From Halosimplex halophilum (lineage in GTDB: Archaea; Halobacteriota; Halobacteria; Halobacteriales; Haloarculaceae), in assembly GCF_004698125.1 (NCBI RefSeq), contig NZ_ML214297.1:868001-932000 (forward strand): 64,000 nucleotides of DNA, given 5' to 3'. Positions 1-64,000 of the stretch are shown in pieces. Position 1 is the stretch's first letter. The number at the start of each line of letters is the position of its first letter. A program made the position numbers and the translations under genes. The notes under the pieces were generated by a model that saw nothing but the letters and a program-made list of their open reading frames with translations, did not search any database and had not been told where the DNA came from.

Positions 1-352
1 CTTCGGCGTCCGCTAGCGAGTCCGCCTCGACGCGGGTCGTCCGCGGGTCGTCGGACCCGTCCGCCGAACTCCAGTCGGACCCCCCCGTCGAACGATCGCC
101 GTCGCCGACAAGCACGACCGGCAGGTCGGGGTACAGCGCCCGGACGCCGCGTTGGACGTGCGAGGGCGCGACCGGCGCCCCCTCGGCGGGGACGACCAGA
201 CAGTCGACCGTGTCGTAACAGAGCGCCTCGAACAGGTCGGGCAGCGACCCGACCGACTCGACCGAGGCCGCGACTCCGGCGCGGTCGAGCGCCGCCGCGA
301 GCGCCGACGCGTCGGCCCGGTCGGCGGAGACGACGAGAACGTGGTCGGCCAT
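1..352 (-). CDS. Receiver-like domain protein (N-terminal part)
   Basis: The reading frame starts at an ATG at 352 and leaves the window at the left edge, so only about 117 residues are seen. Hydrophobic strands (HVLVV, CLVVPA, PVVLV) alternate with acidic loops, the layout of a CheY-like receiver fold. In haloarchaea such domains stand at the N terminus of response regulators and hybrid sensor kinases. The visible part ends in a Ser/Asp-rich linker, which suggests another domain beyond the edge. The receiver assignment is inferred from pattern only, and which output domain follows cannot be told. Confidence 0.55.
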   Translation of the reverse strand, partial: MADHVLVVSADRADASALAAALDRAGVAASVESVGSLPDLFEALCYDTVDCLVVPAEGAPVAPSHVQRGVRALYPDLPVVLVGDGDRSTGGSDWSSADGSDDPRTTRVEADSLADAE

Positions 353-480
353 CGGGGTCCGTAGTTGCCAATTGGGATCACTGCAATTGAGTGTTTCCCC
401 GGTCCGCCGCCCCGGCCGTCTCCGGCCCGCTCGTCTCGCTTGGGCACCTTTTAGAAGGGGGCGGTCGAACGTCTTCGTGT

Positions 481-879
481 ATGTCCGACATCGAAGTCAC
501 CAGCGTCTGCGAGGAAGGGTACACGGTCGAAAACGAGATCGACGGCGAGTGGTCGCTGGTCGTCGACGCCCTGAAGGAGGACGGCCCCGACGCGAACCAG
601 GTCCTGGCGGCCGACTACGCCTCCTGTTACATCCCCGCGTTCCGCGTCGCCGCCGACCAGACCGGCTACGACGACGTCGGCCACGTCGAGATCGAGGTCG
701 AGGCGGACCTCGACGAGGACGACGACCTCGAGTCCATGGAGTGGACGCTGAAGGTCGAGGCCGCCCTCGGCGAGGACGGCCAGGAGATCGTCGAGCTCGG
801 CGAGGAGATCTGCCACGTCCACTCGGCGCTGCGCGAGGGCCTCCACGCCGACATCACGCTCGAAGACGACGCGTTCTAG
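481..879 (+). CDS. OsmC-family protein
   Basis: A 132-residue protein with the two widely spaced cysteines of the OsmC/Ohr family, one in ASCYIPAF (about residue 50) and one in EEICHVHSAL (about residue 110). In this family the pair reduces organic hydroperoxides. I chose the ATG at 481 rather than the in-frame codon at 391 because the family begins close to this point and a TATA-like CTTTTAG lies about 30 bp upstream (around 448), as expected for a leaderless transcript. The gene stands alone between divergent and unrelated neighbours. The family call is good; the actual substrate is not known. Confidence 0.75.
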   Translation: MSDIEVTSVCEEGYTVENEIDGEWSLVVDALKEDGPDANQVLAADYASCYIPAFRVAADQTGYDDVGHVEIEVEADLDEDDDLESMEWTLKVEAALGEDGQEIVELGEEICHVHSALREGLHADITLEDDAF

Positions 880-967
880 CGGGGACGCCGCGCCACCGCT
901 TCGCCGCTTCGCTTTCTCACCCGGGTTCCGGGACAGGACACTTGCCGGAGATCGCCGAGTAGTCGCC

Positions 968-1153
968 GTGACGCGACTGACGGGAGGCCCCGTGGCGCTC
1001 GTCGTCGAGACCGACGACGGGTTCGAAGCCGTCTACACGGCGGGGACCAGGGGGTCGTCGGTCGAGCGGCCGGCGGTCGAACGGGCGACAGAAGCGATAT
1101 CGGTGGTGGTCGGGATCGCCGTACTCCGTCGACGGTGGCGCGGGGCGGGCTGA
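968..1153 (+). CDS. Small hypothetical protein
   Basis: A possible 61-residue protein with a GTG start. The first half (GGPVALVVETDDGFEAVYT) reads like a haloarchaeal acidic protein and the C terminus is Arg-rich. It ends four bases before the convergent PRC-barrel gene. I do not recognise a family. It may be only a chance open frame in GC-rich DNA. Confidence 0.3.
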   Translation: MTRLTGGPVALVVETDDGFEAVYTAGTRGSSVERPAVERATEAISVVVGIAVLRRRWRGAG

Positions 1154-1156
1154 GAC

Positions 1157-1456
1157 TCAGGCCGCGACTTCCTCTTCGGCTTCGTCGTCGCCGTGGACGC
1201 GCTCGACCACGTCGTTGACGATGACGATGTCGCCGACCGCCTGGACCCAGCGGTAGGGCACGATGACGCCCCGGGACTGGGTGGCCTCGGAGCCGAACAG
1301 CTCCGTGTTGATCTGGTGGAGCGCGAGGCCGGTCACCTGCTCGACGTCCAGGTCGAGCCGCAGGTCCTCGACCTCGCCCACGAACACGCCGTTTTTGGTG
1401 TAGACTTCCCGCCCCACGAGCGTCGTGATCTCCTGTGGCGCCGTCTCGGGATTCAT
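1157..1456 (-). CDS. PRC-barrel domain protein
   Basis: A 99-residue protein made up almost wholly of one PRC-barrel domain: LVGREVYTKNGVFVGEVEDL near the N terminus is the typical first strand pair, followed by the RGVIVPYRWVQAVGDIVIV barrel core. Haloarchaeal proteins of this kind are small, cytoplasmic and of unknown role; PRC barrels elsewhere act in RNA processing (RimM) and photosynthetic reaction centres. On the minus strand a TTTAAG box about 35 bp before the ATG (around 1488-1493) is a likely promoter. An acidic tail (DDEAEEEVAA) closes the protein. Confidence 0.75.
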   Translation of the reverse strand: MNPETAPQEITTLVGREVYTKNGVFVGEVEDLRLDLDVEQVTGLALHQINTELFGSEATQSRGVIVPYRWVQAVGDIVIVNDVVERVHGDDEAEEEVAA

Positions 1457-1600
1457 ATGCCGTAACTCGGCTGGCGGGGTCTTAAATTCTTGTTCTGTGT
1501 CTGACGCCGTCCCCGAAATTCCGTCCGTCGGCCGTCGTCCGTGCGTCCGACGGACACGACGCCGTGGCGGTTAAACGGGCGCGTCCCCTACGTGGCGGCG

Positions 1601-2074
1601 ATGAGCGAAGCCAGCGACGAAGCCGGTGACGACCCGACCGACGAGGAGCTCGAACGGATCCGCGAGCGCAAGAAGGAACGGCTTAAGTCCGGCGAGGGGT
1701 CGACGCTCTCGGACGACGCGGGCGACGGCAACGCGGCCGACACCGACGCCGCGGACGCCCCTGACGAGCCGGTCCACGTCGACGGCCAGGCCGACTTCGA
1801 GTCGGTCGTCGCCGACGGCGTCGTGCTGGTCGACTTCCACGCCGACTGGTGTGGCCCCTGCAAGATGCTCGAACCGGTCGTCGCGGACATCGCCGAGACG
1901 ACCGCGGCGACCGTCGCGAAGGTCGACGTGGACGCCCACCAGGGGCTGGCCCGCGAGTACGGCGTCCAGGGCGTCCCGACCCTGCTGCTGTTCGTCGACG
2001 GCGAACTGACCGAACGCCGCGTCGGCGTTCAGGACGAGGGCGCCCTGCGTGACCTCGTCGCACAGCACGCCTGA
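1601..2074 (+). CDS. Thioredoxin-domain protein
   Basis: A thioredoxin of 157 residues. The C-terminal two thirds is a standard thioredoxin fold with the redox motif WCGPC in FHADWCGPCKMLEPV and the cis-proline loop GVPTLLLF. About 60 N-terminal residues are an acidic, low-complexity extension (ERIRERKKERLKSGEG, then a DAGDGNAAD-type stretch), seen in several haloarchaeal thioredoxins. The start at 1601 (MSEASDEAG) is preferred to 1541 because the first twenty extra residues look unlike coding sequence. It probably works as a cytosolic disulfide reductase; its reductase is not encoded nearby. Confidence 0.85.
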   Translation: MSEASDEAGDDPTDEELERIRERKKERLKSGEGSTLSDDAGDGNAADTDAADAPDEPVHVDGQADFESVVADGVVLVDFHADWCGPCKMLEPVVADIAETTAATVAKVDVDAHQGLAREYGVQGVPTLLLFVDGELTERRVGVQDEGALRDLVAQHA

Positions 2075-2161
2075 AACAGGAGTTCGCGGGGAGTCAGATC
2101 GGTTCCGCTCGCGGTACCGAGTCGGAGGGAGCGAGAAGCGGGGGAGCGCGGTTCGGCGCGG

Positions 2162-3304
2162 TCAGCTACCGGTCGCGTCGCCCACGTCGATCGGGTCCTC
2201 GATGTCGCCGGTGACCGACTCCAGCAGGTCGGTGACGGTGACCATCCCGATCACGTCGCCGTTCTCGATGACGAGGGCCAGCTCCTGGTTCTCGGCCTGG
2301 AACTGGTCGATGGCGTCGCTGACGTCAACGTCCGGCGAGAGGGTCATCGGCGGGGCCGCCAGGTCCTCGAAGTCGATGGCCTCGTCGTTCGCGAGGTCCT
2401 CGCGGTGGCCGGCGAGCACGGGGAGATAGAGGATCCCGCGGAAGTCGGTCAGGTCCTCGCCGACCAGCGGGTAGCGGGTGTGGGGGTTCTCCTCCATCCG
2501 GCGGAAGTTCTCCTCGGCGTCGACCTCGGTCGACAGCGCGACGACGTCGTCGGCGTCGAGCATCACCTCGCGGACCGGCCGCTCGCCGATGGTGAGCGCG
2601 TTCATGACCTCCTCGCGGCGGTCCTCGGGCAGTTCGCCCTCCTCGAGGACCGACCCGAGCTTGTTGCGCAGGTCCGCCCGCGACTCGATGACGTCCTCCT
2701 CGGTCTCGAGCCACGCGCCGGTCATCTCGATGCCGAACAGCCGCAGCGTCCACTTGGCGATCCCGTCGCCCAGGCTGATCAGCGGCGAGATGAGCCAGTT
2801 GAACCAGTACAGCGGCGCCGCGCCGTACCTGCAGACCATCCGCGAGCGCTCGACGCCCAGGTAGGTCGGCGTCTGCTCGCCGTGGGTCAGGTGGACGAGG
2901 TTGATGATCAGGAAGGCGATGACGGCGCCGGCGCCGACGGTCGCCAGCCGCGTCCCCTCGAACAGCGGGTGGAACAGCGCCGCCAGGGCCGGCTCGGCGA
3001 CGATACCGACCGCGATACTGGAGGCGGTGATCCCCACCTGGCAGGTCGTGAGGTAGATCTCCAGGTTGTTGGTCATCTCCCAGGCGCGTTCCAGCGCGGC
3101 GCTGCCGTCGCCGATGAACTCCTCCTCGGTGAACTGCCGGGCCCGGGTCAGCGCGAACTCGATGGCGACGAAGAAGCCGTTGGCGAGGATCAACCCGACG
3201 CCGGCGATCAGCCGGACCCAGACCTCCAGAGCGTTCATCGAGCCGTGCGCCTGCGCCACCCCGACGCCCGCGAGCAGTCGGATCCAGGTCTCCAGGGCGG
3301 TCAT
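2162..3304 (-). CDS. CNNM/CorC-type transporter with CBS pair
   Basis: A 380-residue membrane protein of the DUF21-CBS (hemolysin C/CNNM) family. The N-terminal half is a DUF21 membrane domain with GLILANGFFVAIEFALTR and further helices ending near ALIEMTGAWLE-type sequence; the C-terminal half carries two CBS motifs (around RPVREVMLDADDVVAL and LVIENGDVIGMVTVTDLLE). Family members move or sense Mg2+ and other divalent cations. The first 22 residues (MTALETWIRLLAGVGVAQAH) are an imperfect copy of the next 22 (MNALEVWVRLIAGVGLILAN). The usual family start matches the second copy, so the true start may be the ATG at 3238. Confidence 0.85.
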   Translation of the reverse strand: MTALETWIRLLAGVGVAQAHGSMNALEVWVRLIAGVGLILANGFFVAIEFALTRARQFTEEEFIGDGSAALERAWEMTNNLEIYLTTCQVGITASSIAVGIVAEPALAALFHPLFEGTRLATVGAGAVIAFLIINLVHLTHGEQTPTYLGVERSRMVCRYGAAPLYWFNWLISPLISLGDGIAKWTLRLFGIEMTGAWLETEEDVIESRADLRNKLGSVLEEGELPEDRREEVMNALTIGERPVREVMLDADDVVALSTEVDAEENFRRMEENPHTRYPLVGEDLTDFRGILYLPVLAGHREDLANDEAIDFEDLAAPPMTLSPDVDVSDAIDQFQAENQELALVIENGDVIGMVTVTDLLESVTGDIEDPIDVGDATGS

Positions 3305-3450
3305 CGCCGCCGGCTTCTCTTTCGAGGGTTATAGTACCAGCGGAACGTCAGATCCAGGGGAACCGCGGCGATGTGGCCGCCCAGCGTCCGATTCCGGCGG
3401 TCAGCGTGAGGTCCTGAAAGGTTATGGCACTGCATCCCACAGGGGCGGGT

Positions 3451-4122
3451 ATGCCCTCGACGCTGGTGCATCTCGCCTTCGGCGGGATGATCGCCGCCGC
3501 GCTGCTGGGGTCGGTCTTCGACCGCCGGTCGCTGCTGGTCGTCCTCGCCGTCGTCGCCGCGCCGGACCTGGACTCGTTTCTCGCCCTGTTTTTCGTCGCC
3601 GGGCACCGGACGCTGCTGCACACCTACGTCATCCCGATCGCCGCGAGCGCGCTGCTGTACGTCGACCTCCGGCTCCGGGACCGCTCGCTCGTCCACGACC
3701 GCTGGGGCCCGGAAGGGGTCCGGCTGGCGTGGGTCAGCGTCGTCGCGCTGGCGTTCGCGGGGATCGGGCTGGACTTCGTCGACCACGGCGTCAACCCGCT
3801 GTGGCCGCTCCACGACCAGTTCTACGTCCTCGACGGCCGCTTCGAGATCTCCGACCAGCGGGGGATCGTCCAGAGCTACGTCGACCTGAGCCCCGAGACC
3901 GAGCAGACCGGACCGCGCAGCCGCGGCTCCTCCCAGGAGGTCAACATCTCCACGGGCGTCGACCCCAACCCCGGCGGGGTCGGCGGCGGTCCCGACCCGG
4001 ACACGGTCGAGGACCCCGAGCGGATGTTCCCGGTCGTCCGCCACGGCTGGCAACTGGCCATCCTCGTGACCGGGACCGTCGTGACGGCCGCTCGGCTCCG
4101 ACTCGGCGAGATCGGGGAGTGA
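3451..4122 (+). CDS. DUF457/YbcI-type membrane metal-dependent hydrolase
   Basis: A 223-residue integral membrane protein. MPSTLVHLAFGGMIAAALLG at the N terminus, the APDLDSF motif and GHRTLLHT with its His residues are the conserved features of the membrane-bound metal-dependent hydrolase family (DUF457, YbcI/YdjM), which places His and Asp ligands at the membrane face. Three to four hydrophobic segments precede a Gly/Pro-rich loop and a final helix. An earlier in-frame ATG exists at 3424; 3451 fits the family start. The substrate is unknown. Confidence 0.75.
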   Translation: MPSTLVHLAFGGMIAAALLGSVFDRRSLLVVLAVVAAPDLDSFLALFFVAGHRTLLHTYVIPIAASALLYVDLRLRDRSLVHDRWGPEGVRLAWVSVVALAFAGIGLDFVDHGVNPLWPLHDQFYVLDGRFEISDQRGIVQSYVDLSPETEQTGPRSRGSSQEVNISTGVDPNPGGVGGGPDPDTVEDPERMFPVVRHGWQLAILVTGTVVTAARLRLGEIGE

Positions 4123-4246
4123 GCGGTCGCTCGACCGTCTGCTCACGGGCGCGGCCGCCGTTCGCTCGTCCGTACGTCTCGGTACGCCACCCTGTCGATC
4201 AAACGGGACCCGAGTTCGACGGATCCGAACCGACCCGAACGTATCA

Positions 4247-4255
4247 AAATTATAA
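4247..4255 (+). promoter_or_regulatory. TATA-like promoter box
   Basis: AAAATTATA lies in otherwise GC-rich DNA, about 35 bp before the ATG at 4290. Spacing and composition fit a haloarchaeal TATA box driving the exported beta-helix gene. Confidence 0.5.
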
Positions 4256-4289
4256 GCGCTTTCGGGCGGTCGCGGGGGACCGACGGTCG

Positions 4290-5612
4290 ATGGCACACGA
4301 TACCGGAGACGGACCGGCGGATCGTCGACAGGTACGGTCGACCAGGCGGACCTTCCTGGCGGGCATCGGTGCGGCGGCGGGCGTCGGCGCGACGAGCACG
4401 GGAGCCGCCGCCTCGCTGCCGGAAGCACAGCCGGCGGACGGACGCCTCTTCTACGTCCGGCGGGGCGCCGGACGAGGGGGGAACGGCGACAGCGGGAAGT
4501 ACACTGTCCTCGACGGTCGGCGCGGAAACGTCGCGTTCACAACCGGCGGGTCGGCGGACGAGGCGTTCCAGTTCGCGCTGGACCAGCTCGCCGAGACCGG
4601 GGGGACGGTCGTCGCCGCGCCGGCCCGGTTCCAGTTCGCCGGCCCGGTCACCGTCCACGGCGGGACGCACCTCGCCGGACAGGGCGGCGCCCGGTTCGTC
4701 GCGTCCGACACCGGGGCGCGCGACGATCCGGTCCCGACCGACGACCAGTCGAACCCGCTCCCGACGGGTCACGACCTGGTCCGGCTGCGCGGCGACGACG
4801 TGGCCGTCACCGGCGTCGTCTTCGACGCAGACGGCACGCAACTGGACAACCAGGCCGTCCAGGCCGACGGCTGCGACGGCGTCTACGTCGCGAACAACCG
4901 GACGGTGAACGGGTTCCAGATGGCGCTCTCGGTGACGCGCTGTCGGGACGTGACGGTGGTCGGCAACGAGGTCGTCGACCCGAACTGGTACGGGATCACG
5001 AACCGGAGCGCGCCGCCGGGCGGCGAGCGCGACCTCCGGCGGTCCGAGGACGTGCGGATCGTCCGCAACGCGGTCGGCGGCGTGAAGTTCAACAACATCG
5101 CCCCGTACAACGTCGAGCACTTCGCCGTCTCAGGCAACCTCGTCTTCGACGGCGGTCACAGCCTGATCGCGTGCTCGCCGTCACAGCGCGGCGCTATCGT
5201 GGGCAACGTCTGTCGTGACCTCACCGAGTTCGCCCCCGACCCCGGCGGCGAGGCCGGCATCGAGATCGAGTACAAGGAGACGCACGTCAACGACGAGGTG
5301 GCCGGCACGCCCGCCGCGCGGTCGTACGACATCACGATCGCGGGCAATCAGGTCGACGGCTGCCCCGTCGGCGTCCTCGCGCGGACGGTCCCCGCCGACA
5401 GCGGGGACACGGCGGCCAGACGCCAGCAGCGCCCCTACGGCTTCAGCGTGACCGGCAACACCGTCAGCGACGCGAGCGACGCCGGGATCCGCGTGCGGTC
5501 CGGCGAGTCGGGGGTCGTCGCCACGAACACGCTCCGAAACAACGACACGGCGATCGACGTGGACCGCGGGTTCACGGCCGACATCCAGCAGGGGCTCAAC
5601 GCGACGCGGTGA
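4290..5612 (+). CDS. Tat-exported right-handed beta-helix protein
   Basis: A 440-residue secreted protein. The N terminus has a twin-arginine signal (STRRTFLAGIGAAAGVGAT), then about 390 residues rich in Gly, Asn and Val with repeated rungs such as VTGVVFDADG, VTVVGNEVVDPNWYGI, VRIVRNAVGG and ITIAGNQVDG. This pattern is typical of right-handed parallel beta-helix folds (pectate lyase-like, NosD-like). Such proteins act on or bind surface polysaccharides. A long spurious upstream extension of this frame was rejected because the Tat signal fixes the start. No catalytic residues can be assigned, so enzymatic activity is open. Confidence 0.8.
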   Translation: MAHDTGDGPADRRQVRSTRRTFLAGIGAAAGVGATSTGAAASLPEAQPADGRLFYVRRGAGRGGNGDSGKYTVLDGRRGNVAFTTGGSADEAFQFALDQLAETGGTVVAAPARFQFAGPVTVHGGTHLAGQGGARFVASDTGARDDPVPTDDQSNPLPTGHDLVRLRGDDVAVTGVVFDADGTQLDNQAVQADGCDGVYVANNRTVNGFQMALSVTRCRDVTVVGNEVVDPNWYGITNRSAPPGGERDLRRSEDVRIVRNAVGGVKFNNIAPYNVEHFAVSGNLVFDGGHSLIACSPSQRGAIVGNVCRDLTEFAPDPGGEAGIEIEYKETHVNDEVAGTPAARSYDITIAGNQVDGCPVGVLARTVPADSGDTAARRQQRPYGFSVTGNTVSDASDAGIRVRSGESGVVATNTLRNNDTAIDVDRGFTADIQQGLNATR

Positions 5613-5638
5613 GCGCGAGGCGGTGACTCCGCCGCCGC

Positions 5639-6916
5639 TCAGAGGTCCTCGGGCAGTCCCTCGCCGGCGGCGTCGACCGAGATAACGTCGTCGACGGCCT
5701 CGCGGGCGCTCGCCGAGTCCTTGAGCCCCGTCCCGGTGGCGACGACGACGACGCGCTCGCCGGGGGCGATGGTTCCTCGCTCGACCGCCGCCCGGACGCC
5801 CGCGACCGCGGCGGCGCTCGCCGGTTCGGCGAACACGCCCTCACACTCGCCGAGCAGGCGCTGGGCGTCGCGGATCGCCCCGTCGGAGACGGCGACGGCG
5901 TCGCCCCCGCTCTCGCGGAGCGCCCGGCAGGCCTTGCCCGCGTTATGCGGGACGCTCACGTCGATGCTGTCGGCCGTCGTGTCGCCGACGCCGTCGCGGC
6001 GCTCGGCGCCGGGACCCCGTTCGCCCGCCGCGGTGTCGGTCGAGTCGGCGCCGCCGTCCGCGGCTACACCGTCCCGCTCGGCGACGAACCGGTCGTGGAT
6101 GGCCGTCGCGCCCTCCGCCTGGACGCCGAGCATCCGGGGCGCGTCGTCGACGACGCCGAGCCGTTCGAACTCCCGGAGCCCCTTCCAGGCGCCGGCCAGC
6201 GAGCAGCCGTTGCCCATCGGCATCGCGACCCAGTCGGCGTCGGGCGCCCCCTCGGCGAGTTCGAACCCCAGCGTGCGCTTGCCCTCGACCGCGTAGGGGT
6301 TCATCGCGGCGTTGCGGTTGTACCAGCCGCGGTCGGCGGAGACCTCCCGGCAGAGTTCGTAGGCGTCGGCGTACGTGCCGTCGACGCCCAGGACCGTCGC
6401 GCCGTAGAGGCGGGGCTGGACGGCCTTGGCCTCCGGGAGGTCGGCGGGGACGAAGATGCGGCAGTCGAGGTCCGCGCGGGCGGCGTACCCCGCGAGCGAC
6501 GCCGCGGCGTTGCCGGTCGAGGCGCAGGCGACCGTGTCGTGGCCCGCCTGGCGCGCCCGCGAGACGACGACGGCGCTGCCCCGGTCCTTGTTCGACCCCG
6601 TGGGGTTGGTCGTCTCGTTCTTGACGAGCGCGTCGACGCCCAGCGCGTCGCCGAGCGCGGGCGCAGAGAGCAGGTCGGTCCCCCCGGCGCCCAGCCGGAC
6701 TGGCTCGCCGTCGACCGGCAGGAGGGGTTCGTAGGTCCACAGGTCGTCCGTCGGGCCGTCGAGGGCGCCGTCGAGTTCGTCGCCGAGGGCGTCGTAGTCG
6801 TAGCGCACGTCGAGGACGCCCGCCACGCCGCCGTGGTCGGGACAGGTGTACTCGACGGCGTCGGGGGCGTAGCGGCGTCCGCACCGCTCGCAGACCAGGG
6901 CCTCGACGGGTGTCAT
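5639..6916 (-). CDS. thrC: Threonine synthase
   Basis: A 425-residue PLP enzyme that converts O-phosphohomoserine to threonine. The N terminus has a zinc-ribbon-like CERCGRRY...CPDHGG lead, as in archaeal ThrC; the PLP lysine sits in NPTGSNKDRGS (about residue 110) and the phosphate loop in ACASTGNAAASLAGYAARAD. An acidic insert (about residues 285-315, TDTAAGERGPGAERR region) is not part of the core fold and is probably a surface loop. The gene is convergent with the beta-helix gene and stands alone. Confidence in function is high. Confidence 0.92.
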   Translation of the reverse strand: MTPVEALVCERCGRRYAPDAVEYTCPDHGGVAGVLDVRYDYDALGDELDGALDGPTDDLWTYEPLLPVDGEPVRLGAGGTDLLSAPALGDALGVDALVKNETTNPTGSNKDRGSAVVVSRARQAGHDTVACASTGNAAASLAGYAARADLDCRIFVPADLPEAKAVQPRLYGATVLGVDGTYADAYELCREVSADRGWYNRNAAMNPYAVEGKRTLGFELAEGAPDADWVAMPMGNGCSLAGAWKGLREFERLGVVDDAPRMLGVQAEGATAIHDRFVAERDGVAADGGADSTDTAAGERGPGAERRDGVGDTTADSIDVSVPHNAGKACRALRESGGDAVAVSDGAIRDAQRLLGECEGVFAEPASAAAVAGVRAAVERGTIAPGERVVVVATGTGLKDSASAREAVDDVISVDAAGEGLPEDL

Positions 6917-7091
6917 GGAATTCCTTGGCTACCTGTCGTTCCGACCGTCACAAAGGCCTTCTGGCTTTTCGGCGCCGCGAAGCCCGACCGACCGGCGCCG
7001 CGGGATGCGATCGCCCGGCCTCGCAGGGCGCAACCGACCGGTACCGACCCCGCAAACGAGGTTATGCGGGCCGACTCCCAACCGGGCGACC

Positions 7092-7757
7092 ATGAGCCTC
7101 TTCGCCGAGTTCCACGTCCCGTCGGAGGACTTCGCCCTGTCGTCGACGCTCGAACGGCTCCCGGACCTCGTCGTCGAGATCGACCGCGTCGCGGCCTCGG
7201 AGGAGGTGCTCACCCCCTACTTCTGGGTCTCCGGGGTGGACCTCGACGAGTTCGAGACCGCGGCCGAGGCGGACCCGTCGATCGAGGACCTCCGGCGCCT
7301 CGACGACTTCGAGGCGGCGTCGCTGTACCGGGGGACCTGGACCGAGAACGTCGACACGATGGTGTACGCCTCGACGCAGGCCGGCGCGACGATCCTCGAA
7401 GCGAAGGGCCAACACGGGGTCTGGGACATCCGCATCCGGTTCGACGGCCGCGAGCCGCTGGACGAGTTCCAGCGCTACGCCGACCGCTACGACATCTCCT
7501 TCCGGCTGGAGAAGCTCTACGAGACCGACCACCCGCGGACGGGGAGCCGCTACGGGCTCACGGCGAAACAGTACGAGGCGCTGAACACCGCCTGGGAACT
7601 CGGTTACTTCGAGGACCCCCGGGAGACGACGCTGGACGAGGTCGCCGACGAACTGGGCATCACGCGCCAGTCGCTGTCACAGCGGCTGCGCCGCGGTCAC
7701 CACGCGCTCGTCGCCAACACCATCCGCGTGACGCCGCTCGCCGAGGAGAAGGCGTGA
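7092..7757 (+). CDS. Bat-type HTH regulator
   Basis: A 221-residue regulator. The N-terminal 150 residues form the sensor-like domain that usually precedes the bacterio-opsin-activator HTH (MSLFAEFHVPSEDFALSS...). The C-terminal 55 residues are the Bat-type HTH with LTAKQYEALNTAWELGYF and DEVADELGITRQSLSQRLRR. Members of this family control bacterio-opsin and many other haloarchaeal genes. I chose the ATG at 7092 because the domain begins there; upstream in-frame sequence is not protein-like. Its target genes cannot be inferred here. Confidence 0.85.
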   Translation: MSLFAEFHVPSEDFALSSTLERLPDLVVEIDRVAASEEVLTPYFWVSGVDLDEFETAAEADPSIEDLRRLDDFEAASLYRGTWTENVDTMVYASTQAGATILEAKGQHGVWDIRIRFDGREPLDEFQRYADRYDISFRLEKLYETDHPRTGSRYGLTAKQYEALNTAWELGYFEDPRETTLDEVADELGITRQSLSQRLRRGHHALVANTIRVTPLAEEKA

Positions 7758-7828
7758 CCGGCGCCCCCTGATAAACCCCTGACGTGGGCAGTACGAACCG
7801 GGACCCGGACGGGGGTTCACGATCGGGT

Positions 7829-8164
7829 ATGGAGTCACAGCCGACAGCGGTTTCGGACCCGGTAACGGACGCCTTTGGACTGTTAGACCATCGGTACCGG
7901 CGGTACGTGGTGGAGACGCTGGAGCGCCACGGGTGCGAGCTGACGCTGGCCGACCTCGCCGACGAGGTGGCCCGCCGCGAGCACGACCGGCCGGTGAGCG
8001 AGATCGACTCCGAGGCGGTCTCGGAGCTGTACCTCTCGCTGTACCACACGCACGTCCCGAAACTGGTCGACGGCGACGCCGTCCGCTACGACCAGGAGAG
8101 CGACACCGTCGTACCGCGCGAGCGCGTCGAGACGCTCGCGCAGGTGCTCGACGCCGTCCGGTAG
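7829..8164 (+). CDS. DUF7344-like winged-helix protein
   Basis: A 111-residue protein with FGLLDHRYRRYVVETLERHG at the N terminus, the recurrent opening of small haloarchaeal winged-helix proteins, followed by LADLADEVARRE and a Tyr/His-rich LYHTHVPKLVDGDAVRYD wing. It probably binds DNA, but I see no direct evidence of a target. It lies 72 bp after the Bat-type regulator in the same direction and may be cotranscribed with it. The start at 7829 is the first ATG that gives the family N terminus. Confidence 0.7.
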   Translation: MESQPTAVSDPVTDAFGLLDHRYRRYVVETLERHGCELTLADLADEVARREHDRPVSEIDSEAVSELYLSLYHTHVPKLVDGDAVRYDQESDTVVPRERVETLAQVLDAVR

Positions 8165-8261
8165 GCGTCGCGGCCGCCGATTCCCCGTTGTCGCGCCGCG
8201 CCGGGCGCGTGGCGACCGCGCTTCCCCGTGATTGATGTACCACCTCACCGACCACGGTGGT

Positions 8262-8966
8262 ATGAACGAGGGGTTGCGCGTGCGCGAGCGGCTCGGCGTC
8301 GCCGACGCGATCACGCTGGGCAACGCCGTCGTCGGGTTCGCCGCCGGCGTCGTCGCCCTCTCGGACCCCCACCTGGCCGCCCGCCTCGTCCTCCTGGCCG
8401 CTATCGCCGACGCGCTCGACGGGATCGCGGCCCGCACCTTCGGCGGCACCGAGGTCGGCCCCCTGCTGGACTCGGTGACGGATGTCGTGTCGTTCGGTGC
8501 GACCCCCGCCCTCCTGGTCGTGGGGATCGCCGGCGCCGAGTGGGGGTGGCTGGCCGACGGGGTCGCGGCGGCGCCCCCCGCACAGGCCGTCGCGGCCGTC
8601 GGCGTCGGCGCCGTCTTCGTCGTCTTCTCCGTGCTCCGGACCGCGCTGTACAGCGAGTTCGTCGGCGAGGAGGAGAACCGTCCGGGCATCCAGAACACGC
8701 TCGGCGCGACCATCCTCGCGGCCGCCTACCTCGCCGGCCTGTCGTGGGTCCCGGGCCTGCTCGCCGCCGCCGCCGTCCTCTCGGTGGCGATGGTCGCGCC
8801 GGTCCCGTACCCGAAACTGCTGGCCCGCGACGCCGGGGTCCTCGGCGTCGTCCAGGCCGCCGCCGTCCTCGCGCCGCTCGCCTTCGGCCGCGTCCTCCCG
8901 CGGTTCCTGCTGGTCGCGGCCCTGGGATACATGTTCCTCGCGCCCCGGTTCTACTGGGGGGAGTGA
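8262..8966 (+). CDS. pssA: CDP-alcohol phosphatidyltransferase, probable archaetidylserine synthase
   Basis: A 234-residue membrane enzyme. The CDP-alcohol phosphotransferase signature is visible as DALDGIAAR...GPLLDSVTD, with both closing Asp residues; the gap after AR is one residue shorter than the textbook DGx2ARx8Gx3Dx3D motif. Six or so hydrophobic helices follow. In haloarchaea the PssA branch makes archaetidylserine from CDP-archaeol and L-serine. MNEGLRVRERLGVADAITLG at 8262 fits the family start better than the ATG pair at 8232. Archaetidylglycerol synthase is the main alternative. Confidence 0.75.
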   Translation: MNEGLRVRERLGVADAITLGNAVVGFAAGVVALSDPHLAARLVLLAAIADALDGIAARTFGGTEVGPLLDSVTDVVSFGATPALLVVGIAGAEWGWLADGVAAAPPAQAVAAVGVGAVFVVFSVLRTALYSEFVGEEENRPGIQNTLGATILAAAYLAGLSWVPGLLAAAAVLSVAMVAPVPYPKLLARDAGVLGVVQAAAVLAPLAFGRVLPRFLLVAALGYMFLAPRFYWGE

Positions 8967-9084
8967 GGCCGATAGCGGGTACCGACCACCGATATCGACT
9001 GCCGCCACCGACTACCGCTCGCCGGTACCGACCGCCGCCGGGGCCGGGGGAAGCTTTTTCCACCCGTCAACCGACACGACGATC

Positions 9085-10254
9085 GTGGTTTACGAGACCG
9101 GCAACCGGACGATAGACGACGCCGTCGAGCGCGTGCTGGCGGGCGAGCGGCTGACGCGGCGCGACGGGCTGGCGCTGGTCGCACAGCCGGTCGAGCAGCT
9201 GGCCGCGGCGGCCGACGCCGTCCGCGCCGAGTTCGGCGACGGCACCGTCGACGCCTGCTCGATCGTCAACGCGAAGGCGGGCGACTGCGCCGAGGACTGC
9301 GGCTTCTGCGCCCAGTCGGTCCACTTCGACACCGGCATCGACACCTACGGCTTCCTCGACCCCGAGAAGATTCTGGAGGCGGCGAAACGAGCCGAACGCG
9401 ACGGCGCCCAGCGATTCGGGATCGTCGTCGCCGAGAAGGGCGTCTCGAAGGAACACCGCCCCGGGGAGTGGGAGGAGGTCCTCCGGGCCATCCGACTGGT
9501 CCGCGACGAGACCGACGTGGAGGTCGACGCCTCGCTGGGCATCCTCACCGAGGAGGAGGCGGCGGTCCTGGCCGAGGAGGGGATCAACCACTACAACCAC
9601 AACGTCGAGACCTCGCCGAACTTCTTCCCGGAGATCGTCGACAGCCACTCCTTCGAGGACCGGGTGGAGACCCTGGAGGTCGCGAAGGAGGCCGGCATGG
9701 ACCTGTGTGCCGGCGTCATCCTCGGGATGGGCGAGAGTCCGACCGACCGGGTGGACGCGGCCATCGCGTTGCAGGACGTGGGCGTCTCCTCGCTGCCGGT
9801 GAACGTCCTGAATCCCGTCGCCGGGACGCCGCTGGGCGAGCGCTTCGACGACGGCGCCGACATCACGACCGAGGAGATCGTCTCGACCATCGCAGTGTAT
9901 CGGCTGCTCCACCCCGAGGCGCGAGTGCGGCTGACCGGCGGCCGCGAGGCCAACCTCGACGAAGACGAACAGCACCTCCCGTTCGAGGCGGGCGCCGACG
10001 GGATGCTCACCGGCGACTACCTCACGACGGAGGGCCAGTCGCCCGCGGACGACATCGAGGTCGTCGAGCGCGCCGGACTGGAACCGAACACGGATGCCAA
10101 CGACTTCGACCCGGCGGCGGTGAAGGCCCGCCACGCCGACGCCGGAACCGACGAGTCGGCGGCGGCCGCCGGCGACGCGGACGCGCCCGACGTGGAGACC
10201 CCCAGCGACGCGGAGACGGCCGCGGGCAGCGCGACCAGCAACGTCTCCGACTGA
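9085..10254 (+). CDS. bioB: Biotin synthase
   Basis: A 389-residue radical-SAM enzyme that inserts sulfur into dethiobiotin. The Fe-S motif CAEDCGFC is present near residue 70, then INHYNHNVETSP and the conserved LTGGREANL stretch. The only reasonable start is GTG at 9085 (VYETGNRTIDDAVERVLAGE). The last 45 residues (after ADAGTDES) are a low-complexity acidic tail beyond the normal enzyme length, common in halophiles. bioF and bioD lie 3 kb downstream on the same strand, with non-biotin genes between them. Confidence 0.92.
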   Translation: MVYETGNRTIDDAVERVLAGERLTRRDGLALVAQPVEQLAAAADAVRAEFGDGTVDACSIVNAKAGDCAEDCGFCAQSVHFDTGIDTYGFLDPEKILEAAKRAERDGAQRFGIVVAEKGVSKEHRPGEWEEVLRAIRLVRDETDVEVDASLGILTEEEAAVLAEEGINHYNHNVETSPNFFPEIVDSHSFEDRVETLEVAKEAGMDLCAGVILGMGESPTDRVDAAIALQDVGVSSLPVNVLNPVAGTPLGERFDDGADITTEEIVSTIAVYRLLHPEARVRLTGGREANLDEDEQHLPFEAGADGMLTGDYLTTEGQSPADDIEVVERAGLEPNTDANDFDPAAVKARHADAGTDESAAAAGDADAPDVETPSDAETAAGSATSNVSD

Positions 10255-10284
10255 CGGCGACCGCAGACAGTTTCAGAGACACAC

Positions 10285-11394
10285 ATGGACGACGTGACAT
10301 TCGCGGTACTCGGTACCGGCGGCATCGGCAGACGAACGCTCGACGTGGCGCGGCACAAAGAGGGTCTCACGCCCGTCGCGGCCTGCGACCGCAACGGCGT
10401 CGCGGTCGACCACGACGGCCTGGACGTGGCCGAACTGCTCGACGCGACCGAGGGCAACATCGCCTCCGGACCGGAGGCCGACGGCGACACGCCCGCGACG
10501 CCGGAGAGCGACTACGCCTCGGACGGCGGCGCGGCCGCGGCGGAAGGCGGATCCGTCGACGACGGCGTGAAACAGGCCGGCGAGGGCGCCGGCGTCGTCG
10601 CCAGCGCCCAGGGCGAACCGACGGAGACGCCCATCGACGACGTGATCGCCGAGAGCGACGCCGTCGACGCGGTCCTGATCGCGCTCCCGAACCTCGAACA
10701 CGACTTCGTCCCCCGGGTGGCCGAGCGGTTCGCCGACGCGGGCTACGAGGGCGTCCTCGTCGACGTGCTCAAGCGCTCGCGGGTCATCGGGATGCTCGAC
10801 GACCGCGCCGAGGCCCTCGAATCGAGCGGCATCACCTTCGTCTGCGGCGCGGGCGCGACGCCCGGCTTCCTGACCGGCGCCGCGGCGCTGGCCGCCCAGT
10901 CGTTCGTCGAGGTCGAGAGCGTCGAGATCCGGTGGGGCGTCGGCCTCAAGTCCGGCTACGAGGACAACCGCGGCACCGTCCGCGAGGACATCGCCCACCT
11001 CGACGGCTACGACATCGAGCGGGCCCGCGAGATGAGCGAGGACGAGATCGAGGAACTGGTCGCCGAGCGCGGCGGACAGCTGGAGTTCCACGACATGGAA
11101 CACGCCGACGACGTGCTGCTGGAGCGGGCGGGCGTCTGCGACGCCGAGGACGTGTCCGTCGGCGGGGTCCTCGACGTGCGCTCCGACGAGAAGCCGACGA
11201 CGACCACCGTCCGCGTCACCGGGACGACCTTCGACGGCGAGCGCGGGACGAACACCTTCGAACTGGACGACGCGACGAGCATGGCGGCCAACGTCAACGG
11301 GCCGGCGCTGGGCTACCTGAAGGCCGCGGTCCTCCGAAATCGCGCCGGCGACTACGGCGTCTACGGCCCGACCGAGGTCATGCCCCGCTTCTGA
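10285..11394 (+). CDS. NAD(P)-binding oxidoreductase, saccharopine/homoserine dehydrogenase-like
   Basis: A 369-residue protein that opens with a Rossmann motif (FAVLGTGGIGRRTLDVARH). A low-complexity acidic insert follows at about residues 55-105, then a dehydrogenase core with VDAVLIALPNLEHDFVPRVA and TFVCGAGATPGFLTGAAALA. It resembles proteins annotated in haloarchaea as saccharopine-dehydrogenase-like or homoserine-dehydrogenase-like. It starts 30 bp after bioB and is probably cotranscribed with it, but no direct role in biotin synthesis is shown by the sequence. The precise reaction is unknown. Confidence 0.6.
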   Translation: MDDVTFAVLGTGGIGRRTLDVARHKEGLTPVAACDRNGVAVDHDGLDVAELLDATEGNIASGPEADGDTPATPESDYASDGGAAAAEGGSVDDGVKQAGEGAGVVASAQGEPTETPIDDVIAESDAVDAVLIALPNLEHDFVPRVAERFADAGYEGVLVDVLKRSRVIGMLDDRAEALESSGITFVCGAGATPGFLTGAAALAAQSFVEVESVEIRWGVGLKSGYEDNRGTVREDIAHLDGYDIERAREMSEDEIEELVAERGGQLEFHDMEHADDVLLERAGVCDAEDVSVGGVLDVRSDEKPTTTTVRVTGTTFDGERGTNTFELDDATSMAANVNGPALGYLKAAVLRNRAGDYGVYGPTEVMPRF

Positions 11395-11400
11395 GCGGTG

Positions 11401-12510
11401 TCAGGCCGGTACCGCCTCGTCGCCGGTCGACAGGGCGTCGAGCCCGTCCGCCCGGAGCGCCTCCAGGTCCGCCAGGAGGGCGTCGGCCGCGCGTCGGCGG
11501 AGCCGCTTCGCCGCCGACGCGCCGACCCGACGGCGGCCGTCGATGCGAGCGCCCGGCGGCCGGTAGGCGTCGGTGTCGACCCCCAGGCCGTCGAGGTACG
11601 ACGCGACGGCCGGGGCCGACAGCCCCGCCGCGACCGCGGCGTCGACCAGGTCGCGGAGCCGGTCGAACGACGGCAGCGCGAGGCGGTCGCCCCCGTCGTC
11701 GGTCCCGACCGCGGTCCCGCGCTCGACGGCCGCTCTGACGAGCCGCTCGGCGTCGGCGACCAGCCGACAGACCGCCAGCGGCGGCGCGGCGTCGGGCGCC
11801 CGCCACTCGACGGTCCCGAGGTCGTCGCGCAGGCGCACGGGTGTCCAGACCGCGTCGGCCGGCGAGAACGCCGCGTCGACCGCCTCGCGGTCTGTGTCCG
11901 GGCGGTCGGTCGCCGACGCGACGAACCGCTCGTAGCAGTTCTCGACGCGGTCGCGCCACGCCGCGGCCGACTCGGGATACTTCCACAGCTGCCCGAGTTC
12001 CGGCGCGGCGCCGTAACAGAGCCTGCGGTAGGCGTGGGGTCGCGCGCAGGTCGCGAGCCGGCGGCCGCGGTAGTACGGCGAGGTGTTGACCAGCGCGATC
12101 GCCGGATCCAGCGCCGTGAGTACCCGCAGCTGTTCGGCCGCGTCGACCTGCTCGAAGTGGACGTGCGTGCCGGCACAGCGGGCCGCGTGGTCGAGCGCGT
12201 CGCCGAGGACGGCCCGCTGTACGTCGATCCGATCGGACCGGCGGCGGGCCACCGGGTCGGGGGTCAGCGGCGTCCCGAGCGGGACGAGCCACAGCCCGTG
12301 CGAGCGGGCGACCTCGCGGACGGTTGCCAGTCTGTTCCCCAGCGTCCTCGCCAGCGCCGCCACCGACTCGCAGGGCGGCGTCTTCACCTCCACGAGCGGG
12401 TCGGCGAACTCCCTGTCGACGAACTCGCAGTCGGCGGCGACCGGGTCGGCGGTCGCCAGGGAGCCGTCGCGCTCGACGGTCCAGTACTCGACTTCGAGCC
12501 TGATCTGCAT
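11401..12510 (-). CDS. gshA: Glutamate-cysteine ligase-like protein
   Basis: A 369-residue protein of the GCS2/carboxylate-amine ligase family. The N terminus has the typical halophilic opening LEVEYWTVERDG, then VEVKTPPCESVAAL (substrate loop), CAGTHVHFEQ and TVEWRAPDAAPP. Haloarchaea use gamma-glutamylcysteine in place of glutathione, and this enzyme type makes it from glutamate and cysteine. The gene is convergent with its left neighbour and ends only 6 bp from it. A related ATP-grasp-like ligase of other specificity cannot be excluded. Confidence 0.7.
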   Translation of the reverse strand: MQIRLEVEYWTVERDGSLATADPVAADCEFVDREFADPLVEVKTPPCESVAALARTLGNRLATVREVARSHGLWLVPLGTPLTPDPVARRRSDRIDVQRAVLGDALDHAARCAGTHVHFEQVDAAEQLRVLTALDPAIALVNTSPYYRGRRLATCARPHAYRRLCYGAAPELGQLWKYPESAAAWRDRVENCYERFVASATDRPDTDREAVDAAFSPADAVWTPVRLRDDLGTVEWRAPDAAPPLAVCRLVADAERLVRAAVERGTAVGTDDGGDRLALPSFDRLRDLVDAAVAAGLSAPAVASYLDGLGVDTDAYRPPGARIDGRRRVGASAAKRLRRRAADALLADLEALRADGLDALSTGDEAVPA

Positions 12511-12660
12511 GCTGCTCGGGCGCGTTACGGCGGCCCTCCCTCCCGTAGTGTCACCTGAACGTCCATTGCATCATAAAATTCCCGGATCGACAGACGGCCC
12601 GGTTCGGCGCGGTCGCCGCCGAACGGCCAGAGCTACGTCGCGGGCGCCCGTCCGGTCGGC

Positions 12661-13260
12661 ATGGTCGACGTGACTCCCTTCGAGGAATACTGCGAGTTCG
12701 GCGGCGACCGGGTGTACCTGCTCCTGGCGATCGCGCGGGCCAAGGAGAACGAGGGGACGGCGGGCGACGCGGCACCGACACTCCGGCGGGTCGTCGAGGA
12801 AGCGGCCGACCTCGCCCGCACGGCCGCCGAGCTGGAACACGCCGCGGATCGGTTCGACGAACGATTTCGGCTCTACCTCACCGCGAACGCCCGCGACGCG
12901 CTGAAGGCCACCTTCGAACTCCGGCGGTCGATGGACGACTGGCTGGAGGGGCGGATCCACGGCGACGAGGGCGTCCGGCCGAAGTTCAGACGGGTCGACC
13001 GCGAGTTCCTGTCGACGCTGCAGTCCGACGCCTGCCGCGACGGGACCAACTTCGTCTTCGACCTCGACGACGCGACGGCGGCCGACCGGGACGCACTCGT
13101 GGACGACCTCCGCGGCCACACCGGGGTCGCGCTCGCGCGCGAGACGCCGAACGGGTTTCACGTCGTCACCGACCCGTTCGACTACACCGACTTCACGACC
13201 GGGGTCGACTACGAGCTGAAGACCGACGGGCTGATCTTCGTCTCGTATCTCGACGGGTAG
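12661..13260 (+). CDS. Hypothetical haloarchaeal protein
   Basis: A 199-residue acidic protein that I do not recognise. Residues 1-90 look helical (YCEFGGDRVYLLLAIARAKE, then a long Ala/Glu-rich helix), and residues 110-199 look alpha/beta with NFVFDLDDATAADRDAL and NGFHVVTDPFDYTDF. The second half resembles the style of nucleotidyltransferase or primase-like folds, but no full motif is present. It lies just ahead of bioF on the same strand. Confidence 0.6.
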   Translation: MVDVTPFEEYCEFGGDRVYLLLAIARAKENEGTAGDAAPTLRRVVEEAADLARTAAELEHAADRFDERFRLYLTANARDALKATFELRRSMDDWLEGRIHGDEGVRPKFRRVDREFLSTLQSDACRDGTNFVFDLDDATAADRDALVDDLRGHTGVALARETPNGFHVVTDPFDYTDFTTGVDYELKTDGLIFVSYLDG

Positions 13261-13346
13261 GCGGCGAGCGCCCGACCACGGTGTGGGGTCGGGGGGCGCT
13301 CGCGGGGGACCGAAAGGGCAAGGGGCCGTCCGCCCGGGGCACCGAT

Positions 13347-14558
13347 ATGACCGAGCGCGGTTTCGACCTCGACGCGCGGCTGCGGGAGCGGGAACGGGCG
13401 GGCCTGCGGCGCCACCTCGACCCGGCCGAGTCCGTCGGCGCGCGGACCAGGTTCAGCGACGACCCGCGCGGCGGCGCGCCGGAGTACGGGGACGAGCGGC
13501 TCGTGTTCGCCTCGAACAACTACCTCGGACTGGCGAGCGACCGCCGCGTGCTGCAGGCCGCCGAGAACGCCGCCCGCGCGGTCGGGACCGGGGCCGGCGC
13601 CTCCCGCCTGGTCACCGGCGACACCGGGCTCCACCGGGCGCTCGAACGGGACCTGGCCGACTGCAAGGGCGCCGAGCGGGCGCTCCTGTTCTCGTCGGGC
13701 TACGCCGCCAACGTCGGGACCATCGACGCGCTCGGGCCCGACGTGGTGTTCTCGGACGAACTCAACCACGCCAGCATCGTCGACGGCTGCCGGGTGGGGG
13801 CCGACGAGACCGTCGTCTACGACCACGCCGACCCCGGCGACCTCCGGGCGAGGATGGCCCGGCGAGCGGCCGAGGAGCTCGACAGCGCCGCCGACGAGGC
13901 GTGGCTCGTGGTCACCGACACCGTCTTCTCGATGGACGGCGACGTGGCGCCGCTCGACGCGATCTGCGACGCGGCCGAGGAGTTCGGCGCGTGGGTGATG
14001 GTCGACGAGGCCCACGCGACAGGACTGTTCGGCGAGGGCGGCGGTATCGTCCGGCGCGAGGGGCTGGCCGACCGCGTCGACGTGCAACTCGGGACCCTCT
14101 CGAAGGCGCTGGCGAGCCAGGGCGGCTACGTCGCCGGCGACGAGGCGCTCGTGGAGTCCCTGCTCAACGCCGCGCGGTCGTTCGTCTTCTCGACGGGGCT
14201 GGCGCCGCCGGCCGTCGGCGCCGCCCGCGAGTCGCTGCGGATCGCCCGCGAGACCGACCGTGCCGACCGGCTGTGGAAGACGGTCGAGGCGCTCCGCGAC
14301 GGGCTGGCGTCGACGGGCTACGAGGTGCTCGGCGAGACGCAGATCCTCCCGGTGCTCGTGGGCGACCGCGACGACGCGCTGGCGCTGGGCGACCAGCTCG
14401 CCGACCGCGGGGTCGTGGCGCCGGCGATCCGCCCGCCGACGGTCCCCGAGGGGACCGCCCGCATCAGGGTCGCGCCGATGGCGACCCACACCGACGACGA
14501 GGTGGCGCGCTGCCTCGACGCTTTCGAGGCCGCCGGCGAGGAGGTGGGACTGCTGTGA
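13347..14558 (+). CDS. bioF: 8-amino-7-oxononanoate synthase
   Basis: A 403-residue PLP enzyme of the alpha-oxoamine synthase family that joins pimeloyl thioester and alanine in the first ring-forming step of biotin synthesis. Conserved features are FASNNYLGLASD, SSGYAANVGTIDAL, VDEAHATGLFGEGG and the PLP lysine in LGTLSKALASQGG. The start at 13347 gives the usual MTERGFDLDARLRERER beginning; 22 upstream in-frame residues are not conserved-looking. The stop codon overlaps the bioD start (GTGA), so the two are translationally coupled. Confidence 0.9.
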   Translation: MTERGFDLDARLRERERAGLRRHLDPAESVGARTRFSDDPRGGAPEYGDERLVFASNNYLGLASDRRVLQAAENAARAVGTGAGASRLVTGDTGLHRALERDLADCKGAERALLFSSGYAANVGTIDALGPDVVFSDELNHASIVDGCRVGADETVVYDHADPGDLRARMARRAAEELDSAADEAWLVVTDTVFSMDGDVAPLDAICDAAEEFGAWVMVDEAHATGLFGEGGGIVRREGLADRVDVQLGTLSKALASQGGYVAGDEALVESLLNAARSFVFSTGLAPPAVGAARESLRIARETDRADRLWKTVEALRDGLASTGYEVLGETQILPVLVGDRDDALALGDQLADRGVVAPAIRPPTVPEGTARIRVAPMATHTDDEVARCLDAFEAAGEEVGLL

Positions 14559-15262
14559 GCGACGGGGACACGGCGAGGGCCCCGGCGGCGGACGACGCGG
14601 CCGACTTCGCCGTCGTCGGCACCGACACGGGCGTCGGGAAGACCGTCGTCACGGCGGGACTGGTCGGGTGGCTCCGGGCGTCGGGGGTCGACGCTCGCGC
14701 CGTCAAACCCGCGCAGACGGGGCACCCGCCGGACGACGACGCCGGGTTCGTCGCCGACGCGTGCGGGACGGACGCGGCCGCCACCTGTCTCGAACGGCTC
14801 GAACCGCCGCTCGCGCCGGCCGTCGCCGCCGACCAGGAGGGCGTCGACCTCTCCTACGACACGATCCGTGTGGGCTGCGAGCGCGAACTCGCCGACGCGG
14901 CGGTCGGCGTCGTCGAGGGGATCGGCGGCCTGCGCGTCCCGCTGGCCGACGGCCGGGAGGTCGTCGACCTCGTCGCGGACCTCGGCGTGCCCGCGGTCGT
15001 CGTCGCGCGCTCCGGGCTCGGGACGCTGAATCACACGGCGCTCACGGTCGAGGCGCTCGAACGCCGCGGGTGTGCGGTCGCCGGCGTCGTGCTCAACGAG
15101 TACGAGGGCGCCTCCGTCGCCGAGCGGACCAACCCCGACGCCCTCGCCGAGATGACCGACTGTCCGGCGCGGACGCTGCCGCCGCTGGCGATGGACGACC
15201 CCGCCGACGCCGTCGCGGGCGTCCGGGAACACCTCCCGGCCGACGTGTTTCCGACCGAGTGA
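14555..15262 (+). CDS. bioD: Dethiobiotin synthetase
   Basis: A 235-residue enzyme that closes the ureido ring of dethiobiotin using ATP and CO2. The P-loop is GTDTGVGKTVV near residue 25, followed by VKPAQTGHPPDDD and EGIGGLRVPLADGREVVDL. It starts at a GTG that overlaps the bioF stop by 4 bp, which explains why no independent start lies further upstream. bioA is not in the window. The carboxylase genes at 26913-28912 need biotin, so this locus and that cluster are functionally linked. Confidence 0.9.
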   Translation: MSDGDTARAPAADDAADFAVVGTDTGVGKTVVTAGLVGWLRASGVDARAVKPAQTGHPPDDDAGFVADACGTDAAATCLERLEPPLAPAVAADQEGVDLSYDTIRVGCERELADAAVGVVEGIGGLRVPLADGREVVDLVADLGVPAVVVARSGLGTLNHTALTVEALERRGCAVAGVVLNEYEGASVAERTNPDALAEMTDCPARTLPPLAMDDPADAVAGVREHLPADVFPTE

Positions 15263-15556
15263 TGCGGCCCGGCCGAACGACCCGACCGGCCGCACGGGGC
15301 CGTCGCTGTCGGGCGACGATGCGGGAGCAAAGGGGAACGGTGGGGCGGGGTGCCCCAGCGTGTGACACTACGGAGCCAACTGGCTCCATCGGAAACGAAG
15401 GTTCCCGAACGTAAAAGTATACACGATCGTTGTCGGCGAAGTACGTCCCCGATACCGGGGTAGGACCGTGTTACCGGCGACCGGTGGCGGGGAGACGGGA
15501 CCGAGAGAGGCCTGACGACGACCGTTTCGGGTCCGCCACGCCGGGCGAAGCAGCCG
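15263..15556. other. Intergenic region, no gene seen
   Basis: Convergent gap between bioD and the phosphotransacetylase-like gene. It contains an AT-rich patch (GTAAAAGTATACACGAT, about 15411-15427), but both flanking genes end here, so its role is unclear. I see no RNA gene or convincing small ORF. Confidence 0.4.
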
Positions 15557-16693
15557 TCACTCCCCGTCCGATTCGGTGTCGTCGCCGGCGTCCTCCTCCG
15601 GGTCGGCCCCAGTGTTCGTGCCGGCGGTCGCGTCGTCGTCGGCCAGCAGCCCCTCCAGGTCGGCGTGGTCCGAGAGGAGGGCGACCATCCGCTCGACGGT
15701 CTCCGGGTCGCGGGTCCGGCCGGTGGAGATCACCTCCTCGACGCGGTCGACGGTCACCCGGGTGTCCGACTGAACGAGCAGGACCGGCACGTCCGCCTCG
15801 GCGGCCTTGCCGAGGATGGCGCCGGAGGGCCTGAGCCCGCCGGTGAGGACGATACATTCGATGCCCGGGGCTTCGAGCGCGGCGGCCTGGATCTCCGAGC
15901 GGTCGCCGCCGGTGACCATCGCGGCGTTGCGCATCCGCCGGAAGTGCCGCAGCGCCGCGTCGCTGCCCATCGCGCCGACGGCGAACCGCTCGACGAAGCC
16001 GTCGGTCGAGGCCTCGGGGTTCAGCAGTTCGGCGCCCAGCGCGTCGGCCAGGTCCGCGACGGTGACGCCCGCGAGTTCCTGCACGCGCGGGACGATGCCG
16101 AGCACCGGGATGTCCCGCGCTTCGAGGAACGGCACTACGTCCGTGTTCAGCGAGTCGAAGTTGGCGTCGGCGACGGCGTTGAACAGCACGCCCGCGAGGT
16201 GGCCCTCGAACTGCCGGGCGGCGGCGAGCACGCCGTCCACGTCGGCCGGGTTGGCGTAGCCGCCGACGACGACCGTGCGCGCGTCGAGCAGCTCGGCCAC
16301 GTCGGGGTCGGTCAGGCCGACGATGCCGCCGGTCTCCAGGCGACCGCCGCCCTCGACGACGACCAGGTCGTACTCGTCGGCGAGCGCGTCGAAGTGCTCG
16401 CGCACCCGCTCGCGGACCTCGCCGTCGCGGTTGCCGCGGATGGCCTCCTCGATGAACGCCGGGGAGTAGACCACGGGTTCGAGGTCGGCGAGGTCGGCGT
16501 CGATGCCGAGCATCTCCCGGGCGAGCAGCGGGTCCTCGTCGCGGGTCTTCCCGACGGGGCTCTTGAGACGCGTGCCCTTCGGTTTGAAGTAGGCCACGTC
16601 GAGGCCGCGGTCCTGGGCGAGCTTCGCGACGGCAATCGCGATGGCTGTCTTGCCGGTGCCTTCTCCGGTCGAGGTGACGAATATGGGTTTCAT
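15557..16693 (-). CDS. Phosphotransacetylase-like protein (BioD-like plus DRTGG)
   Basis: A 378-residue protein with an N-terminal P-loop domain related to dethiobiotin synthetase (MKPIFVTSTGEGTGKTAIAI, then EGGGRLETGG) and a C-terminal DRTGG-type region (ECIVLTGGLRPSGAILGKA). It matches the protein family found next to acetate-CoA ligases (COG0857-like) but lacks the phosphate acetyltransferase catalytic domain of bacterial Pta. It overlaps the upstream acd gene by 4 bp and is cotranscribed with it. A regulatory or accessory role in acetyl-CoA/acetate balance is inferred. The tail is acidic. Confidence 0.75.
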   Translation of the reverse strand: MKPIFVTSTGEGTGKTAIAIAVAKLAQDRGLDVAYFKPKGTRLKSPVGKTRDEDPLLAREMLGIDADLADLEPVVYSPAFIEEAIRGNRDGEVRERVREHFDALADEYDLVVVEGGGRLETGGIVGLTDPDVAELLDARTVVVGGYANPADVDGVLAAARQFEGHLAGVLFNAVADANFDSLNTDVVPFLEARDIPVLGIVPRVQELAGVTVADLADALGAELLNPEASTDGFVERFAVGAMGSDAALRHFRRMRNAAMVTGGDRSEIQAAALEAPGIECIVLTGGLRPSGAILGKAAEADVPVLLVQSDTRVTVDRVEEVISTGRTRDPETVERMVALLSDHADLEGLLADDDATAGTNTGADPEEDAGDDTESDGE

Positions 16694-18825
16694 AGCTTCT
16701 CCTGGTCGACGGTGAGTCGCACGTCGACGGCCCGGGCGCCGTCGGGCGTGGCGACGAGCGGGTTGATGTCCAGTTCCACGATGGCGGGGAAGTCGGTGAC
16801 CAGCTGGGAGAGCCGCTGGATGGTCTCGACGACGCTGCCCTCGTCGACGGGCTCGCGGCCCCGGGCGCCGCGCAGCAGCGGCGCGGCGTCGATCTCGTCG
16901 ATCATCTCCCGGGCCGACGCCTCGCTGACGGGCGCGAGCCTGAGCGTCGTGTCCTCGAGCACCTCGACGAAGATGCCGCCGAGGCCGAACAGGACCAGCG
17001 GGCCGAACTGCGGGTCGCGGTTCATGCCGACGATGGTCTCGACGCCGCTGTCGAGATCCAGCATCTCCTGGACCTGGACGCCGAGGATCGTCGCGTCGGG
17101 CTGGTAGCTGCGGGCGCGGGTCACCAGATCCTCGTAGGTGTCGCCGACCTCCTCGGGCGGGACGCCGACGGCGACGCCGCCGATGTCCGACTTGTGGAGG
17201 ATGTCGGGACTGACGATCTTCATGACGACCTCGCCGTCTCCGCCCTCCCCGTCTCCGTCCTCGCCACCGGCGCCGACGATCCGCTCGGCGGCCTCGACGG
17301 CGTCCGCGCGGGCGTCGACGATCTCGCCGTCGGGCGTCGGGATCCCGTAGGCGTCGAGCAGGCCCATCGCCTCGACGCCCAGCCGGTTGGTGTCCCGGCG
17401 GGCGGCCGATTCGAGGATCTCCCGGGCCGCCGCTCGGTCCACGTCGAACGTCTCCGGTTCGGTGTACTCCCGCTCGCTGATATCGCGGTACTCACGGAGC
17501 GCGTCGAGGCTGCGGACCGCGCGGGCGGGGTCGAAGTACGTCGGGATGCCGGCCCGCGAGAGCCGCTCGTTGGCCTCGCGGGCCGACGACCCGCCCATCA
17601 GCGTCGCGGCGACCGGCGTCTCGTACTCGGCCTGCAGGTCGACGACGGCGTCGGCCAGGTCCTCGTAGGAGAGGGTGGCGGTCGGGCAGGCGAGCACGAC
17701 CGCGGCGCCGACGTTCGGGTCCGCCAGCGCGATGTCCAGCGCCTCCTCGAAGCGCTCGACGGGCGCGTCGCCGATGATGTCGACGGGGTTGTAGACGTTG
17801 GCCTCGTCGGGCAGCGCGTCCTGGAACCGTTCGACGGTGTCGTCGGAGAAGGAGGCCAGCGAGAGGTCGGAGTCGCCGACGGCGTCGGTCGTCATCACGC
17901 CCGGGCCGCCGGCGTTGGTGACGATGGCGACGCCGTCCCGTTCCGGCAGGGGCTGGCCCGCGAGGATGCTCCCGAAGTCGAACAGATCCTGGACGGTCTC
18001 GACGCGGAGCACGCCCGCCTGGTCCAGCGCGGCCTCGTAGGCCTCCTCCGAGCCGGCGATGGCGCCGGTGTGGGAGGCGGCCGCGGAGGCGCCGGCCTCA
18101 GTCCGGCCGGACTTGACGACGACGATGGGGGTGTCCGTCGAGACCTCCCGTGCGGATTCGACGAACGAGCGGCCGTCGACCACGTCCTCGAGATAGCCGA
18201 GGATCACGTCGGTCTCGGGGTCCTCGCCCCACTCGCGGACGAAGTCGGACTCGTCGAGGACGGCCTTGTTGCCCAGCGAGACGACGTTGCGGAAGCCGAG
18301 GTTGCGGTCGTTGGCCCAGTCGACGACGGCGGTGACGAACGCGCCCGACTGGCTCATGAAGGAGATCGAGCCCGACTGGGCGTTCTCGGGGCCGAACGTG
18401 GCGTTGAGGCCGACGCCGGTGTTCATGATCCCCAGGCTGTTGGGGCCGACGACGTTGAGGTCGTACTCGTCGGCGAGCTCCCGGAGCTCGCGCTCGCGGC
18501 GGGCGCCCTCGCTGCCGGACTCGCCGAAGCCGGCGGTGATGACGACCACGTCGCGGATCCCCGCCTCGGCGGCCTCGCGGATGGCGTCGAGGACGATGGG
18601 GGGCGGAACGACGATGACGGCCACGTCAACGTCGGGGACGGCGCCGACGCCGTCGTGTGCCTCCAGACCCAGCACCTCGTCTTTCGTGGGGTTGACGGCG
18701 ACCACGTCCCCCTCGAAGTCGGCGAGGAGGTTCGCCGTGATCGCCCGCCCGACCGACCCCTCCCGGTCGGTCGCGCCTACGACGGCGACTCGCCGCGGTC
18801 CGAAGAGTGTGGCTAGTTCGCCCAT
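16690..18825 (-). CDS. acd: Acetate-CoA ligase (ADP-forming), fused alpha and beta
   Basis: A 711-residue single-chain enzyme that turns acetyl-CoA, ADP and Pi into acetate, CoA and ATP. The N-terminal CoA-binding domain has VAVVGATDREGSVGRAITAN, the middle has ITAGFGESGSEG and GPNSLGIMNTGVGLNATFGP, and the C-terminal third is the ATP-grasp beta part with KIVSPDILHKSDIGGVAVGV. In haloarchaea both subunits are fused as here, and the enzyme makes ATP during acetate overflow. The gene leads a two-gene operon with the phosphotransacetylase-like protein. Confidence 0.9.
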   Translation of the reverse strand: MGELATLFGPRRVAVVGATDREGSVGRAITANLLADFEGDVVAVNPTKDEVLGLEAHDGVGAVPDVDVAVIVVPPPIVLDAIREAAEAGIRDVVVITAGFGESGSEGARRERELRELADEYDLNVVGPNSLGIMNTGVGLNATFGPENAQSGSISFMSQSGAFVTAVVDWANDRNLGFRNVVSLGNKAVLDESDFVREWGEDPETDVILGYLEDVVDGRSFVESAREVSTDTPIVVVKSGRTEAGASAAASHTGAIAGSEEAYEAALDQAGVLRVETVQDLFDFGSILAGQPLPERDGVAIVTNAGGPGVMTTDAVGDSDLSLASFSDDTVERFQDALPDEANVYNPVDIIGDAPVERFEEALDIALADPNVGAAVVLACPTATLSYEDLADAVVDLQAEYETPVAATLMGGSSAREANERLSRAGIPTYFDPARAVRSLDALREYRDISEREYTEPETFDVDRAAAREILESAARRDTNRLGVEAMGLLDAYGIPTPDGEIVDARADAVEAAERIVGAGGEDGDGEGGDGEVVMKIVSPDILHKSDIGGVAVGVPPEEVGDTYEDLVTRARSYQPDATILGVQVQEMLDLDSGVETIVGMNRDPQFGPLVLFGLGGIFVEVLEDTTLRLAPVSEASAREMIDEIDAAPLLRGARGREPVDEGSVVETIQRLSQLVTDFPAIVELDINPLVATPDGARAVDVRLTVDQEKL

Positions 18826-18978
18826 CTACTCCGAGGTTCGTCCCGACCGGATTTATAGGCTGGCCCGGCTTCTCACAGTGCAGGAAGACGGGCGGATCGG
18901 TCGGCGCGAACCGGTCGGCCCGGGAGGGCATCTCGGCCGTTGCGAGCCGGTCGGGCCGGACGGCCACCCCGCCGTCGG

Positions 18979-19452
18979 TCACTCGGCGGCCACGTCCGCC
19001 GGCTCGGCGTCGGCCAGTTCCTCGATGCGCTCCGGGTTGACCGGGAAGACGGCCTCGGGCGTCCCGGCGGCCGCCCACACCGTCTCGAAGGTCCGGAGCG
19101 TCTCGTCCAGATAGACTGGGACGGATTGTTCGTGACAGAACGGCGGGACGCCGCCGATCGCCCAGCCCAGCGTCTCCTTCACCTCCCCGGCGTCGGCCAT
19201 CCGAACGTCCGCGGGGTCGACGCCGCGGAGGGCGGCGAGTTTCGCCTCGCTCACCCGGTTGGCGCCGCTGGTGACCACGACGACGGGCTCGCCGGCGACC
19301 ATCGCGATCGAACTCGCGATCTGGGCCACCTCGCAGCCGATCGCCTCGGCGGCGTCCGCCGCGGTCTTCGTCCCCTCGGGGAACTCGTGGACCTCTACCT
19401 CGAACCCCCGTTCGGCCGCCCGCTCCGTGAACTCGCTCGCTCGCGGGTGCAT
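18979..19452 (-). CDS. YbaK/EbsC-type aminoacyl-tRNA deacylase
   Basis: A 157-residue protein of the YbaK/ProX editing family. The fold is visible in VHEFPEGTKTAADAAEAIG, IASSIAMVAGEPVVVVTSGA, and GWAIGGVPPFCH, which holds the conserved GGVPP loop. Family members hydrolyse mischarged tRNA such as Cys-tRNAPro. The ATG at 19452 begins MHPRASEFTERAAERG, the usual start; a longer open frame upstream is not conserved-looking. It is divergent from the next gene. Confidence 0.85.
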   Translation of the reverse strand: MHPRASEFTERAAERGFEVEVHEFPEGTKTAADAAEAIGCEVAQIASSIAMVAGEPVVVVTSGANRVSEAKLAALRGVDPADVRMADAGEVKETLGWAIGGVPPFCHEQSVPVYLDETLRTFETVWAAAGTPEAVFPVNPERIEELADAEPADVAAE

Positions 19453-19506
19453 GCCTCCCCGGACGGAGCGCAACCGTAAATGCGCTCGCCCCCGCAACTC
19501 CCGGGG

Positions 19507-19893
19507 ATGACCACCGACGAACTCGCGGCCTTCGACGAGGCGGTCGTCGAGTCGGTCGCGGCCGACCGCGAGGTGTCCGTCGAGCGACTGACCGATGTCG
19601 TCCGCACCCACCAGGCGAACGTCCGCGAGCTGCCGGGCGTCGAGGACATCGTCTACGAGTGGCGCAACTACTTCCACCTGGACCCGCTGGTCGGCCGCAC
19701 CGAGGACGCGTACTACCTGGCGCTGCCGGACCACGTGTGGGCGGAGTTCACCGACGACCTCGACCTGACCGAGGCGGAGAGCGAGGCCTTGCTCGCCGTC
19801 CACGACGCGCAGGCGCGGGCCGCACCCGACGCGGCGGGCGTCGACGAGACGCGACTCGACGGCGACGCCGCGCTCGTGCTGACGCGTCCGTGA
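19507..19893 (+). CDS. Hypothetical haloarchaeal protein
   Basis: A 128-residue acidic protein not recognised. It contains RTHQANVRELPGVEDIVYEW and NYFHLDPLVGRTEDAYYLAL, with many aromatic residues in the centre. It has no signal peptide or membrane segment. The start at 19507 is chosen because the divergent YbaK-type gene begins at 19452 and upstream in-frame residues are Pro/Arg-rich. Confidence 0.6.
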   Translation: MTTDELAAFDEAVVESVAADREVSVERLTDVVRTHQANVRELPGVEDIVYEWRNYFHLDPLVGRTEDAYYLALPDHVWAEFTDDLDLTEAESEALLAVHDAQARAAPDAAGVDETRLDGDAALVLTRP

Positions 19894-19981
19894 CCTGTCA
19901 CGACCTGGCGGGTCCCCGACGGATCGGTGTCGAAGTGAGAATCTGAGTTTCGACATCCGAAAAAATTATTCTCGAATAGCA

Positions 19982-19990
19982 ATCTTTATG
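19982..19990 (+). promoter_or_regulatory. TATA-like promoter box of dpsA
   Basis: ATCTTTATG, about 30 bp before the dpsA ATG, within the AT-rich stretch 19961-19990. The spacing fits a nearly leaderless transcript. Confidence 0.45.
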
Positions 19991-20017
19991 TGCCGAGCGG
20001 CCGATCTATCGAACGCA

Positions 20018-20566
20018 ATGAGCACCCAGAAGCGCGTCCTGCAGGAGGCCGGCACGGTCGAAGAGAACGAGCTCCGGCTCGAACGGGGGAAGGCCGAGCA
20101 GATCGTCGAGGCGCTGAACGCGGACCTGGCCTCGACGTACATGCTCTACCACCAGCTGAAGAAACACCACTGGAACGTCGAGGGCGCGGAGTTCCGCGAC
20201 CTGCATCTGTTCCTCGGCGAGGCGGCCGACCACGCCGAGGAGGCGGCCGACGAGATCGCCGAGCGGCTCCAGGCGCTCGGCGGCACCCCCGTGGCCAGCC
20301 CGACGAACATCGCGGAGACGGCGCCCGTCGCGTTCGAGGGCGACGATGTCTACGACATCCGCACGTCGCTGGAGAACGACCTCGTCATGTACGGCGACAA
20401 CATCGAGAGCCTCCGCGAGCACGTCGAGCTCGCGACTGACCTGGGCGACCACGCCACCGCCGAGATCCTCCGCGAGATCCTCGTCCAGACCGAGGAGGAC
20501 GCCCACCACATCGAGCACTACCTCGAGGACGACACGCTGGTCACCGCCGAAGCAGTCGAGAAGTGA
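20018..20566 (+). CDS. dpsA: DNA-protecting ferritin-like protein DpsA
   Basis: A 182-residue Dps/ferritin-like protein that stores iron and detoxifies peroxide. Dps ligands are seen in YHQLKKHHWNVEGAEFRDLH and EAADHAEEAADEIAERLQAL; the C-terminal helix ends with EDAHHIEHYLEDD. It forms a dodecamer in Halobacterium salinarum. The start at 20018 (MSTQKRVLQEAG) is the standard one. The convergent small gene just downstream carries an iron-type (DtxR/SirR) operator, so both may respond to metal status. Confidence 0.93.
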   Translation: MSTQKRVLQEAGTVEENELRLERGKAEQIVEALNADLASTYMLYHQLKKHHWNVEGAEFRDLHLFLGEAADHAEEAADEIAERLQALGGTPVASPTNIAETAPVAFEGDDVYDIRTSLENDLVMYGDNIESLREHVELATDLGDHATAEILREILVQTEEDAHHIEHYLEDDTLVTAEAVEK

Positions 20567-20569
20567 GGT

Positions 20570-20764
20570 CTACTCGCGGATCTCGACCGTGAGGTCGGTC
20601 GCGATCCAGCCGTCGCCGTTGCCGTCCTCGGTGAACACCGTCCGCGTCTCCGTCGCCGCGTGGGCGGCGATCGCCGGACAGTCCGCGAACTCCGGTCCCC
20701 CGGCTCCCTCGTTCGGTTCGACACGAGCGCGACCCCCTTCGACCGACTCGTCCGTTGCTTCCAT
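20570..20764 (-). CDS. Small acidic protein behind a DtxR-type operator
   Basis: A 64-residue protein (VFTEDGNGDGWIATDLTVEI at the C-terminal end) typical of small haloarchaeal proteins of unknown function. It is convergent with dpsA, ending four bases from it. Its promoter holds a 16-bp palindrome (20772-20787) between a CTTATC box and the ATG, so transcription is likely leaderless and metal-regulated. I do not know its function. Confidence 0.65.
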   Translation of the reverse strand: MEATDESVEGGRARVEPNEGAGGPEFADCPAIAAHAATETRTVFTEDGNGDGWIATDLTVEIRE

Positions 20765-20771
20765 ATCTCGG

Positions 20772-20787
20772 TTTAGGCCGACCTAAA
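20772..20787. promoter_or_regulatory. Palindromic DtxR/SirR-like operator
   Basis: TTTAGGCCGACCTAAA is a near-perfect inverted repeat (TTTAGG...CCTAAA). It matches the TTAGG-CCTAA style of DtxR-family metal regulator sites, which in haloarchaea are read by SirR and Idr proteins. On the minus strand it sits between a TATA-like CTTATC (20790-20795) and the ATG at 20764, where a bound repressor would block initiation. Confidence 0.65.
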
Positions 20788-20929
20788 GAGATAAGGGTTG
20801 CGGTCGTTCCCGGTATTTGCCACGCCGGCGTTCCGGGTCACCGGCGTCCCGGCGCCGGGCGCGAGTTCGACGGGCCCACGCCGCGTACGAGTCCGGGGGA
20901 TTCATTACGCGGGTCGCGTACGCGAGCAC

Positions 20930-22027
20930 ATGGAACCCCTCTCGGTCGGGATCGTCGGCTGTGGCAACATCAGTTCGCGATACCTCGACGCGGACGCCAC
21001 CTTCGACGCCTTCGACATCGTCGCCTGTGCCGATCTGGACGCAGAGCTGGCCCGCGAGACGGCCGCCGAACACGGGATCGAGGCCCAGTCGGTCGACGAA
21101 CTGCTCGCGGACGACACCGTCGAGGCCGTCGTCAACCTGACGCCGCCGAGCGCCCACGCGGGGGTCATCACGGACGCGCTGGACGCCGGCAACCACGTCT
21201 ACACCGAGAAACCGTTCGCCGCGACGGCCGAGGAGGCCGAGTCGATCCGCGAGCGGGCCGCCGAGTCGGGCCTGCTCGTCGGTTCGGCGCCGGACACGTT
21301 CCTCGGCGCGGGCCTGCAGACGGCCCGGGCGGTGCTGGACGAGGGCCGGATCGGCGAGCCCGTGGGCGCGACCGCCCACTGGACCTCGCCGGGCCACGAG
21401 CTGTGGCACCCGAACCCCGACCTGTACTACCAGGAGGGCGGCGGGCCGCTGTTCGACATGGGGCCGTACTACGTGACCGCGCTGGTCTTCCTGCTGGGGA
21501 GCGCCGAGCGCGTCGCGGGGTCGGTCAGCCGCCCGCACGCCACCAGGACTATCGAGAGCGACGCGCGGAAGGGCGAGGAGATCGACGTGGAGGTACCGAC
21601 CCACGAGGCCGGCATCGTCGACTTCGCCGGCGGCGCGACGGCGAACCTGCTGATGAGCTTCGACGTGGAGGCGTCGACGCTCCCGTTCCCCGCCTTCGAG
21701 ATCTACGGGACCGAGGGGACCCTGGCGCTGCCCGACCCGAACCACTTCGAGGGGCCCGTCCGCGTCCGGGACCACGAGGACGACGACTGGGAGACCGTCC
21801 CGCTGACCCACGAGTACACCGCCGGCCGCGGGGCGGGCCTCGCGGACCTCGCCTTCGCCGTCCGCGGCGACTGGGACCACCGCACCAGCGGCGACCTCGC
21901 CGGCCACGTCCTCGACGTGATGTCGGCGGTCCGCACGTCCTCCGAGGAGAGCGCGTTCGCGACTATCGACTCCGACCCCGGCCGCCCCGCGCCGCTCCCG
22001 ACCGACTTCCCGGACGTGGACCCCTAG
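20930..22027 (+). CDS. Gfo/Idh/MocA-family oxidoreductase
   Basis: A 365-residue NAD(P)-dependent dehydrogenase. The N terminus has the Rossmann motif VGIVGCGNISSRYLDADATF, followed by the family signature EKPFAATAEEA (EKP) and a C-terminal alpha/beta domain with GGGPLFDMGPYYVTALVFLL. Such enzymes oxidise sugars, inositols or similar polyols; the substrate cannot be read from sequence. It stands apart from the sugar genes at 31-37 kb. The ATG at 20930 is fixed by the Rossmann start. Confidence 0.85.
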   Translation: MEPLSVGIVGCGNISSRYLDADATFDAFDIVACADLDAELARETAAEHGIEAQSVDELLADDTVEAVVNLTPPSAHAGVITDALDAGNHVYTEKPFAATAEEAESIRERAAESGLLVGSAPDTFLGAGLQTARAVLDEGRIGEPVGATAHWTSPGHELWHPNPDLYYQEGGGPLFDMGPYYVTALVFLLGSAERVAGSVSRPHATRTIESDARKGEEIDVEVPTHEAGIVDFAGGATANLLMSFDVEASTLPFPAFEIYGTEGTLALPDPNHFEGPVRVRDHEDDDWETVPLTHEYTAGRGAGLADLAFAVRGDWDHRTSGDLAGHVLDVMSAVRTSSEESAFATIDSDPGRPAPLPTDFPDVDP

Positions 22028-22105
22028 AACCCGACCGTTCGGTCCTGTCGATCAGCTGTCGCGCGAGTGGTGACGTTTTTTCCGTCGGCCCGCGAAGGAC
22101 GGGAC

Positions 22106-22837
22106 ATGACCGACGACTCCTCGGACGAGGACCTGGCGCGGCTGGTCGGCGACCTCGTCCGGACCCTGCGCGAACTCGAGGACGAACTGGAGCCGCCGCG
22201 ACCCGACGACGGGCCGCGGCTCCCGACGCCGCGGGACCTGCGGCGGTTCACCAGCGAGGTCGCCATCCCCGGGTTCATCCTGATCCTGGAAACGAACATC
22301 CGCGCGCTCCGGCTCCTCCAGCGCGCGCTGCGGCTCGCCGACGGCGCCGACGAGGCCCGCCGCGAGACCGAACAGCTCCGCGAGCGCGCCAAGTCCGCCA
22401 GCGAGTCGACGCTCTCGCGGCTCGACGACGCGCTCGTCGACCTCCAGGACGCCGTCGAGGGGCGACCGAACGACGACGAGGCGGCGGAGCTGCTCGACGA
22501 CGCCCGCGAGCTGCGGGCGGAGATCCAGCGCCGCATCCGCGAGAGCACCCGTCCGGCCGACGGCGCGGCCGGGTCGTCGGACGGGGGATCCGGCGACTCG
22601 TCAGACCGCGACGACAGGGGGGAGTCAGGTGGGGACGACGAGGGCGACGACGCGGTCTCGGTGGACGTGGACGCCGAGCTGGAGTCGATCAAGCGCGACC
22701 TCGACGACCTCCCCGACGCCGACGACGTACCGGCCGACGGCGACGGTGGCGACCCCGGGAACGGCCCGCAGGACGGCGACGACGCCGGACCGGACGACTC
22801 CGGGGCGGACGACGCCGACGGCGCGGACCGCGAGTAG
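22106..22837 (+). CDS. Hypothetical haloarchaeal protein with acidic tail
   Basis: A 243-residue protein that I do not assign to a named family. Residues 5-90 hold a charged helix (LVGDLVRTLRELEDELEPPR) and a more hydrophobic stretch (SEVAIPGFILILETNIRALR) that could touch the membrane. A coiled-coil-like part follows (ETEQLRERAKSASESTLSRL), and the last 80 residues are almost all Asp, Gly and Ser. It may be a membrane-associated or scaffold protein; that is only inference. Confidence 0.6.
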   Translation: MTDDSSDEDLARLVGDLVRTLRELEDELEPPRPDDGPRLPTPRDLRRFTSEVAIPGFILILETNIRALRLLQRALRLADGADEARRETEQLRERAKSASESTLSRLDDALVDLQDAVEGRPNDDEAAELLDDARELRAEIQRRIRESTRPADGAAGSSDGGSGDSSDRDDRGESGGDDEGDDAVSVDVDAELESIKRDLDDLPDADDVPADGDGGDPGNGPQDGDDAGPDDSGADDADGADRE

Positions 22838-22929
22838 CTCACCCGCGGTGAACCGCGTTTCTCTTCGGCGGAACCACTGACCGAGATCGCCGAACGACCG
22901 TTCCGTTTATAACTAAATAAACATAATGA

Positions 22930-22937
22930 TTTATTAT
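22930..22937 (+). promoter_or_regulatory. TATA-like promoter box
   Basis: TTTATTAT about 27-34 bp before the ATG at 22964, inside a strongly AT-rich stretch (22905-22938) that also holds a second TTTATAAC. A leaderless start for the following gene is likely. Confidence 0.5.
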
Positions 22938-22963
22938 CCACCACGTGTAACCGTCGAGTACCC

Positions 22964-23452
22964 ATGACGCCAACCGAGCGGACGGGGGACCGGCGCGTCG
23001 CGCTGTGGCTCAGGGAGACGCTCCCGGAGCCGGCGGCGCGCCAGCGAGGCCGGCTCGCCGACAGCCTGCGCGACCTCGAGGCGGCCGGGCGGGTCGACTC
23101 GTACGAGGTGACGACCTGTCCGAAGCGCATCCGCCGGGAGAACCCCGAGGCGGTAGCGGCTCGTGACCGCTACCTGGCGTTCTCGCGGTGGGCGCGCGAC
23201 CGCGGCGTGCGCTTGCGGCCGTTTTTCGCGACGCGCGAGTGTTACGCCGCGGACACCGGCGAGCTCTGCGACTGGCTGGTCTTCCCCGCGATCACCCTCG
23301 CAGTCTACGACGAGGGCGACCTCGCCGCCGTCTACCCGCACGCCGACGGCGACGACTACCGCTCGGTAGCGGATGGGTTGTCTGCCCTCGCCGGGGACGC
23401 TCCCGATTCGGTCGACGACCGCGACCGCTCGCTGGTCGCGCCCGCCGACTGA
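22964..23452 (+). CDS. Hypothetical haloarchaeal protein
   Basis: A 162-residue protein with VALWLRETLPEPAARQRGRL and LADSLRDLEAAGRVDSYEVT, then TCPKRIRRENPEAVAARDRY, FFATRECYAADTGELCDWLV and a C-terminal acidic tail. Cys residues at about 48, 91 and 101 could bind metal. The N-terminal half reads like a helix-turn-helix-like lead. No named family is recognised. Confidence 0.6.
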   Translation: MTPTERTGDRRVALWLRETLPEPAARQRGRLADSLRDLEAAGRVDSYEVTTCPKRIRRENPEAVAARDRYLAFSRWARDRGVRLRPFFATRECYAADTGELCDWLVFPAITLAVYDEGDLAAVYPHADGDDYRSVADGLSALAGDAPDSVDDRDRSLVAPAD

Positions 23453-23656
23453 ACCCCTGCTGTCAGCCACCCGCAACCCCCACCCCTGCCACCCCGGCGA
23501 GGGGGACCGGCCTCCCGCCGGTCCGGATTCTCCGCGGGCGCCGCGAGACCACCGAGCACTCGATATCGCGTCCCGGTCGCCCGTTCCTGTTGCGACCGCT
23601 TCACTCGAAAGTGGGAAGGGGATATTTATACGTTTGGATATTTCAACGTATCTACC

Positions 23657-23666
23657 ATATTTTATC
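23657..23666 (+). promoter_or_regulatory. TATA-like promoter box
   Basis: ATATTTTATC about 27 bp before the ATG at 23691, fitting a leaderless transcript. A second candidate, ATATTTATA, lies at 23622-23630 and would give a leader of about 40 bases. Confidence 0.45.
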
Positions 23667-23690
23667 ACTCGTCGGGGCGTCTCCGGTTCC

Positions 23691-25232
23691 ATGAGTTCCG
23701 AAGCGGAGCTGACCCACGACGAGGCAGTCGCGGACGTGCGTGCGTTCGTCGACGCGGTCGAGTCGACCCATCCGGCGCCGTTCGCCCGTGCGGGCGGGCG
23801 GTTCACGTACTACCGTCGAGCGCAGTCCGTGATCGACGACCTGCCGACCGACGGCTGTTCGGAGCGGGCCCTCCGAGAGGTAGTCGCCGGACTGGCGTCG
23901 AACGTCGCGGAGTATCACACGTTTGTCGTCCACCCCGCAGCGGACGGCACCCTCCCGGTTTCGCTCGGTATCGTCGACGGCGCGATCCGGGTCAGGGCCG
24001 CCGAGGCGGACGGCCGACGCGAACTCGTCGGAGCGCGACTGGGCAGCGTCGACGGGACGAACGTCGCGGATCTCGTCGGTCGACAGGCACGACTCCGCGG
24101 GAGCGAGACGCCCCACGGCGACCTGGGGAACCTCTTGCGGTCGCTGCGAAAGTGGCGCTCGCTCCCGTTGCTGCTGGACCGCGAGGATTCGCCCGACCGC
24201 GTGGGTTTCGAGTTCGAACTGCCGGACGGGACGACCCGAACCGAGACGCTCGGTCCCACGGCGGACGGCGAGTCGACCGTCGGGCCCTCGACGCTCGACC
24301 GTCCCACCTCGGAAGGGTGGCCCGCGTATCGACTCCTCCCCGACCGCGACGCCGCGTGGCTGGTGATCCCCTCGATGACGGACTACCGGGAGCACTACGA
24401 GCTGTTCCGCGACGTGCTCGACGACCTCGACGCACTCGACGATGAAACCCTGGAGCGTGTCCGGTCGCTGGCAAGCGCTCATACGGGTGAGCCGGCCCCC
24501 GACGACATCGACGACGCGATCGACGGGATCCCCTCCGCCCTGGCGATTTTCCGGGAGCTCGCGGCGGAGATGGCGGCGGCGGAGACGGAGACGCTGGTCG
24601 TCGACGTGCGGGGCAACGAGGGCGGCAACCGGTTGCTGGCCGACCTGCTGGCGTACGTCCTCTACGGGTGGGAGGGCGTGGCGACGGCCCGGGACCGGCC
24701 GAGCGCAATCCGCTACTCCGACCGGTTCGTCGCCGAGCGCGGCACCGGCCCGTTCGACCACGCGAGCGAGGGGCGTGACTGGGACCTCCACCCCGGCGAG
24801 TACGTGGTCGACGACGGCGATCCGTCGGTCGAGGAACTGCAGCACGGCCTGGGGTCGCTCCCGACGTTCGAACGACTGGAAGCGCCCGACTGGTCCGCCG
24901 CCGCCCGCTACACGCCGTCGGACCTCGTCGTCGTCACCGACGCGCGAACGCTCAGCGCGGGGTTCTCGCTGCTCGCGGCGCTCCGCCGACTGGGCGCCGC
25001 CGTCGTCGGAACCGCGCCGGTCCAGGCACCGACGTACTTCGGGGACCTGATCGGGTTTTCGCTCCCGAACTCGGGGATCGAGGCGAAGACGGCCACCACG
25101 CGGATCGAGACGCTCCCCGACGGTCCCGACGAGGTGCTCGAACCGGATCGGCGGCTGACGAGCGAGGCCTTCGACCGCTACGACTACGACCGCGACGCGA
25201 GCGTGCTGCTCGCGCTCGACGAGTACTGCTGA
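23691..25232 (+). CDS. S41-family peptidase-like protein
   Basis: A 513-residue cytoplasmic protein of the tail-specific protease (S41) type. The C-terminal half contains ETLVVDVRGNEGGNRLLADL, the S41 core, and VVTDARTLSAGFSLLAALRR, whose Ser is the probable nucleophile. The N-terminal 130 residues (DEAVADVRAFVDAVESTHPA, then VIDDLPTDG) form the usual helical lead. No signal peptide is seen, unlike many secreted S41 enzymes. The catalytic Lys is not evident, so activity is likely but not certain. Confidence 0.75.
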   Translation: MSSEAELTHDEAVADVRAFVDAVESTHPAPFARAGGRFTYYRRAQSVIDDLPTDGCSERALREVVAGLASNVAEYHTFVVHPAADGTLPVSLGIVDGAIRVRAAEADGRRELVGARLGSVDGTNVADLVGRQARLRGSETPHGDLGNLLRSLRKWRSLPLLLDREDSPDRVGFEFELPDGTTRTETLGPTADGESTVGPSTLDRPTSEGWPAYRLLPDRDAAWLVIPSMTDYREHYELFRDVLDDLDALDDETLERVRSLASAHTGEPAPDDIDDAIDGIPSALAIFRELAAEMAAAETETLVVDVRGNEGGNRLLADLLAYVLYGWEGVATARDRPSAIRYSDRFVAERGTGPFDHASEGRDWDLHPGEYVVDDGDPSVEELQHGLGSLPTFERLEAPDWSAAARYTPSDLVVVTDARTLSAGFSLLAALRRLGAAVVGTAPVQAPTYFGDLIGFSLPNSGIEAKTATTRIETLPDGPDEVLEPDRRLTSEAFDRYDYDRDASVLLALDEYC

Positions 25233-25263
25233 CGCTCGAAACCGCGAAAGTCGGGACCGGAAT

Positions 25264-25641
25264 TCAGACCGACTCGAACCGGTAGCCGTCCCACTCCTGG
25301 CTCTCGGGCACCTTGATGCCCGCCTCGGGGTCGCGCAGTTCCTCGGCGTAGACCGGCTCGACGGCGTCGCCGGTCTCGACCGCCTCGGTCGTGACCTGCC
25401 CGACCGCGCGGACGTAGTCGTCGGTCAGGTCCTCGCCGCCGAGATCGAACTGGACGATCGCGATGGTGTTGGGCGCGCGGACGCCGGGCGGCGTCGCCGT
25501 GGACTTCGTCCAGGTGACGACCTCGCCGGTCCGCCCGGAGAGATCGAGCGTCTCCGTCTGTTTCGCCCCGCACTCGGGACAGAGGGTGTGGCCGGGGTAC
25601 GTGACGTGTCCGTTCTCGCAGACGTGGGCGTCGAACGACAT
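25264..25641 (-). CDS. Beta-ketothiolase beta subunit-like (Zn-ribbon OB-fold)
   Basis: A 125-residue DUF35-type protein: a zinc ribbon (CENGHVTYPGHTLCPECG) followed by an OB fold (GEVVTWTKSTATPPGV, then NTIAIVQFDLGGEDL). In haloarchaea such proteins pair with a thiolase subunit; in Haloferax mediterranei the pair is BktB alpha and beta, needed for 3-ketovaleryl-CoA in PHBV synthesis. Here it overlaps the thiolase stop by one base, as expected for a two-subunit enzyme. Assignment to BktB beta rests on this arrangement and on family knowledge. Confidence 0.75.
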   Translation of the reverse strand: MSFDAHVCENGHVTYPGHTLCPECGAKQTETLDLSGRTGEVVTWTKSTATPPGVRAPNTIAIVQFDLGGEDLTDDYVRAVGQVTTEAVETGDAVEPVYAEELRDPEAGIKVPESQEWDGYRFESV

Positions 25642-26789
25642 TATCGTGCCTCCATGATGGTGGTGATGACGCAGTTCCCGAACCCGCCGACGTTGCAGGC
25701 GAGGCCCGTGTCCGCCTCGACCTGGCGGGGGCCTGCCTCGCCGACGAGCTGTTTGTATATCTCGTAGCCCTGTGCGACCCCGCTGGCGCCCAGCGGGTGC
25801 CCCTTCGACTTCAGGCCGCCCGAGGTGTTGATCGGCAGTTCGCCGTCCTTCTCGGTGCGGCCTTGCTCGACCTGCTTCCAGGCTTCGCCGTGCTCGGCGA
25901 AGCCACAGCCCTCCATCTGGAGGAACTCAAGGATGGTGAACATGTCGTGGAGCTCCGCCACGTCGATGTCGTCGGGGCCGATCCCGGCCATCTCGTAGGC
26001 CATGTCGGACGAATCGACGACGCCCCCCATGACGGTGGGGTCGTCGCGCTCGTGGACGACGTGGGTGTCCGTCGCGCCCGCGATGCCCGAGACGACGGCG
26101 TAGTCGTCGGTGATCTCCTTCGCCTTCTCCTCGGTTGTGAACACGAGGCCGGAGCTCCCGTCCGTGATCGGACAGAAGTCGTACAGCCGGAGCGGGTCCG
26201 CGACGATCGGACTTTCGAGGGCGGTCTCCTCGTCGATCTCCTTCCGGAACTGGGCGTGGGGGTTGTCGACGCCGTTTTTGTGGTTCTTGACCGCGACCTT
26301 CGCAAGCGAGTCCCGGGGCGCGTCGAACCGTTCGAGGTAGTGGCGGGCGGTCATGCCCGCGAACGACGGCAGGGTGAGGCCGTGCTTGTACTCGGCGGGG
26401 TGGGTGATCGAGGCGATGATGTCCGTCGACTCGGCGGTCGAGCGGTGGGTCATCTTCTCGCCGCCGACGAGCAGCGTCATGTCGCTCGCCCCGGAGGCGA
26501 TCGACTGCCAGGCCTCGTAGATGCCCGCGCCGCCCGAGGAGGAGGTCTGGTCGACGCGCTCGCTGTAGGCCGGCATGAGCCCGAGGTCGTGGGCGAGGGC
26601 GTTCATGATCCCGCCCTGGCCCTCGAACTCGCCGCTGGCCATGTTCGAGACGTAGAGGTGGTCCACGTCCGCCGGCTCGACGCCGGCGTCGTCGAGCGCG
26701 GCCTCGCCCGCCTGGGCGATCAGCTCCCGTATCCAGGCGTCGCGCTCGCCGAACTTCGTCATCGACGCGCCGATCACTGCGACTGTCAT
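25641..26789 (-). CDS. Thiolase-family protein, beta-ketothiolase alpha subunit-like
   Basis: A 382-residue thiolase-family protein. It starts MTVAVIGASMTKFGERD and has VYVSN-like and ISDGSSG-like core elements (CPITDGSSGLVFTTEE), plus the His-bearing GLKSKGHPLGASG loop and the C-terminal CNVGGFGNC. At the position of the usual nucleophilic Cys the sequence reads QTSSSGGAG, so the residue is Ser (about residue 83). That is the known trait of the haloarchaeal BktB alpha type (Ser-His-His). ATG 26789 is preferred to the GTG at 26798. Confidence 0.8.
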   Translation of the reverse strand: MTVAVIGASMTKFGERDAWIRELIAQAGEAALDDAGVEPADVDHLYVSNMASGEFEGQGGIMNALAHDLGLMPAYSERVDQTSSSGGAGIYEAWQSIASGASDMTLLVGGEKMTHRSTAESTDIIASITHPAEYKHGLTLPSFAGMTARHYLERFDAPRDSLAKVAVKNHKNGVDNPHAQFRKEIDEETALESPIVADPLRLYDFCPITDGSSGLVFTTEEKAKEITDDYAVVSGIAGATDTHVVHERDDPTVMGGVVDSSDMAYEMAGIGPDDIDVAELHDMFTILEFLQMEGCGFAEHGEAWKQVEQGRTEKDGELPINTSGGLKSKGHPLGASGVAQGYEIYKQLVGEAGPRQVEADTGLACNVGGFGNCVITTIMEAR

Positions 26790-26912
26790 GTGTGCCACCT
26801 CGGAGGGCTGTAATGTGGGTGTTACGGTGGCGAGGGTCCGCGGCGCGGCCGCCGCGATGGGTCAGGGGGCCGGGCGGGCGCCGCCCGGTCAGTAAAACTA
26901 ACGGTCGTCGGG

Positions 26913-27269
26913 TCAGTAGAACGAGCGGGCGCTGGCCTTCCACTCCTCGCCCTTCCGCACGTCCTTCGGCCAGCGGCTCCGGCCCATGGACTTCATCCGA
27001 GCCGCGAGCTTCCATGCGTCGGCCCGTTCTTCCTCGTCGCGCTCGGCGGCCGCCGCGGCCGCCGCGACCTGGCGGTCGTGGAGGTGCGCGCCGACCGCCG
27101 AGGCGATGGCCGCGGCCTCGGCCGCGTCGGCGTCTGCGGGGATCGACAGCGACACTTCCTCGCCGTCGACTGTGAGCGCCACCGTCTCGCCACTCGACCC
27201 GTCGCCGGACCCGTCGGCGGTCGGGTCGGCGTCCGATGCCTCGCCGTCGGAGAGTGCTGTGTCGGCCAT
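26913..27269 (-). CDS. pccX: Propionyl-CoA carboxylase small subunit-like protein
   Basis: A 118-residue protein between the thiolase and the carboxyltransferase gene. The N-terminal half is acidic, the centre has VDGEEVSLSIPADADAAEAA and a helical AAAAAAERDEEERADAWKL stretch, and the C terminus (MKSMGRSRWPKDVRKGEEWK) is basic. Haloferax mediterranei has a third small subunit, PccX, required for propionyl-CoA carboxylase; size, position and partner fit. Its start codon overlaps the pccB stop (TAATG). Confidence 0.75.
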   Translation of the reverse strand: MADTALSDGEASDADPTADGSGDGSSGETVALTVDGEEVSLSIPADADAAEAAAIASAVGAHLHDRQVAAAAAAAERDEEERADAWKLAARMKSMGRSRWPKDVRKGEEWKASARSFY

Positions 27270-28912
27270 TACAGTGGGATGTTGCCGTGGTCTTTCGGCG
27301 GGCTGTCCTCGCGCTTGCGCTCCAGCATCTCCAGGTCGCTGATCAGGCGCTTGCGCGTGTCCTTCGGTTCGATCACGTCGTCGAGATAGCCCCGCCTGGC
27401 GGGCCCGTAGGGGTGGGCGAACTCCTCGCGGAACTCGTCCATCAGCTCCTGGCGCTTCGCGTCCGTGTCGTCGGCCTCCTGCAGTTCGTCGCGGTAGAGG
27501 ATGTTGACCGCGCCGCGCGGGCCGAGCACCGCCATCTCCGAGCCCGGCCAGGCGTAGTTCACGTCCGACCCGAGGAACTTCGAGGACATGACGATGTAGG
27601 CGCCGCCGTAGGCCTTCCGGACGACCACCGACAGCAGCGGCACGGTCGCCTCGGCGTAGGCGTAGATGAGCTTCGCGCCCCGGCGGATGATCCCGTTGTG
27701 CTCCTGATCTGTCCCGGGCATGAACCCGGGCACGTCGACCAGCGAGACGATCGGGACGTTGAACGAGTCGCAGGTCCGGATAAAGCGTGCGGCCTTCTCC
27801 GAGGCGTCGATGTCCAGGGTCCCCGCGCTGACGCGTGGCTGGTTGGCGACGATCCCGACGACGCGCCCGTCCATGCGGGCGTAGCCTACGACGACGTTGC
27901 GCGCCCAGTTCTCGTGGACCTCGAAGAAGGAGTCCTCGTCGACCACGCGGTCGATGACCCGCGTCATGTCGTAGGGCTTGCGCGGGGCCTCCGGCACGAT
28001 GTCCGTGATCCCGTCGAGTTCCCGGTCGGGGTCATCCCACGACGCCACGCGCGGCGGGTCCTCCATGTTGTTCTGCGGGAGGTACGAGAGCAGGCGCCGG
28101 ATGTCGTCCAGCGCCGCCTCCTCGTCCTCGCAGGCGAAGTGGGCGACGCCCGACTTCGTGGAGTGGGAGCCGGCGCCGCCGAGTTCCTCCTTCGAGACCT
28201 GCTCGCCGGTGACCGTCTCGATCACGTCCGGCCCGGTGATGAACATGTGGGAGGTGTCCTGGACCATGAACGTGAAGTCGGTCAGCGCCGGCGAGTAGGT
28301 CGCGCCGCCCGCGCAGGGCCCCATGATCGCCGAGATCTGGGGGATCATCCCCGACGCCTTGGTGTTGCGCTGGAAGATCTTGGCGAACCCGACCAGCGAG
28401 TCGACGCCCTCCTGGATGCGCGCGCCGCCGGAGTCGTTGAGCCCTATCACGGGGACGCCGGCGTCGACCGCCCGGTCCATCACCTTGCAGATCTTGTCGG
28501 CGACGACCTCGCCGACCGAACCGCCGAGGACGGTGAAGTCGTGGGCGAAGACGAACACCTTCCGGCCGTTCACGTCGCCGTAGCCCGTCACCACGGCGTC
28601 GCCGGGGAACTCCTTCTCGTCCATCCCGAACGACGTGGCGCGGTGCTCGACGAACGGGTCGATCTCGGTGAACGTGCCGTCGTCGAGCAGGTACTCCACG
28701 CGCTCGTGGGCGGTCATCTTGCCCCGCGAGTGCTGGCGCTCGATGCGGTCCTCGCCGCCGCCGACCCGGGACTCCTCGCGGCGCCGCCGGAGCTCCTCCA
28801 GGGCAGTCTCCTCGTCGGTGTTGTCGGCCTCCCCGCCAGTGCCGTCCGGTTTCTCGGCTGTGCCGTCCGATGCGTCCGAACCTGTCGCGTCCTCGCTCGC
28901 TTCTTCGCTCAT
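27269..28912 (-). CDS. pccB: Propionyl/acetyl-CoA carboxylase beta (carboxyltransferase) subunit
   Basis: A 547-residue carboxyltransferase. Family features include RIEQRQHSRGKMTAHERVEY-type N terminus (RGKMTAHERVEYLLDDGTF), SGGARIQEGVDSLVGF, ITGPDVIETVTGEQVSKEEL and a C-terminal GAVNILYRDELQEADD. It transfers CO2 from carboxybiotin to propionyl-CoA. The biotin carboxylase/carrier subunit PccA is not in the window. ATG 28912 leaves a one-base gap to the phaB stop and avoids a 26-bp overlap, so it is preferred to the start at 28939. Confidence 0.88.
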   Translation of the reverse strand: MSEEASEDATGSDASDGTAEKPDGTGGEADNTDEETALEELRRRREESRVGGGEDRIERQHSRGKMTAHERVEYLLDDGTFTEIDPFVEHRATSFGMDEKEFPGDAVVTGYGDVNGRKVFVFAHDFTVLGGSVGEVVADKICKVMDRAVDAGVPVIGLNDSGGARIQEGVDSLVGFAKIFQRNTKASGMIPQISAIMGPCAGGATYSPALTDFTFMVQDTSHMFITGPDVIETVTGEQVSKEELGGAGSHSTKSGVAHFACEDEEAALDDIRRLLSYLPQNNMEDPPRVASWDDPDRELDGITDIVPEAPRKPYDMTRVIDRVVDEDSFFEVHENWARNVVVGYARMDGRVVGIVANQPRVSAGTLDIDASEKAARFIRTCDSFNVPIVSLVDVPGFMPGTDQEHNGIIRRGAKLIYAYAEATVPLLSVVVRKAYGGAYIVMSSKFLGSDVNYAWPGSEMAVLGPRGAVNILYRDELQEADDTDAKRQELMDEFREEFAHPYGPARRGYLDDVIEPKDTRKRLISDLEMLERKREDSPPKDHGNIPL

Positions 28913-28913
28913 C

Positions 28914-29657
28914 TCACCACTCCATGCCGCCGTTGACACCGATCACCTGGCCGGTCATGTAGCTGGACTCCTCGCTGGCGACGAAGGAGACGATCCCGCA
29001 GATGTCCTCGACGGTGGCGAACCGGTCGAGGGGGATCTCCCGCAGGATCTTCTCCTGGACGCGCTCGGGCACCTCCTCCAGCATGTCCGTCTCGACGAAC
29101 CCCGGCGCGATGCAGTTGGCGGTCGAGCCGGAGGAGGCCATCTCAAGTGCGAGCGTCCGGGTGAACCCGAACAGCCCCGACTTCGTCGTCGCGTAGTTGG
29201 CCTGCCCGTAGTTGCCCTGCTGGCCGACGACCGACGAGATGTTGATGAGCCGGCCGTGCCGGCTCTCCTTGATGTCGTCGAAGAACGTCTTGGTGCAGTT
29301 GTAGACGCCGCCGAGGTTCACGTCGATGACGGCGTCCCAGTCATCGCGGGTCATGTGCTCGAACTTCTTATCGACGGTGATCCCGGCGTTGTTGACGAGC
29401 ACGTCGACCGGCCCGAAGGCGTCGACGACCTCCTCGCGCATCGCCTGGACCTCGTCAAAGTCCGACACGTCGGCCTGTGCGGCGATCGCCGTGCCCCCCG
29501 CTTCCTCGATGGACTCGACGACCGCCTCGGCCTCCGCCGCCGACGAGCGGTAGTTGACCACCACGTCCGCGCCGCGGTCGGCGAGGTCCTCGGCGATCCC
29601 CCGTCCGATGCCGCGGGAACTCCCCGTGACCAGACAGGTCTGCCCGTCCAGGTTCAC
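28914..29657 (-). CDS. phaB: SDR-family 3-ketoacyl-CoA reductase (PhaB-like)
   Basis: A 247-residue short-chain dehydrogenase. Features are the Rossmann motif CLVTGSSRGIGRGIAEDLAD, the NNAG motif (VLVNNAGITVDKKFEH), the catalytic Ser, Tyr and Lys in INISSVVGQQGNYGQANYAT (Tyr followed by K), and a C-terminal TGQVIGVNGGMEW. In haloarchaea PhaB reduces 3-ketoacyl-CoA to 3-hydroxyacyl-CoA for PHA. A FabG-like role is the alternative, but the operon with pccB, pccX and BktB-like genes supports the PHA role. It is the first gene of the operon. Confidence 0.82.
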   Translation of the reverse strand: MNLDGQTCLVTGSSRGIGRGIAEDLADRGADVVVNYRSSAAEAEAVVESIEEAGGTAIAAQADVSDFDEVQAMREEVVDAFGPVDVLVNNAGITVDKKFEHMTRDDWDAVIDVNLGGVYNCTKTFFDDIKESRHGRLINISSVVGQQGNYGQANYATTKSGLFGFTRTLALEMASSGSTANCIAPGFVETDMLEEVPERVQEKILREIPLDRFATVEDICGIVSFVASEESSYMTGQVIGVNGGMEW

Positions 29658-29942
29658 GGCCCCGACCTCCGTTCGCGACGGTCCCGATTCATGTCATACA
29701 GTGGCCCCCGGAGACGGGTTAATAGTTCCCCTTGCGAAGGTTACATAACTCGCCAGTGGTGTCCCGCGGCTGTCCCGACGGAACCGCGCGCCTCACGGGC
29801 GCTCCGGCGATCGGAGACCCGTCGGCGAGTTCGAAAGCCCGAAATCTGTCACGTTCGGTACCTTCGTGGGCATCTCGGGGACCGACAGTGAACTTCGGGC
29901 CACGCCGAGGAGGCGTCCGGCGCTCCGGAAACGACGCCGGCG

Positions 29943-30722
29943 CTAGAAGTGTTCGGCGACGAACTCGTCGTTGGGCGTCGCGCGGTCCCAGTAGTGTTCG
30001 AACAGGTCCCGCCCCCACTCCATCGCGCGGTCGTCCTCTGCGATCACCTCGGTCCGGGAGTCCCACTGGCCGTCGATAGTCGGCAGCGAGAGCATGATCT
30101 CCGAGTCGGTGACGCCGATGCCCACGTCGAGGTCGAGGACGCGCACGGGCGTCTCCGCCCACTGGTCGGCCTCTTCGGGCGAGTCGATCCGTTCGAGCGC
30201 GTCGAGGGCGACAGTCCTGTCGACGATCAGGCGCGCGTCGGTGGCGTCCGGCATGACGGACTCGTACTCGGCCTGATAGATCGGCGTCACGATGTCCACG
30301 TCCGTCCCGGCCCGTTCGACCCGGTCGCAGACCTCCCTGACGACGGCGTGGGGGTCGGAGTCGGGCGCGCGGACCACCTCGGCGTCGGCGAGCTCGGTCA
30401 GCCGGAGCCGGAACCGCCGCGGGAGCGCGGCCACGTCGTGCTCGCGCCAGTAGTCGTCGGCGAGCAGCCGACAGAGGTTGCCCTGCTGTTCGAGCAGGTC
30501 CGCGACCAGTTGCCCGCTCCCCGTCGCCGCCCACCCGGCCTCCAGCGAGCGCACCAGCCCCTTGCGTTCGAGGTCGCCGACGGCGTTGTACACCGCCGAC
30601 TCGCTCGCCTCGACCGCGTCGATGAGCTCCCCGATCGACCGACCCTCGGCGACGACGGCGAGCAACACGTCCGTCCGAACCGACGAGCCGAGCACGTACT
30701 CGACGATGGAGTCGGAACTCAC
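29943..30722 (-). CDS. HTH regulator with FilR1-like domain
   Basis: A 259-residue regulator. Residues 1-70 form a winged helix (YVLGSSVRTDVLLAVVAEG, then SESAVYNAVGDLERKGLVR). The C-terminal part, with VDIVTPIYQAEYESVMPDAT and a long VDRTVALDALERI segment, resembles the FilR1 ligand domain of archaeal transcriptional regulators. Targets and ligand are unknown. The next genes on either side are unrelated, and a long gap (30723-31146) lies upstream. Confidence 0.75.
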   Translation of the reverse strand: MSSDSIVEYVLGSSVRTDVLLAVVAEGRSIGELIDAVEASESAVYNAVGDLERKGLVRSLEAGWAATGSGQLVADLLEQQGNLCRLLADDYWREHDVAALPRRFRLRLTELADAEVVRAPDSDPHAVVREVCDRVERAGTDVDIVTPIYQAEYESVMPDATDARLIVDRTVALDALERIDSPEEADQWAETPVRVLDLDVGIGVTDSEIMLSLPTIDGQWDSRTEVIAEDDRAMEWGRDLFEHYWDRATPNDEFVAEHF

Positions 30723-31146
30723 GTCGCTCCCCCCGGAAACCGCCGAACTGCGCTACGATGCGGCCCCATTATCGAATTCCATACCATTCGGAATTACTTC
30801 GGTCTTGCGGAACGATATACCCGAGATGGAATTATTTACGGATGAAAAGTTCAAGATTTATACCGTTGGGGAGGTGAGGACACAATGCGGTTCGATGGGG
30901 GATGTAGGGTCCCTGCTGGCCTCTCGACCTCAAGGGGGGAGAGCGGCTCACTGGCAATCTTCGTCCCCATCCCGTTCTCGACGGCCCTCCAGGCCGGGAG
31001 CGGTCCGTGCCCGATACGGGTCCGGCTCCCGAACGTGACGACCGGGAGAGACGAATACGGGTCGCGCCGACCGGGCGCGTCGTGGCGTCGGAATCGCGGA
31101 CATCACCGTCGGAGCGGTCGCGAACCGGCGCCGTCGACTCGCGGCC
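30723..31146. other. Long intergenic region
   Basis: A 424-bp gap between two minus-strand genes. It has an AT-rich block (30770-30865) and, on the plus strand, GATTTATACC (30855-30864) followed by a strong Shine-Dalgarno-like GGAGGTGAGG (about 30870-30880) just before an ATG at 30885. The frame after that ATG loses any protein-like look within about 30 codons and runs antisense into trmB, so I do not call a gene. A small RNA or very short ORF is possible. Confidence 0.35.
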
Positions 31147-32205
31147 TCAGTCGGCGGGTTCGGGCGGGGACTCGCGGCCGATGCGGATCTCGAACGACTC
31201 GATGTCCTCCAGCGCGGCGACCTGGCCGCCGACGGTGACTCGACCCTCGTCGGTCTCGACGACGAGCGACGCCTCCTCCAGGCTCGACGTGATGCTGGCG
31301 TCGACGACCTTCCCCTCGACGACGACCTCCTCGCCGGTCAGCACGTCGCGGCCCTCGATGGTCGCGTAGAACTCCCCGTCGAGGTCGACCATGTCGGCGA
31401 TGGCGCGGCGGATCGTCCCGTAGCGGCGCGGGAACGACACGTCCTCGCCGTCGGTCCGGACCGTCTCGGCGGTGGTCCACAGGACCGTGTTCATGAACAT
31501 CGAGACGAGGAAACCCAGCTCCGAGCGGTCGAAGATGACGCCGTAGCGGTCGGTGTCGCCCTTGAGGCTCTCGCGGGTCGCGTAGATGGAGTAGCGGCCG
31601 TCGGCGACGGCGATGACGGGCGTCGTGACGCCGCGGCGCTGCTTGACCGTGCTCGCGAGGTCCGCGTAGTCGTACTCGTCGGGGTCGGGGGCGTCGGCGG
31701 CGGGGGAGATGAGGATCTCGATGGCGACGCCCTCCTCGTGCTGGCGGCGCAGCTGGCTCTCGAACCGCTCCAGCAGCTCCGGCGTCAGCGAGAGCATCAG
31801 CTCGTACTCCGCCGAGTCGATGACCTCCGAGAGGTACCGGAGGATCGTGGGCCGGGACTTGACGAGCGAGACGGCCTCCGTGCCGCGGGCGGGCTGGGTG
31901 TACTGCTCCTCCAGGTCGTCGACCAGCGTGTCCAGCGACTCCTGGAGGTCGTCGAACGCCTCCGCCGGGTCGAGCGCCAGCACCTTCATCGGCCGCGACT
32001 CCTGGAGTTCGACCAGCCCGATGTCGCTCAGGCTGCGGACCGTGTCGTAGACGCGCGGCTGGGGGATGTCCGTGTAGTCGGCGATCTCCGAGGCCGTGAC
32101 CTGCCCGTGTTCGAGGATCGTGAGGTACGCCTTCGCCTCGTACTCCCCGAAGTTGAACCGCTCGGAGACGGCTTCGAGCGAGGCGAGGAGGTCGTCACCA
32201 GCCAT
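31147..32205 (-). CDS. trmB: TrmB-family transcriptional regulator
   Basis: A 352-residue sugar-sensing regulator. The N-terminal winged helix contains YEAKAYLTILEHGQVTASEI and IPQPRVYDTVRSLSDIGLVE; a PLD-like effector-binding domain follows (SAEYELMLSLTPELLERFES), then a beta-rich C-terminal part. In Halobacterium TrmB controls gluconeogenesis, glycolysis and related genes and binds TACT-N7/8-GAGTA. Such a site lies in front of the adjacent glucose dehydrogenase gene (33421-33436). ATG 32205 (MAGDDLLASLEAVSERFNFG) is preferred over 32226. Confidence 0.88.
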   Translation of the reverse strand: MAGDDLLASLEAVSERFNFGEYEAKAYLTILEHGQVTASEIADYTDIPQPRVYDTVRSLSDIGLVELQESRPMKVLALDPAEAFDDLQESLDTLVDDLEEQYTQPARGTEAVSLVKSRPTILRYLSEVIDSAEYELMLSLTPELLERFESQLRRQHEEGVAIEILISPAADAPDPDEYDYADLASTVKQRRGVTTPVIAVADGRYSIYATRESLKGDTDRYGVIFDRSELGFLVSMFMNTVLWTTAETVRTDGEDVSFPRRYGTIRRAIADMVDLDGEFYATIEGRDVLTGEEVVVEGKVVDASITSSLEEASLVVETDEGRVTVGGQVAALEDIESFEIRIGRESPPEPAD

Positions 32206-32310
32206 GTGGGTTCCCTCTTTCGCCACCGAGTAAATCAGTCTGTCCCTTCGCGCAGTCCGCGCGAGGCCGTCACGTGGGCCCCCTCCGGTCGTCGCGGAGA
32301 GCCCGCCCGC

Positions 32311-33408
32311 TCACAGGGTGTCGAACTCGACGACCGCCTTGATCTGGTCGTGGCCGTACTCGAAGGCCGGCTCGACGTCGTCGGGCGTTGCGACGGTCGT
32401 CACGAGGTCCTCGAGCAGCCAGTCGGGCAGCTCGCCCAGCGTGTCGACCGCTCCCTCGAAGTGTTTCACGTGGGAGTTGACCGTCCCGACGAGCGCCTTG
32501 TTGTGGAGGACGAGTTCGTTGTGGATGCGCCCGCCGTCGACCTCGAACTCCCAGGAGTCGGGGATACCCAGCAGCGCCCCGACCCCGTTGGGCGCCAGCG
32601 CCTCGACCGTCTCGAAGGCGTGGGGCGCGTAGCCCGTCGCCTCGTAGACGAAGTCCATCGGTTCGTACGCCTCCGGCACCGTCCCCAGCGGCGTCTCGTT
32701 CGAGTTGACGTAGGTCGCGCCGATCTCGTCGATGATGTCGACGGTCGGGTCAGGTCGCTCCCGGCGGCCCAGACAGTAGGTCCGCTCGAAGTCGTGGGCG
32801 GCGAACGAGCGGTCGCTGTCGACGCCGTACTCCAGCATGGCGAGCGTGAGCAGACCGAGCGACCGGTTGCCCAGCACCAGGGCGGACTCGGGCGTCCACT
32901 CGAACGCCGACCGCGAGGCGTAGGCGTGTTCCAGCGCCTTCTCCGTGATGCTGATCGGCTCGACGAAGAAGCCGAGTTCCCACAGCGACTCGGGGACCGC
33001 CACCAGGTACTCCGGCGGACTGGTGAAGTACTCCGCCATGAAGCCGTGATCGCCGACGATGCCCCGCTCGACGTACTCGCCCTCGGGGGCCATGTCCGGT
33101 TCGCCGCGCTCGAAGTACTCGTTGGAGCCGTCGGCTGGCGGGCGCCGGACCGTGGGGGCGACCACGTCGCCCTCGTCGAGGTCGGTGCCGTTCGGGTCCT
33201 CGACGACGGCGACGGCCTCGTGGCCCAGCACCATGTGGTCCTCGCCCTCGGGGAACCCGCCGTGGGAGCCGCCGATGACCTCGTGGTCGGTCCCGTCGAC
33301 GCCGACCCGGAGCGTCCGGAGCAGCGCCTCGCCCTCGTCCGGTGTCGGCCGCGGCTTCTCTATCACCGCCGGTCCCTCGGAGCCCCGCTGGACAGCGATC
33401 GCCTTCAT
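32311..33408 (-). CDS. gdh: Glucose 1-dehydrogenase
   Basis: A 365-residue zinc-dependent medium-chain dehydrogenase of the haloarchaeal glucose dehydrogenase type, first enzyme of the semi-phosphorylative Entner-Doudoroff route. Family features are GVDGTDHEVIGGSHGGFPEG (with the zinc ligand region DHE), HMVLGHEAVAVVEDPNGTDL and SALVLGNRSLGLLTLAMLEY as the NADP domain. The long open frame upstream is not coding; ATG 33408 gives MKAIAVQRGSEGPAVIEKPR. It has a TrmB-like operator 13 bp upstream and lies next to trmB. Confidence 0.9.
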   Translation of the reverse strand: MKAIAVQRGSEGPAVIEKPRPTPDEGEALLRTLRVGVDGTDHEVIGGSHGGFPEGEDHMVLGHEAVAVVEDPNGTDLDEGDVVAPTVRRPPADGSNEYFERGEPDMAPEGEYVERGIVGDHGFMAEYFTSPPEYLVAVPESLWELGFFVEPISITEKALEHAYASRSAFEWTPESALVLGNRSLGLLTLAMLEYGVDSDRSFAAHDFERTYCLGRRERPDPTVDIIDEIGATYVNSNETPLGTVPEAYEPMDFVYEATGYAPHAFETVEALAPNGVGALLGIPDSWEFEVDGGRIHNELVLHNKALVGTVNSHVKHFEGAVDTLGELPDWLLEDLVTTVATPDDVEPAFEYGHDQIKAVVEFDTL

Positions 33409-33420
33409 TGGCGAAAAGAG

Positions 33421-33436
33421 TACTCTATTCCGAGTT
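33421..33436. promoter_or_regulatory. TrmB-type operator in gdh promoter
   Basis: TACTCTATTCCGAGTT matches TACT-N7-GAGTA, the site known for Halobacterium TrmB, with one mismatch in the last base. On the minus strand it overlaps an ACTTAACT box at about 33433-33440, roughly 30 bp before the gdh ATG (33408). A bound regulator would therefore sit on the core promoter. Confidence 0.65.
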
Positions 33437-33542
33437 AAGTCTTTCCTCGCGAGGCCGCGCGGCGGGCCGGTCGGCGCCCGAGACCCGCCGCTGAGCAGTG
33501 GTGACGGACGGCCGGCGGACGACGGGAGGAAGGGCCGGGCGG

Positions 33543-34607
33543 TCAGTCGTCGAGGGAGACGGCCTCGCCGGTCTCGCTGGAGCGGTAGATCGCCGAGAGG
33601 ACGCGCTGGACGGTCAGGCCCTGTTCGACGGTGTTGCGCTCGGGCGTCTCGCCGGTCACGCAGTGTTCGAGGAAGTACGCCTGTTCGGCCGCGTGGGCGT
33701 CGTTGTTGCGGGTCTCGATATCGGACTCGACCATGTGGCCGGCGCCCTGGGCGCCCGACTCGTGGAAGGTGACGCCCTCGCCGGGGCGGAAGGTCGCGCC
33801 CGACTCCGTGCCGCGGAGGACGTACTCCTGTTTCTTCGGGCGGTTGACGGCCCAGGCGACCTCCAGGGAGATGGTGCGGCCGTCGGCACAGCGGATGAAG
33901 GCGGTGGCGGAGTCGTCGACGTCGAAGCCCTCGGGGCCCTGGTCGTCGCCCCACATCTGGATGAAGGTGTAGTCGTCGCGGCCGCCGAACTGCGAGCGGG
34001 TGATCCCCGAGACCTCCTCGACCTCGGGGTAGCCCAGCAGGTACAGCGACAGGTCGACGGCGTGGACGCCGATGTCGATGAGCGCGCCGCCGCCGGCGAC
34101 CTCCTTGCTCGTGAACCACGACCCGCGGCCGGGGACGCCCCGCCGGCGGATGTAGTTGGCCTCGACGTGGCTCAGCTCGCCGAACCGGCCTTCCTGACGG
34201 TAGCCGTTGATCACCTCGACGGGGTTCTCGAAGCGGGTGTGGAACCCGACCATGCAGAACCCCTCGGCCTCGTGGGCGGCGTCGGCGATCCGCTCGGCCC
34301 CCTCCAGGGTGTTGGCCAGCGGCTTCTCGACGAGCACGTCCAGCCCCGCCTCCAGCGCGTCGACGACGTACTGCTCGTGGAACTTGTTGGGCGTCGTGAC
34401 CGCGACGGCGTCGACCTCCTCGTAGAGTTCGTGGTGGTCCTGGTAGGTGGCGACCCCGAACTCGTCGGCGAAGGAGGCGCGGGCGCCCTCCGCGATGTCG
34501 ACGCCGCCGACCAGGTTCGCCCCCTGGTCGACGAACCGCTCCGCGTGGTGGTGTCCGATGTTACCCAGACCGACGATGCCGAGCCTGACAGATGAGATAT
34601 CGACCAT
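33543..34607 (-). CDS. Gfo/Idh/MocA-family oxidoreductase
   Basis: A 354-residue NAD(P)-dependent sugar-type dehydrogenase. It opens VRLGIVGLGNIGHHHAERF, has the EKPLANTLEGAERIA signature and GGGALIDIGVHAVDLSLYLL in the C-terminal domain. The gene lies beside glucose dehydrogenase and trmB, which points to sugar or sugar-acid metabolism, but the substrate is not shown. It differs clearly from the Gfo/Idh protein at 20930-22027. Confidence 0.87.
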   Translation of the reverse strand: MVDISSVRLGIVGLGNIGHHHAERFVDQGANLVGGVDIAEGARASFADEFGVATYQDHHELYEEVDAVAVTTPNKFHEQYVVDALEAGLDVLVEKPLANTLEGAERIADAAHEAEGFCMVGFHTRFENPVEVINGYRQEGRFGELSHVEANYIRRRGVPGRGSWFTSKEVAGGGALIDIGVHAVDLSLYLLGYPEVEEVSGITRSQFGGRDDYTFIQMWGDDQGPEGFDVDDSATAFIRCADGRTISLEVAWAVNRPKKQEYVLRGTESGATFRPGEGVTFHESGAQGAGHMVESDIETRNNDAHAAEQAYFLEHCVTGETPERNTVEQGLTVQRVLSAIYRSSETGEAVSLDD

Positions 34608-34761
34608 AGTGTTGACTCCGTTCGGTTCTCACGGATACCTACTCGCGGACTCCCGTAAATCTCCCGCGATCAGTCGCTGAACCCCGCCCCCCGCCGAACG
34701 ACTCCCCGGCCCGTTCGACCTGTCCGGACGAACAGGGCCGTTCCGCCGCGAATTTCGCCGA

Positions 34762-36096
34762 TCACTCGACGGCGACCAGTCTGTTGAGCGCGTACACCGT
34801 TCGGAGCACGTCACCGGCCTCCCCCGCGGGGAAGACGAGGTCGTCGCGCTCCCGGACGTGGTCCAGAACGACGGTCGACGCGTGCTCGGGCGCGGCCGCG
34901 ATGCCGGCGTCCCGCTCGGCGACCCACTCCATCACCCGGAGGTCGCTCTTGCTGTCGCCCAGCACCAGCGCGAACGGGTCGTCGACCCCCAGCACCTCGA
35001 ACGCCGCCTCGACCCCGCCGGGCTTGTCGAGTTCGCGGCTCACGACCTCCGCCGCGTCGCCCTCGTAGTAGGCCACGTCCACCCGGTCGAGAAAGTCCGC
35101 GACCGCGTCGGGCACGTCCGCGTCGTCGGGTTCACTGCCTCCCGGCAGTTCGCCGCGGTCGTCGAGCACCGCCTCGATCTCCGGGTCCCGCGAGGCGTAG
35201 AACGCCCGGGTCCACTCGCCGGCCGCCGCGCCGAGGACGGCCCCGCTGTCTCGCCCGCCGTCGCCGCGCCCGTCGGCGCCGCGCTCACCGGCGTCGGCAC
35301 GCTCGGGGTCGGCGCCGTCGATGCGGTCCGCGACGACGACGCCCAGAAGGTCCAGCAGGTAGACCAGGGCGTCGTCGATCACCGCGACGGCGTCGTCGCT
35401 CCCCGTCTCGAAGTTGGGCTTGAGCGTGACGTTGAACTCGTTGCCCTGCAGGTGACAGCCGCGGGCGACGCCGCCGGGCGCGTCCGAGAGCACGCGCTGG
35501 CGCAGCCGGTCGAAGGCCGCGCGGACCGACTCGTCGAGCTCGTCGTACAGCAGGCGCTTGGTCTCGGGGCCGTGGCCGGGCGTGAAGACGCCGGTCCCAC
35601 TCTCGTAGACGACGCTCACCTCGCCGGAGTTGACGACGGCGTTGCCCAGCCCCTGACCGAGGAAGCCCTTGACGTTCTCGAGGGTCTGGCCGGTGCAGAC
35701 GACGATGGGCACGCCGGCCTCGTGGAACTCGGTCAGCAGGTGCAGGGTCTCGCGGGGGATCTCGTTGTCGGTCTGCCCCGCCGAGCGCAGCGTCTCGTCC
35801 ACGTCGAGCACGAGGGCGTTGACCGGCCGGTCGTACTTCGTCGCCAGGTCGAGCCCGGTGAACGCCTGGTCGCGGGTGGCGTGGGCGGCCACGTCCGCGT
35901 ACGTCTCGCCGGTCCCGGGGAAGGCGTCGCGGATCTCCCCCCGTAGCTCGTCGAGTTCGTCGCTGGCGTCCTCCCAGTAGGTCAGCGCGACCCGCGAGTC
36001 CAGCGGCGGGAACAGGTCCACGAACGCCTGGTGGGCCCGCAGCCGCTCGGCGTCGAACTCCTCGTAGAGCCGGTAGAGCTGGTCGTAGCGTTCCAT
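34762..36096 (-). CDS. HAD-family phosphatase, trehalose-phosphatase-like
   Basis: A 444-residue protein. About 110 N-terminal residues form a helical lead (LYRLYEEFDAERLRAHQAFV), followed by the HAD core NALVLDVDETLRSAG, IVVCTGQTLENVKGFLGQG and, near the C terminus, FALVLGDSKSDLRVMEWVAE. An acidic low-complexity insert (around residues 260-300) interrupts the cap. It resembles sugar-phosphate phosphatases of the trehalose-6-phosphatase kind; the substrate is unproven. ATG 36096 starts MERYDQLYRLYEEFD and a long upstream extension is rejected. Confidence 0.72.
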   Translation of the reverse strand: MERYDQLYRLYEEFDAERLRAHQAFVDLFPPLDSRVALTYWEDASDELDELRGEIRDAFPGTGETYADVAAHATRDQAFTGLDLATKYDRPVNALVLDVDETLRSAGQTDNEIPRETLHLLTEFHEAGVPIVVCTGQTLENVKGFLGQGLGNAVVNSGEVSVVYESGTGVFTPGHGPETKRLLYDELDESVRAAFDRLRQRVLSDAPGGVARGCHLQGNEFNVTLKPNFETGSDDAVAVIDDALVYLLDLLGVVVADRIDGADPERADAGERGADGRGDGGRDSGAVLGAAAGEWTRAFYASRDPEIEAVLDDRGELPGGSEPDDADVPDAVADFLDRVDVAYYEGDAAEVVSRELDKPGGVEAAFEVLGVDDPFALVLGDSKSDLRVMEWVAERDAGIAAAPEHASTVVLDHVRERDDLVFPAGEAGDVLRTVYALNRLVAVE

Positions 36097-36274
36097 CGTC
36101 GGCCCTACCGGGGGACCCGTTGTGTAGGTTGGGATCGGCGCGCGGGTCCCCCCGGGTCGCGCGGGTGACGACTGGCGCGAGAGGCGCCAACGGGGTCCCG
36201 CGACGGGTGTGAGAGACGGCGACGGGAACCCACAACGGGTAACACCCCCGCGTGCGAAAGAGCAGGTAACACGC

Positions 36275-36910
36275 ATGAAGAACATCGACGATCTCATCGA
36301 CAGCGCGGCGGAGCTGGCGGAGGGGGGTCTCTCGAAGGGCGAGATCGCGGACGAGCTCAACGTCTCGAAGGAGACGGCCTCCTGGCTCGTCTCGCGCAGC
36401 GGCGCCACGACGACGACGGCGACCGACAGGAAGTCCCAGAGCCCCCACGACATCCACGTGGACTGGTCGGCGATCGGCCGGGACAGCGCCCGGCTGACAC
36501 ACGTGGGTCGCGCGGTCGCGGACCTGCTGTCGAAACAGGGCGAGGAAGTGGACCTGACCATCGGGATCGAGAAGGCGGGCGCACCGATCGCGACGACGGT
36601 CGCCCGCGAACTCGACACGGACCTGGGCACCTACGCGCCGAGCAAACACCAGTGGGACGACGGCGAGAGCGAGGAACTCTCTGGTTCCTTCTCCCGGAAC
36701 TTCGCCCAGATACGGGATCGGGAGTGCTACGTCGTCGACGACACCATCACCAGCGGCACCACCATGACCGAGACGGTCGAGGCCATCCGCGACCGCGGCG
36801 GCGAGCCCGTCGCCTGCGCGGTGCTGACCGACAAGCGCGGCGTCGAGGAGATCGAGGGCGTCCCCGTCTACTCGCTGGTGCAGGTCCTGCGCGTCGGCCA
36901 GTCCGAGTGA
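36275..36910 (+). CDS. gfcR: Transcriptional regulator GfcR
   Basis: A 211-residue regulator that joins an N-terminal HTH (GGLSKGEIADELNVSKETAS) to a phosphoribosyltransferase-like domain with the PRPP loop CYVVDDTITSGTTMTETV. In Haloferax volcanii GfcR activates glucose and fructose degradation genes. Similar proteins are often mislabelled as orotate phosphoribosyltransferase. Its place near gdh and trmB supports control of sugar breakdown. The ATG at 36275 gives the usual MKNIDDLIDSAAELAEGG start. Confidence 0.88.
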   Translation: MKNIDDLIDSAAELAEGGLSKGEIADELNVSKETASWLVSRSGATTTTATDRKSQSPHDIHVDWSAIGRDSARLTHVGRAVADLLSKQGEEVDLTIGIEKAGAPIATTVARELDTDLGTYAPSKHQWDDGESEELSGSFSRNFAQIRDRECYVVDDTITSGTTMTETVEAIRDRGGEPVACAVLTDKRGVEEIEGVPVYSLVQVLRVGQSE

Positions 36911-36919
36911 CCGGCCGGC

Positions 36920-37372
36920 TCAGCGCTCGACGTCTTCCCAGTACGTCGAGGTGATGTGGGCGTCGGGCTCGTCGGGCGAGGACAGCGTCAGTTCGTCGTC
37001 GGTCCACCGGACGACCAGCTCCGGCCGGTCGTCAGCCGGCCCCTCCCGGTCGGGCGCCTCGGCGGCCTGCGCGCGCACGAGGTCGTCGGTCACCGCGCGG
37101 CCGTCGCCCTCCACGACCTCCTCGGTGAGCCCGACGCACTGCACCGAGCGCGCGCGGTCCGCTGTCCCCTCCCGTTCGACGGACCGCGCGCGCTCGAAGT
37201 CCGTGCGCTCCTCGCGGCCGGTCAGCGATCCCAGCCGGGCGCGGATGGATCGACCGACCGAGCGGAGTCGTGCGGCGAGACGACTGACGAGCGAGTCGGA
37301 CCCGGCTCCCCGGTCGGCGTCCCCGGCGGCCCGACCCTCCCTGTCGGCCCCGTCGACGGGGGTCTGGCTCAT
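36920..37372 (-). CDS. Hypothetical haloarchaeal protein
   Basis: A 150-residue protein. The N-terminal third is low-complexity, then a basic RLAARLRSVGRSIRARLGS segment, and the C-terminal part ends ELVVRWTDDELTLSSPDEPD and TSTYWEDVER, a motif-like ending. It is convergent with gfcR and ends ten bases from it. No function is apparent. Confidence 0.6.
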   Translation of the reverse strand: MSQTPVDGADREGRAAGDADRGAGSDSLVSRLAARLRSVGRSIRARLGSLTGREERTDFERARSVEREGTADRARSVQCVGLTEEVVEGDGRAVTDDLVRAQAAEAPDREGPADDRPELVVRWTDDELTLSSPDEPDAHITSTYWEDVER

Positions 37373-37526
37373 ACTTCTACTTGGTCCGGAACGGTAAAAA
37401 TCATTGTGCCAACCGGTGACATGCTCGTGGTACTACCGGGCTCCCGTCAGGTCCGGGCGCGGTCAGGAGCGCCGGTTCGCTCACCTGCGGGCCGGGTCGT
37501 TTCCCGCGGTCAGTCGCTCCCTGCAG

Positions 37527-38819
37527 TCAGTCGCCAGCGGCTGGGACGGTCTCCGGCGCGGGCTCGACGGTGTAGAGGCCGAAGAAGACGACCGCGGCGA
37601 CGACGATGAACGCGCTGGCGGTGAAGAAGGCGACGAAGACGGAGGTGGCGTCCCACAGCGCGCCGACGGAGACGGGGCCGACGACCTGGCCGACCTTCCA
37701 GGCGATCGAGCGAAGCGACATGCTCCCCGCGACGGCGTCGAAGTGCTCGCCCTCCTCGACGAACAGCGCCATGCTCGCGGGCAGGCGGATGCTGTCGGCG
37801 ACGCCGCAGACCGCGAACGCGCCGAACAGCGGGAAGAACGCGGGCGGCAGCGTCGTCGACAGCCCCGCCACCGCGATCGTCATCGGCGCGAAGTAGCCGA
37901 CGGCGTACTCGGCGAAGGGGATGATCGCCGCGCCGACGGCGTACAGCACCGCGCCGACGAAGACGAAGACGTGTTTGTGGCCCAGCCGGTCGGTGTACGA
38001 GCCCACGAGCCCCTGGGTCAGCGACTTCGTGAGCTTCCCGCCGGCGAGGATGCCGCCGACGAGTATCGGGCTCATCCCGAAGCGGGTCCGCGCGTAGATG
38101 GGCAGAAAGAGGATGACCGCCATCTTCCCGAAGCTCAGGCCGAGCCTGAAGACGACCAGCGCGCGGATGGCCGCGCGGCCGAGCAACATCCGGAGCGTCT
38201 CGACGCCGGTCGCCTCCTCCGGGTCGGCCTGCCCGCCCGGGTCGTCGCGGAGGAAGAAGTAGACGCCGACGAACGCAAGCAGCGTCACGCCGCTGAGCAC
38301 GCCGTAGGTGAGCGTGAACCCGCTGGTCGCCAGCAGGATCCCCCCGACGAGGTCGCCCGCGAGGCTGGAGAACGCGCCGACCTGGTTGTAGGTGCCGAGC
38401 CACTGGCCGCGCTCGCCGTCGGGGCTGATCTCCCCGACGACGGTCGAGCCGGTGATCCACAGCAGGCTCGCGCCCAGCCCCTGGAACACGCGCATCAGGA
38501 CGACGTGGCTCACCGTCTCGACCATCGCGAAGCCGACGAACACGAGGACGTTCAGCGCGAGCCCGACCAGCAGGTACCGCTTGGCGTTGCCGGTGTCGAT
38601 GGCCCGCCCCATTGGCAGGACGATGATAAGCTGGACGAGGGCGAACGCGGTGCCGAACAGCCCCTCGACGGTGCCCGAGGTGGCGAACATGTCGGCGTAC
38701 AGCGCCAGCGCGATGGCGATGGTCGAGTACGCCTGCGACCGCGCGAAGGCCGTGCCCGCCAGCGCCACGAACTCGGCGTTGGCGAACAGCCGCAGCGATC
38801 CGCCCGAGTCGTCGCTCAC
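37527..38819 (-). CDS. MFS transporter
   Basis: A 430-residue membrane protein with about twelve hydrophobic segments and an MFS loop 2-3 motif (PMGRAIDTGNAKRYLLVGLA) plus a second copy in the other half (LVGSYTDRLGHKHVFVFVGA). A hydrophilic central loop carries PGGQADPEEATG. It starts at a GTG (SDDSGGSLRLFANAEFVALA). Substrate is unknown; the family exports drugs or moves sugars and organic acids. Confidence 0.87.
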   Translation of the reverse strand: MSDDSGGSLRLFANAEFVALAGTAFARSQAYSTIAIALALYADMFATSGTVEGLFGTAFALVQLIIVLPMGRAIDTGNAKRYLLVGLALNVLVFVGFAMVETVSHVVLMRVFQGLGASLLWITGSTVVGEISPDGERGQWLGTYNQVGAFSSLAGDLVGGILLATSGFTLTYGVLSGVTLLAFVGVYFFLRDDPGGQADPEEATGVETLRMLLGRAAIRALVVFRLGLSFGKMAVILFLPIYARTRFGMSPILVGGILAGGKLTKSLTQGLVGSYTDRLGHKHVFVFVGAVLYAVGAAIIPFAEYAVGYFAPMTIAVAGLSTTLPPAFFPLFGAFAVCGVADSIRLPASMALFVEEGEHFDAVAGSMSLRSIAWKVGQVVGPVSVGALWDATSVFVAFFTASAFIVVAAVVFFGLYTVEPAPETVPAAGD

Positions 38820-38940
38820 AGTTCGGCGGTCCGGCTACGGCCGAAAGGGTGTTTCGTCTCCGGCGGAGCCTTCCGCGGTCGGTCCGCTCCGGGACCCACT
38901 CCGCGGTCGGCCCGGTCCGGGACCCACTGTCGCCCGGCGC

Positions 38941-39753
38941 CTACAGCTCGATCCGCTCGACGATGTTGCCCTCCCCCTCGGAGGTGTTGACTGCCACGAT
39001 GCGGACGTGGTCTTCCAGTCCCGACCCGCGCAGCTTGGCCTTCAGGAGTTCGTCGACCTGGTAGACGCCCGCGGCGTTGTGCATCTCGATCTCCACGAGC
39101 ACCGCCACGCCGTCGCCCGCCTTCAGCGTCACCGATTCGATGGCCTGACTGGAGACCGTGTTGATCCCCCGCCCGCCCCGTTCGTAGGGGCTGCGCGACC
39201 GGCCGTGCTCCATGTCCAGGCCGTCGGCCAGCCGGACGATGCCCGCCTCGGTCGTCAGCGGCGTCTCCTCGGTGTGGTGACAGAGGATCGCGTGCAGCAC
39301 CTCGCCTTTCATCCGGACGGCGTCGGCGGTGTCGTACCACTCGTCGAGGGCCCGGTCCAGCAGGTCGGCCGCCAGCGGGATCGAGTAGTAGGGATGTTCG
39401 TCCCGGTGGACGACGTGGCCGATGTCGTGCAGCGTCGCCGCGAGCGCCACGATCACCGGCTCGTCGGCCGTCTCCAGCCCCTGCTCGGCGGCGCCGTTGA
39501 ACTCGACGCCGCCGTCGTAGCAGAGTTCGTACAGCGTCAGCGCCCGGTCGCGGACGATGCTGACGTGTTTGGCGCCGTGGTCGTTGTATCGCATCCGGGC
39601 CACGGGGTTGACGTTCTGGGCGTCGAGATACGTCTGTATCTCCTCGTCGTCCTCGACGAACGCGAGCACCTCGTTGAGCCGCTCGTCCGGGAAGGCGTGC
39701 TCGGCGTCGGGATCGTACGACCGCCCGTCGACCGCGTCCGAACCGTCACTCAT
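38941..39753 (-). CDS. HD-domain phosphohydrolase-like protein
   Basis: A 270-residue protein with the HD metal motif ALAATLHDIGHVVHRDEHPY, an upstream His in NDHGAKHVSIVRD, and a downstream LADGLDMEHGRSRSPY (D ligand). Several haloarchaeal metal-dependent phosphohydrolases have this layout; they may act on nucleotides, but the substrate is unknown. I chose ATG 39753 (MSDGSDAVDGRSYDPDAEHA) over 39780. Confidence 0.8.
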   Translation of the reverse strand: MSDGSDAVDGRSYDPDAEHAFPDERLNEVLAFVEDDEEIQTYLDAQNVNPVARMRYNDHGAKHVSIVRDRALTLYELCYDGGVEFNGAAEQGLETADEPVIVALAATLHDIGHVVHRDEHPYYSIPLAADLLDRALDEWYDTADAVRMKGEVLHAILCHHTEETPLTTEAGIVRLADGLDMEHGRSRSPYERGGRGINTVSSQAIESVTLKAGDGVAVLVEIEMHNAAGVYQVDELLKAKLRGSGLEDHVRIVAVNTSEGEGNIVERIEL

Positions 39754-39828
39754 GTCTCGACTATCCGCCCGCGGACGCAAAAACCTCCCGTGCGAACCTC
39801 CGGTCCCACGCAGAGCCGCGAGCGCAGC

Positions 39829-40305
39829 TCAGCGCAGGTCGGCGACGGCGTCGCGCACCGCGTCGTAGTCGGGTTCGATGCCCGGGTCGCCGGCGACCCA
39901 GGCGTAGCGCACGACGCCCTCGCCGTCGATCACGAGCACGGCCCGCTTGGCCACGTCGTCGACGCCGAGCGACGCGAAGTCCATGGCGAGGTCGTAGGCG
40001 TCGACGATCCGCCGGTTCGTGTCGCTGATCATCCCGAAGGTCAGGTCGCTGTCCTCGCGGAAGGCGTTCAGCGCGAACGGCGTGTCGACGCTGACGCCGT
40101 ACACGGTCGCACCGAGGTCCTCGAACTCGTCGAGGCGCTCCTCGAAGGTCTCCATCTCGTGGGTGCAGGTTCCGGTGAAGGCACCGGGGAAGAAGGCGAA
40201 CACGAGCGGGGCCTCGCCCAGTCGCTCCGACAGCGTGAACTCGGTCACGTCGCCGTGAGCCAGCGGTGCGGTGAAGTCGGGGGCGGCGTCTCCCTCGTCG
40301 ACCAT
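39829..40305 (-). CDS. Peroxiredoxin
   Basis: A 158-residue AhpC/TSA-type peroxiredoxin. The peroxidatic Cys is Cys47 in FFPGAFTGTCTHEMETF (PxxxTxxC motif). No second Cys is present, so it is a 1-Cys type that needs an outside thiol. It reduces hydrogen peroxide and alkyl hydroperoxides. It is the last host gene before the integrated element. Confidence 0.88.
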   Translation of the reverse strand: MVDEGDAAPDFTAPLAHGDVTEFTLSERLGEAPLVFAFFPGAFTGTCTHEMETFEERLDEFEDLGATVYGVSVDTPFALNAFREDSDLTFGMISDTNRRIVDAYDLAMDFASLGVDDVAKRAVLVIDGEGVVRYAWVAGDPGIEPDYDAVRDAVADLR

Positions 40306-40470
40306 ACCGGTCGGTTCGCCTCGCGCGGCAAGGGTGTTGGGACACCGGCGGGGTCGGCCGGATCCCCGCCCCGAAAGATTGATGAAACGGGGTTGTAGCG
40401 GGGTGATATACAGCAAAAAGGTTATTTTTCCGTACCTGGGTTTCATAATACTCGCCTCAGACGCACGGGT
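40306..40470. other. Junction region before the left integrase
   Basis: Non-coding junction between the peroxiredoxin and the integrase. It includes CCCCG and CGGGG arms around an AT-rich loop (about 40370-40393), and then an AT-rich promoter-like stretch (GTTATTTTTCC near 40422-40432). No tRNA gene and no direct repeat with the right end was found by eye, so the attachment site remains unknown. Confidence 0.35.
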
Positions 40471-41757
40471 ATGGCAGGGTTGGACGACTTCCAGGGCTTC
40501 GGCGAACGGGCCGAGCGCGAGCTCGGCAAGGTCGACCGGCACGATCCCGTCGACCGGCCGCACGTCAAGCGCTTCGCCAAGCGCCTCGACGGCTCCGTCG
40601 CCGAGGGCACGCTCGCCGAGTACCTCAAGAACCTCCGCAAGACGGCCGAACGCCTCGACCAGCCGATCGTCGAACTCTCCGAGGCGGACTTCGACGCCCA
40701 CGTCTTCGAGCTCCGCCGGAACCCCGAGTACGGCATGGGCGACGAGCCCGGCCTCTCCGACGGGACGATCCGCAACGTCGAGTTCGCCGTCCGGAAGTTC
40801 CTGAAGGCCGTCGACATCGAGGGTACCGAGTGGGCCGACGACTACGAGCTGACGCCGCCGCCGGACACCAAGGTCAGCCCCGAGGACATGCTCCGGTCGG
40901 AGGACATCTCGGCGTTGGTCGACGGCGCGAACAACATGCGCGACATCGCGATGATCGAGTTCCTCGCCGACACCGGCGCCCGCCTCTCGCTGCTCGGGTC
41001 GCTCCGGGTCGGCGACGTGGACCTCGACGGCGACCAGGCCACCTACCGGCCGAACGACCAGGCCGTCGGCCTGAAGGGCGCCGACATCGCGAACTACCCC
41101 ATCATCGACGCGAAGACGCCGGTCCGGACCTACCTCCGGCAGGTCCATCCGCGCCCGGACGACGACGAGGCCGCCTTTTTCCACAAGATCCCCGGCCACG
41201 GGAACGGCGCCCCGTGGGACGAGGACGGGGCCCTCTCGCCGTCGACGATCCGCAAGCAGCTGCGGAAGGCCGCCGACAACGGCGGCGTCGACCGGCCGGT
41301 CCATCCCCACAACTTCCGACACTCGGCGATCACGCGCATGGTCCGCGAGGACTACACCCGCGCCCAGATCGAGCACCGAGTCCACTGGGAGGTGGACACC
41401 GACATGTGGGAGACCTACCAGCACATCGCCGCCGAGGAACACAACGCGGACATCTTCGCCCACGCGGGCGTCGGCGACGCCGACGACGGCGTCGAGCACG
41501 AGCGCCGGCCCTGCGGGAACTGCCGGGAGCCGCTGGCGCCCCATCACGAGTACTGCCCCCGGTGCGGCGAGCCCGCCACGCAGGAGGCGCGGAACCGCCG
41601 CGACAACGCCGTCGCGAAGCTCGGGGAGGGACAGGTCGATGTCGAGGAGATGAGCCGCCGGGAGTTCCGCGCCCATCTGCTGGCGGCCGTCCAGGCCAAC
41701 GGCGAGATCGCGGACGCTCATGATGCGGACTCCTCCCCGTCGAGCGACTCGACGTAG
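40471..41757 (+). CDS. Tyrosine recombinase / integrase (left)
   Basis: A 428-residue site-specific recombinase. The catalytic set is visible: Arg171 in ADTGARLSLLGSL, His280 and Arg283 in HPHNFRHSAITRM, Trp306 in VHWEVD and Tyr316 in WETYQHIAAE. Residues 348-365 hold a zinc ribbon (CGNC...CPRC), and a further tail follows. The N-terminal 130 residues are the SAM-like core-binding domain. It is the boundary marker for the virus-like element; its 3' end overlaps the convergent small gene by 40 bp. Confidence 0.9.
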   Translation: MAGLDDFQGFGERAERELGKVDRHDPVDRPHVKRFAKRLDGSVAEGTLAEYLKNLRKTAERLDQPIVELSEADFDAHVFELRRNPEYGMGDEPGLSDGTIRNVEFAVRKFLKAVDIEGTEWADDYELTPPPDTKVSPEDMLRSEDISALVDGANNMRDIAMIEFLADTGARLSLLGSLRVGDVDLDGDQATYRPNDQAVGLKGADIANYPIIDAKTPVRTYLRQVHPRPDDDEAAFFHKIPGHGNGAPWDEDGALSPSTIRKQLRKAADNGGVDRPVHPHNFRHSAITRMVREDYTRAQIEHRVHWEVDTDMWETYQHIAAEEHNADIFAHAGVGDADDGVEHERRPCGNCREPLAPHHEYCPRCGEPATQEARNRRDNAVAKLGEGQVDVEEMSRREFRAHLLAAVQANGEIADAHDADSSPSSDST

Positions 41758-41909
41758 GCGAGCGCGCGTTCGAACACCCACGCGTCGGGGGCATCACTCT
41801 TGGCCTCGAACTCCAGGGCCTCGCGGTGGGCCTGGAGCCATTCGTCGACATCGTCCTCGTCGGGGTCGAACGGTTCCACGTCGTAGGGTTGCTTCTGTAG
41901 CTGGCTCAT
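41718..41909 (-). CDS. Small hypothetical protein
   Basis: A 63-residue acidic protein (DVDEWLQAHREALEFEAKSD, then AWVFERALAYVESLDGEE). It is the last gene of a minus-strand operon and overlaps the previous gene by 4 bp (ATGA). No function is recognised. Confidence 0.6.
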   Translation of the reverse strand: MSQLQKQPYDVEPFDPDEDDVDEWLQAHREALEFEAKSDAPDAWVFERALAYVESLDGEESAS

Positions 41910-42295
41910 GCTGACCTCCTGTCGGGCTGGTCGTCGGCACTGTACTCCGCGAGGCGCGCCCAGCAGTAGGCGCGCAGGCTGGCGTCGTGGCGCGAGCGGA
42001 TCCGGTAGACGGTCACCGCTTCGGGACCGTCGTCGTAGTCGTAGACGAGGAAGACCGCGCCGTAGACCTCGCCGTCGGCCTCGCCGCGATACAGCAGCAC
42101 GTCGTCGGGCGTCGGGTGGTGGCCGGTGCGGAACAGCGCCCGCGCTTCGGGGTGGACGGGGACCGCGTCGGCCAGCGCCGTCTCCGGCGCGACCGCCGCG
42201 GCGGGCATCCGCTGGTCCCAGCGCTTGGCGGTGTGGCCGTCCAGCTCCGGGCGGGCGAGCTCCGCGAACGAGTCCGGGAGGGTCGTCGCCATCAC
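41906..42295 (-). CDS. Hypothetical protein
   Basis: A 129-residue protein with ELDGHTAKRWDQRMPAAAV and a beta-rich GEVYGAVFLVYDYDDGPEAV and VYRIRSRHDASLRAYCWARL end. Overlaps both neighbours by 4 bp. Function unknown; small element-specific protein. Confidence 0.6.
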   Translation of the reverse strand: MMATTLPDSFAELARPELDGHTAKRWDQRMPAAAVAPETALADAVPVHPEARALFRTGHHPTPDDVLLYRGEADGEVYGAVFLVYDYDDGPEAVTVYRIRSRHDASLRAYCWARLAEYSADDQPDRRSA

Positions 42296-42927
42296 CGCTC
42301 ACCTCCCGTGCGTGCAGACCGGTCTTCTATCCGGTCCTGTGCGCGGTTCATCGCGGCTGTCTCCATGTCCTTTGTCAGCAGTCCGGGGTTGCGCGCCCGG
42401 AAGTCAGAGAGCAGTTGCTGTACTGCGTACTCGTAGCCCGGATCAACGTCGTCGAGTTCCTGGTGGTTGACGTAGGCCGACAGGTACAACTCCTCGACGA
42501 GGCGCTCGATGCCGTCCTCGACGGTACCACCGTCGGCGACGGCTTCGCCGGTGACCTGCGAGATCCCGGTCGCGGGGTGCAGCTCCCACGCCGCCCGCTC
42601 GGTCCAAGAGCCGTCCTGGCGCTCGTGGCGGACGTAGGCCCGCGGGGCGTGGTCGTGCGTCTCGACGATGACGCGGTCGCGCCCGTGGCGCGTCCCGATC
42701 TCGACCTTCCGGCGGTCGATGTCGTCGGTCGGCACGACCGTCACCGTCTCGACGGTCGTCGTGCGCACGTCCCGGTCGACCGTCGGGTCGGGGTGGTCGG
42801 TGCGCTTGTGGCGGACCGTGATGGCCGGCCGGGCCTCGTCGAACTCCAGGGTCAGCGTCTCGACGACCTTGCCGTTCGCGGAGCCGAAGCCGGCGGTCTG
42901 GGTCTCCGCGAGGGTGTGGACCGTCAT
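42292..42927 (-). CDS. Hypothetical protein
   Basis: A 211-residue protein, beta-rich at the N terminus (ETQTAGFGSANGKVVETLTL, then VTVVPTDDIDRRKVEIGTRH) and helical at the C terminus (GIERLVEELYLSAYVNHQEL, DFRARNPGLLTKDMETAA). It is not recognised. It overlaps the next gene by 4 bp (ATGA) and belongs to the same operon. Confidence 0.6.
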   Translation of the reverse strand: MTVHTLAETQTAGFGSANGKVVETLTLEFDEARPAITVRHKRTDHPDPTVDRDVRTTTVETVTVVPTDDIDRRKVEIGTRHGRDRVIVETHDHAPRAYVRHERQDGSWTERAAWELHPATGISQVTGEAVADGGTVEDGIERLVEELYLSAYVNHQELDDVDPGYEYAVQQLLSDFRARNPGLLTKDMETAAMNRAQDRIEDRSARTGGER

Positions 42928-43091
42928 GGCTCCACCTCGTCGACCGGCGTCAGCAGCAGGTCCTCACCGTCCGCGAAGACGGCGTACTGTTCGGTCGTGT
43001 GCATATCGAGGATCTTGTCGGGGAGCTGGCCGAGCCCGCAGATGTGGGCGGTACCCACGACTGTCCAGTCGCGGTCGGTGTCGTCGCTCAT
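42924..43091 (-). CDS. Small hypothetical protein
   Basis: A 55-residue protein (WTVVGTAHICGLGQLPDKIL, then TEQYAVFADGEDLLLTPVDE) that overlaps its upstream neighbour by 4 bp. No function recognised. Confidence 0.55.
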   Translation of the reverse strand: MSDDTDRDWTVVGTAHICGLGQLPDKILDMHTTEQYAVFADGEDLLLTPVDEVEP

Positions 43092-43225
43092 GACACCACC
43101 CGGATGAGGCCCCAGCAGTTCGCGCACTCGATGCGGACGGCGGTCGTCCCCTCGGGCGCGCCGTGCGTGATCTCCGTCTCGACGCGGCGAGGCTGGCGAT
43201 CGTCGCAGTGGCAGTGGGCGGACAT
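43088..43225 (-). CDS. Small Cys/His-rich protein
   Basis: A 45-residue protein with CHCDD near the N terminus and CANC near the C terminus, a possible split zinc knuckle. The ATG at 43225 forms TGATG with the previous gene, the tight coupling seen through this operon. Confidence 0.55.
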   Translation of the reverse strand: MSAHCHCDDRQPRRVETEITHGAPEGTTAVRIECANCWGLIRVVS

Positions 43226-43539
43226 CAGCACCACCCCTCCGGGTCGACCAGGGCGCGGTCGTCGACCAGCAGCCACGCGCCGTCGGCGTCGGCCGGGCGG
43301 GGCTGGCGGTCGCGCGGCAGCGCGGCCATCGGGCAGAGCAACCGCTGGCCCAGCAGCGCCGGCGCGAGCGCGATCGCGTCGTCGTGGTCCGGGGCCGCGT
43401 GGGGCGGGTCCTGACCGAGCCAGTCCACGAACGACTGCACCTCCGGGTCCGCCGGGGCCGTCCGGCCCGAGCGGTACGACGCGAGTGCCTCGATGAACTC
43501 GTCGGAGACGCCGCCGTGAGCTTCGGCGTCACTCGGCAT
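43225..43539 (-). CDS. Hypothetical protein
   Basis: A 104-residue acidic protein (SDEFIEALASYRSGRTAPAD, EVQSFVDWLGQDPPHAAPDH). An ATG at 43545 gives two extra residues. It overlaps the MazG-like gene upstream by about 11 bp. Function unknown. Confidence 0.55.
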   Translation of the reverse strand: MPSDAEAHGGVSDEFIEALASYRSGRTAPADPEVQSFVDWLGQDPPHAAPDHDDAIALAPALLGQRLLCPMAALPRDRQPRPADADGAWLLVDDRALVDPEGWC

Positions 43540-43819
43540 CGCCATGCACCTCCAGGCGATCCTCCAGATCGGCGACGGCCTGGTCGAACGCGAGTCCGAC
43601 CGTCGCGTCGTCGAGCTGGAACTCCAGTTGTTCGAGCATGAGTCGCGCGTCGACCAGTTCCTCGATGATGTCCATGTGGTCGGCCTGGCCGTTCTGGGCG
43701 CGGTTGACGACCGCCGCGAGTTCGGCGAACTCCTCGGCGGCCTTGGTGAGCTGGGCGTCTTCGCCCCACGCCTCTGCCGCGCGCTCATAGAGGTCGTCGC
43801 GAGCCTTGCGGTCACGCAT
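43529..43819 (-). CDS. MazG-like nucleotide pyrophosphohydrolase
   Basis: A 96-residue helical protein with the all-alpha NTPase pattern: KAAEEFAELAAVVNRAQNGQ followed by DIIEELVDARLMLEQLEF, giving the EExxE...ExxD metal ligands. Viral MazG proteins clear nucleotides or alarmones. An upstream ATG at 43831 is possible; 43819 gives the usual short lead. The family match is by motif only. Confidence 0.6.
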   Translation of the reverse strand: MRDRKARDDLYERAAEAWGEDAQLTKAAEEFAELAAVVNRAQNGQADHMDIIEELVDARLMLEQLEFQLDDATVGLAFDQAVADLEDRLEVHGDAE

Positions 43820-44198
43820 CGGTCTCGTCACCCCCGTGAGCCGCCGCGAGGGCGTCGAGATCCCACCGCGTGCGGCAGTCGACGCAGTCTGTCAGGATGA
43901 TGTCCGCGTCAGGGTTGCCGATGGAGATGAGCGGCGCATCCTCGCCGCAGTTCGGACAGTCGCCGAGCGCCGGCGTGGCGACCCAGCCCTCGGCGAACGT
44001 CCCCGGCTCGACATCAGCTTGGTCGCCGACGCGCTCGTCGAGGGCGACGGTCACGCCGGTCGTGTCGGGGCCGAGGTCACACCCCGGCTTGAGTTTCCCT
44101 TCGGCCTGTTCGACCTTCTTGGCCCACTTGACCAGTGCCGCCTGGTCGCCGGGGTGCAGCGCGGCGGCGTTCGAGAGGATCTCGGCGACTCTACTCAT
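43812..44198 (-). CDS. Zinc-ribbon protein
   Basis: A 128-residue protein. The N-terminal half looks helical (VAEILSNAAALHPGDQAALV), the C-terminal half holds a CPNC...CVDC zinc ribbon (GDCPNCGEDAPLI, LTDCVDCRTRWDLD). It starts at ATG 44198; an earlier in-frame start lies at 44207. Function unknown, probably nucleic-acid binding. Confidence 0.6.
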   Translation of the reverse strand: MSRVAEILSNAAALHPGDQAALVKWAKKVEQAEGKLKPGCDLGPDTTGVTVALDERVGDQADVEPGTFAEGWVATPALGDCPNCGEDAPLISIGNPDADIILTDCVDCRTRWDLDALAAAHGGDETDA

Positions 44199-45093
44199 CG
44201 CCGTCACCCCCGTTGGCCTCGGTCACGGTGTCGAGGTCGGCGTAGGGATCCGCGCCGTCCTCCTCGGCCTTGTCCCGGCAGACGACGCACAGCCCGGTGT
44301 CGTCGACCGAGTCGGTCGCCCGGCCGCAGTCGTCGCACTCGGGTTCGTCGGCGGCCTCCTCCAGCGTCGCCTGGTCCTCGTGGACGCCGTCCTCGTCGTC
44401 GCGGAGGTGCGGCTCGACCACGTCGACGAGCCACGGGACGAAGTCGTAGGTGGCCCACTCGTCGCCGTAGGCGGCGACGTAGCCCGACTCGGCGAGGTAG
44501 GCCTTCAGCGACTCCGGGCCGTAGCGGTGCTCGAAGCCCACGTCGCTCAGGGGTGTGTGCTGGAGTTCGTCGCCAAGGTCGGGATCGTCCTCGATGGCCT
44601 GGCCGTACAGCGCGCCCTTGTTGCCGCCGTCGGCGACCGTCCGGCCGGCGAAGCCGACGCCCCACTGGGTCACGTCCTGACTGTCGACGAGCTGGCGGAG
44701 GTCGATCTCCCGCTTCTCGACATCCAGCGTCGTGAACATCTGCTCGATGTAGTACAGCGCGCCGGTGTCGGAGACGGCGCCGACGCGGGCCTCCGGGACG
44801 AGGACGAACTCCGCGGCCTCACGGCGCTGTTCGGTCGTGGTCCGCTCGGTGATCCGGCCGTCGTCGGTGACGACCGTGCGGTCCTCGTCGACCGTGGTGG
44901 TCCAGGTGGCCTCACCGACGACGTAGTCGACCGCCCGCTGATCGGGCGTGCCCGCGCCGACGGTCACCTGCTGGGTCGCGGTGGGCTTGGCGAGCCAGTC
45001 CCACGACTCGTCGGTGGTCGTCTGGCCGGCGCGCTCGGCGTCGTCGGCGGTGTCGCCGTAGGGCTCGACGCGAACGACGTAGCCGGCGTTCAT
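44191..45093 (-). CDS. Hypothetical protein with C-terminal zinc ribbon
   Basis: A 300-residue protein, the largest of this operon. A beta-rich N-terminal region (VRVEPYGDTADDAERAGQTT, then TWTTTVDEDRTVVTDDGRIT) is followed by helical parts and a CDDCGRATDSVDDTGLCVVC ribbon near residues 260-280. It is not recognised. The ATG at 45093 is coupled to the previous stop. Confidence 0.6.
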   Translation of the reverse strand: MNAGYVVRVEPYGDTADDAERAGQTTTDESWDWLAKPTATQQVTVGAGTPDQRAVDYVVGEATWTTTVDEDRTVVTDDGRITERTTTEQRREAAEFVLVPEARVGAVSDTGALYYIEQMFTTLDVEKREIDLRQLVDSQDVTQWGVGFAGRTVADGGNKGALYGQAIEDDPDLGDELQHTPLSDVGFEHRYGPESLKAYLAESGYVAAYGDEWATYDFVPWLVDVVEPHLRDDEDGVHEDQATLEEAADEPECDDCGRATDSVDDTGLCVVCRDKAEEDGADPYADLDTVTEANGGDGDE

Positions 45094-45323
45094 GCTTCGC
45101 CTCCCCCGATCCAGACGCACACTTCGCCGTCGCCCACGTCGGCGGTCACGTCGACGATGTCGAGGCCGTGCTCGTCGGCGAGGTCGATGATGTCCTCGGT
45201 GCTGACCGTCTCGTCGGTCAGCTCGCGCGTGACGACCAGGCGACCGTCCTCGCGGCCGACCGACGCGTCGTCGAGGTCCATCGCGGCCAGCGCGAACGCC
45301 TGGCCGAACGTCTCGGCGCTCAT
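45090..45323 (-). CDS. Small hypothetical protein
   Basis: A 77-residue acidic protein (FALAAMDLDDASVGREDGRL, then IIDLADEHGLDIVDVTADVG). Overlaps the preceding 35-residue gene by 4 bp. Function unknown. Confidence 0.55.
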   Translation of the reverse strand: MSAETFGQAFALAAMDLDDASVGREDGRLVVTRELTDETVSTEDIIDLADEHGLDIVDVTADVGDGEVCVWIGGGEA

Positions 45324-45427
45324 GGCTGGACCCCCACGACGAAGGCGACGCCAGTCAGCGCCAGCGTCAGCAGCACGACCGCCAGCAGCGGCCACGCGCG
45401 GCCGAACGCCGAGGCGTTGCGGGTCAT
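45320..45427 (-). CDS. Very small single-span membrane protein
   Basis: A 35-residue protein: MTRNASAFGRAW followed by one clear membrane helix PLLAVVLLTLALTGVAFVVG. It overlaps both neighbours by 4 bp, which supports it as a real gene despite its size. It may be a viral membrane microprotein; its role is unknown. Confidence 0.6.
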   Translation of the reverse strand: MTRNASAFGRAWPLLAVVLLTLALTGVAFVVGVQP

Positions 45428-45606
45428 CGCTCACCACCCCGGCACTTGTAGCAGGGCTCGCCCTCGCCGCTCGTGACGCCGTCGCAGGTCGGACAGTCGT
45501 ACAGCTCGTACTCGTTGGCGACCGCGGCCGAGCCGGTTTCGAGCTGGTGGGTGGTGCAGAGGCGCCCGCGGAGGATCCGCTTGCCGCAGCGGTTGCAGGT
45601 GGGCAT
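45424..45606 (-). CDS. Small double zinc-knuckle protein
   Basis: A 60-residue protein with two Cys knuckles: CNRCGKR at the N terminus and CPTCDGV...CYKC at the C terminus, plus a TTHQLETG linker. It probably binds zinc and nucleic acid or a protein partner. It starts one base after the stop of its neighbour. Confidence 0.6.
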   Translation of the reverse strand: MPTCNRCGKRILRGRLCTTHQLETGSAAVANEYELYDCPTCDGVTSGEGEPCYKCRGGER

Positions 45607-45810
45607 CTACGCGTCACCTCCCGGACAGCGGTACTCGTAGTGGTAGCTCCCGTCGGGCCCGCCGTCGGTGTAGACGCGAACCTTCTCGTGTGCGTGGCCG
45701 ACGTGGCCGCAGGCGCGACACTTCGAGCCCGGGTCCTCCGGGTGGTCGGTCGTGTCCGCGCCGTCGTTCGGCGCCGAGACGCCCCGCGACACCTTCGCGA
45801 AGCGGGCCAT
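45607..45810 (-). CDS. Small Cys-rich protein
   Basis: A 67-residue protein (MARFAKVSRGVSAPN) with CRACGHVGHAHE and a lone C near the end. Its ATG at 45810 forms TGATG with the upstream gene. Function unknown. Confidence 0.55.
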   Translation of the reverse strand: MARFAKVSRGVSAPNDGADTTDHPEDPGSKCRACGHVGHAHEKVRVYTDGGPDGSYHYEYRCPGGDA

Positions 45811-46175
45811 CACTCGTCACCTCCTGCAGTTGCTTCCTCGACCTCTGGGCACGTGCAGTCCTCGTAGCGGTGGTAGCAGTACCGGCAGATGTCCTTCTCG
45901 TCGAGGGCGTCCTCGACGACATGCTCGGGGTGCAGCAGCATCGTCCCGAAAAACCGGGTGTCGGCCTTCTGGCCGAGTTCGAACACGCCGTTCCCGTCGA
46001 AACACTCCTGGGCGAACCCGACCGGGCCGTACTTCGAGAACCCGTCGTCGGCCGAGATGTTGACGCTTCCCGTCACGTCGCCGATGAGGACGAGCGGCTG
46101 TTCACCCTCCCAGTCGTCGGCGATCTCGTCCAGCATGTCCGCGTACTCGCGCAGCGTCTTGACCGAGGTGACCAT
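45810..46175 (-). CDS. Hypothetical protein with C-terminal zinc knuckle
   Basis: A 121-residue protein. It starts with a helix (MVTSVKTLREYADMLDEIAD), has a beta-rich core (EQPLVLIGDVTGSVNISADD) and ends with CRYCYHRYEDCTC. The last part is a Cys-rich knuckle. The stop and the next start share one base, TGATG. Confidence 0.6.
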   Translation of the reverse strand: MVTSVKTLREYADMLDEIADDWEGEQPLVLIGDVTGSVNISADDGFSKYGPVGFAQECFDGNGVFELGQKADTRFFGTMLLHPEHVVEDALDEKDICRYCYHRYEDCTCPEVEEATAGGDE

Positions 46176-46825
46176 CAGGCGTCACCTCCCGTGGCCCCGA
46201 CCGTCACGTCGACATCGTCGAGCCGGACCTCCAGCTCGTCGAGGTACAGGTCGGCCAGGTCGAACGGGACGACTGCCCAGTTGGGGTAGTCCCCGCCCGC
46301 GGCGTCGACGACCACGTGCGAGCCGGGCGCACCGCTCCAGTCGTCGCGAGCGCGGAAGACGAACTCGCCGTCGCGGCGCTCGCGGCCGTCGTCGGCGGCG
46401 ACCGTGCTGGCGATGCCCTCCCGCAGCGCGGCCAGCGTCGCGTCGTCGATCTCGACCGTGCAGCCGTCGCAGACGACCCGGTCGCCGTCGCCGGGGTCGA
46501 GATCGCGCAGGTCGTCGACCGCGCCGCCACACACCTCGCAGGCCGTGGCGCCGCCGTCGGCGATGGGCTGGGGCTCGGCGTCGAGCGCGTCGGCGTCGAC
46601 GATCCGGTAGGTCGTCTTGTCGTCCGTGAGGTGGCCGTCGCGGACCTTCTCGATGGCACCCTCCTCGGCCAGCCGGGAGAGCTGGTTGCCGATCGAGGAG
46701 TGGACCCACTGCAGGGGTGACCGGTCGAGGTGGGCGGCCACGTCGTGGGAGGTGACCTCCTCGACGCCGTCGGCGGCCAGTTCGGCGACCGCCCGCTCGA
46801 CCGCGGCCAGCGTCACGACCGTCAT
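46175..46825 (-). CDS. Winged-helix protein with zinc ribbon
   Basis: A 216-residue protein. The first 80 residues are a winged helix (TSHDVAAHLDRSPLQWVHSS, then NQLSRLAEEGAIEKVRDGHL). A zinc ribbon follows (CEVCGGAVDD...CDGC), and the C-terminal part is acidic and beta-rich. It is the largest regulator-like protein of the operon and may control element genes. Confidence 0.65.
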   Translation of the reverse strand: MTVVTLAAVERAVAELAADGVEEVTSHDVAAHLDRSPLQWVHSSIGNQLSRLAEEGAIEKVRDGHLTDDKTTYRIVDADALDAEPQPIADGGATACEVCGGAVDDLRDLDPGDGDRVVCDGCTVEIDDATLAALREGIASTVAADDGRERRDGEFVFRARDDWSGAPGSHVVVDAAGGDYPNWAVVPFDLADLYLDELEVRLDDVDVTVGATGGDA

Positions 46826-47019
46826 CGCTGACCCCCCGCGCTACCTGGTCGGTTTTTGTGCGTGGGGCGCGTCTGTTCGCCCGTGCGGGCCCCCTGGCCT
46901 GCCCAACCCTTCTGCGCGACGCTGGTCGACGAGCCGCTGGTATCTCGACCGCGCGAGCGGTCGGCGGTGCTTGCGTTCTTGGGCTTATTCTTATAAGCCC
47001 GGTGTCCGTTGTCTGTCAT
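46822..47019 (-). CDS. Small basic protein
   Basis: A 65-residue Arg/Lys-rich protein (MTDNGHRAYKNKPKNASTAD) unlike the acidic neighbours, so it may bind nucleic acid. It overlaps the next gene by 4 bp (ATGA) and is the first gene of the operon. An in-frame ATG at 47031 is also possible. Coding status is moderate. Confidence 0.5.
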   Translation of the reverse strand: MTDNGHRAYKNKPKNASTADRSRGRDTSGSSTSVAQKGWAGQGARTGEQTRPTHKNRPGSAGGQR

Positions 47020-47180
47020 GGTTTCCGGCAAATCCCCTGTCTGAGGGAATCGGAAGCCACCCGCCCCGGCGTGTCCTCAGCACGCTGGGTTTTCTGGCGC
47101 AACCCCGGGCGAGGGGCCTCCGTTCAGTAGTGTATACTCGGTGCCTAATAATGTTACTGGTGGTAGTGTCCACTCAGTAG

Positions 47181-47220
47181 GCTACCAATAGTATCAAGTC
47201 CGGTGCTACCAATAGTATCA
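47181..47220. repeat. Tandem operator-like direct repeats
   Basis: GCTACCAATAGTATCA occurs twice without mismatch at 47181-47196 and 47205-47220, 24 bp apart start to start, just before the repressor-like gene (ATG 47224) and in the divergent region facing the 47019 operon. The arrangement fits autoregulation of a virus repressor. Confidence 0.6.
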
Positions 47221-47223
47221 TGT

Positions 47224-47526
47224 ATGGCCAACCTCTCCGATGAGGTGATGCTCTTGCAGCTCCCCACAGACCAGATGATCCTCACGGAGCTGCAGCAGGG
47301 GCGGAACCTGGGGGCGAACATCGCCGACGAGATCGACCGTCACAAGAAGACTGTGACGAAGCGGTTGAACCAGCTCGAAGATTACGGACTCGTCGACAAC
47401 ATCGGCCGTGGTGTCTACGAGATCACTCGCGAGGGCGAGATCGCGCTCGAACATATCGACGAGTACGACCGGGATACCGACCGGTTGGAAGAGATTATCG
47501 AGCGCGAACTGTCGGACGAGTCTTGA
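47224..47526 (+). CDS. Winged-helix repressor-like protein
   Basis: A 100-residue DNA-binding protein: QMILTELQQGRNLGANIADE and KKTVTKRLNQLEDYGLVDNI form a winged helix with a GRGVYEITREGEIALEHID wing, followed by an acidic helix. It resembles small haloarchaeal virus repressors of the phiH1 type by layout. It has direct repeats in its promoter and is divergent from the small-protein operon, so it probably controls that operon. Confidence 0.7.
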   Translation: MANLSDEVMLLQLPTDQMILTELQQGRNLGANIADEIDRHKKTVTKRLNQLEDYGLVDNIGRGVYEITREGEIALEHIDEYDRDTDRLEEIIERELSDES

Positions 47527-47533
47527 CATTGTT

Positions 47534-47779
47534 CTACGCCGGCCTCGCAGCCTTGCGCAGGTTGTCCTCCAGCCACTCGGGGATCTCCAGGTCGGTCAGC
47601 TGCCCGTCACGCCAGCTGGTCACGACCTCGGGCTTGCCCGACCGACTCACTTCCAGTCGCCACTTCCGGCCGTCGGGATGGGTAACGTCGAGGCGAGCAC
47701 CGCCGGCGCCGGTCTCTTGGACCTTCTCGACTTCGACCTCGGTCCCCTCGTAGTCGCGCATGGTCATCGTGTCTGGCAT
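47534..47779 (-). CDS. Hypothetical protein
   Basis: An 81-residue protein (RDYEGTEVEVEKVQETGAGG, then RKWRLEVSRSGKPEVVTSWR) of beta-rich character. In-frame ATGs at 47767 and 47761 are also possible starts. Function unknown; convergent with the repressor-like gene. Confidence 0.55.
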   Translation of the reverse strand: MPDTMTMRDYEGTEVEVEKVQETGAGGARLDVTHPDGRKWRLEVSRSGKPEVVTSWRDGQLTDLEIPEWLEDNLRKAARPA

Positions 47780-47823
47780 ACACGACCACCGAGAACCCCC
47801 ACTACAAAACCCGTTGCCCGCTG

Positions 47824-47845
47824 ATTTCCGTCGTTTCCGTTGGCC
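47824..47845 (+). repeat. 22-bp repeat, left copy (origin-like)
   Basis: ATTTCCGTCGTTTCCGTTGG then CC. It matches the copy at 48941-48962 in 20 of 22 positions and lies just after the 3' end of the cdc6-like gene. A shorter relative, TCGTTTCCGTTGG, occurs at about 47875-47887 inside the gene end. Flanking copies in the same direction suggest an initiator-binding site. Confidence 0.5.
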
Positions 47846-47869
47846 ACCCGACCCGCTACCGTCCTGCGA

Positions 47870-48901
47870 TTACCTCGTTTCCGTTGGGATTTCCGACGTG
47901 GTCGCGACCCACGAGGGGTTGTTGTCGGGCCCCTCCGAGCGAATGTGGTTGTACTGCTCCAACTTCGAGCAGTAGGTCCGGACCATGCGCTCGGTGCGCG
48001 GGTCGTCGACACGGTCTTGGTAGTGACTGTAGATGGCCGGCGTCTCGATCGGGCCGTGGCCCTCGACGATCTCCAGCACCTCCAGCTGGTGGGCGGGCAA
48101 CTGCTCGCGGCTCTTCTTGAGCAGCTGGTCTTTCGCGCGTGGGACCGACTCCTCGATGGCCGCGTCCTCCAGCCCCCGGTCGGAGTGCTCGATGGCGACC
48201 CGAAGAGTCCGGATCGCCACGCGCGCATCGCCCTCGGCGTTGGTGGCGATCGTGTCCAGCTGGCGCTCTGTGTAGTGGGCCCCGGGCGGGCCGAGGACGT
48301 ACTCGGCGCGCTTGTGGAGGATGGCCGCCAGCTGCTGGGCGGAATAGCGCTCGCACTCGATGCGCGTTCCGACGGTCAGCCGCGACTGCACGCGGTCGCT
48401 CATCCCGGCGAACAGGTCGTCCTCGCGATTCCCGATGAGGATGAGGTTCAGGTTCGGTGCCGCGTGAAGGTCGTAGAGGATGGCCTTGTCGTGCAGCTGG
48501 TCGACCTCGTCGAGGATGGCGAACTGCGGGCGGTCGGCGTCCTCCTCCAAGTGCCGGATGAGGTCGGACTGGGAGGTGTTCTTGTGGATCGGCGCCTCCC
48601 GGAGGTCGTCGACGATCTCGTAGAGAATGGCCGTCCGCTCGGTGTGCGACCAGCAGTTGAGATAGACCCAGTCGTGGGGTGGCATCGCAGCGTCGTCTTC
48701 GAGGAGTTCGAACGCGAGCTTCGAGAGCATCGTTTTTCCGGTACCCGTGGGGCCGATGAGGTAGGTGAGATCCGCGGGCCCGGTCCCGGTCGGACGGACG
48801 GTCTCCATCAACCGGTCGAGTTCAGCTCGACGGTGGACGACCAGATCCCGCTCGGGGACGGCCTCCTCGTCGAGGACGCGATGGCGAGACATCGTTGCCA
48901 T
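47870..48901 (-). CDS. Orc1/Cdc6-type AAA+ initiator
   Basis: A 343-residue AAA+ ATPase of the Orc1/Cdc6 type. Walker A is LIGPTGTGKTMLSKLAF, Walker B is FAILDEVDQLHDKAI, sensor I lies in NLILIGNREDD, and the C-terminal winged helix follows after QLPAHQLEVLEIVEGHGPIE. Viral and plasmid copies open replication origins. ATGs at 48931, 48907 and 48892 are also possible; 48901 fits a TTATC box. Near-identical 22-bp repeats flank the gene on both sides. Confidence 0.82.
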   Translation of the reverse strand: MATMSRHRVLDEEAVPERDLVVHRRAELDRLMETVRPTGTGPADLTYLIGPTGTGKTMLSKLAFELLEDDAAMPPHDWVYLNCWSHTERTAILYEIVDDLREAPIHKNTSQSDLIRHLEEDADRPQFAILDEVDQLHDKAILYDLHAAPNLNLILIGNREDDLFAGMSDRVQSRLTVGTRIECERYSAQQLAAILHKRAEYVLGPPGAHYTERQLDTIATNAEGDARVAIRTLRVAIEHSDRGLEDAAIEESVPRAKDQLLKKSREQLPAHQLEVLEIVEGHGPIETPAIYSHYQDRVDDPRTERMVRTYCSKLEQYNHIRSEGPDNNPSWVATTSEIPTETR

Positions 48902-48940
48902 GTACATTCTCGATAGTGGGTGATAAGTCATCAGGGGGGC

Positions 48941-48962
48941 ATTTCCGGCGTTTCCGATGGCC
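48941..48962 (+). repeat. 22-bp repeat, right copy (origin-like)
   Basis: ATTTCCGGCGTTTCCGATGG then CC, same direction as the left copy. It sits upstream of the cdc6-like gene (start at about 48901-48931). Together the two copies bracket the initiator gene. Confidence 0.5.
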
Positions 48963-49075
48963 GTCTGAGCCGTCAGATCACGGTATTCGGCGCTTGCCAG
49001 GTGGTGAAGGTGGCCGGTAACGTGTTCTGGTTGCGATAGGTCTTTCAGGCGGCCGGTAAATACGGCAGTCGTGTC

Positions 49076-49393
49076 ATGCCTCGGGGATACGAGTGGCTGG
49101 TCGGGTGGTATACTGCAAACTCAGTCTGGAAGCGGGCCGTCGCTCTGGTGGTGAAGCTGGGGATCGAAGGTGGAACGGTCGCGATCGCGACGGCGCCGGT
49201 TGCTGTCCTGTTCTGGATGTTGGCCAACGTCGACTCGGCGCCCCAGCTCGGTGGGCAAACGATTCTTGGGATCTGGGGAACTGCGGCCGTGTTGGTGTTT
49301 AACCAGGCCTATTGTTTCTCGACCGCCGAACGGGAGCGGTCCCTCACCGAGAGCGGGGTCGACCAAGCAGATGGAACAGATCGGACTCGGTGA
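49076..49393 (+). CDS. Small membrane protein
   Basis: A 105-residue protein with two membrane segments (about residues 20-50, VALVVKLGIEGGTVAIATAP through FWMLA, and 60-80, ILGIWGTAAVLVFNQAYCF) and a charged tail. Its 3' end overlaps that of the convergent membrane protein by 50 bp. Function unknown. Confidence 0.6.
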   Translation: MPRGYEWLVGWYTANSVWKRAVALVVKLGIEGGTVAIATAPVAVLFWMLANVDSAPQLGGQTILGIWGTAAVLVFNQAYCFSTAERERSLTESGVDQADGTDRTR

Positions 49394-49868
49394 GAAGCGC
49401 GCCGCGGAACTCTTCGGGGAGCACCGACTCTTCGCCCAGGAGGCGACCGCCCAGCTGGACGACTATCATCGACGGAGAGAGGTACCACGCGTGCTCACCG
49501 AGCATCGTGTCGATCGCTGGAACGACCATCGCAGCGATGGCGGCGGTAGTCGGGCCGAACACAGCCCCGGCGAAACCGGCGACGACGCCCAAGCTCACGG
49601 TGATGTTTGCTTGGACCAGCAACGCCACAAGCAGGAACCGAGCCGACGAAAACTCGCCCGACTCGGTCCGCATGTACGGGTAGCCTTCGCTGAAGATCTT
49701 GCGCGCCATGAACGTGCCCGTGTGGACGCTTGCCCCGACCATCCCCAGATAGAGGTACAACGCCCCCTCGGCCCCGACGGCGAGTCCGATTGCGATCTGC
49801 GCGGGGATCGTCGTCAAGAACAACGTCGAGCCGGCGTCGGTGCTGCGCGTGATCGTCATGACGATCAT
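49344..49868 (-). CDS. Membrane protein
   Basis: A 174-residue protein with three to four hydrophobic helices (STLFLTTIPAQIAIGLAVGA, GALYLYLGMVGASV, ARFLLVALLVQANITVSLGV, and a fourth through AAIAAMVVPAI). A GTG at 49910 would add 14 residues. The DNA here has lower GC than its surroundings. Function unknown. Confidence 0.6.
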   Translation of the reverse strand: MIVMTITRSTDAGSTLFLTTIPAQIAIGLAVGAEGALYLYLGMVGASVHTGTFMARKIFSEGYPYMRTESGEFSSARFLLVALLVQANITVSLGVVAGFAGAVFGPTTAAIAAMVVPAIDTMLGEHAWYLSPSMIVVQLGGRLLGEESVLPEEFRGALLTESDLFHLLGRPRSR

Positions 49869-49966
49869 CTCACCGACGCGTCGAGGGATGCCCGGCTGTT
49901 CGGTGGCCACTGTGCTACAAGGTACGTGCCGCCGATGAAAAGTAGTTTCGCACCCAGTGGTAGCAA

Positions 49967-50218
49967 CTACTCGGTCAGCTGCCGGCGGAACCACCGCGAG
50001 CGGACGAACCGCTGGGGGCAGTCCGTGTCGTGGGAGAAGTCGTCGACGCCGGGGTCGGTCGGATCCCTCGTGAGAAGTACCTGAGCGCTGCAGTATCGAC
50101 AACCGAGGATCATCGGCTCACCCTTCGCGTAGCCGTCGACCGTGACCGGCGTCTTCGACTCGTCGATGTAGAACTCCGTGTCGCGGTCGGCGAACGACCG
50201 CGCCCCCAGGTCAGTCAC
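49967..50218 (-). CDS. Small Cys-rich protein
   Basis: An 83-residue protein that starts with GTG at 50218 (TDLGARSFADRDTEFYIDES) and contains LGCRYCSAQ plus a later HDTDCPQRF. It is the last gene of a minus-strand operon. A zinc role is plausible. Confidence 0.55.
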   Translation of the reverse strand: MTDLGARSFADRDTEFYIDESKTPVTVDGYAKGEPMILGCRYCSAQVLLTRDPTDPGVDDFSHDTDCPQRFVRSRWFRRQLTE

Positions 50219-50399
50219 GCCGGGCCACCTCCACCAGCGGCGCGCGGTCGCCGATGCAGAGATGCAACTTCGCCGGCGTGCCCGGGAACGGCAGGCCGGC
50301 CTCGACCCACGACCCCTCGCGCGTCTCGACGACCACGTCCTCGTCGGTGCGCGGGATCCCGACGCGAGCCAGCTCCGCGGAGACGGTGACCAGGCTCAT
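50211..50399 (-). CDS. Small hypothetical protein
   Basis: A 62-residue protein (VTVSAELARVGIPRTDEDVV, then SWVEAGLPFPGTPAKLHLCI). Its stop overlaps the next gene's GTG start by 8 bp, and its start overlaps the upstream stop by 4 bp. Function unknown. Confidence 0.55.
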   Translation of the reverse strand: MSLVTVSAELARVGIPRTDEDVVVETREGSWVEAGLPFPGTPAKLHLCIGDRAPLVEVARRD

Positions 50400-50644
50400 C
50401 GGTCGCCCACCTCCGGGCCCGTGACGCTCCGACCGGCGCCGGCCACGTCGACCACGTCGGTCGCTTCGGCGCCGACCTCCAGCTCGGCGTCGGCGACGAT
50501 CTCCCGGCCGACCGGCCGCCACTTGTCGCCGTCGAACTCCTCGTCGTGGAGGATCCACCCGCCGGCGTCGCGGCGTTCGAGGCGGATGCGCCGCCGGTTG
50601 CTCGCCTCGTTGGTGAACGCGAGCGTGATGCCCTCAGACGACAT
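50396..50644 (-). CDS. Hypothetical protein
   Basis: An 82-residue, beta-rich protein (ITLAFTNEASNRRRIRLERR, then WILHDEEFDGDKWRPVGREI). It overlaps its neighbours by 4 and 11 bp. Function unknown. Confidence 0.55.
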   Translation of the reverse strand: MSSEGITLAFTNEASNRRRIRLERRDAGGWILHDEEFDGDKWRPVGREIVADAELEVGAEATDVVDVAGAGRSVTGPEVGDR

Positions 50645-50948
50645 ACTCGCCCTCCGGGTCGAAGTCCTCGAAGTCCGGGAGCGGCTTGGGCCCCTCGTCG
50701 AGGTTGTCGGCCAGGTCGATCCCCGGCACGTCGACGACGCCGGTCGCGATGCGGGCGGCGTGGATGTGCTTGCACCGCCCCTCGCCTTCGAGGTGGTACT
50801 GCATGTCCGGACACTCGCAGCGCTCGCCGCGCACGTCGACGACGTACTCGTCGGAGACGGAGACGACCGAGACCATGCCCGGCGCCTCGCGCTCGACGGC
50901 GACCACGTCGGTCAGCGCGGCGACCGCGCGGGAGGTCGCGTCGGCCAT
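50634..50948 (-). CDS. SWIM zinc-finger protein
   Basis: A 104-residue protein with a SWIM motif: CECPDMQYHLEGEGRCKHIH, that is CxC...CxH. The N-terminal part (AVAALTDVVAVEREAPGMVS) is beta-rich. SWIM fingers bind DNA or proteins and occur in haloarchaeal mobile elements. The start overlaps the upstream stop by one base (TGATG). Confidence 0.7.
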   Translation of the reverse strand: MADATSRAVAALTDVVAVEREAPGMVSVVSVSDEYVVDVRGERCECPDMQYHLEGEGRCKHIHAARIATGVVDVPGIDLADNLDEGPKPLPDFEDFDPEGEYVV

Positions 50949-51280
50949 CAGTCCGCCGCCTCCGTTGCCGCTTGCTCGTACTGGATGTCCGCCGCGCGGG
51001 CCCGGGCGGCCTGGTGACGCTGCATGGAGTCCAGCGAGTCGGTGTTGGTCCACCACTGGTCGATCCAGCCGCACTTGGTAGCGACGAAGTCGATCCAGTT
51101 GACGACGCGATGCCGGGCCAGTTGTTCGACATGGGTGACTTCACCGTCGACCGTGACGATGATCGTCGACCGGACGCTGTCGAACCGGTGGGCGCGCCCC
51201 TTTTTGTCGTAGCCGAAGACGCCGGCGCGCTCGATCTGTCTCTCGGTAACTTCTTGGGTGTCGGATTCGTGTTCGGTCAT
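50948..51280 (-). CDS. Hypothetical protein
   Basis: A 110-residue protein (EVTERQIERAGVFGYDKKGR, then STIIVTVDGEVTHVEQLARH), first gene of the 51280-49967 operon and divergent from the plus-strand operon at 51461. Function unknown. Confidence 0.6.
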   Translation of the reverse strand: MTEHESDTQEVTERQIERAGVFGYDKKGRAHRFDSVRSTIIVTVDGEVTHVEQLARHRVVNWIDFVATKCGWIDQWWTNTDSLDSMQRHQAARARAADIQYEQAATEAAD

Positions 51281-51370
51281 GCTTCGGTGTCTCCCGAAGC
51301 GCGGTCAGGCGTGCTCCAACACGCCCCGGCCAACTTCTGACCGGCGTCCCGCGCTTCACAGTACTTACTA

Positions 51371-51450
51371 TGCACTGGTGCGTAGTAAAGGTTTGCATTG
51401 GTGCGTAGTACGCACTGGTGCAAAGTTATTAGTGTGCGCCAGTGCATAGT
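51371..51450. repeat. Array of four dyad motifs in a divergent promoter
   Basis: Four copies of the short dyad GCAC-TG-GTGC-like element: 51372 (GCACTGGTGC), 51395 (GCATTGGTGC), 51412 (GCACTGGTGC) and 51436 (GCGCCAGTGC), each followed by a run like GTAGTA, AAAGTTA or ATAGTC. They fill the gap between the minus-strand operon (start 51280) and the plus-strand operon (start 51461), so a shared regulator is likely. Confidence 0.6.
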
Positions 51451-51460
51451 CTTAGGTGAG

Positions 51461-51706
51461 ATGCCGCCGAACAACCCGGGTCAGATGGGTCGATATCGCG
51501 CCTTGATGACCGACACCGATCGGGAGTACATCTCCGGCGAGGGGGATGCCACAGAACACCAACGCCAGCAGTCAGTCACGCGTGTCCGCAGTCGTATACA
51601 GGACGAGATCCCCCAGGATATCGAAATCCTTCGGGAACACCGCCCGGACCTGCTGGAGGAACTGCGGGAGGTCGTATGCGAGGGGGAGGGTGACGATGAC
51701 GAGTGA
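51461..51706 (+). CDS. Small hypothetical protein
   Basis: An 81-residue protein (MPPNNPGQMGRYRALMTDTD, HRPDLLEELREVVCEGEGDD) with a Shine-Dalgarno-like GGTGAG before the ATG. It opens a three- or four-gene plus-strand operon. Confidence 0.6.
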   Translation: MPPNNPGQMGRYRALMTDTDREYISGEGDATEHQRQQSVTRVRSRIQDEIPQDIEILREHRPDLLEELREVVCEGEGDDDE

Positions 51707-51821
51707 CGACGATCGCGTGTCCGACGAGGACGAGCTGGACGTGCCGGCGCCGGACCCGGACCTCCCCGGAAAGGTCCGCGAGGACCTCGCAGAGGATCCC
51801 GAGGAGGACGAGGATGCCTGA
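51696..51821 (+). CDS. Very small acidic protein
   Basis: A 41-residue protein, almost entirely acidic (VSDEDELDVPAPDPDLPGKV), overlapping the previous gene by 11 bp and the next by 8 bp. The tight overlaps support coding. Confidence 0.5.
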   Translation: MTSDDDRVSDEDELDVPAPDPDLPGKVREDLAEDPEEDEDA

Positions 51822-52461
51822 ACAGATGTCCCGTATCGACTGGCCCGAGGGCTACGACCGCACCGACCCGGACGGCCGCGAGCCCTACCCCGGCAACATC
51901 ACGCTTGACCACGCCGAGGCGTTCCGCTCGATCCCGGAGGAACTCGAAGCGTGGGGCGCGACGCTCGACCGCGTCGAGTTCGCGGCGACGGCCTACGCGA
52001 ACGACTCGAACATCCCGCACAAGAGCGCCGACCCCGACGACCCCGGCGTCGCCGTCTACTTCCGGCGCGTCGACGAGCACGCCGACCGCGGGTACGCGCT
52101 GGCCTGTGATCGGTGGGACTCGCTCCGGGACAACGCCCGGGCGATCGCGCTGTACGTGCGCCGGAAGCGCCTGGCCGAACGGTGCGAAGTCGCGACCGCC
52201 GAGTCGGAGTTCGAGACCGCGGCGCTGCCGCCCGGCGACGGCGCCGAGGGCGACGACGTGATCGTCGCCGGCGCGCCCGAGCCCGAGCTGGGCGCGGACC
52301 GGGCGGCCGACCTGCTCGGCGTCGCGCCGGACGCGCCGGACCGCGTCGTCGAGACGGCCTTTCAGGAGGCCGTCAAGGACGGCCACCCCGACCAGGGCGG
52401 TGACGCCTCTATGTCGCGCCTGAAAGAGGCGCGGGAGGTGCTGACCGATGCCGACCAGTGA
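51814..52461 (+). CDS. J-domain-like protein
   Basis: A 215-residue protein. The last 60 residues form a degenerate J domain: GADRAADLLGVAPDAPDRVV, then AFQEAVKDGHPDQGGDASMS with the HPD motif, then LKEAREVLTDAD. The N-terminal part (NITLDHAEAFRSIPEELEAW) is not recognised. J domains recruit Hsp70, so the protein may use host DnaK for virion or replication steps; that is inference. Confidence 0.7.
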   Translation: MPEQMSRIDWPEGYDRTDPDGREPYPGNITLDHAEAFRSIPEELEAWGATLDRVEFAATAYANDSNIPHKSADPDDPGVAVYFRRVDEHADRGYALACDRWDSLRDNARAIALYVRRKRLAERCEVATAESEFETAALPPGDGAEGDDVIVAGAPEPELGADRAADLLGVAPDAPDRVVETAFQEAVKDGHPDQGGDASMSRLKEAREVLTDADQ

Positions 52462-52624
52462 CCGCGAGGCCCGCGACGTGCTCGCCGAGCTGGAGCGCGA
52501 GCAACGCGACTTCGAGACCTTCCTCGCGGGTGTCCGCGTCGGGACGCGCATCCCGGCCGATGTCGACGCCGAGGAGTTCCGCGAGCGCGTCCTCGACGGC
52601 TTCGACGCCCACGTCCAAGACTGA
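52448..52624 (+). CDS. Small hypothetical protein
   Basis: A 58-residue helical protein (REARDVLAELEREQRDFETF, RIPADVDAEEFRERVLDGFD) overlapping the J-domain gene by 14 bp and ending three bases before the convergent tail-tip gene. Function unknown. Confidence 0.5.
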   Translation: MPTSDREARDVLAELEREQRDFETFLAGVRVGTRIPADVDAEEFRERVLDGFDAHVQD

Positions 52625-52627
52625 CCC

Positions 52628-54484
52628 TTACTCCAGCGCGTAGACGTTGTTGTCGCCGCTGCCGATGAACAGCCGCCCGGAGTCGAGCGCCGGCGGTGAC
52701 CACACGAGGAACGACCCCGCCGACGCGGTCCAGTTCTCGCTGCCGTCACTGACCGCCAGCCCGTAGACGTTGCCGCTGCCGTCGCCGAAGTAGACCGTGT
52801 CCGACGTGACCGTCGGCGACGACTGGACGGCGTCGGCCGCCTGATAGGCCCACTCCTGAGAGCCATCGCTGGCCGCCAGCGCGAACACGTTGTTCTGGCC
52901 GGTCGCCGTGGTCGCGGCGAACACCGACCCGTCGCGCACGGACGGCGAGACGAACACGTCGCCGCCGAGCGCGGTCGACCACGTCTCACTGCCGTCGCCG
53001 GCGTCGAGCGCGTAGACGGTGTCGTCGAAGCTCCCGACGTAGACGGTGCCGTCGACGACCGCCGGCGAGGAGCGCACCTCGTTGCCGGTCGCGACCGTCC
53101 AGACTTCGCTCCCATCGGACGCGTCGAGCGCGTAGACGGTGCTGTCGTTGGACCCGACGTAGACGGTGCCGTTGGCGACCGCCGGCGAGGAAACCACGTC
53201 ACCCCCGGTCGCGTAGGTCCACTGTTCGCTGCCGTCGCTCGCCGCCACCGCGTAGACCGAGTCGTCGTTGCTGCCGACGTAGACGGTCCCGTCGACGACC
53301 GCCGGCGACGAGGAGATCGTGTTGCCGGTCGCGTAGGTCCACTCCTCGCTCCCGTCGGCCGCCGACAGCGCGTAGAGCGTGCTCCCGGCGCCGACGTAGA
53401 CGGTCCCGTCGACGACGGCCGCCGACGAGAGGATCCCGCTGCCGAGACCGGTCGACCACTCCTCGGAGCCGTCGCTGGTCGCCAGCGCGTACATGGAGGC
53501 GTCCCGGCTCCCGACGTAGACGGTCCCGTCGACCACCGCCGGCGACGCCTGGACGAGCGACCCCGTCGTGTAGGTCCACGCCTGGCTCGACGAGCCGGTC
53601 GGGCCCGTGTTCGCCGTCGCGCCCGTGTTTTGTGCGTCCACCTGGTACTGCGCGAACCCGCCGTAGGAGACGGTCGTCGGCGCGCTCACCGGCTCGATCC
53701 GGTAGGTCCAGCGGCCGGAGACGCCGGCGACAGACCCGCCGGTCGCGTTCGAGATCTCGAAGCGCACGTCGGCCGGCCCCGAGACGGTCGCCAGCGGGTC
53801 GCCAGTCGCCCGCTTGGCCTCGGTAGCGTGGTGGACCGTCCCGCCACCCTCCGTGACGACACGCGCCGCGAGACCGGTCGTTGCGGACAGCGTGTCCGAC
53901 ACCACGCCCGCCCGGTAGAGGGCGATGCGCTCGGTCTCGGTGATGCGCTCGCGGTAGTAGCGCGTCTCGCCGTCGACCAGGCTCGGCGCGTCGACGACCG
54001 CCGGTGGCTCGTCGGGCCCGTCGCCAGTGGTTGCGACGCCCGGCAGGTCCGACGGGATGGGCGACCGCCCGCGGACGGCCTCGTCGACCCTCCGCGAGGC
54101 CGTGTCGACCGTGCCCGCCAGCAGCGCGTCGGGCCCGGGCGGCTCGTCGGCGTCGCGCACCTCCCAGACGTTGTCGCCGCGGAAGTAGACGAAGTTGGTC
54201 GTCCCGCTGGCCAGCCCCAGCCCGGAGACCGCCTCGACCGTCACGAGTTCCTGCCGATCCCCGGTGTAGCGGGCGATGCGCCCGGCGCCGATCGACAGCG
54301 AGGGGCCACTGGAGTCGTACGAAAAGCTGCAGCCGCCGGGGATCACGAAACTCGACAGGAAGGCGAACCCCTCGTAGGTCGAGAGGTCAAGCTCGCCGGC
54401 GATGTTGCCGTCGCCGTCGTCGGGGATCCCGGGCCGGCGTTCGCGAATCTGTGCGGTCGGGGTGGCGGTGGAGACTTGAGCCAT
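52628..54484 (-). CDS. Tail-tip protein with eight-blade PQQ-type propeller
   Basis: A 618-residue protein. About 300 N-terminal residues resemble a virus tail or fibre attachment part (AQVSTATPTAQIRERRPGIP, then DNVWEVRDADEPPGPDALLA). Residues about 301-618 hold eight repeats of about 40 residues of the type WTYATG..V.SSPAVVDGTVYVGS...VYAL.ASDGSE, the PQQ-like beta-propeller pattern. It is the last gene of the tail operon, the place of receptor-binding proteins, so it probably binds a cell-surface target. No enzyme residues of PQQ dehydrogenases are seen. Confidence 0.75.
   Translation of the reverse strand: MAQVSTATPTAQIRERRPGIPDDGDGNIAGELDLSTYEGFAFLSSFVIPGGCSFSYDSSGPSLSIGAGRIARYTGDRQELVTVEAVSGLGLASGTTNFVYFRGDNVWEVRDADEPPGPDALLAGTVDTASRRVDEAVRGRSPIPSDLPGVATTGDGPDEPPAVVDAPSLVDGETRYYRERITETERIALYRAGVVSDTLSATTGLAARVVTEGGGTVHHATEAKRATGDPLATVSGPADVRFEISNATGGSVAGVSGRWTYRIEPVSAPTTVSYGGFAQYQVDAQNTGATANTGPTGSSSQAWTYTTGSLVQASPAVVDGTVYVGSRDASMYALATSDGSEEWSTGLGSGILSSAAVVDGTVYVGAGSTLYALSAADGSEEWTYATGNTISSSPAVVDGTVYVGSNDDSVYAVAASDGSEQWTYATGGDVVSSPAVANGTVYVGSNDSTVYALDASDGSEVWTVATGNEVRSSPAVVDGTVYVGSFDDTVYALDAGDGSETWSTALGGDVFVSPSVRDGSVFAATTATGQNNVFALAASDGSQEWAYQAADAVQSSPTVTSDTVYFGDGSGNVYGLAVSDGSENWTASAGSFLVWSPPALDSGRLFIGSGDNNVYALE
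52640..53590 (-). repeat. Eight tandem propeller repeats (DNA level)
   Basis: Successive ~120-bp units share the phrase CGTAGACGGTGCCGTCGACG and related stretches, most strongly in blades 3-5. The near-identical inner copies suggest recent duplication or homogenisation within the gene. Confidence 0.6.
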
Positions 54485-54487
54485 GGG

Positions 54488-56557
54488 TTATCGGGAGTGG
54501 CGGGCGACGCTTTCGATGCGCGAGCGGAAGCCCGAGAAGACGCTGTCGATGGGCTCGCGGGCGTCCAGGCGGACCGAGGCCCCAGCGGGTGTCGCCTCGA
54601 TGTCGACCGTCTCCAGGCTGGCGACGGGTAGCCGGGCGGAGACGAGGTCGGCGACCGGCGAGTAGGTGGTGTTGCCCCGGAGTTCGGCCGTCGCGTCGTA
54701 GGTCGGCGACGAGGCGGCGTCGAGGATCTCCTCGGCGGCCAGCCGACACGCCCGGTCCGAGCGCAGGGGCAGCTCGTCGATCGTCTGCGACCGGATGGGC
54801 GCGGTCGCCCCGTCGCGGGTGACCGTCGCGCTCGGCTGGAACTGGTAGGAGACGAGCAGCTCGGCGCCGGCAGGGATCGGGTCGGCCCGCGGCGGGTCGT
54901 CGACCGTCTGGAGCGTGCCGGCGTCGTAGTCGATCGTGTAGTGGGTGCCGCGCTCGTAGGTCTGGCTGGAGTCGGCGTCGGTCACGGTCTCGCTCCCCTC
55001 GACGACCTGGCCGTTGTCGAGGTAGGCGTCGGGCGTGAACGACGCGCCGACATCCTGCAGGATGGCCGGGGCGACGCGGACGGCCTCGCGCTCCACGTCG
55101 ACACGGCCGCCGAGGATCCGGACCTCGTCAAGGCGGTCGTCGACGCGCTTTTCCACCGAGTAGTTCTCGATGTCGGGCTGGGTGGACTGGCGACTCCCGG
55201 ACTGGACGAACCGGACGATCTCGTTGCCCTGGTCGTCGGTGTCGAACGTCCAGATGAAGTCACCCCGCAGCGTGTCGGCCAGCTCCGTGAGGACCTCCGC
55301 GACGGTGCCGTCGACGGTCTCGTCGACGACCAGCGGCATGGTCGAGAGGTCGGCGACCAGCCGGAAGCCCGTCAGCCGGTTGGCCTTGAAGCCGTACTCC
55401 GGCGTCTCCGTGCTGTCGCTCCCGTAGCGGGTGACGACCACGTCCACGTCGGCGACGGCGCCGTAGCTGTCGAAGTCTACCTCCTCGGTCGCGTACTCCG
55501 ACTCGGCGCCGTTGCTCAGGTCGAACGTCCCGGGCTCGTTGTCCGCCCAGTAGCCCTTGATGCGGAGGCCCGTGACGGCGCGGGTGACCAGCGGCTCCCG
55601 CAGCGAGACGGGCAGCGCCGCCGGGTGCGTTTCGGGCCCGGTCACGAGGTCCGGGTCGAAGTCGTAGTCGAAGCCCGCGTCGTAGACGGCGATCGCGTCG
55701 GGGGCGACCGCCGTGAGTGCCGTCCCGCCGGCGTCCTCGGTCGCGATGCACTGCACCGTCAGCGTGTGCTCGCCGGCGTCGAGACGCTGGTCGGCCCCCT
55801 CGCGACGGATCCACGTCGGCGCCGTGTCCACCGTCGTCCCGGGTTTGACCTCGCCGATGACCGAGCCGTCGACGGCGAGTTCGAGGCCGACGATGTCGCC
55901 GGTCGTGTCGATGTCGACCGCGGCGCCGACGCGCTCGGCCGGGATGGCGTAGCCCAACTCGACCGTCAGCTCGACGGCCTTGCTCTGGGCGTCGAGCGTC
56001 GTCGATGGCTCGCCCAGGAACAGCGTCTGGTGGCTGGTTACATCGCCGTCGACGACCCGAGCCGGCGAGTCGTCTGCGGGCGGCTCGATGTCCGTCGTCG
56101 CGAGGCCGTCGGTCTTGTCCCAGACGAGCACGTCCTGCTCGGTGGTCTCGGCGACCTCGGACTCGAAGCCGTAGCTGGTGTTGTCCTCAACGACGCGGCG
56201 GGCGGCCTCGACGGTCGGGATGTTCGAGAACGACGCCTCGGCGCTGTCGTCCAGCTCATCGCCGCCGATAGCGCGGAGGATCGTGACGCCCGCCGACGGC
56301 CGGTCCTCGAAGCCGACGAGACGGTCGTACGGCTGTTCGACGCCGTCCTTGAGGACGTGCACGCTCGCATCCTCGTACGCAGAGGCGAACCACTCAGGAT
56401 CGCCATTGCTGTCGCGGTTCGGCGGCACGGCGAACTCCAACACGGGCCGGCCGTTCGCCGCGGGGATCCGCCGGGGCATGTTCTCCCCAGCCGGCGCGTA
56501 CAGCGGCGGGGAATGGTCGTCCCCTCCGGCGTCGGTGATCGTGATGTCCCAGGACAC
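54488..56557 (-). CDS. Baseplate hub / tail-tip protein
   Basis: A 689-residue protein. The N terminus (MSWDITITDAGGDDHSPPLY) leads into a beta-rich domain; later parts (YADGTHYT-like region YERGTHYTIDYDAGTLQTVD, and ELPLRSDRACRLAAEEILDA) resemble siphovirus hub proteins that follow the distal tail protein. It is 4 bp before the tail-tip propeller gene. The call rests on size, position and fold style, not on a named motif. Confidence 0.65.
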   Translation of the reverse strand: MSWDITITDAGGDDHSPPLYAPAGENMPRRIPAANGRPVLEFAVPPNRDSNGDPEWFASAYEDASVHVLKDGVEQPYDRLVGFEDRPSAGVTILRAIGGDELDDSAEASFSNIPTVEAARRVVEDNTSYGFESEVAETTEQDVLVWDKTDGLATTDIEPPADDSPARVVDGDVTSHQTLFLGEPSTTLDAQSKAVELTVELGYAIPAERVGAAVDIDTTGDIVGLELAVDGSVIGEVKPGTTVDTAPTWIRREGADQRLDAGEHTLTVQCIATEDAGGTALTAVAPDAIAVYDAGFDYDFDPDLVTGPETHPAALPVSLREPLVTRAVTGLRIKGYWADNEPGTFDLSNGAESEYATEEVDFDSYGAVADVDVVVTRYGSDSTETPEYGFKANRLTGFRLVADLSTMPLVVDETVDGTVAEVLTELADTLRGDFIWTFDTDDQGNEIVRFVQSGSRQSTQPDIENYSVEKRVDDRLDEVRILGGRVDVEREAVRVAPAILQDVGASFTPDAYLDNGQVVEGSETVTDADSSQTYERGTHYTIDYDAGTLQTVDDPPRADPIPAGAELLVSYQFQPSATVTRDGATAPIRSQTIDELPLRSDRACRLAAEEILDAASSPTYDATAELRGNTTYSPVADLVSARLPVASLETVDIEATPAGASVRLDAREPIDSVFSGFRSRIESVARHSR

Positions 56558-56560
56558 GGG

Positions 56561-57517
56561 TTAGACCTCCCGCAGATCCAGATCGAAGCCGTAGATGCCG
56601 CTGGCTCGTGGGTCGACCGGCAGGATGCTCGACTCGTCGCCCAGCGCGAACGTACCCGTCAGCGGGTTGTCCGGCAGGTTCGGTGAGACCACCTCCACCC
56701 TGTCGACGCCGTCGTTGGCGAGGATCTCGTCGCGGAGCGTGGTCGCGATTGACTCGGCCTCCTGGCCGCGGAACGCTCCCTGGAGAGCGACCCGTTTCGG
56801 GAGGAGTTTCGTGACGAGCGTGGTGGGGTTGCTCCCACCGTCGTTGCCGTTCGTGTCGACCAGGCCACTCTCGGCGGCGAACCGGCGGAGTGCCTGCTCG
56901 CCGAGCCCGAGCGTGTCCATCGGGAGCGGGATCCGCGGCGTCGACAGGCCGGCGGGCTGGAGCCACATCTCGGCGTTCGGCGCACCGAGGCTGTCGACCG
57001 TCTCCGAGAGGTTCGCGGCCTCGACGAGCGTGAGCCGGACGCCCGCCTCCGAGGAACTCTCCCGACGGTTGGTATCGATGTCACGCTCGGTCGGCACGAC
57101 CGCGAGTGGGCCGAACTTGCCGTCCTCGGAGTACTCGGCCCATTCGAAGGTAGCCGTCCGTGTGGAGTCAATCCTCGCGTTCGCGAGGTCGTGCATGAAC
57201 GTTTGAGCCTTGCTGACGGCGCTGTCGCTCGGGACCGTGTTTCCGAATGTGTCGTCGCTGTCCTCGTAGACGACGGCCTCGATGTTGAACGTCCGCGTTC
57301 CGGCACCGACGCCAGCAAACGCGCTCTGCATGGGCGAGTCGTCGACGCCCTGCTGGCCGCCTGTTTGCTGGAGCCAGTTTTCGAAGATCGCGGTGAACTG
57401 ACCACCCTGGCCGTCGTACAGAAACGAGGTGATGTGATTCTCGTCGACGATGAGATCGTCGGTGAAGCGATACGTCCCGCTGTCTCCGGGAAGGTCTAAT
57501 CGAACTCCGTTTAACAT
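56561..57517 (-). CDS. Distal tail-like protein
   Basis: A 318-residue protein at the position of a distal tail (Dit) protein, between the tape measure and the hub. It contains VRLDLPGDSGTYRFTDDLIV and MWLQPAGLSTPRIPLPMDTL, and is largely beta. The family call is by gene order and rough fold only. Confidence 0.6.
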   Translation of the reverse strand: MLNGVRLDLPGDSGTYRFTDDLIVDENHITSFLYDGQGGQFTAIFENWLQQTGGQQGVDDSPMQSAFAGVGAGTRTFNIEAVVYEDSDDTFGNTVPSDSAVSKAQTFMHDLANARIDSTRTATFEWAEYSEDGKFGPLAVVPTERDIDTNRRESSSEAGVRLTLVEAANLSETVDSLGAPNAEMWLQPAGLSTPRIPLPMDTLGLGEQALRRFAAESGLVDTNGNDGGSNPTTLVTKLLPKRVALQGAFRGQEAESIATTLRDEILANDGVDRVEVVSPNLPDNPLTGTFALGDESSILPVDPRASGIYGFDLDLREV

Positions 57518-57578
57518 GTCTGAAAGGTCCTGTCGGATCCGCCGGTAGTTTTAGGCTGGTCGCCAAGAACCGACCACT

Positions 57579-57746
57579 ATGAACGGGTCTCGGACTGCAC
57601 TCAGGGTGACTGCCTTTGCTGTTGGGTTGGTCGCCATCGGCGGTGGCCTCGTTGCGGTCCTCCAGTCGTTTCTGGCCACCCTGGCGTTACTGGCGATCGT
57701 CGTCCTACTTGTCTACGCGAGCGATATCCGCCTCGTTGTTCGTTGA
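57579..57746 (+). CDS. Small two-span membrane protein inside the tail operon
   Basis: A 55-residue protein on the opposite strand to the tail genes: VTAFAVGLVAIGGGLVAVLQ then SFLATLALLAIVVLLVYAS, two membrane helices with a short loop. It fills the gap between the distal tail and tape measure genes. It is too short for a firm call, but both the position and the helices support coding. Possible holin- or envelope-related role is speculative. Confidence 0.5.
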   Translation: MNGSRTALRVTAFAVGLVAIGGGLVAVLQSFLATLALLAIVVLLVYASDIRLVVR

Positions 57747-57757
57747 GTCAGGCTGGT

Positions 57758-58825
57758 TCACCGGCGGTTGGAGAGTTTCCGCTCCAGCCGATTCTCGAAC
57801 TGGTCAAGCTCTTCCTCGACGATTCGCTCGACCTCCCGCTGCTCGGTCCCGACATCCACGTGGTTAGTAACCGATACCGTGGTGCTTGCGCCACTCTCAG
57901 CGGGGCCGGCGCCACCCGAACCGGCTTGGAACGCAGCTGCCTGTTGCCGGTTGGTTGACTCGCCAATCCGGGAAAGGTCCGCGCCGGTCGGTGAACGATT
58001 TTCCCCACCGGGCGGTTCGACGTTGGGCTCCATGAACGGATACAGCTCTTGGGCCCTGTGCGTCATCCGCTGGTCCCAGTTCGCAAACGCCTCGCCACCA
58101 GGGACGTTGCTGACGAAGTTCCGGAAGTGATCTCCTATCGAGTCTGGACCGGACGGGGCGTCATCACCACCGCCGCCACCACCTCCAACCCGACCTGTTG
58201 CCGAGACGGCGACGCTCACGTCGACCTCAGGATCCTCGACCGGGATCTCCGACGACGGCATGTCGACCGGGATCGGATCCGGCTCGGTCACCGGCAGCGG
58301 CACCCACTCGGGCTTTTTCACTCCGACGGAGTCGCTGCCGAGTAACTCTTCGAGTGCGCCGATCCCACCCGACGCCGCGAGCGCTGCGGCGGCCCCCGAC
58401 AGCGCCGTCGCCGATGTCCCCAGTGCAGAGGCCGCGCCGGTGAGTGCCGCCGCCCCGCCTGCCTCGCCAGCGTTGCCGAGGGTATCGGAGATGGTGCCCC
58501 AGATGCCGCCCAGGCCGCCACCACCGCCACCGCCACCGCCGGCGAGCCCGCCACCGGGACCACTCTCCAGCAGCTCCTCCAGCAGCATGTTTCGGCGCTG
58601 GTCCTGTTGCGAGATCTCGGCGAGATAGTCGCTCTGGTCCTGCAGCTCACTGGAGATGCGGCGCATCCCACGCCCACCCGCGCCGGCGCCGCCACCGTCA
58701 GTGACTGGTCGCGGGGCGATCCCTCCCACGTCACCCAGCTCGCGCTCGATGACGCGGCGGGCCTCTGCGAGCGACTCGTCGGTGATCTCGATGTCGACGC
58801 TCGCACTCGTCTCGAAGTCGCTCAT
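57758..58825 (-). CDS. Tape measure-like protein
   Basis: A 355-residue protein with a helical N-terminal lead (SLAEARRVIERELGDVGGIA, then ISSELQDQSDYLAEISQQDQ), a Gly-rich low-complexity stretch and an Ala-rich hydrophobic part (AAALTGAASALGTSATALSG), and a C-terminal helical EELDQFENRLERKLSNRR. Tape measure proteins set tail length; at about 1.5 A per residue this length would mean a tail near 50 nm. The call rests on place (after the tail assembly chaperone) and composition. Confidence 0.65.
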   Translation of the reverse strand: MSDFETSASVDIEITDESLAEARRVIERELGDVGGIAPRPVTDGGGAGAGGRGMRRISSELQDQSDYLAEISQQDQRRNMLLEELLESGPGGGLAGGGGGGGGGLGGIWGTISDTLGNAGEAGGAAALTGAASALGTSATALSGAAAALAASGGIGALEELLGSDSVGVKKPEWVPLPVTEPDPIPVDMPSSEIPVEDPEVDVSVAVSATGRVGGGGGGGDDAPSGPDSIGDHFRNFVSNVPGGEAFANWDQRMTHRAQELYPFMEPNVEPPGGENRSPTGADLSRIGESTNRQQAAAFQAGSGGAGPAESGASTTVSVTNHVDVGTEQREVERIVEEELDQFENRLERKLSNRR

Positions 58826-59001
58826 GGCTGGAACACCTCACGGAGCGTCGGGAGCGCGGTCAGGTACAAGTCTACGTCTTGGACGGACATGCTGTCGATC
58901 TCCTCGGTCGTGAACCCGCGGTGTATCAGCGCGGCCCGTGCAAACCAGTAGTACGTGGCTGGCTCGGACAGGTCGAGCGCGTCGACACCGCGGCCTACGC
59001 G
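58822..59001 (-). CDS. Tail assembly chaperone T extension, -1 frameshift
   Basis: A 59-codon open frame (RVGRGVDALDLSEPATYYWF, then GFTTEEIDSMSVQDVDLYLT) that has no good start of its own but joins the upstream chaperone in the -1 frame at GGGAAAC. The fused product would be about 231 residues (172 from the chaperone plus 59). This G/GT arrangement just before the tape measure gene is a hallmark of siphoviruses. An independent GTG start at 59055 is the alternative and would overlap the chaperone gene by 61 bp. Confidence 0.7.
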   Translation of the reverse strand, partial: RVGRGVDALDLSEPATYYWFARAALIHRGFTTEEIDSMSVQDVDLYLTALPTLREVFQP

Positions 59002-59516
59002 TTTCCCACCGCGTCGGGGAGCGCCGTCTGGTCGCGGATCCGATCGACGATCCACTCCGTCACCTGCGGGTACTCGCTGGACAGGGTCGCAACCAGTTGT
59101 CCGTGGGCGGCGGCGCTGGTCGGGTCGTCGATGTCGTCGGAGACGAACGGCGCGTCGACCAGCCCCGCGGCCGCCTCGTAGAGGTCGCGCGTCCCGACAG
59201 CCCCGGCGTCGCCGAAGCCGGCGGCGCCCGCTTCGGCCTGGACGCTTTCGAGCTTGTCCCGGACCAGCGCCTTGTCGCCCATGTCGAGCCCGCCGACCGT
59301 GACGGTCGCGTCGGCGCCGTAGCCGTCGAAGTCGCTGTCGTCGCCCTCGATGAGGTACTGGACGGCGCTGGCCTTCCGGGCGAGGTGACCCCGGACGGTG
59401 TCGACCGCCGCCGCGTCTTCCTCGCTGTCGGTCTCGACGGCGTCGAGGTCGTCGTAGGCGTCCTGTAGTCGCTCCAGTTCGTCGCCGAGTGTGATCGTGG
59501 TGGTGTTGAGAGGCAT
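58995..59516 (-). CDS. Tail assembly chaperone (G-like)
   Basis: A 173-residue helical protein (ITLGDELERLQDAYDDLDAV, then EYPQVTEWIVDRIRDQTAL) at the place of the lambda gpG-type chaperone: after the tail tube and before the tape measure. The stop is two codons after the slippery site, so most ribosomes stop here while some enter the -1 frame. The start is MPLNTTTITLGDE, three bases after the tail tube stop. Confidence 0.72.
   Translation of the reverse strand: MPLNTTTITLGDELERLQDAYDDLDAVETDSEEDAAAVDTVRGHLARKASAVQYLIEGDDSDFDGYGADATVTVGGLDMGDKALVRDKLESVQAEAGAAGFGDAGAVGTRDLYEAAAGLVDAPFVSDDIDDPTSAAAHGQLVATLSSEYPQVTEWIVDRIRDQTALPDAVGNA
59001..59007 (-). promoter_or_regulatory. Programmed -1 frameshift slippery site GGGAAAC
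   Basis: Read on the minus strand the heptamer GGGAAAC is in the frame G GGA AAC of the chaperone gene, exactly the X XXY YYZ form. The frame-0 stop TAG lies two codons on (58995-58997). In the -1 frame the ribosome reads CGC GTA GGC and goes on for 59 codons. It differs from the phage lambda GGGAAAG in only one base. Confidence 0.78.
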
Positions 59517-59519
59517 GAG

Positions 59520-60446
59520 TTAGGCTGTCTGGGCGAAGGATCCGTCGACGTTGAACGTGACCGACTCACTGGCCGTGGCGTCCGAACTCACGAGATCCTG
59601 CCAGTCGTAATCGTTCGGCCGGAGCGCGCCGAGCGAGTAGTCGGCGACCGTCCCGGCAGCCGTCTCGAAGCTGACTGCACCCGAGACGCCGCCGATCTCG
59701 TCGGCGGGCGAGGTCGCGGTGGTCGTCCCGTCGTAGGCCCGGGAGAGTGTGTCGGCCGTGCGGATGTCCGCGTCAGCGGTCAGCTGGACTTCCGGCGTCG
59801 CGCGGATCGCATCCGACGGTTCGCGACTGGTCCCGCGGACGAGTCGGGCGAGGTTCGACAGCGACAGTTCGGCGCTGTTCAGCGACGCCGACCACGGGGT
59901 AGAGCTGTCGATGCTGAACGTCGACCCGTGGAACGGTGCCTCGTCGGTGGCGCCGGTGAGCGTGTCCGGGGTGATGGTCGTGTTCTTGTCCTCCGTCGCG
60001 TACGGGCCGGTCAGCGTGACGCGGACGATCTCCGACGTGGTGTAGGCGATCGTCGCCTCGGTCGCAACCCAGCCCTGCACCTGCCGCTCGACAGTCGTCG
60101 TGCTCGACACCGAGTCGGCGAACTCCAGACCCATGTACCACTCCGCGGATGGGACGTGCCCGGTCCCGAAGACTTGGTCACCCGAGCCGTTGGTGTCGTC
60201 GAACAGCAGGTCGTGGAAGTCCCCCGTGGAGAGGTTGAAGCTCACCGAGAGGGCACCCTCCAGCTGCTGTGCGACCGACCGGTCGGCGATGACGCTGTCC
60301 GGCTTGCGGACTCGGGTGAGGTAGTTCTCGATCGTGAGGTTCTCGACGGTGACATCTGACCCGGGGATGACGTACGCCGGATCCGCGGCGGTACCGTCGT
60401 TGTACGCGCTTTCGAGCGCGTAGGCAACTGTACTGTTTCCGCTCAT
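59520..60446 (-). CDS. Major tail tube-like protein
   Basis: A 308-residue, mostly beta protein (AYALESAYNDGTAADPAYVI, then VSFNLSTGDFHDLLFDDTNG) at the position of the tail tube gene, directly before the chaperone. The C-terminal half has Ser/Thr-rich repeats (GVSGAVSFETAAGTVADYSL). Family by order and style, not by named domain. Confidence 0.65.
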   Translation of the reverse strand: MSGNSTVAYALESAYNDGTAADPAYVIPGSDVTVENLTIENYLTRVRKPDSVIADRSVAQQLEGALSVSFNLSTGDFHDLLFDDTNGSGDQVFGTGHVPSAEWYMGLEFADSVSSTTTVERQVQGWVATEATIAYTTSEIVRVTLTGPYATEDKNTTITPDTLTGATDEAPFHGSTFSIDSSTPWSASLNSAELSLSNLARLVRGTSREPSDAIRATPEVQLTADADIRTADTLSRAYDGTTTATSPADEIGGVSGAVSFETAAGTVADYSLGALRPNDYDWQDLVSSDATASESVTFNVDGSFAQTA

Positions 60447-60853
60447 GCCGAGAGGTCCTCCGTGATCTGGAAGTCACCGATGGCAACGGTCGACTGGTTA
60501 CCCGACCCGTCGTCGGTGATATCGAGCTGGTGCTGGACCGTCCCGGGGTCGACCCCCGACGTGTCGGCGCTGTCGAGAGTCACCTCGACCACGCCGCCCG
60601 ACGCGTCACTGATGGAGATGCCACCACCACCGTCGTTGTCCTTCGTGGCAGTCGTGCCGCCGCTGCTGTCGGTGAGCACCCACTCGAAGGTGTAGCCGGA
60701 GATGTCGACGGTCGTCTCGTGATCCGGCGTGTTGTGAACGGTGAACGCCAGGACGGCGTCCTCGTTCTGGACGAAAACGGGTGTGCCGCCGATCCCGATG
60801 TCGACGCCGGTCGTCGTTGCGACTGATGCGTTGAGGTTGTACGTGTAGACCAT
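60443..60853 (-). CDS. Ig-like structural protein
   Basis: A 136-residue beta-sandwich-like protein (GTPVFVQNEDAVLAFTVHNT, then GYTFEWVLTDSSGGTTATKD). Its style resembles BppU-N-type or Ig-like virion domains. It overlaps the tail tube start by 4 bp and begins the tail operon, the place where head-completion or terminator genes usually stand. Confidence 0.6.
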   Translation of the reverse strand: MVYTYNLNASVATTTGVDIGIGGTPVFVQNEDAVLAFTVHNTPDHETTVDISGYTFEWVLTDSSGGTTATKDNDGGGGISISDASGGVVEVTLDSADTSGVDPGTVQHQLDITDDGSGNQSTVAIGDFQITEDLSA

Positions 60854-61057
60854 GGTCTGTGTCCGAAAAACGCCGTGTTGCTCCCTCGCGCCGGCCCACG
60901 GCGACCGGCGGTCATCGGGGATCCACTTAGTTACTGATAACGTACCAAAATGTTATACGCGCAGACATACACGCTTGTCACGAGCGCGGTGGGTCACGCA
61001 GGAAAGTGGCCCCGGTGGTGGAGACACCGACGCCGCGCTCCGGCAGGTGACCGAAGC
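60854..61057. other. Divergent promoter region between tail operon and right integrase
   Basis: About 200 bp that holds the start of the tail operon (minus) and of the right recombinase (plus). AT-rich TTAGTTACTGATAACG (60929-60944) is a possible promoter element. No head gene fits here. Confidence 0.4.
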
Positions 61058-61777
61058 ATGGCAACCAACGCAGCGGACGGATTTAGGAGTACCGCCAACC
61101 AGACCACCCACTCGAAAGAAGACGCCCTCGACGAGGTCGAGTTCGAACTGCTGTTTGAGGGCGCCAGCAGCCTCGACGACTATTACGGGATCCAGGCCCA
61201 GTTCGTCATCCTCGTCCTCGGTCGCCTCGGTCTCCGCCGGGGCGAACTCTGCCACATGCGGGAGTCGTGGGTCGACTGGCGCAACGAGGAGATCTGCATC
61301 CCGCGCCAGCAGGACTGCCACGGCGAGCGCCAGGGCGACGGCCCGTGCGGCTACTGCAAGCAGCTCGCCCGCCAGCGCGCTGAGGTCAACGAGGGGATCT
61401 CGTACGAGCGCGCCCTCGAAGACGTGTGGAAAGCCAAGACCGACGCGGCGGCCCGCGGTGTCTACTTCGGGTTCGACCCGCGCGTCCAGCTGTTCATCGA
61501 GCGGTTTTTCGACCGCTTCGACTCCTGGACGTGGTCGGCGACGGCCATCAACCGCCGGGTCGACAAGGCCGCCGCGGCCGCCGACGGCGTCTCCGTCGAC
61601 GAGGTCCGACCCCACAGCCTCCGGGCGACGGCGGCGACGAACCTGGCGGGGAAGGGCGCTGATATGCATAGTCTGATGCAGTTCTTTGGCTGGGCCCAGC
61701 CGGAGACCGCCGAGTTCTACATCGCGCGGAACTCGACGGCGACCGCCCGGCAGCTCGACGCGATCCACCAGGGGTAG
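61058..61777 (+). CDS. Tyrosine recombinase / integrase (right), short
   Basis: A 239-residue recombinase. Catalytic residues are visible: Arg60/61 in LGRLGLRRGELCHM, His186 and Arg189 in RPHSLRATAATNL, Trp212 in FFGWAQPE and Tyr221 in EFYIARN. Cys residues at about 80, 87, 97 and 100 form a possible zinc site. The N-terminal core-binding domain is missing or very short, so it may be a partial enzyme or one of the short haloarchaeal type. A longer in-frame start exists at 60950. Confidence 0.8.
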   Translation: MATNAADGFRSTANQTTHSKEDALDEVEFELLFEGASSLDDYYGIQAQFVILVLGRLGLRRGELCHMRESWVDWRNEEICIPRQQDCHGERQGDGPCGYCKQLARQRAEVNEGISYERALEDVWKAKTDAAARGVYFGFDPRVQLFIERFFDRFDSWTWSATAINRRVDKAAAAADGVSVDEVRPHSLRATAATNLAGKGADMHSLMQFFGWAQPETAEFYIARNSTATARQLDAIHQG

Positions 61778-61870
61778 GCCCGCGACTCGTTTTTTCGCGA
61801 CCTTTCTTTCAGACGGGGACGGCGAGAAGCGCCCGACCAGAGCCGCCTACAGGACTGACCGATTAGTCCG

Positions 61871-62737
61871 TTAGAGATAGCCCAAAGCTTCGAGTTGATC
61901 ACCAACATCGGCAGAGTCGATTTTTGACCCACTACCGTCCCGAATCGTGCGGCGTTGATCTGTCGGAACAACGTGCCATGGCACCGTGCGGAGGATCTCG
62001 TGTTGGAACCCATAGGGATGGCCGTAGAAACCTGCAATTCCAACATTCGGGAGCAACGGTTCGCCCAGGAGTTCGCCGTGATCTGCGGTGATCACGGTCT
62101 TCCCTAATTCCGCGTCGATTACTGGTCTGATCGCTTCTTGAACGATCTCAAAGTTCTCTCGATATGCCTTTTGAACCAGTTCTTGTGACACCCCATTGCG
62201 AGATATCGCCTTCTGGAGTGGTTCTCTCTCGAACGAGATCTCCTGCCCCGTCTGCCCAAGGTAAGGCGCATGAGGCTGCATATAGTGCGCTAACACCCGC
62301 TTTTCTGGGTACTCGGCAGCAACCTCCAAGACACGATCTGTGACTCGTTCTGGGTCGGTTAATTCGCGTGCTTCGTCATCTGGTTCTACCCACTCAAAAT
62401 GGTGGACACGTAACCCGACCTCATCCGCTAATTCCCTGTAAAACGGATTCGTAGCTACGATGACGAGGTCATCATAATCGCCCACGAAGTTGCCCCGAAC
62501 CCACTCCTCGCTCGTCGAGCCTCGTGACCACACCTTTCGAAGGTCGCCGTCGATCTCGCAGTGTTTCTCAAAAACATCGTAACGGCAGGCATCTAAGACG
62601 AGTAGAACATCCCAATCCCTGGTATGGATATTGACCCCATTTGTATCAAACGGTGGATTTTGTCTCACCTTCCGTTCCCTCCAGAACTCTGTCGCTGTAA
62701 CTTTCGGGTTCTTAATCGCAAATGTAAGTTGGCCCAT
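61871..62737 (-). CDS. Sulfatase/alkaline-phosphatase-superfamily protein
   Basis: A 288-residue protein with the metal-binding core DVLLVLDACRYDVFEKHCE, HYMQPHAPYLGQTGQEISFE and VITADHGELLGEP (Asp-His ligands). This is the alkaline phosphatase/sulfatase superfamily, often found in haloarchaeal glycan-related islands. GC content is clearly lower than in the host core, a sign of transfer. An ATG at 62746 is also possible. Confidence 0.75.
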   Translation of the reverse strand: MGQLTFAIKNPKVTATEFWRERKVRQNPPFDTNGVNIHTRDWDVLLVLDACRYDVFEKHCEIDGDLRKVWSRGSTSEEWVRGNFVGDYDDLVIVATNPFYRELADEVGLRVHHFEWVEPDDEARELTDPERVTDRVLEVAAEYPEKRVLAHYMQPHAPYLGQTGQEISFEREPLQKAISRNGVSQELVQKAYRENFEIVQEAIRPVIDAELGKTVITADHGELLGEPLLPNVGIAGFYGHPYGFQHEILRTVPWHVVPTDQRRTIRDGSGSKIDSADVGDQLEALGYL

Positions 62738-62779
62738 ACCCACCATTTGGCAGGTATCGCGGCTGCTTTCCTAATATAG

Positions 62780-64000
62780 TTACGCCCAGTTGGGAAGGTC
62801 GACCGCCTCGTTCCAACTTGACCCGTCCGATACGACAAGCTCCCCGTTCCCGTCGCCGTCGGGGTCCCACGATGGCGAGGCCCATGCCATCGAACGGTTG
62901 ATGTGAGCGGGCGCAGAGTCGAACGCGGGCATGTTCGGCCCGAACGACAGGTCGCCAGTTTCGGCGTAGATCGTCGACACAGTCCCAACGATCTCGACGT
63001 TGTCGACGTGCCCCGTCGAGTCAGGCTGGAGGTTGAGGAATGAATCGGCGCGTCGGATCGTCCCACCACGAATGTTGGTATCGTACCAGCCCCCGTCCGA
63101 TTCGACCTTCAGCACGTCTCCGTTCTGAAGCCCGTCTTTCTGGAGGTCGAACGTACCAAGCTCGACATCGCATCGTTCGACGGTCCCACCGCTGGGGACG
63201 CGGATCGCAGCGTTTAGCGATGCATCGTTGGTTTGCCCCCCAAGGTCGACCGTCGTGTCGGCCAGTAGCCCGCCGACCTTGAGGATTGCAGCGCAGTCAA
63301 CACCAGACACGTTCGAAATCGACGATCCGTGCAATTCCGCCGCCACATTGACGGGATTTTCCCCGTTCTTGGTGACGATGTTGTCGATGGTGACGTTTCT
63401 GACGGGCTGCATGATCGTCACGCCCCGCTCGTTGTTCGAGACGACGTTTTCCACGGTGATGTTACTGAAGTCCTTGAACGAGCTTGCCCCGAGACCGAAA
63501 CCAAGCGAGACGGCCGCGCTCCCCTGCAATCCGTCCTTGTGCATCACGGTGCCTATCGTGATATCCTCGACGATACTATTTCCGTACTGCCAGACACGGA
63601 CAGCGTTACCAGATCCGTCTTGAGATGAACGCCGACGGATGTTTTCGAACGTGACGTTTCGCACGGGGCCGCCAGACCCGTCCATCAGATGCTCGTCGTA
63701 GTCGTTCGCCGAGGTCATGTCGTCGCCCGTGCGACCATCGAAGTCACGGATAGTGACGTTGTCCGCGGGACCGAGGACTTTGATGCCGTCCATGTTGTCG
63801 GTCTCGCCGTTCTGCCACCACGTGATCCCGCTTGCCGACGACTCCGTGACACCCTCGATTTTTCCGCCCCAGGCGTTCGTATTCCGCACGATCCCCCTCC
63901 CGTGCATGTGGAGGTTGTCGACGTTGTAGAACCGAAATCCGAGGTTGACCAGCGCATCGGATGTTGAACGTGCAATCTCGGTCTGGTTGAGGTTGTTTCC
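62780..64000 (-). CDS. Right-handed beta-helix protein (partial)
   Basis: The frame is open to the right edge, so the N terminus is missing; about 406 residues are visible. Repeated rungs such as NVTFENIRRR, DITIGTVMHKDG, NITVENVVSNN and NVTIDNIVTKNG mark a parallel beta-helix. It ends GELVVSDGSSWNEAVDLPNW, an ending common in phage tail-spike proteins. It could be a secreted glycan-active protein or a viral spike; the missing start would decide. Confidence 0.7.
   Translation of the reverse strand, partial: GNNLNQTEIARSTSDALVNLGFRFYNVDNLHMHGRGIVRNTNAWGGKIEGVTESSASGITWWQNGETDNMDGIKVLGPADNVTIRDFDGRTGDDMTSANDYDEHLMDGSGGPVRNVTFENIRRRSSQDGSGNAVRVWQYGNSIVEDITIGTVMHKDGLQGSAAVSLGFGLGASSFKDFSNITVENVVSNNERGVTIMQPVRNVTIDNIVTKNGENPVNVAAELHGSSISNVSGVDCAAILKVGGLLADTTVDLGGQTNDASLNAAIRVPSGGTVERCDVELGTFDLQKDGLQNGDVLKVESDGGWYDTNIRGGTIRRADSFLNLQPDSTGHVDNVEIVGTVSTIYAETGDLSFGPNMPAFDSAPAHINRSMAWASPSWDPDGDGNGELVVSDGSSWNEAVDLPNWA

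Follow-up and report, generated by a model that had tools for sequence, protein, structure and literature searches.

The window analysed here is a 64,000 nt stretch of the Halosimplex halophilum assembly GCF_004698125.1 (NZ_ML214297.1:868,001-932,000), numbered along the forward strand. The whole G/T arrangement described below lies on the minus strand (Table 1). The frame-0 gene, G, ends in ...GAC GCG GTG GGA AAC GCG TAG, with a G_GGA_AAC heptamer in frame with G and the TAG stop at 58997-58995. Past the heptamer the -1 frame encodes a further peptide, T (RVGRG...VFQP), which ends at a TGA (58824-58822) that overlaps the ATG of the following gene as ATGA. A G-T fusion would be 231 aa in length. 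These features bear out an earlier note on this DNA, which had described a frame-0 GGA AAC heptamer near TAG and a -1 frame, open for 59 codons and ending at the tape measure gene, that would extend G to about 231 residues; both figures were reproduced from the sequence, and the strand, which the note leaves unstated, is minus throughout. GGGAAAC is not rare as such, with 4 occurrences in the window against 5.7 expected, and the case therefore rests on position, frame and conservation.

Table 1. Genes and signals at the G/T locus, in forward-strand numbering of the window.
Feature	Positions	Strand	Remarks
Three downstream tail-gene ORFs, the last with a C-terminal PQQ-type β-propeller	52628..57517	-	
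Putative tape measure protein, 355 aa	57758..58825	-	Labelled by position; PHROG 32118, unknown function
T, -1-frame extension, 59 codons past the heptamer plus TGA	58822..59001	-	Conserved -1-frame domain; helical model
G, tail assembly chaperone, frame 0, 173 aa	58995..59516	-	PHROG 19457 family; hhalign and Foldseek homology to HCTV-1 chaperone
Slippery heptamer G_GGA_AAC	59001..59007	-	One codon (GCG) ahead of frame-0 TAG; conserved in homologs
Rival start GTG, in the T frame, upstream of the heptamer	59053..59055	-	Last G of GAG plus TG of a frame-0 Trp codon
Putative tail tube protein, upstream of G	59520..60446	-	PHROG 18409, annotated minor tail protein

The gene order tail tube, G/T, putative tape measure is found in the window and also in the genomes G209 and G204. 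Just beyond the window's end are genes for the terminase, the portal, the maturation protease and a head protein, so that the provirus is more than a tail-only element. The window has integrase ORFs at 40471-41757 and 60950-61777. It also contains a host gene with 96% identity to Halosimplex pelagicum, which places the host in Halosimplex or close to it. The ORF at 60950-61777 (plus strand) encodes a tyrosine recombinase and interrupts the morphogenesis cluster in the opposite orientation. Its neighbours at 61871-62746 (minus strand) and L067:2780-4432 (minus strand) match no family. The recombinase may serve in fibre switching, or may belong to an inserted element. At the end of the tail cluster, the gene at 52628-54484 (minus strand) encodes a protein whose C-terminal β-propeller matches Pfam PF13360 and PF13570, and which is perhaps a receptor-binding protein.

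PHROG 19457, a family with no assigned function, is matched by each of the 18 sequences in the G alignment. Window G is homologous to the annotated tail assembly chaperone of HCTV-1 (Haloarcula californiae tailed virus 1, KC292029), as judged both by hhalign (E 2e-7) and by Foldseek (probability 0.99, TMq 0.50, E 0.034). A PDB fold search with G gave no match below E 2, and no lambda-like family was present among the PDB and PHROG search results. The predicted structure of T is small and helical (mean pLDDT 83); a viral fold search with this model gave no usable match, and comparison of the HCTV-1 T with the T profile detected no similarity.

Searched by itself against phage records and against the contigs of IMG/VR and GTDB, the window protein returned no homologs. 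These were found by whole-genome searches, of the order and class first and of the family later, in many haloarchaeal genera and at identities of about 25-41%. Matches that fell within open frames longer than 600 aa (L018-L021, together with further weak matches) were judged non-homologous and dropped. Removal of near-duplicates left 42 sequences for analysis, the window included, and the later addition of L146, L147, HCTV-1 and the Halorubrum virus BJ1 (NC_008695) brought the number of distinct homologs to 46. A heptamer was scored when X_XXY_YYZ, with Y being A or T, occurred in frame within the last 45 codons of G.

Such a heptamer is present in every one of the 42 core sequences: 37 have GGGAAAC, two GGGAAAT and one each AAAAAAC, AAAAAAT and AAATTTG, the last of these (L063) having been taken in post hoc and being the weakest of the set. 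GGGAAAC is also found in L147, HCTV-1 and BJ1, such that 45 of the 46 homologs keep a classical heptamer, GGGAAAC in 40 of them, at a distance of 3-36 codons from the stop. When the genes were recoded synonymously with their own codon usage (500 trials), the mean number of sequences with a heptamer was 2.2 of 42 and the maximum 7, and no such heptamer occurs in the 5,415 codons that lie outside the last 45. The in-frame position of the heptamer at the 3' end of the G family is far beyond chance. It is likewise retained, as GGGAAAC, in five IMG/VR contigs close to L006. Overlap without a heptamer, which the earlier note had named as refuting the frameshift, was seen in a single one of the 46 homologs, L146 (G754, L146:1500-2250), the closest found (41% identity), in which a short T run, U_UUU_CGG, occupies the site; its T is still in the -1 frame and has no start codon before the T core. 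Retention of the heptamer in nearly all of these distant relatives makes the frameshift reading sound. In L010, at about 1980-1992, two overlapping in-frame slippery heptamers occupy one site, GGGAAAGGGAAAC.

The -1-frame proteins of the homologs align from the heptamer onward and share the core A..LM..GHDPRE...Y..RD.E. Between the close IMG/VR relatives L006 and L134, 13 of the 18 changes in T past the G stop fall at third positions of the -1 frame.

T might instead be a separate protein, made without any frameshift from a start of its own, either the GTG at 59055, which shares the T frame, or one used by termination and reinitiation at the G stop. In haloarchaea, overlaps of stop and start codons are common, as is reinitiation, and in several homologs the G stop shares bases with an ATG or GTG (as TGATG, ATGA or GTGA); in those viruses reinitiation of a short T is possible. 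Starts of the xTGA type are, however, expected often by chance at TGA stops, and in the window the next T-frame start past the stop is an ATG at +107, which would leave only about 22 residues. The GTG at 59055 derives from a frame-0 Trp codon and is not conserved as a start among the homologs. In 17 of the 42, moreover, the -1 frame is closed by a stop no more than 12 codons before the heptamer and offers no start in between, which argues against translation from this GTG, and in three no start is found anywhere from the opening of the -1 ORF to 45 nt past the G stop. Between the heptamer and the G stop none of the 42 has a start codon, a result that is due in part to the absence of Trp and Cys codons from frame 0 and is not to be over-read. 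An independent start would also leave unexplained both the conserved heptamer and the -1-frame conservation that begins there. Translation of T from its own GTG, which the earlier note had set against the frameshift, is thus disfavoured, and we consider an independent start for T, at either place, very unlikely.

A Gly-Asn motif needed in G could in principle account for the heptamer, the overlap then being incidental, and Gly-Asn is indeed encoded at the site in 39 of the 42 homologs. All 39 are nevertheless written G_GGA_AAC or G_GGA_AAT, whereas glycine is encoded by GGC, GGT or GGG in the eight Gly-Asn pairs that lie elsewhere in these genes, where only 27 of 399 glycine codons are GGA. 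Homologs that lack Gly-Asn carry other slippery heptamers in its place (AAAAAAC, AAAAAAT, AAATTTG). Of all the readings weighed here we give this one the least credence, as extremely improbable. Little more can be said for two generic alternatives, namely that T is joined to G by transcriptional slippage or that it is a decaying remnant. Neither has positive evidence, the short T run at the L146 site being all that could be put forward; the longest run in GGGAAAC is three bases, and T is conserved across many genera with a third-position bias. We regard both as highly improbable, more so than an independent start.

The locus is thus very probably a lambda-type G/GT tail assembly chaperone gene with a -1 frameshift, carried by a siphovirus-like haloarchaeal provirus. 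The majority of ribosomes would terminate at TAG and release G (173 aa). In a minority, the tRNA-Gly on GGA in the P site and the tRNA-Asn on AAC in the A site would slip back by one base, re-pairing from GGA to GGG and from AAC to AAA respectively, and T would then be read to give GT (231 aa). On the model of lambda, G may coat the tape measure protein and T may recruit the tail-tube protein, and a fixed G:GT ratio would set up tail assembly. Sequence, frame, conservation and synteny are observed at the locus, as is the relationship of G to a haloviral protein annotated as a chaperone; that slippage takes place in vivo in Halosimplex, how often it does so and what G and T do are inferred. The central proposal of the earlier note, that a -1 frameshift yields both a G-like and a GT-like protein, is supported by the conservation and by the HCTV-1 homology, with production of the two proteins predicted from sequence.

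A search for RNA structures other than pseudoknots found none conserved downstream of the heptamer (mean z -0.30, SD 1.18, n = 42), suggesting that the signal may need little beyond the heptamer itself, or may involve elements of another kind, such as pseudoknots. The A-site codon is Asn in 44 of the 46 homologs, and AAG or AAA occurs at the chosen site in none; L010 has an extra GGGAAAG just upstream of its chosen site. In the A site, mammalian ribosomes prefer Asn codons and those of E. coli prefer AAG. We suggest, tentatively and from these codon counts, that the A-site codon favoured by haloarchaeal ribosomes in such heptamers may be that for Asn (AAC or AAU), a preference that we hold to be possible but on balance unlikely. 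If it is real, archaeal -1 frameshifting would be eukaryote-like in its tRNA usage.

By 2021, one archaeal gene, for a Saccharolobus fucosidase, had been shown to undergo programmed -1 frameshifting, and the haloviral -1 cases listed by the same source rest on reports of apparent use (PMC8211752). The near-uniform GGGAAAC across 46 divergent homologs provides a strong and directly testable archaeal signal, suitable for reporters, and the homolog set suggests the tRNA pair on which the archaeal ribosome would slip. PHROG 19457, hitherto of unknown function, gains one as tail assembly chaperone G. New here are the set of compared homologs, in which GGGAAAC is near-uniform and the A-site codon nearly always Asn, the T of BJ1 and one informative loss, that of L146.

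The arrangement can be compared with several known systems. Lambda gpG/gpGT uses GGGAAAG, on a bacterial ribosome. The window resembles lambda in its gene order, its overlapping -1 frame and the position of the shift, which in lambda lies near the 3' end of G (PMC5009743). The two lambda products are not present in the mature virion (PMC5009743). Among haloviruses, the HF1 group and HSTV-2 have two chaperone CDS ahead of the tape measure gene for which a +1 frameshift has been proposed, and the HF1 group has no classical heptamer (PMC7230728, PMC5009743). In Hardycor1 (HrrHc1_110/115), a -1 slippery sequence, G GGA AAT, is found at the end of the gene ahead of the tape measure gene, and a Natronolimnobius relative of Hardycor1 has G GGA AAG at the corresponding gene end (PMC7911831); both heptamers differ from the GGGAAAC of the window, and the comparison is one of arrangement.

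BJ1 gp61 is a G homolog (hhalign E 8e-18) with the heptamer of the window: GGGAAAC stands in frame 25 codons ahead of the stop, followed by a -1-frame T (L139:2776-2961) that overlaps gp62 as ATGA and is missing from the deposited annotation. The nearest precedent is HCTV-1, in which gp122/gp123 is annotated as a two-piece joined CDS encoding the tail assembly chaperone. A -1 frameshift in this chaperone was, according to the credit given in PMC5009743, proposed in the 2013 genome paper, and its GGGAAAC heptamer is stated in PMC5009743. HCTV-1 shares with the window the heptamer G_GGA_AAC, which in HCTV-1 lies 11 codons ahead of the stop, the -1 direction and a place in the tail module ahead of the tape measure gene. 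It differs in that two more genes separate GT from the tape measure gene, and that it is a virus isolate whereas the window carries a provirus. As HCTV-1 is already annotated with the same arrangement and heptamer, the Halosimplex locus is a well-supported further case of a known arrangement.
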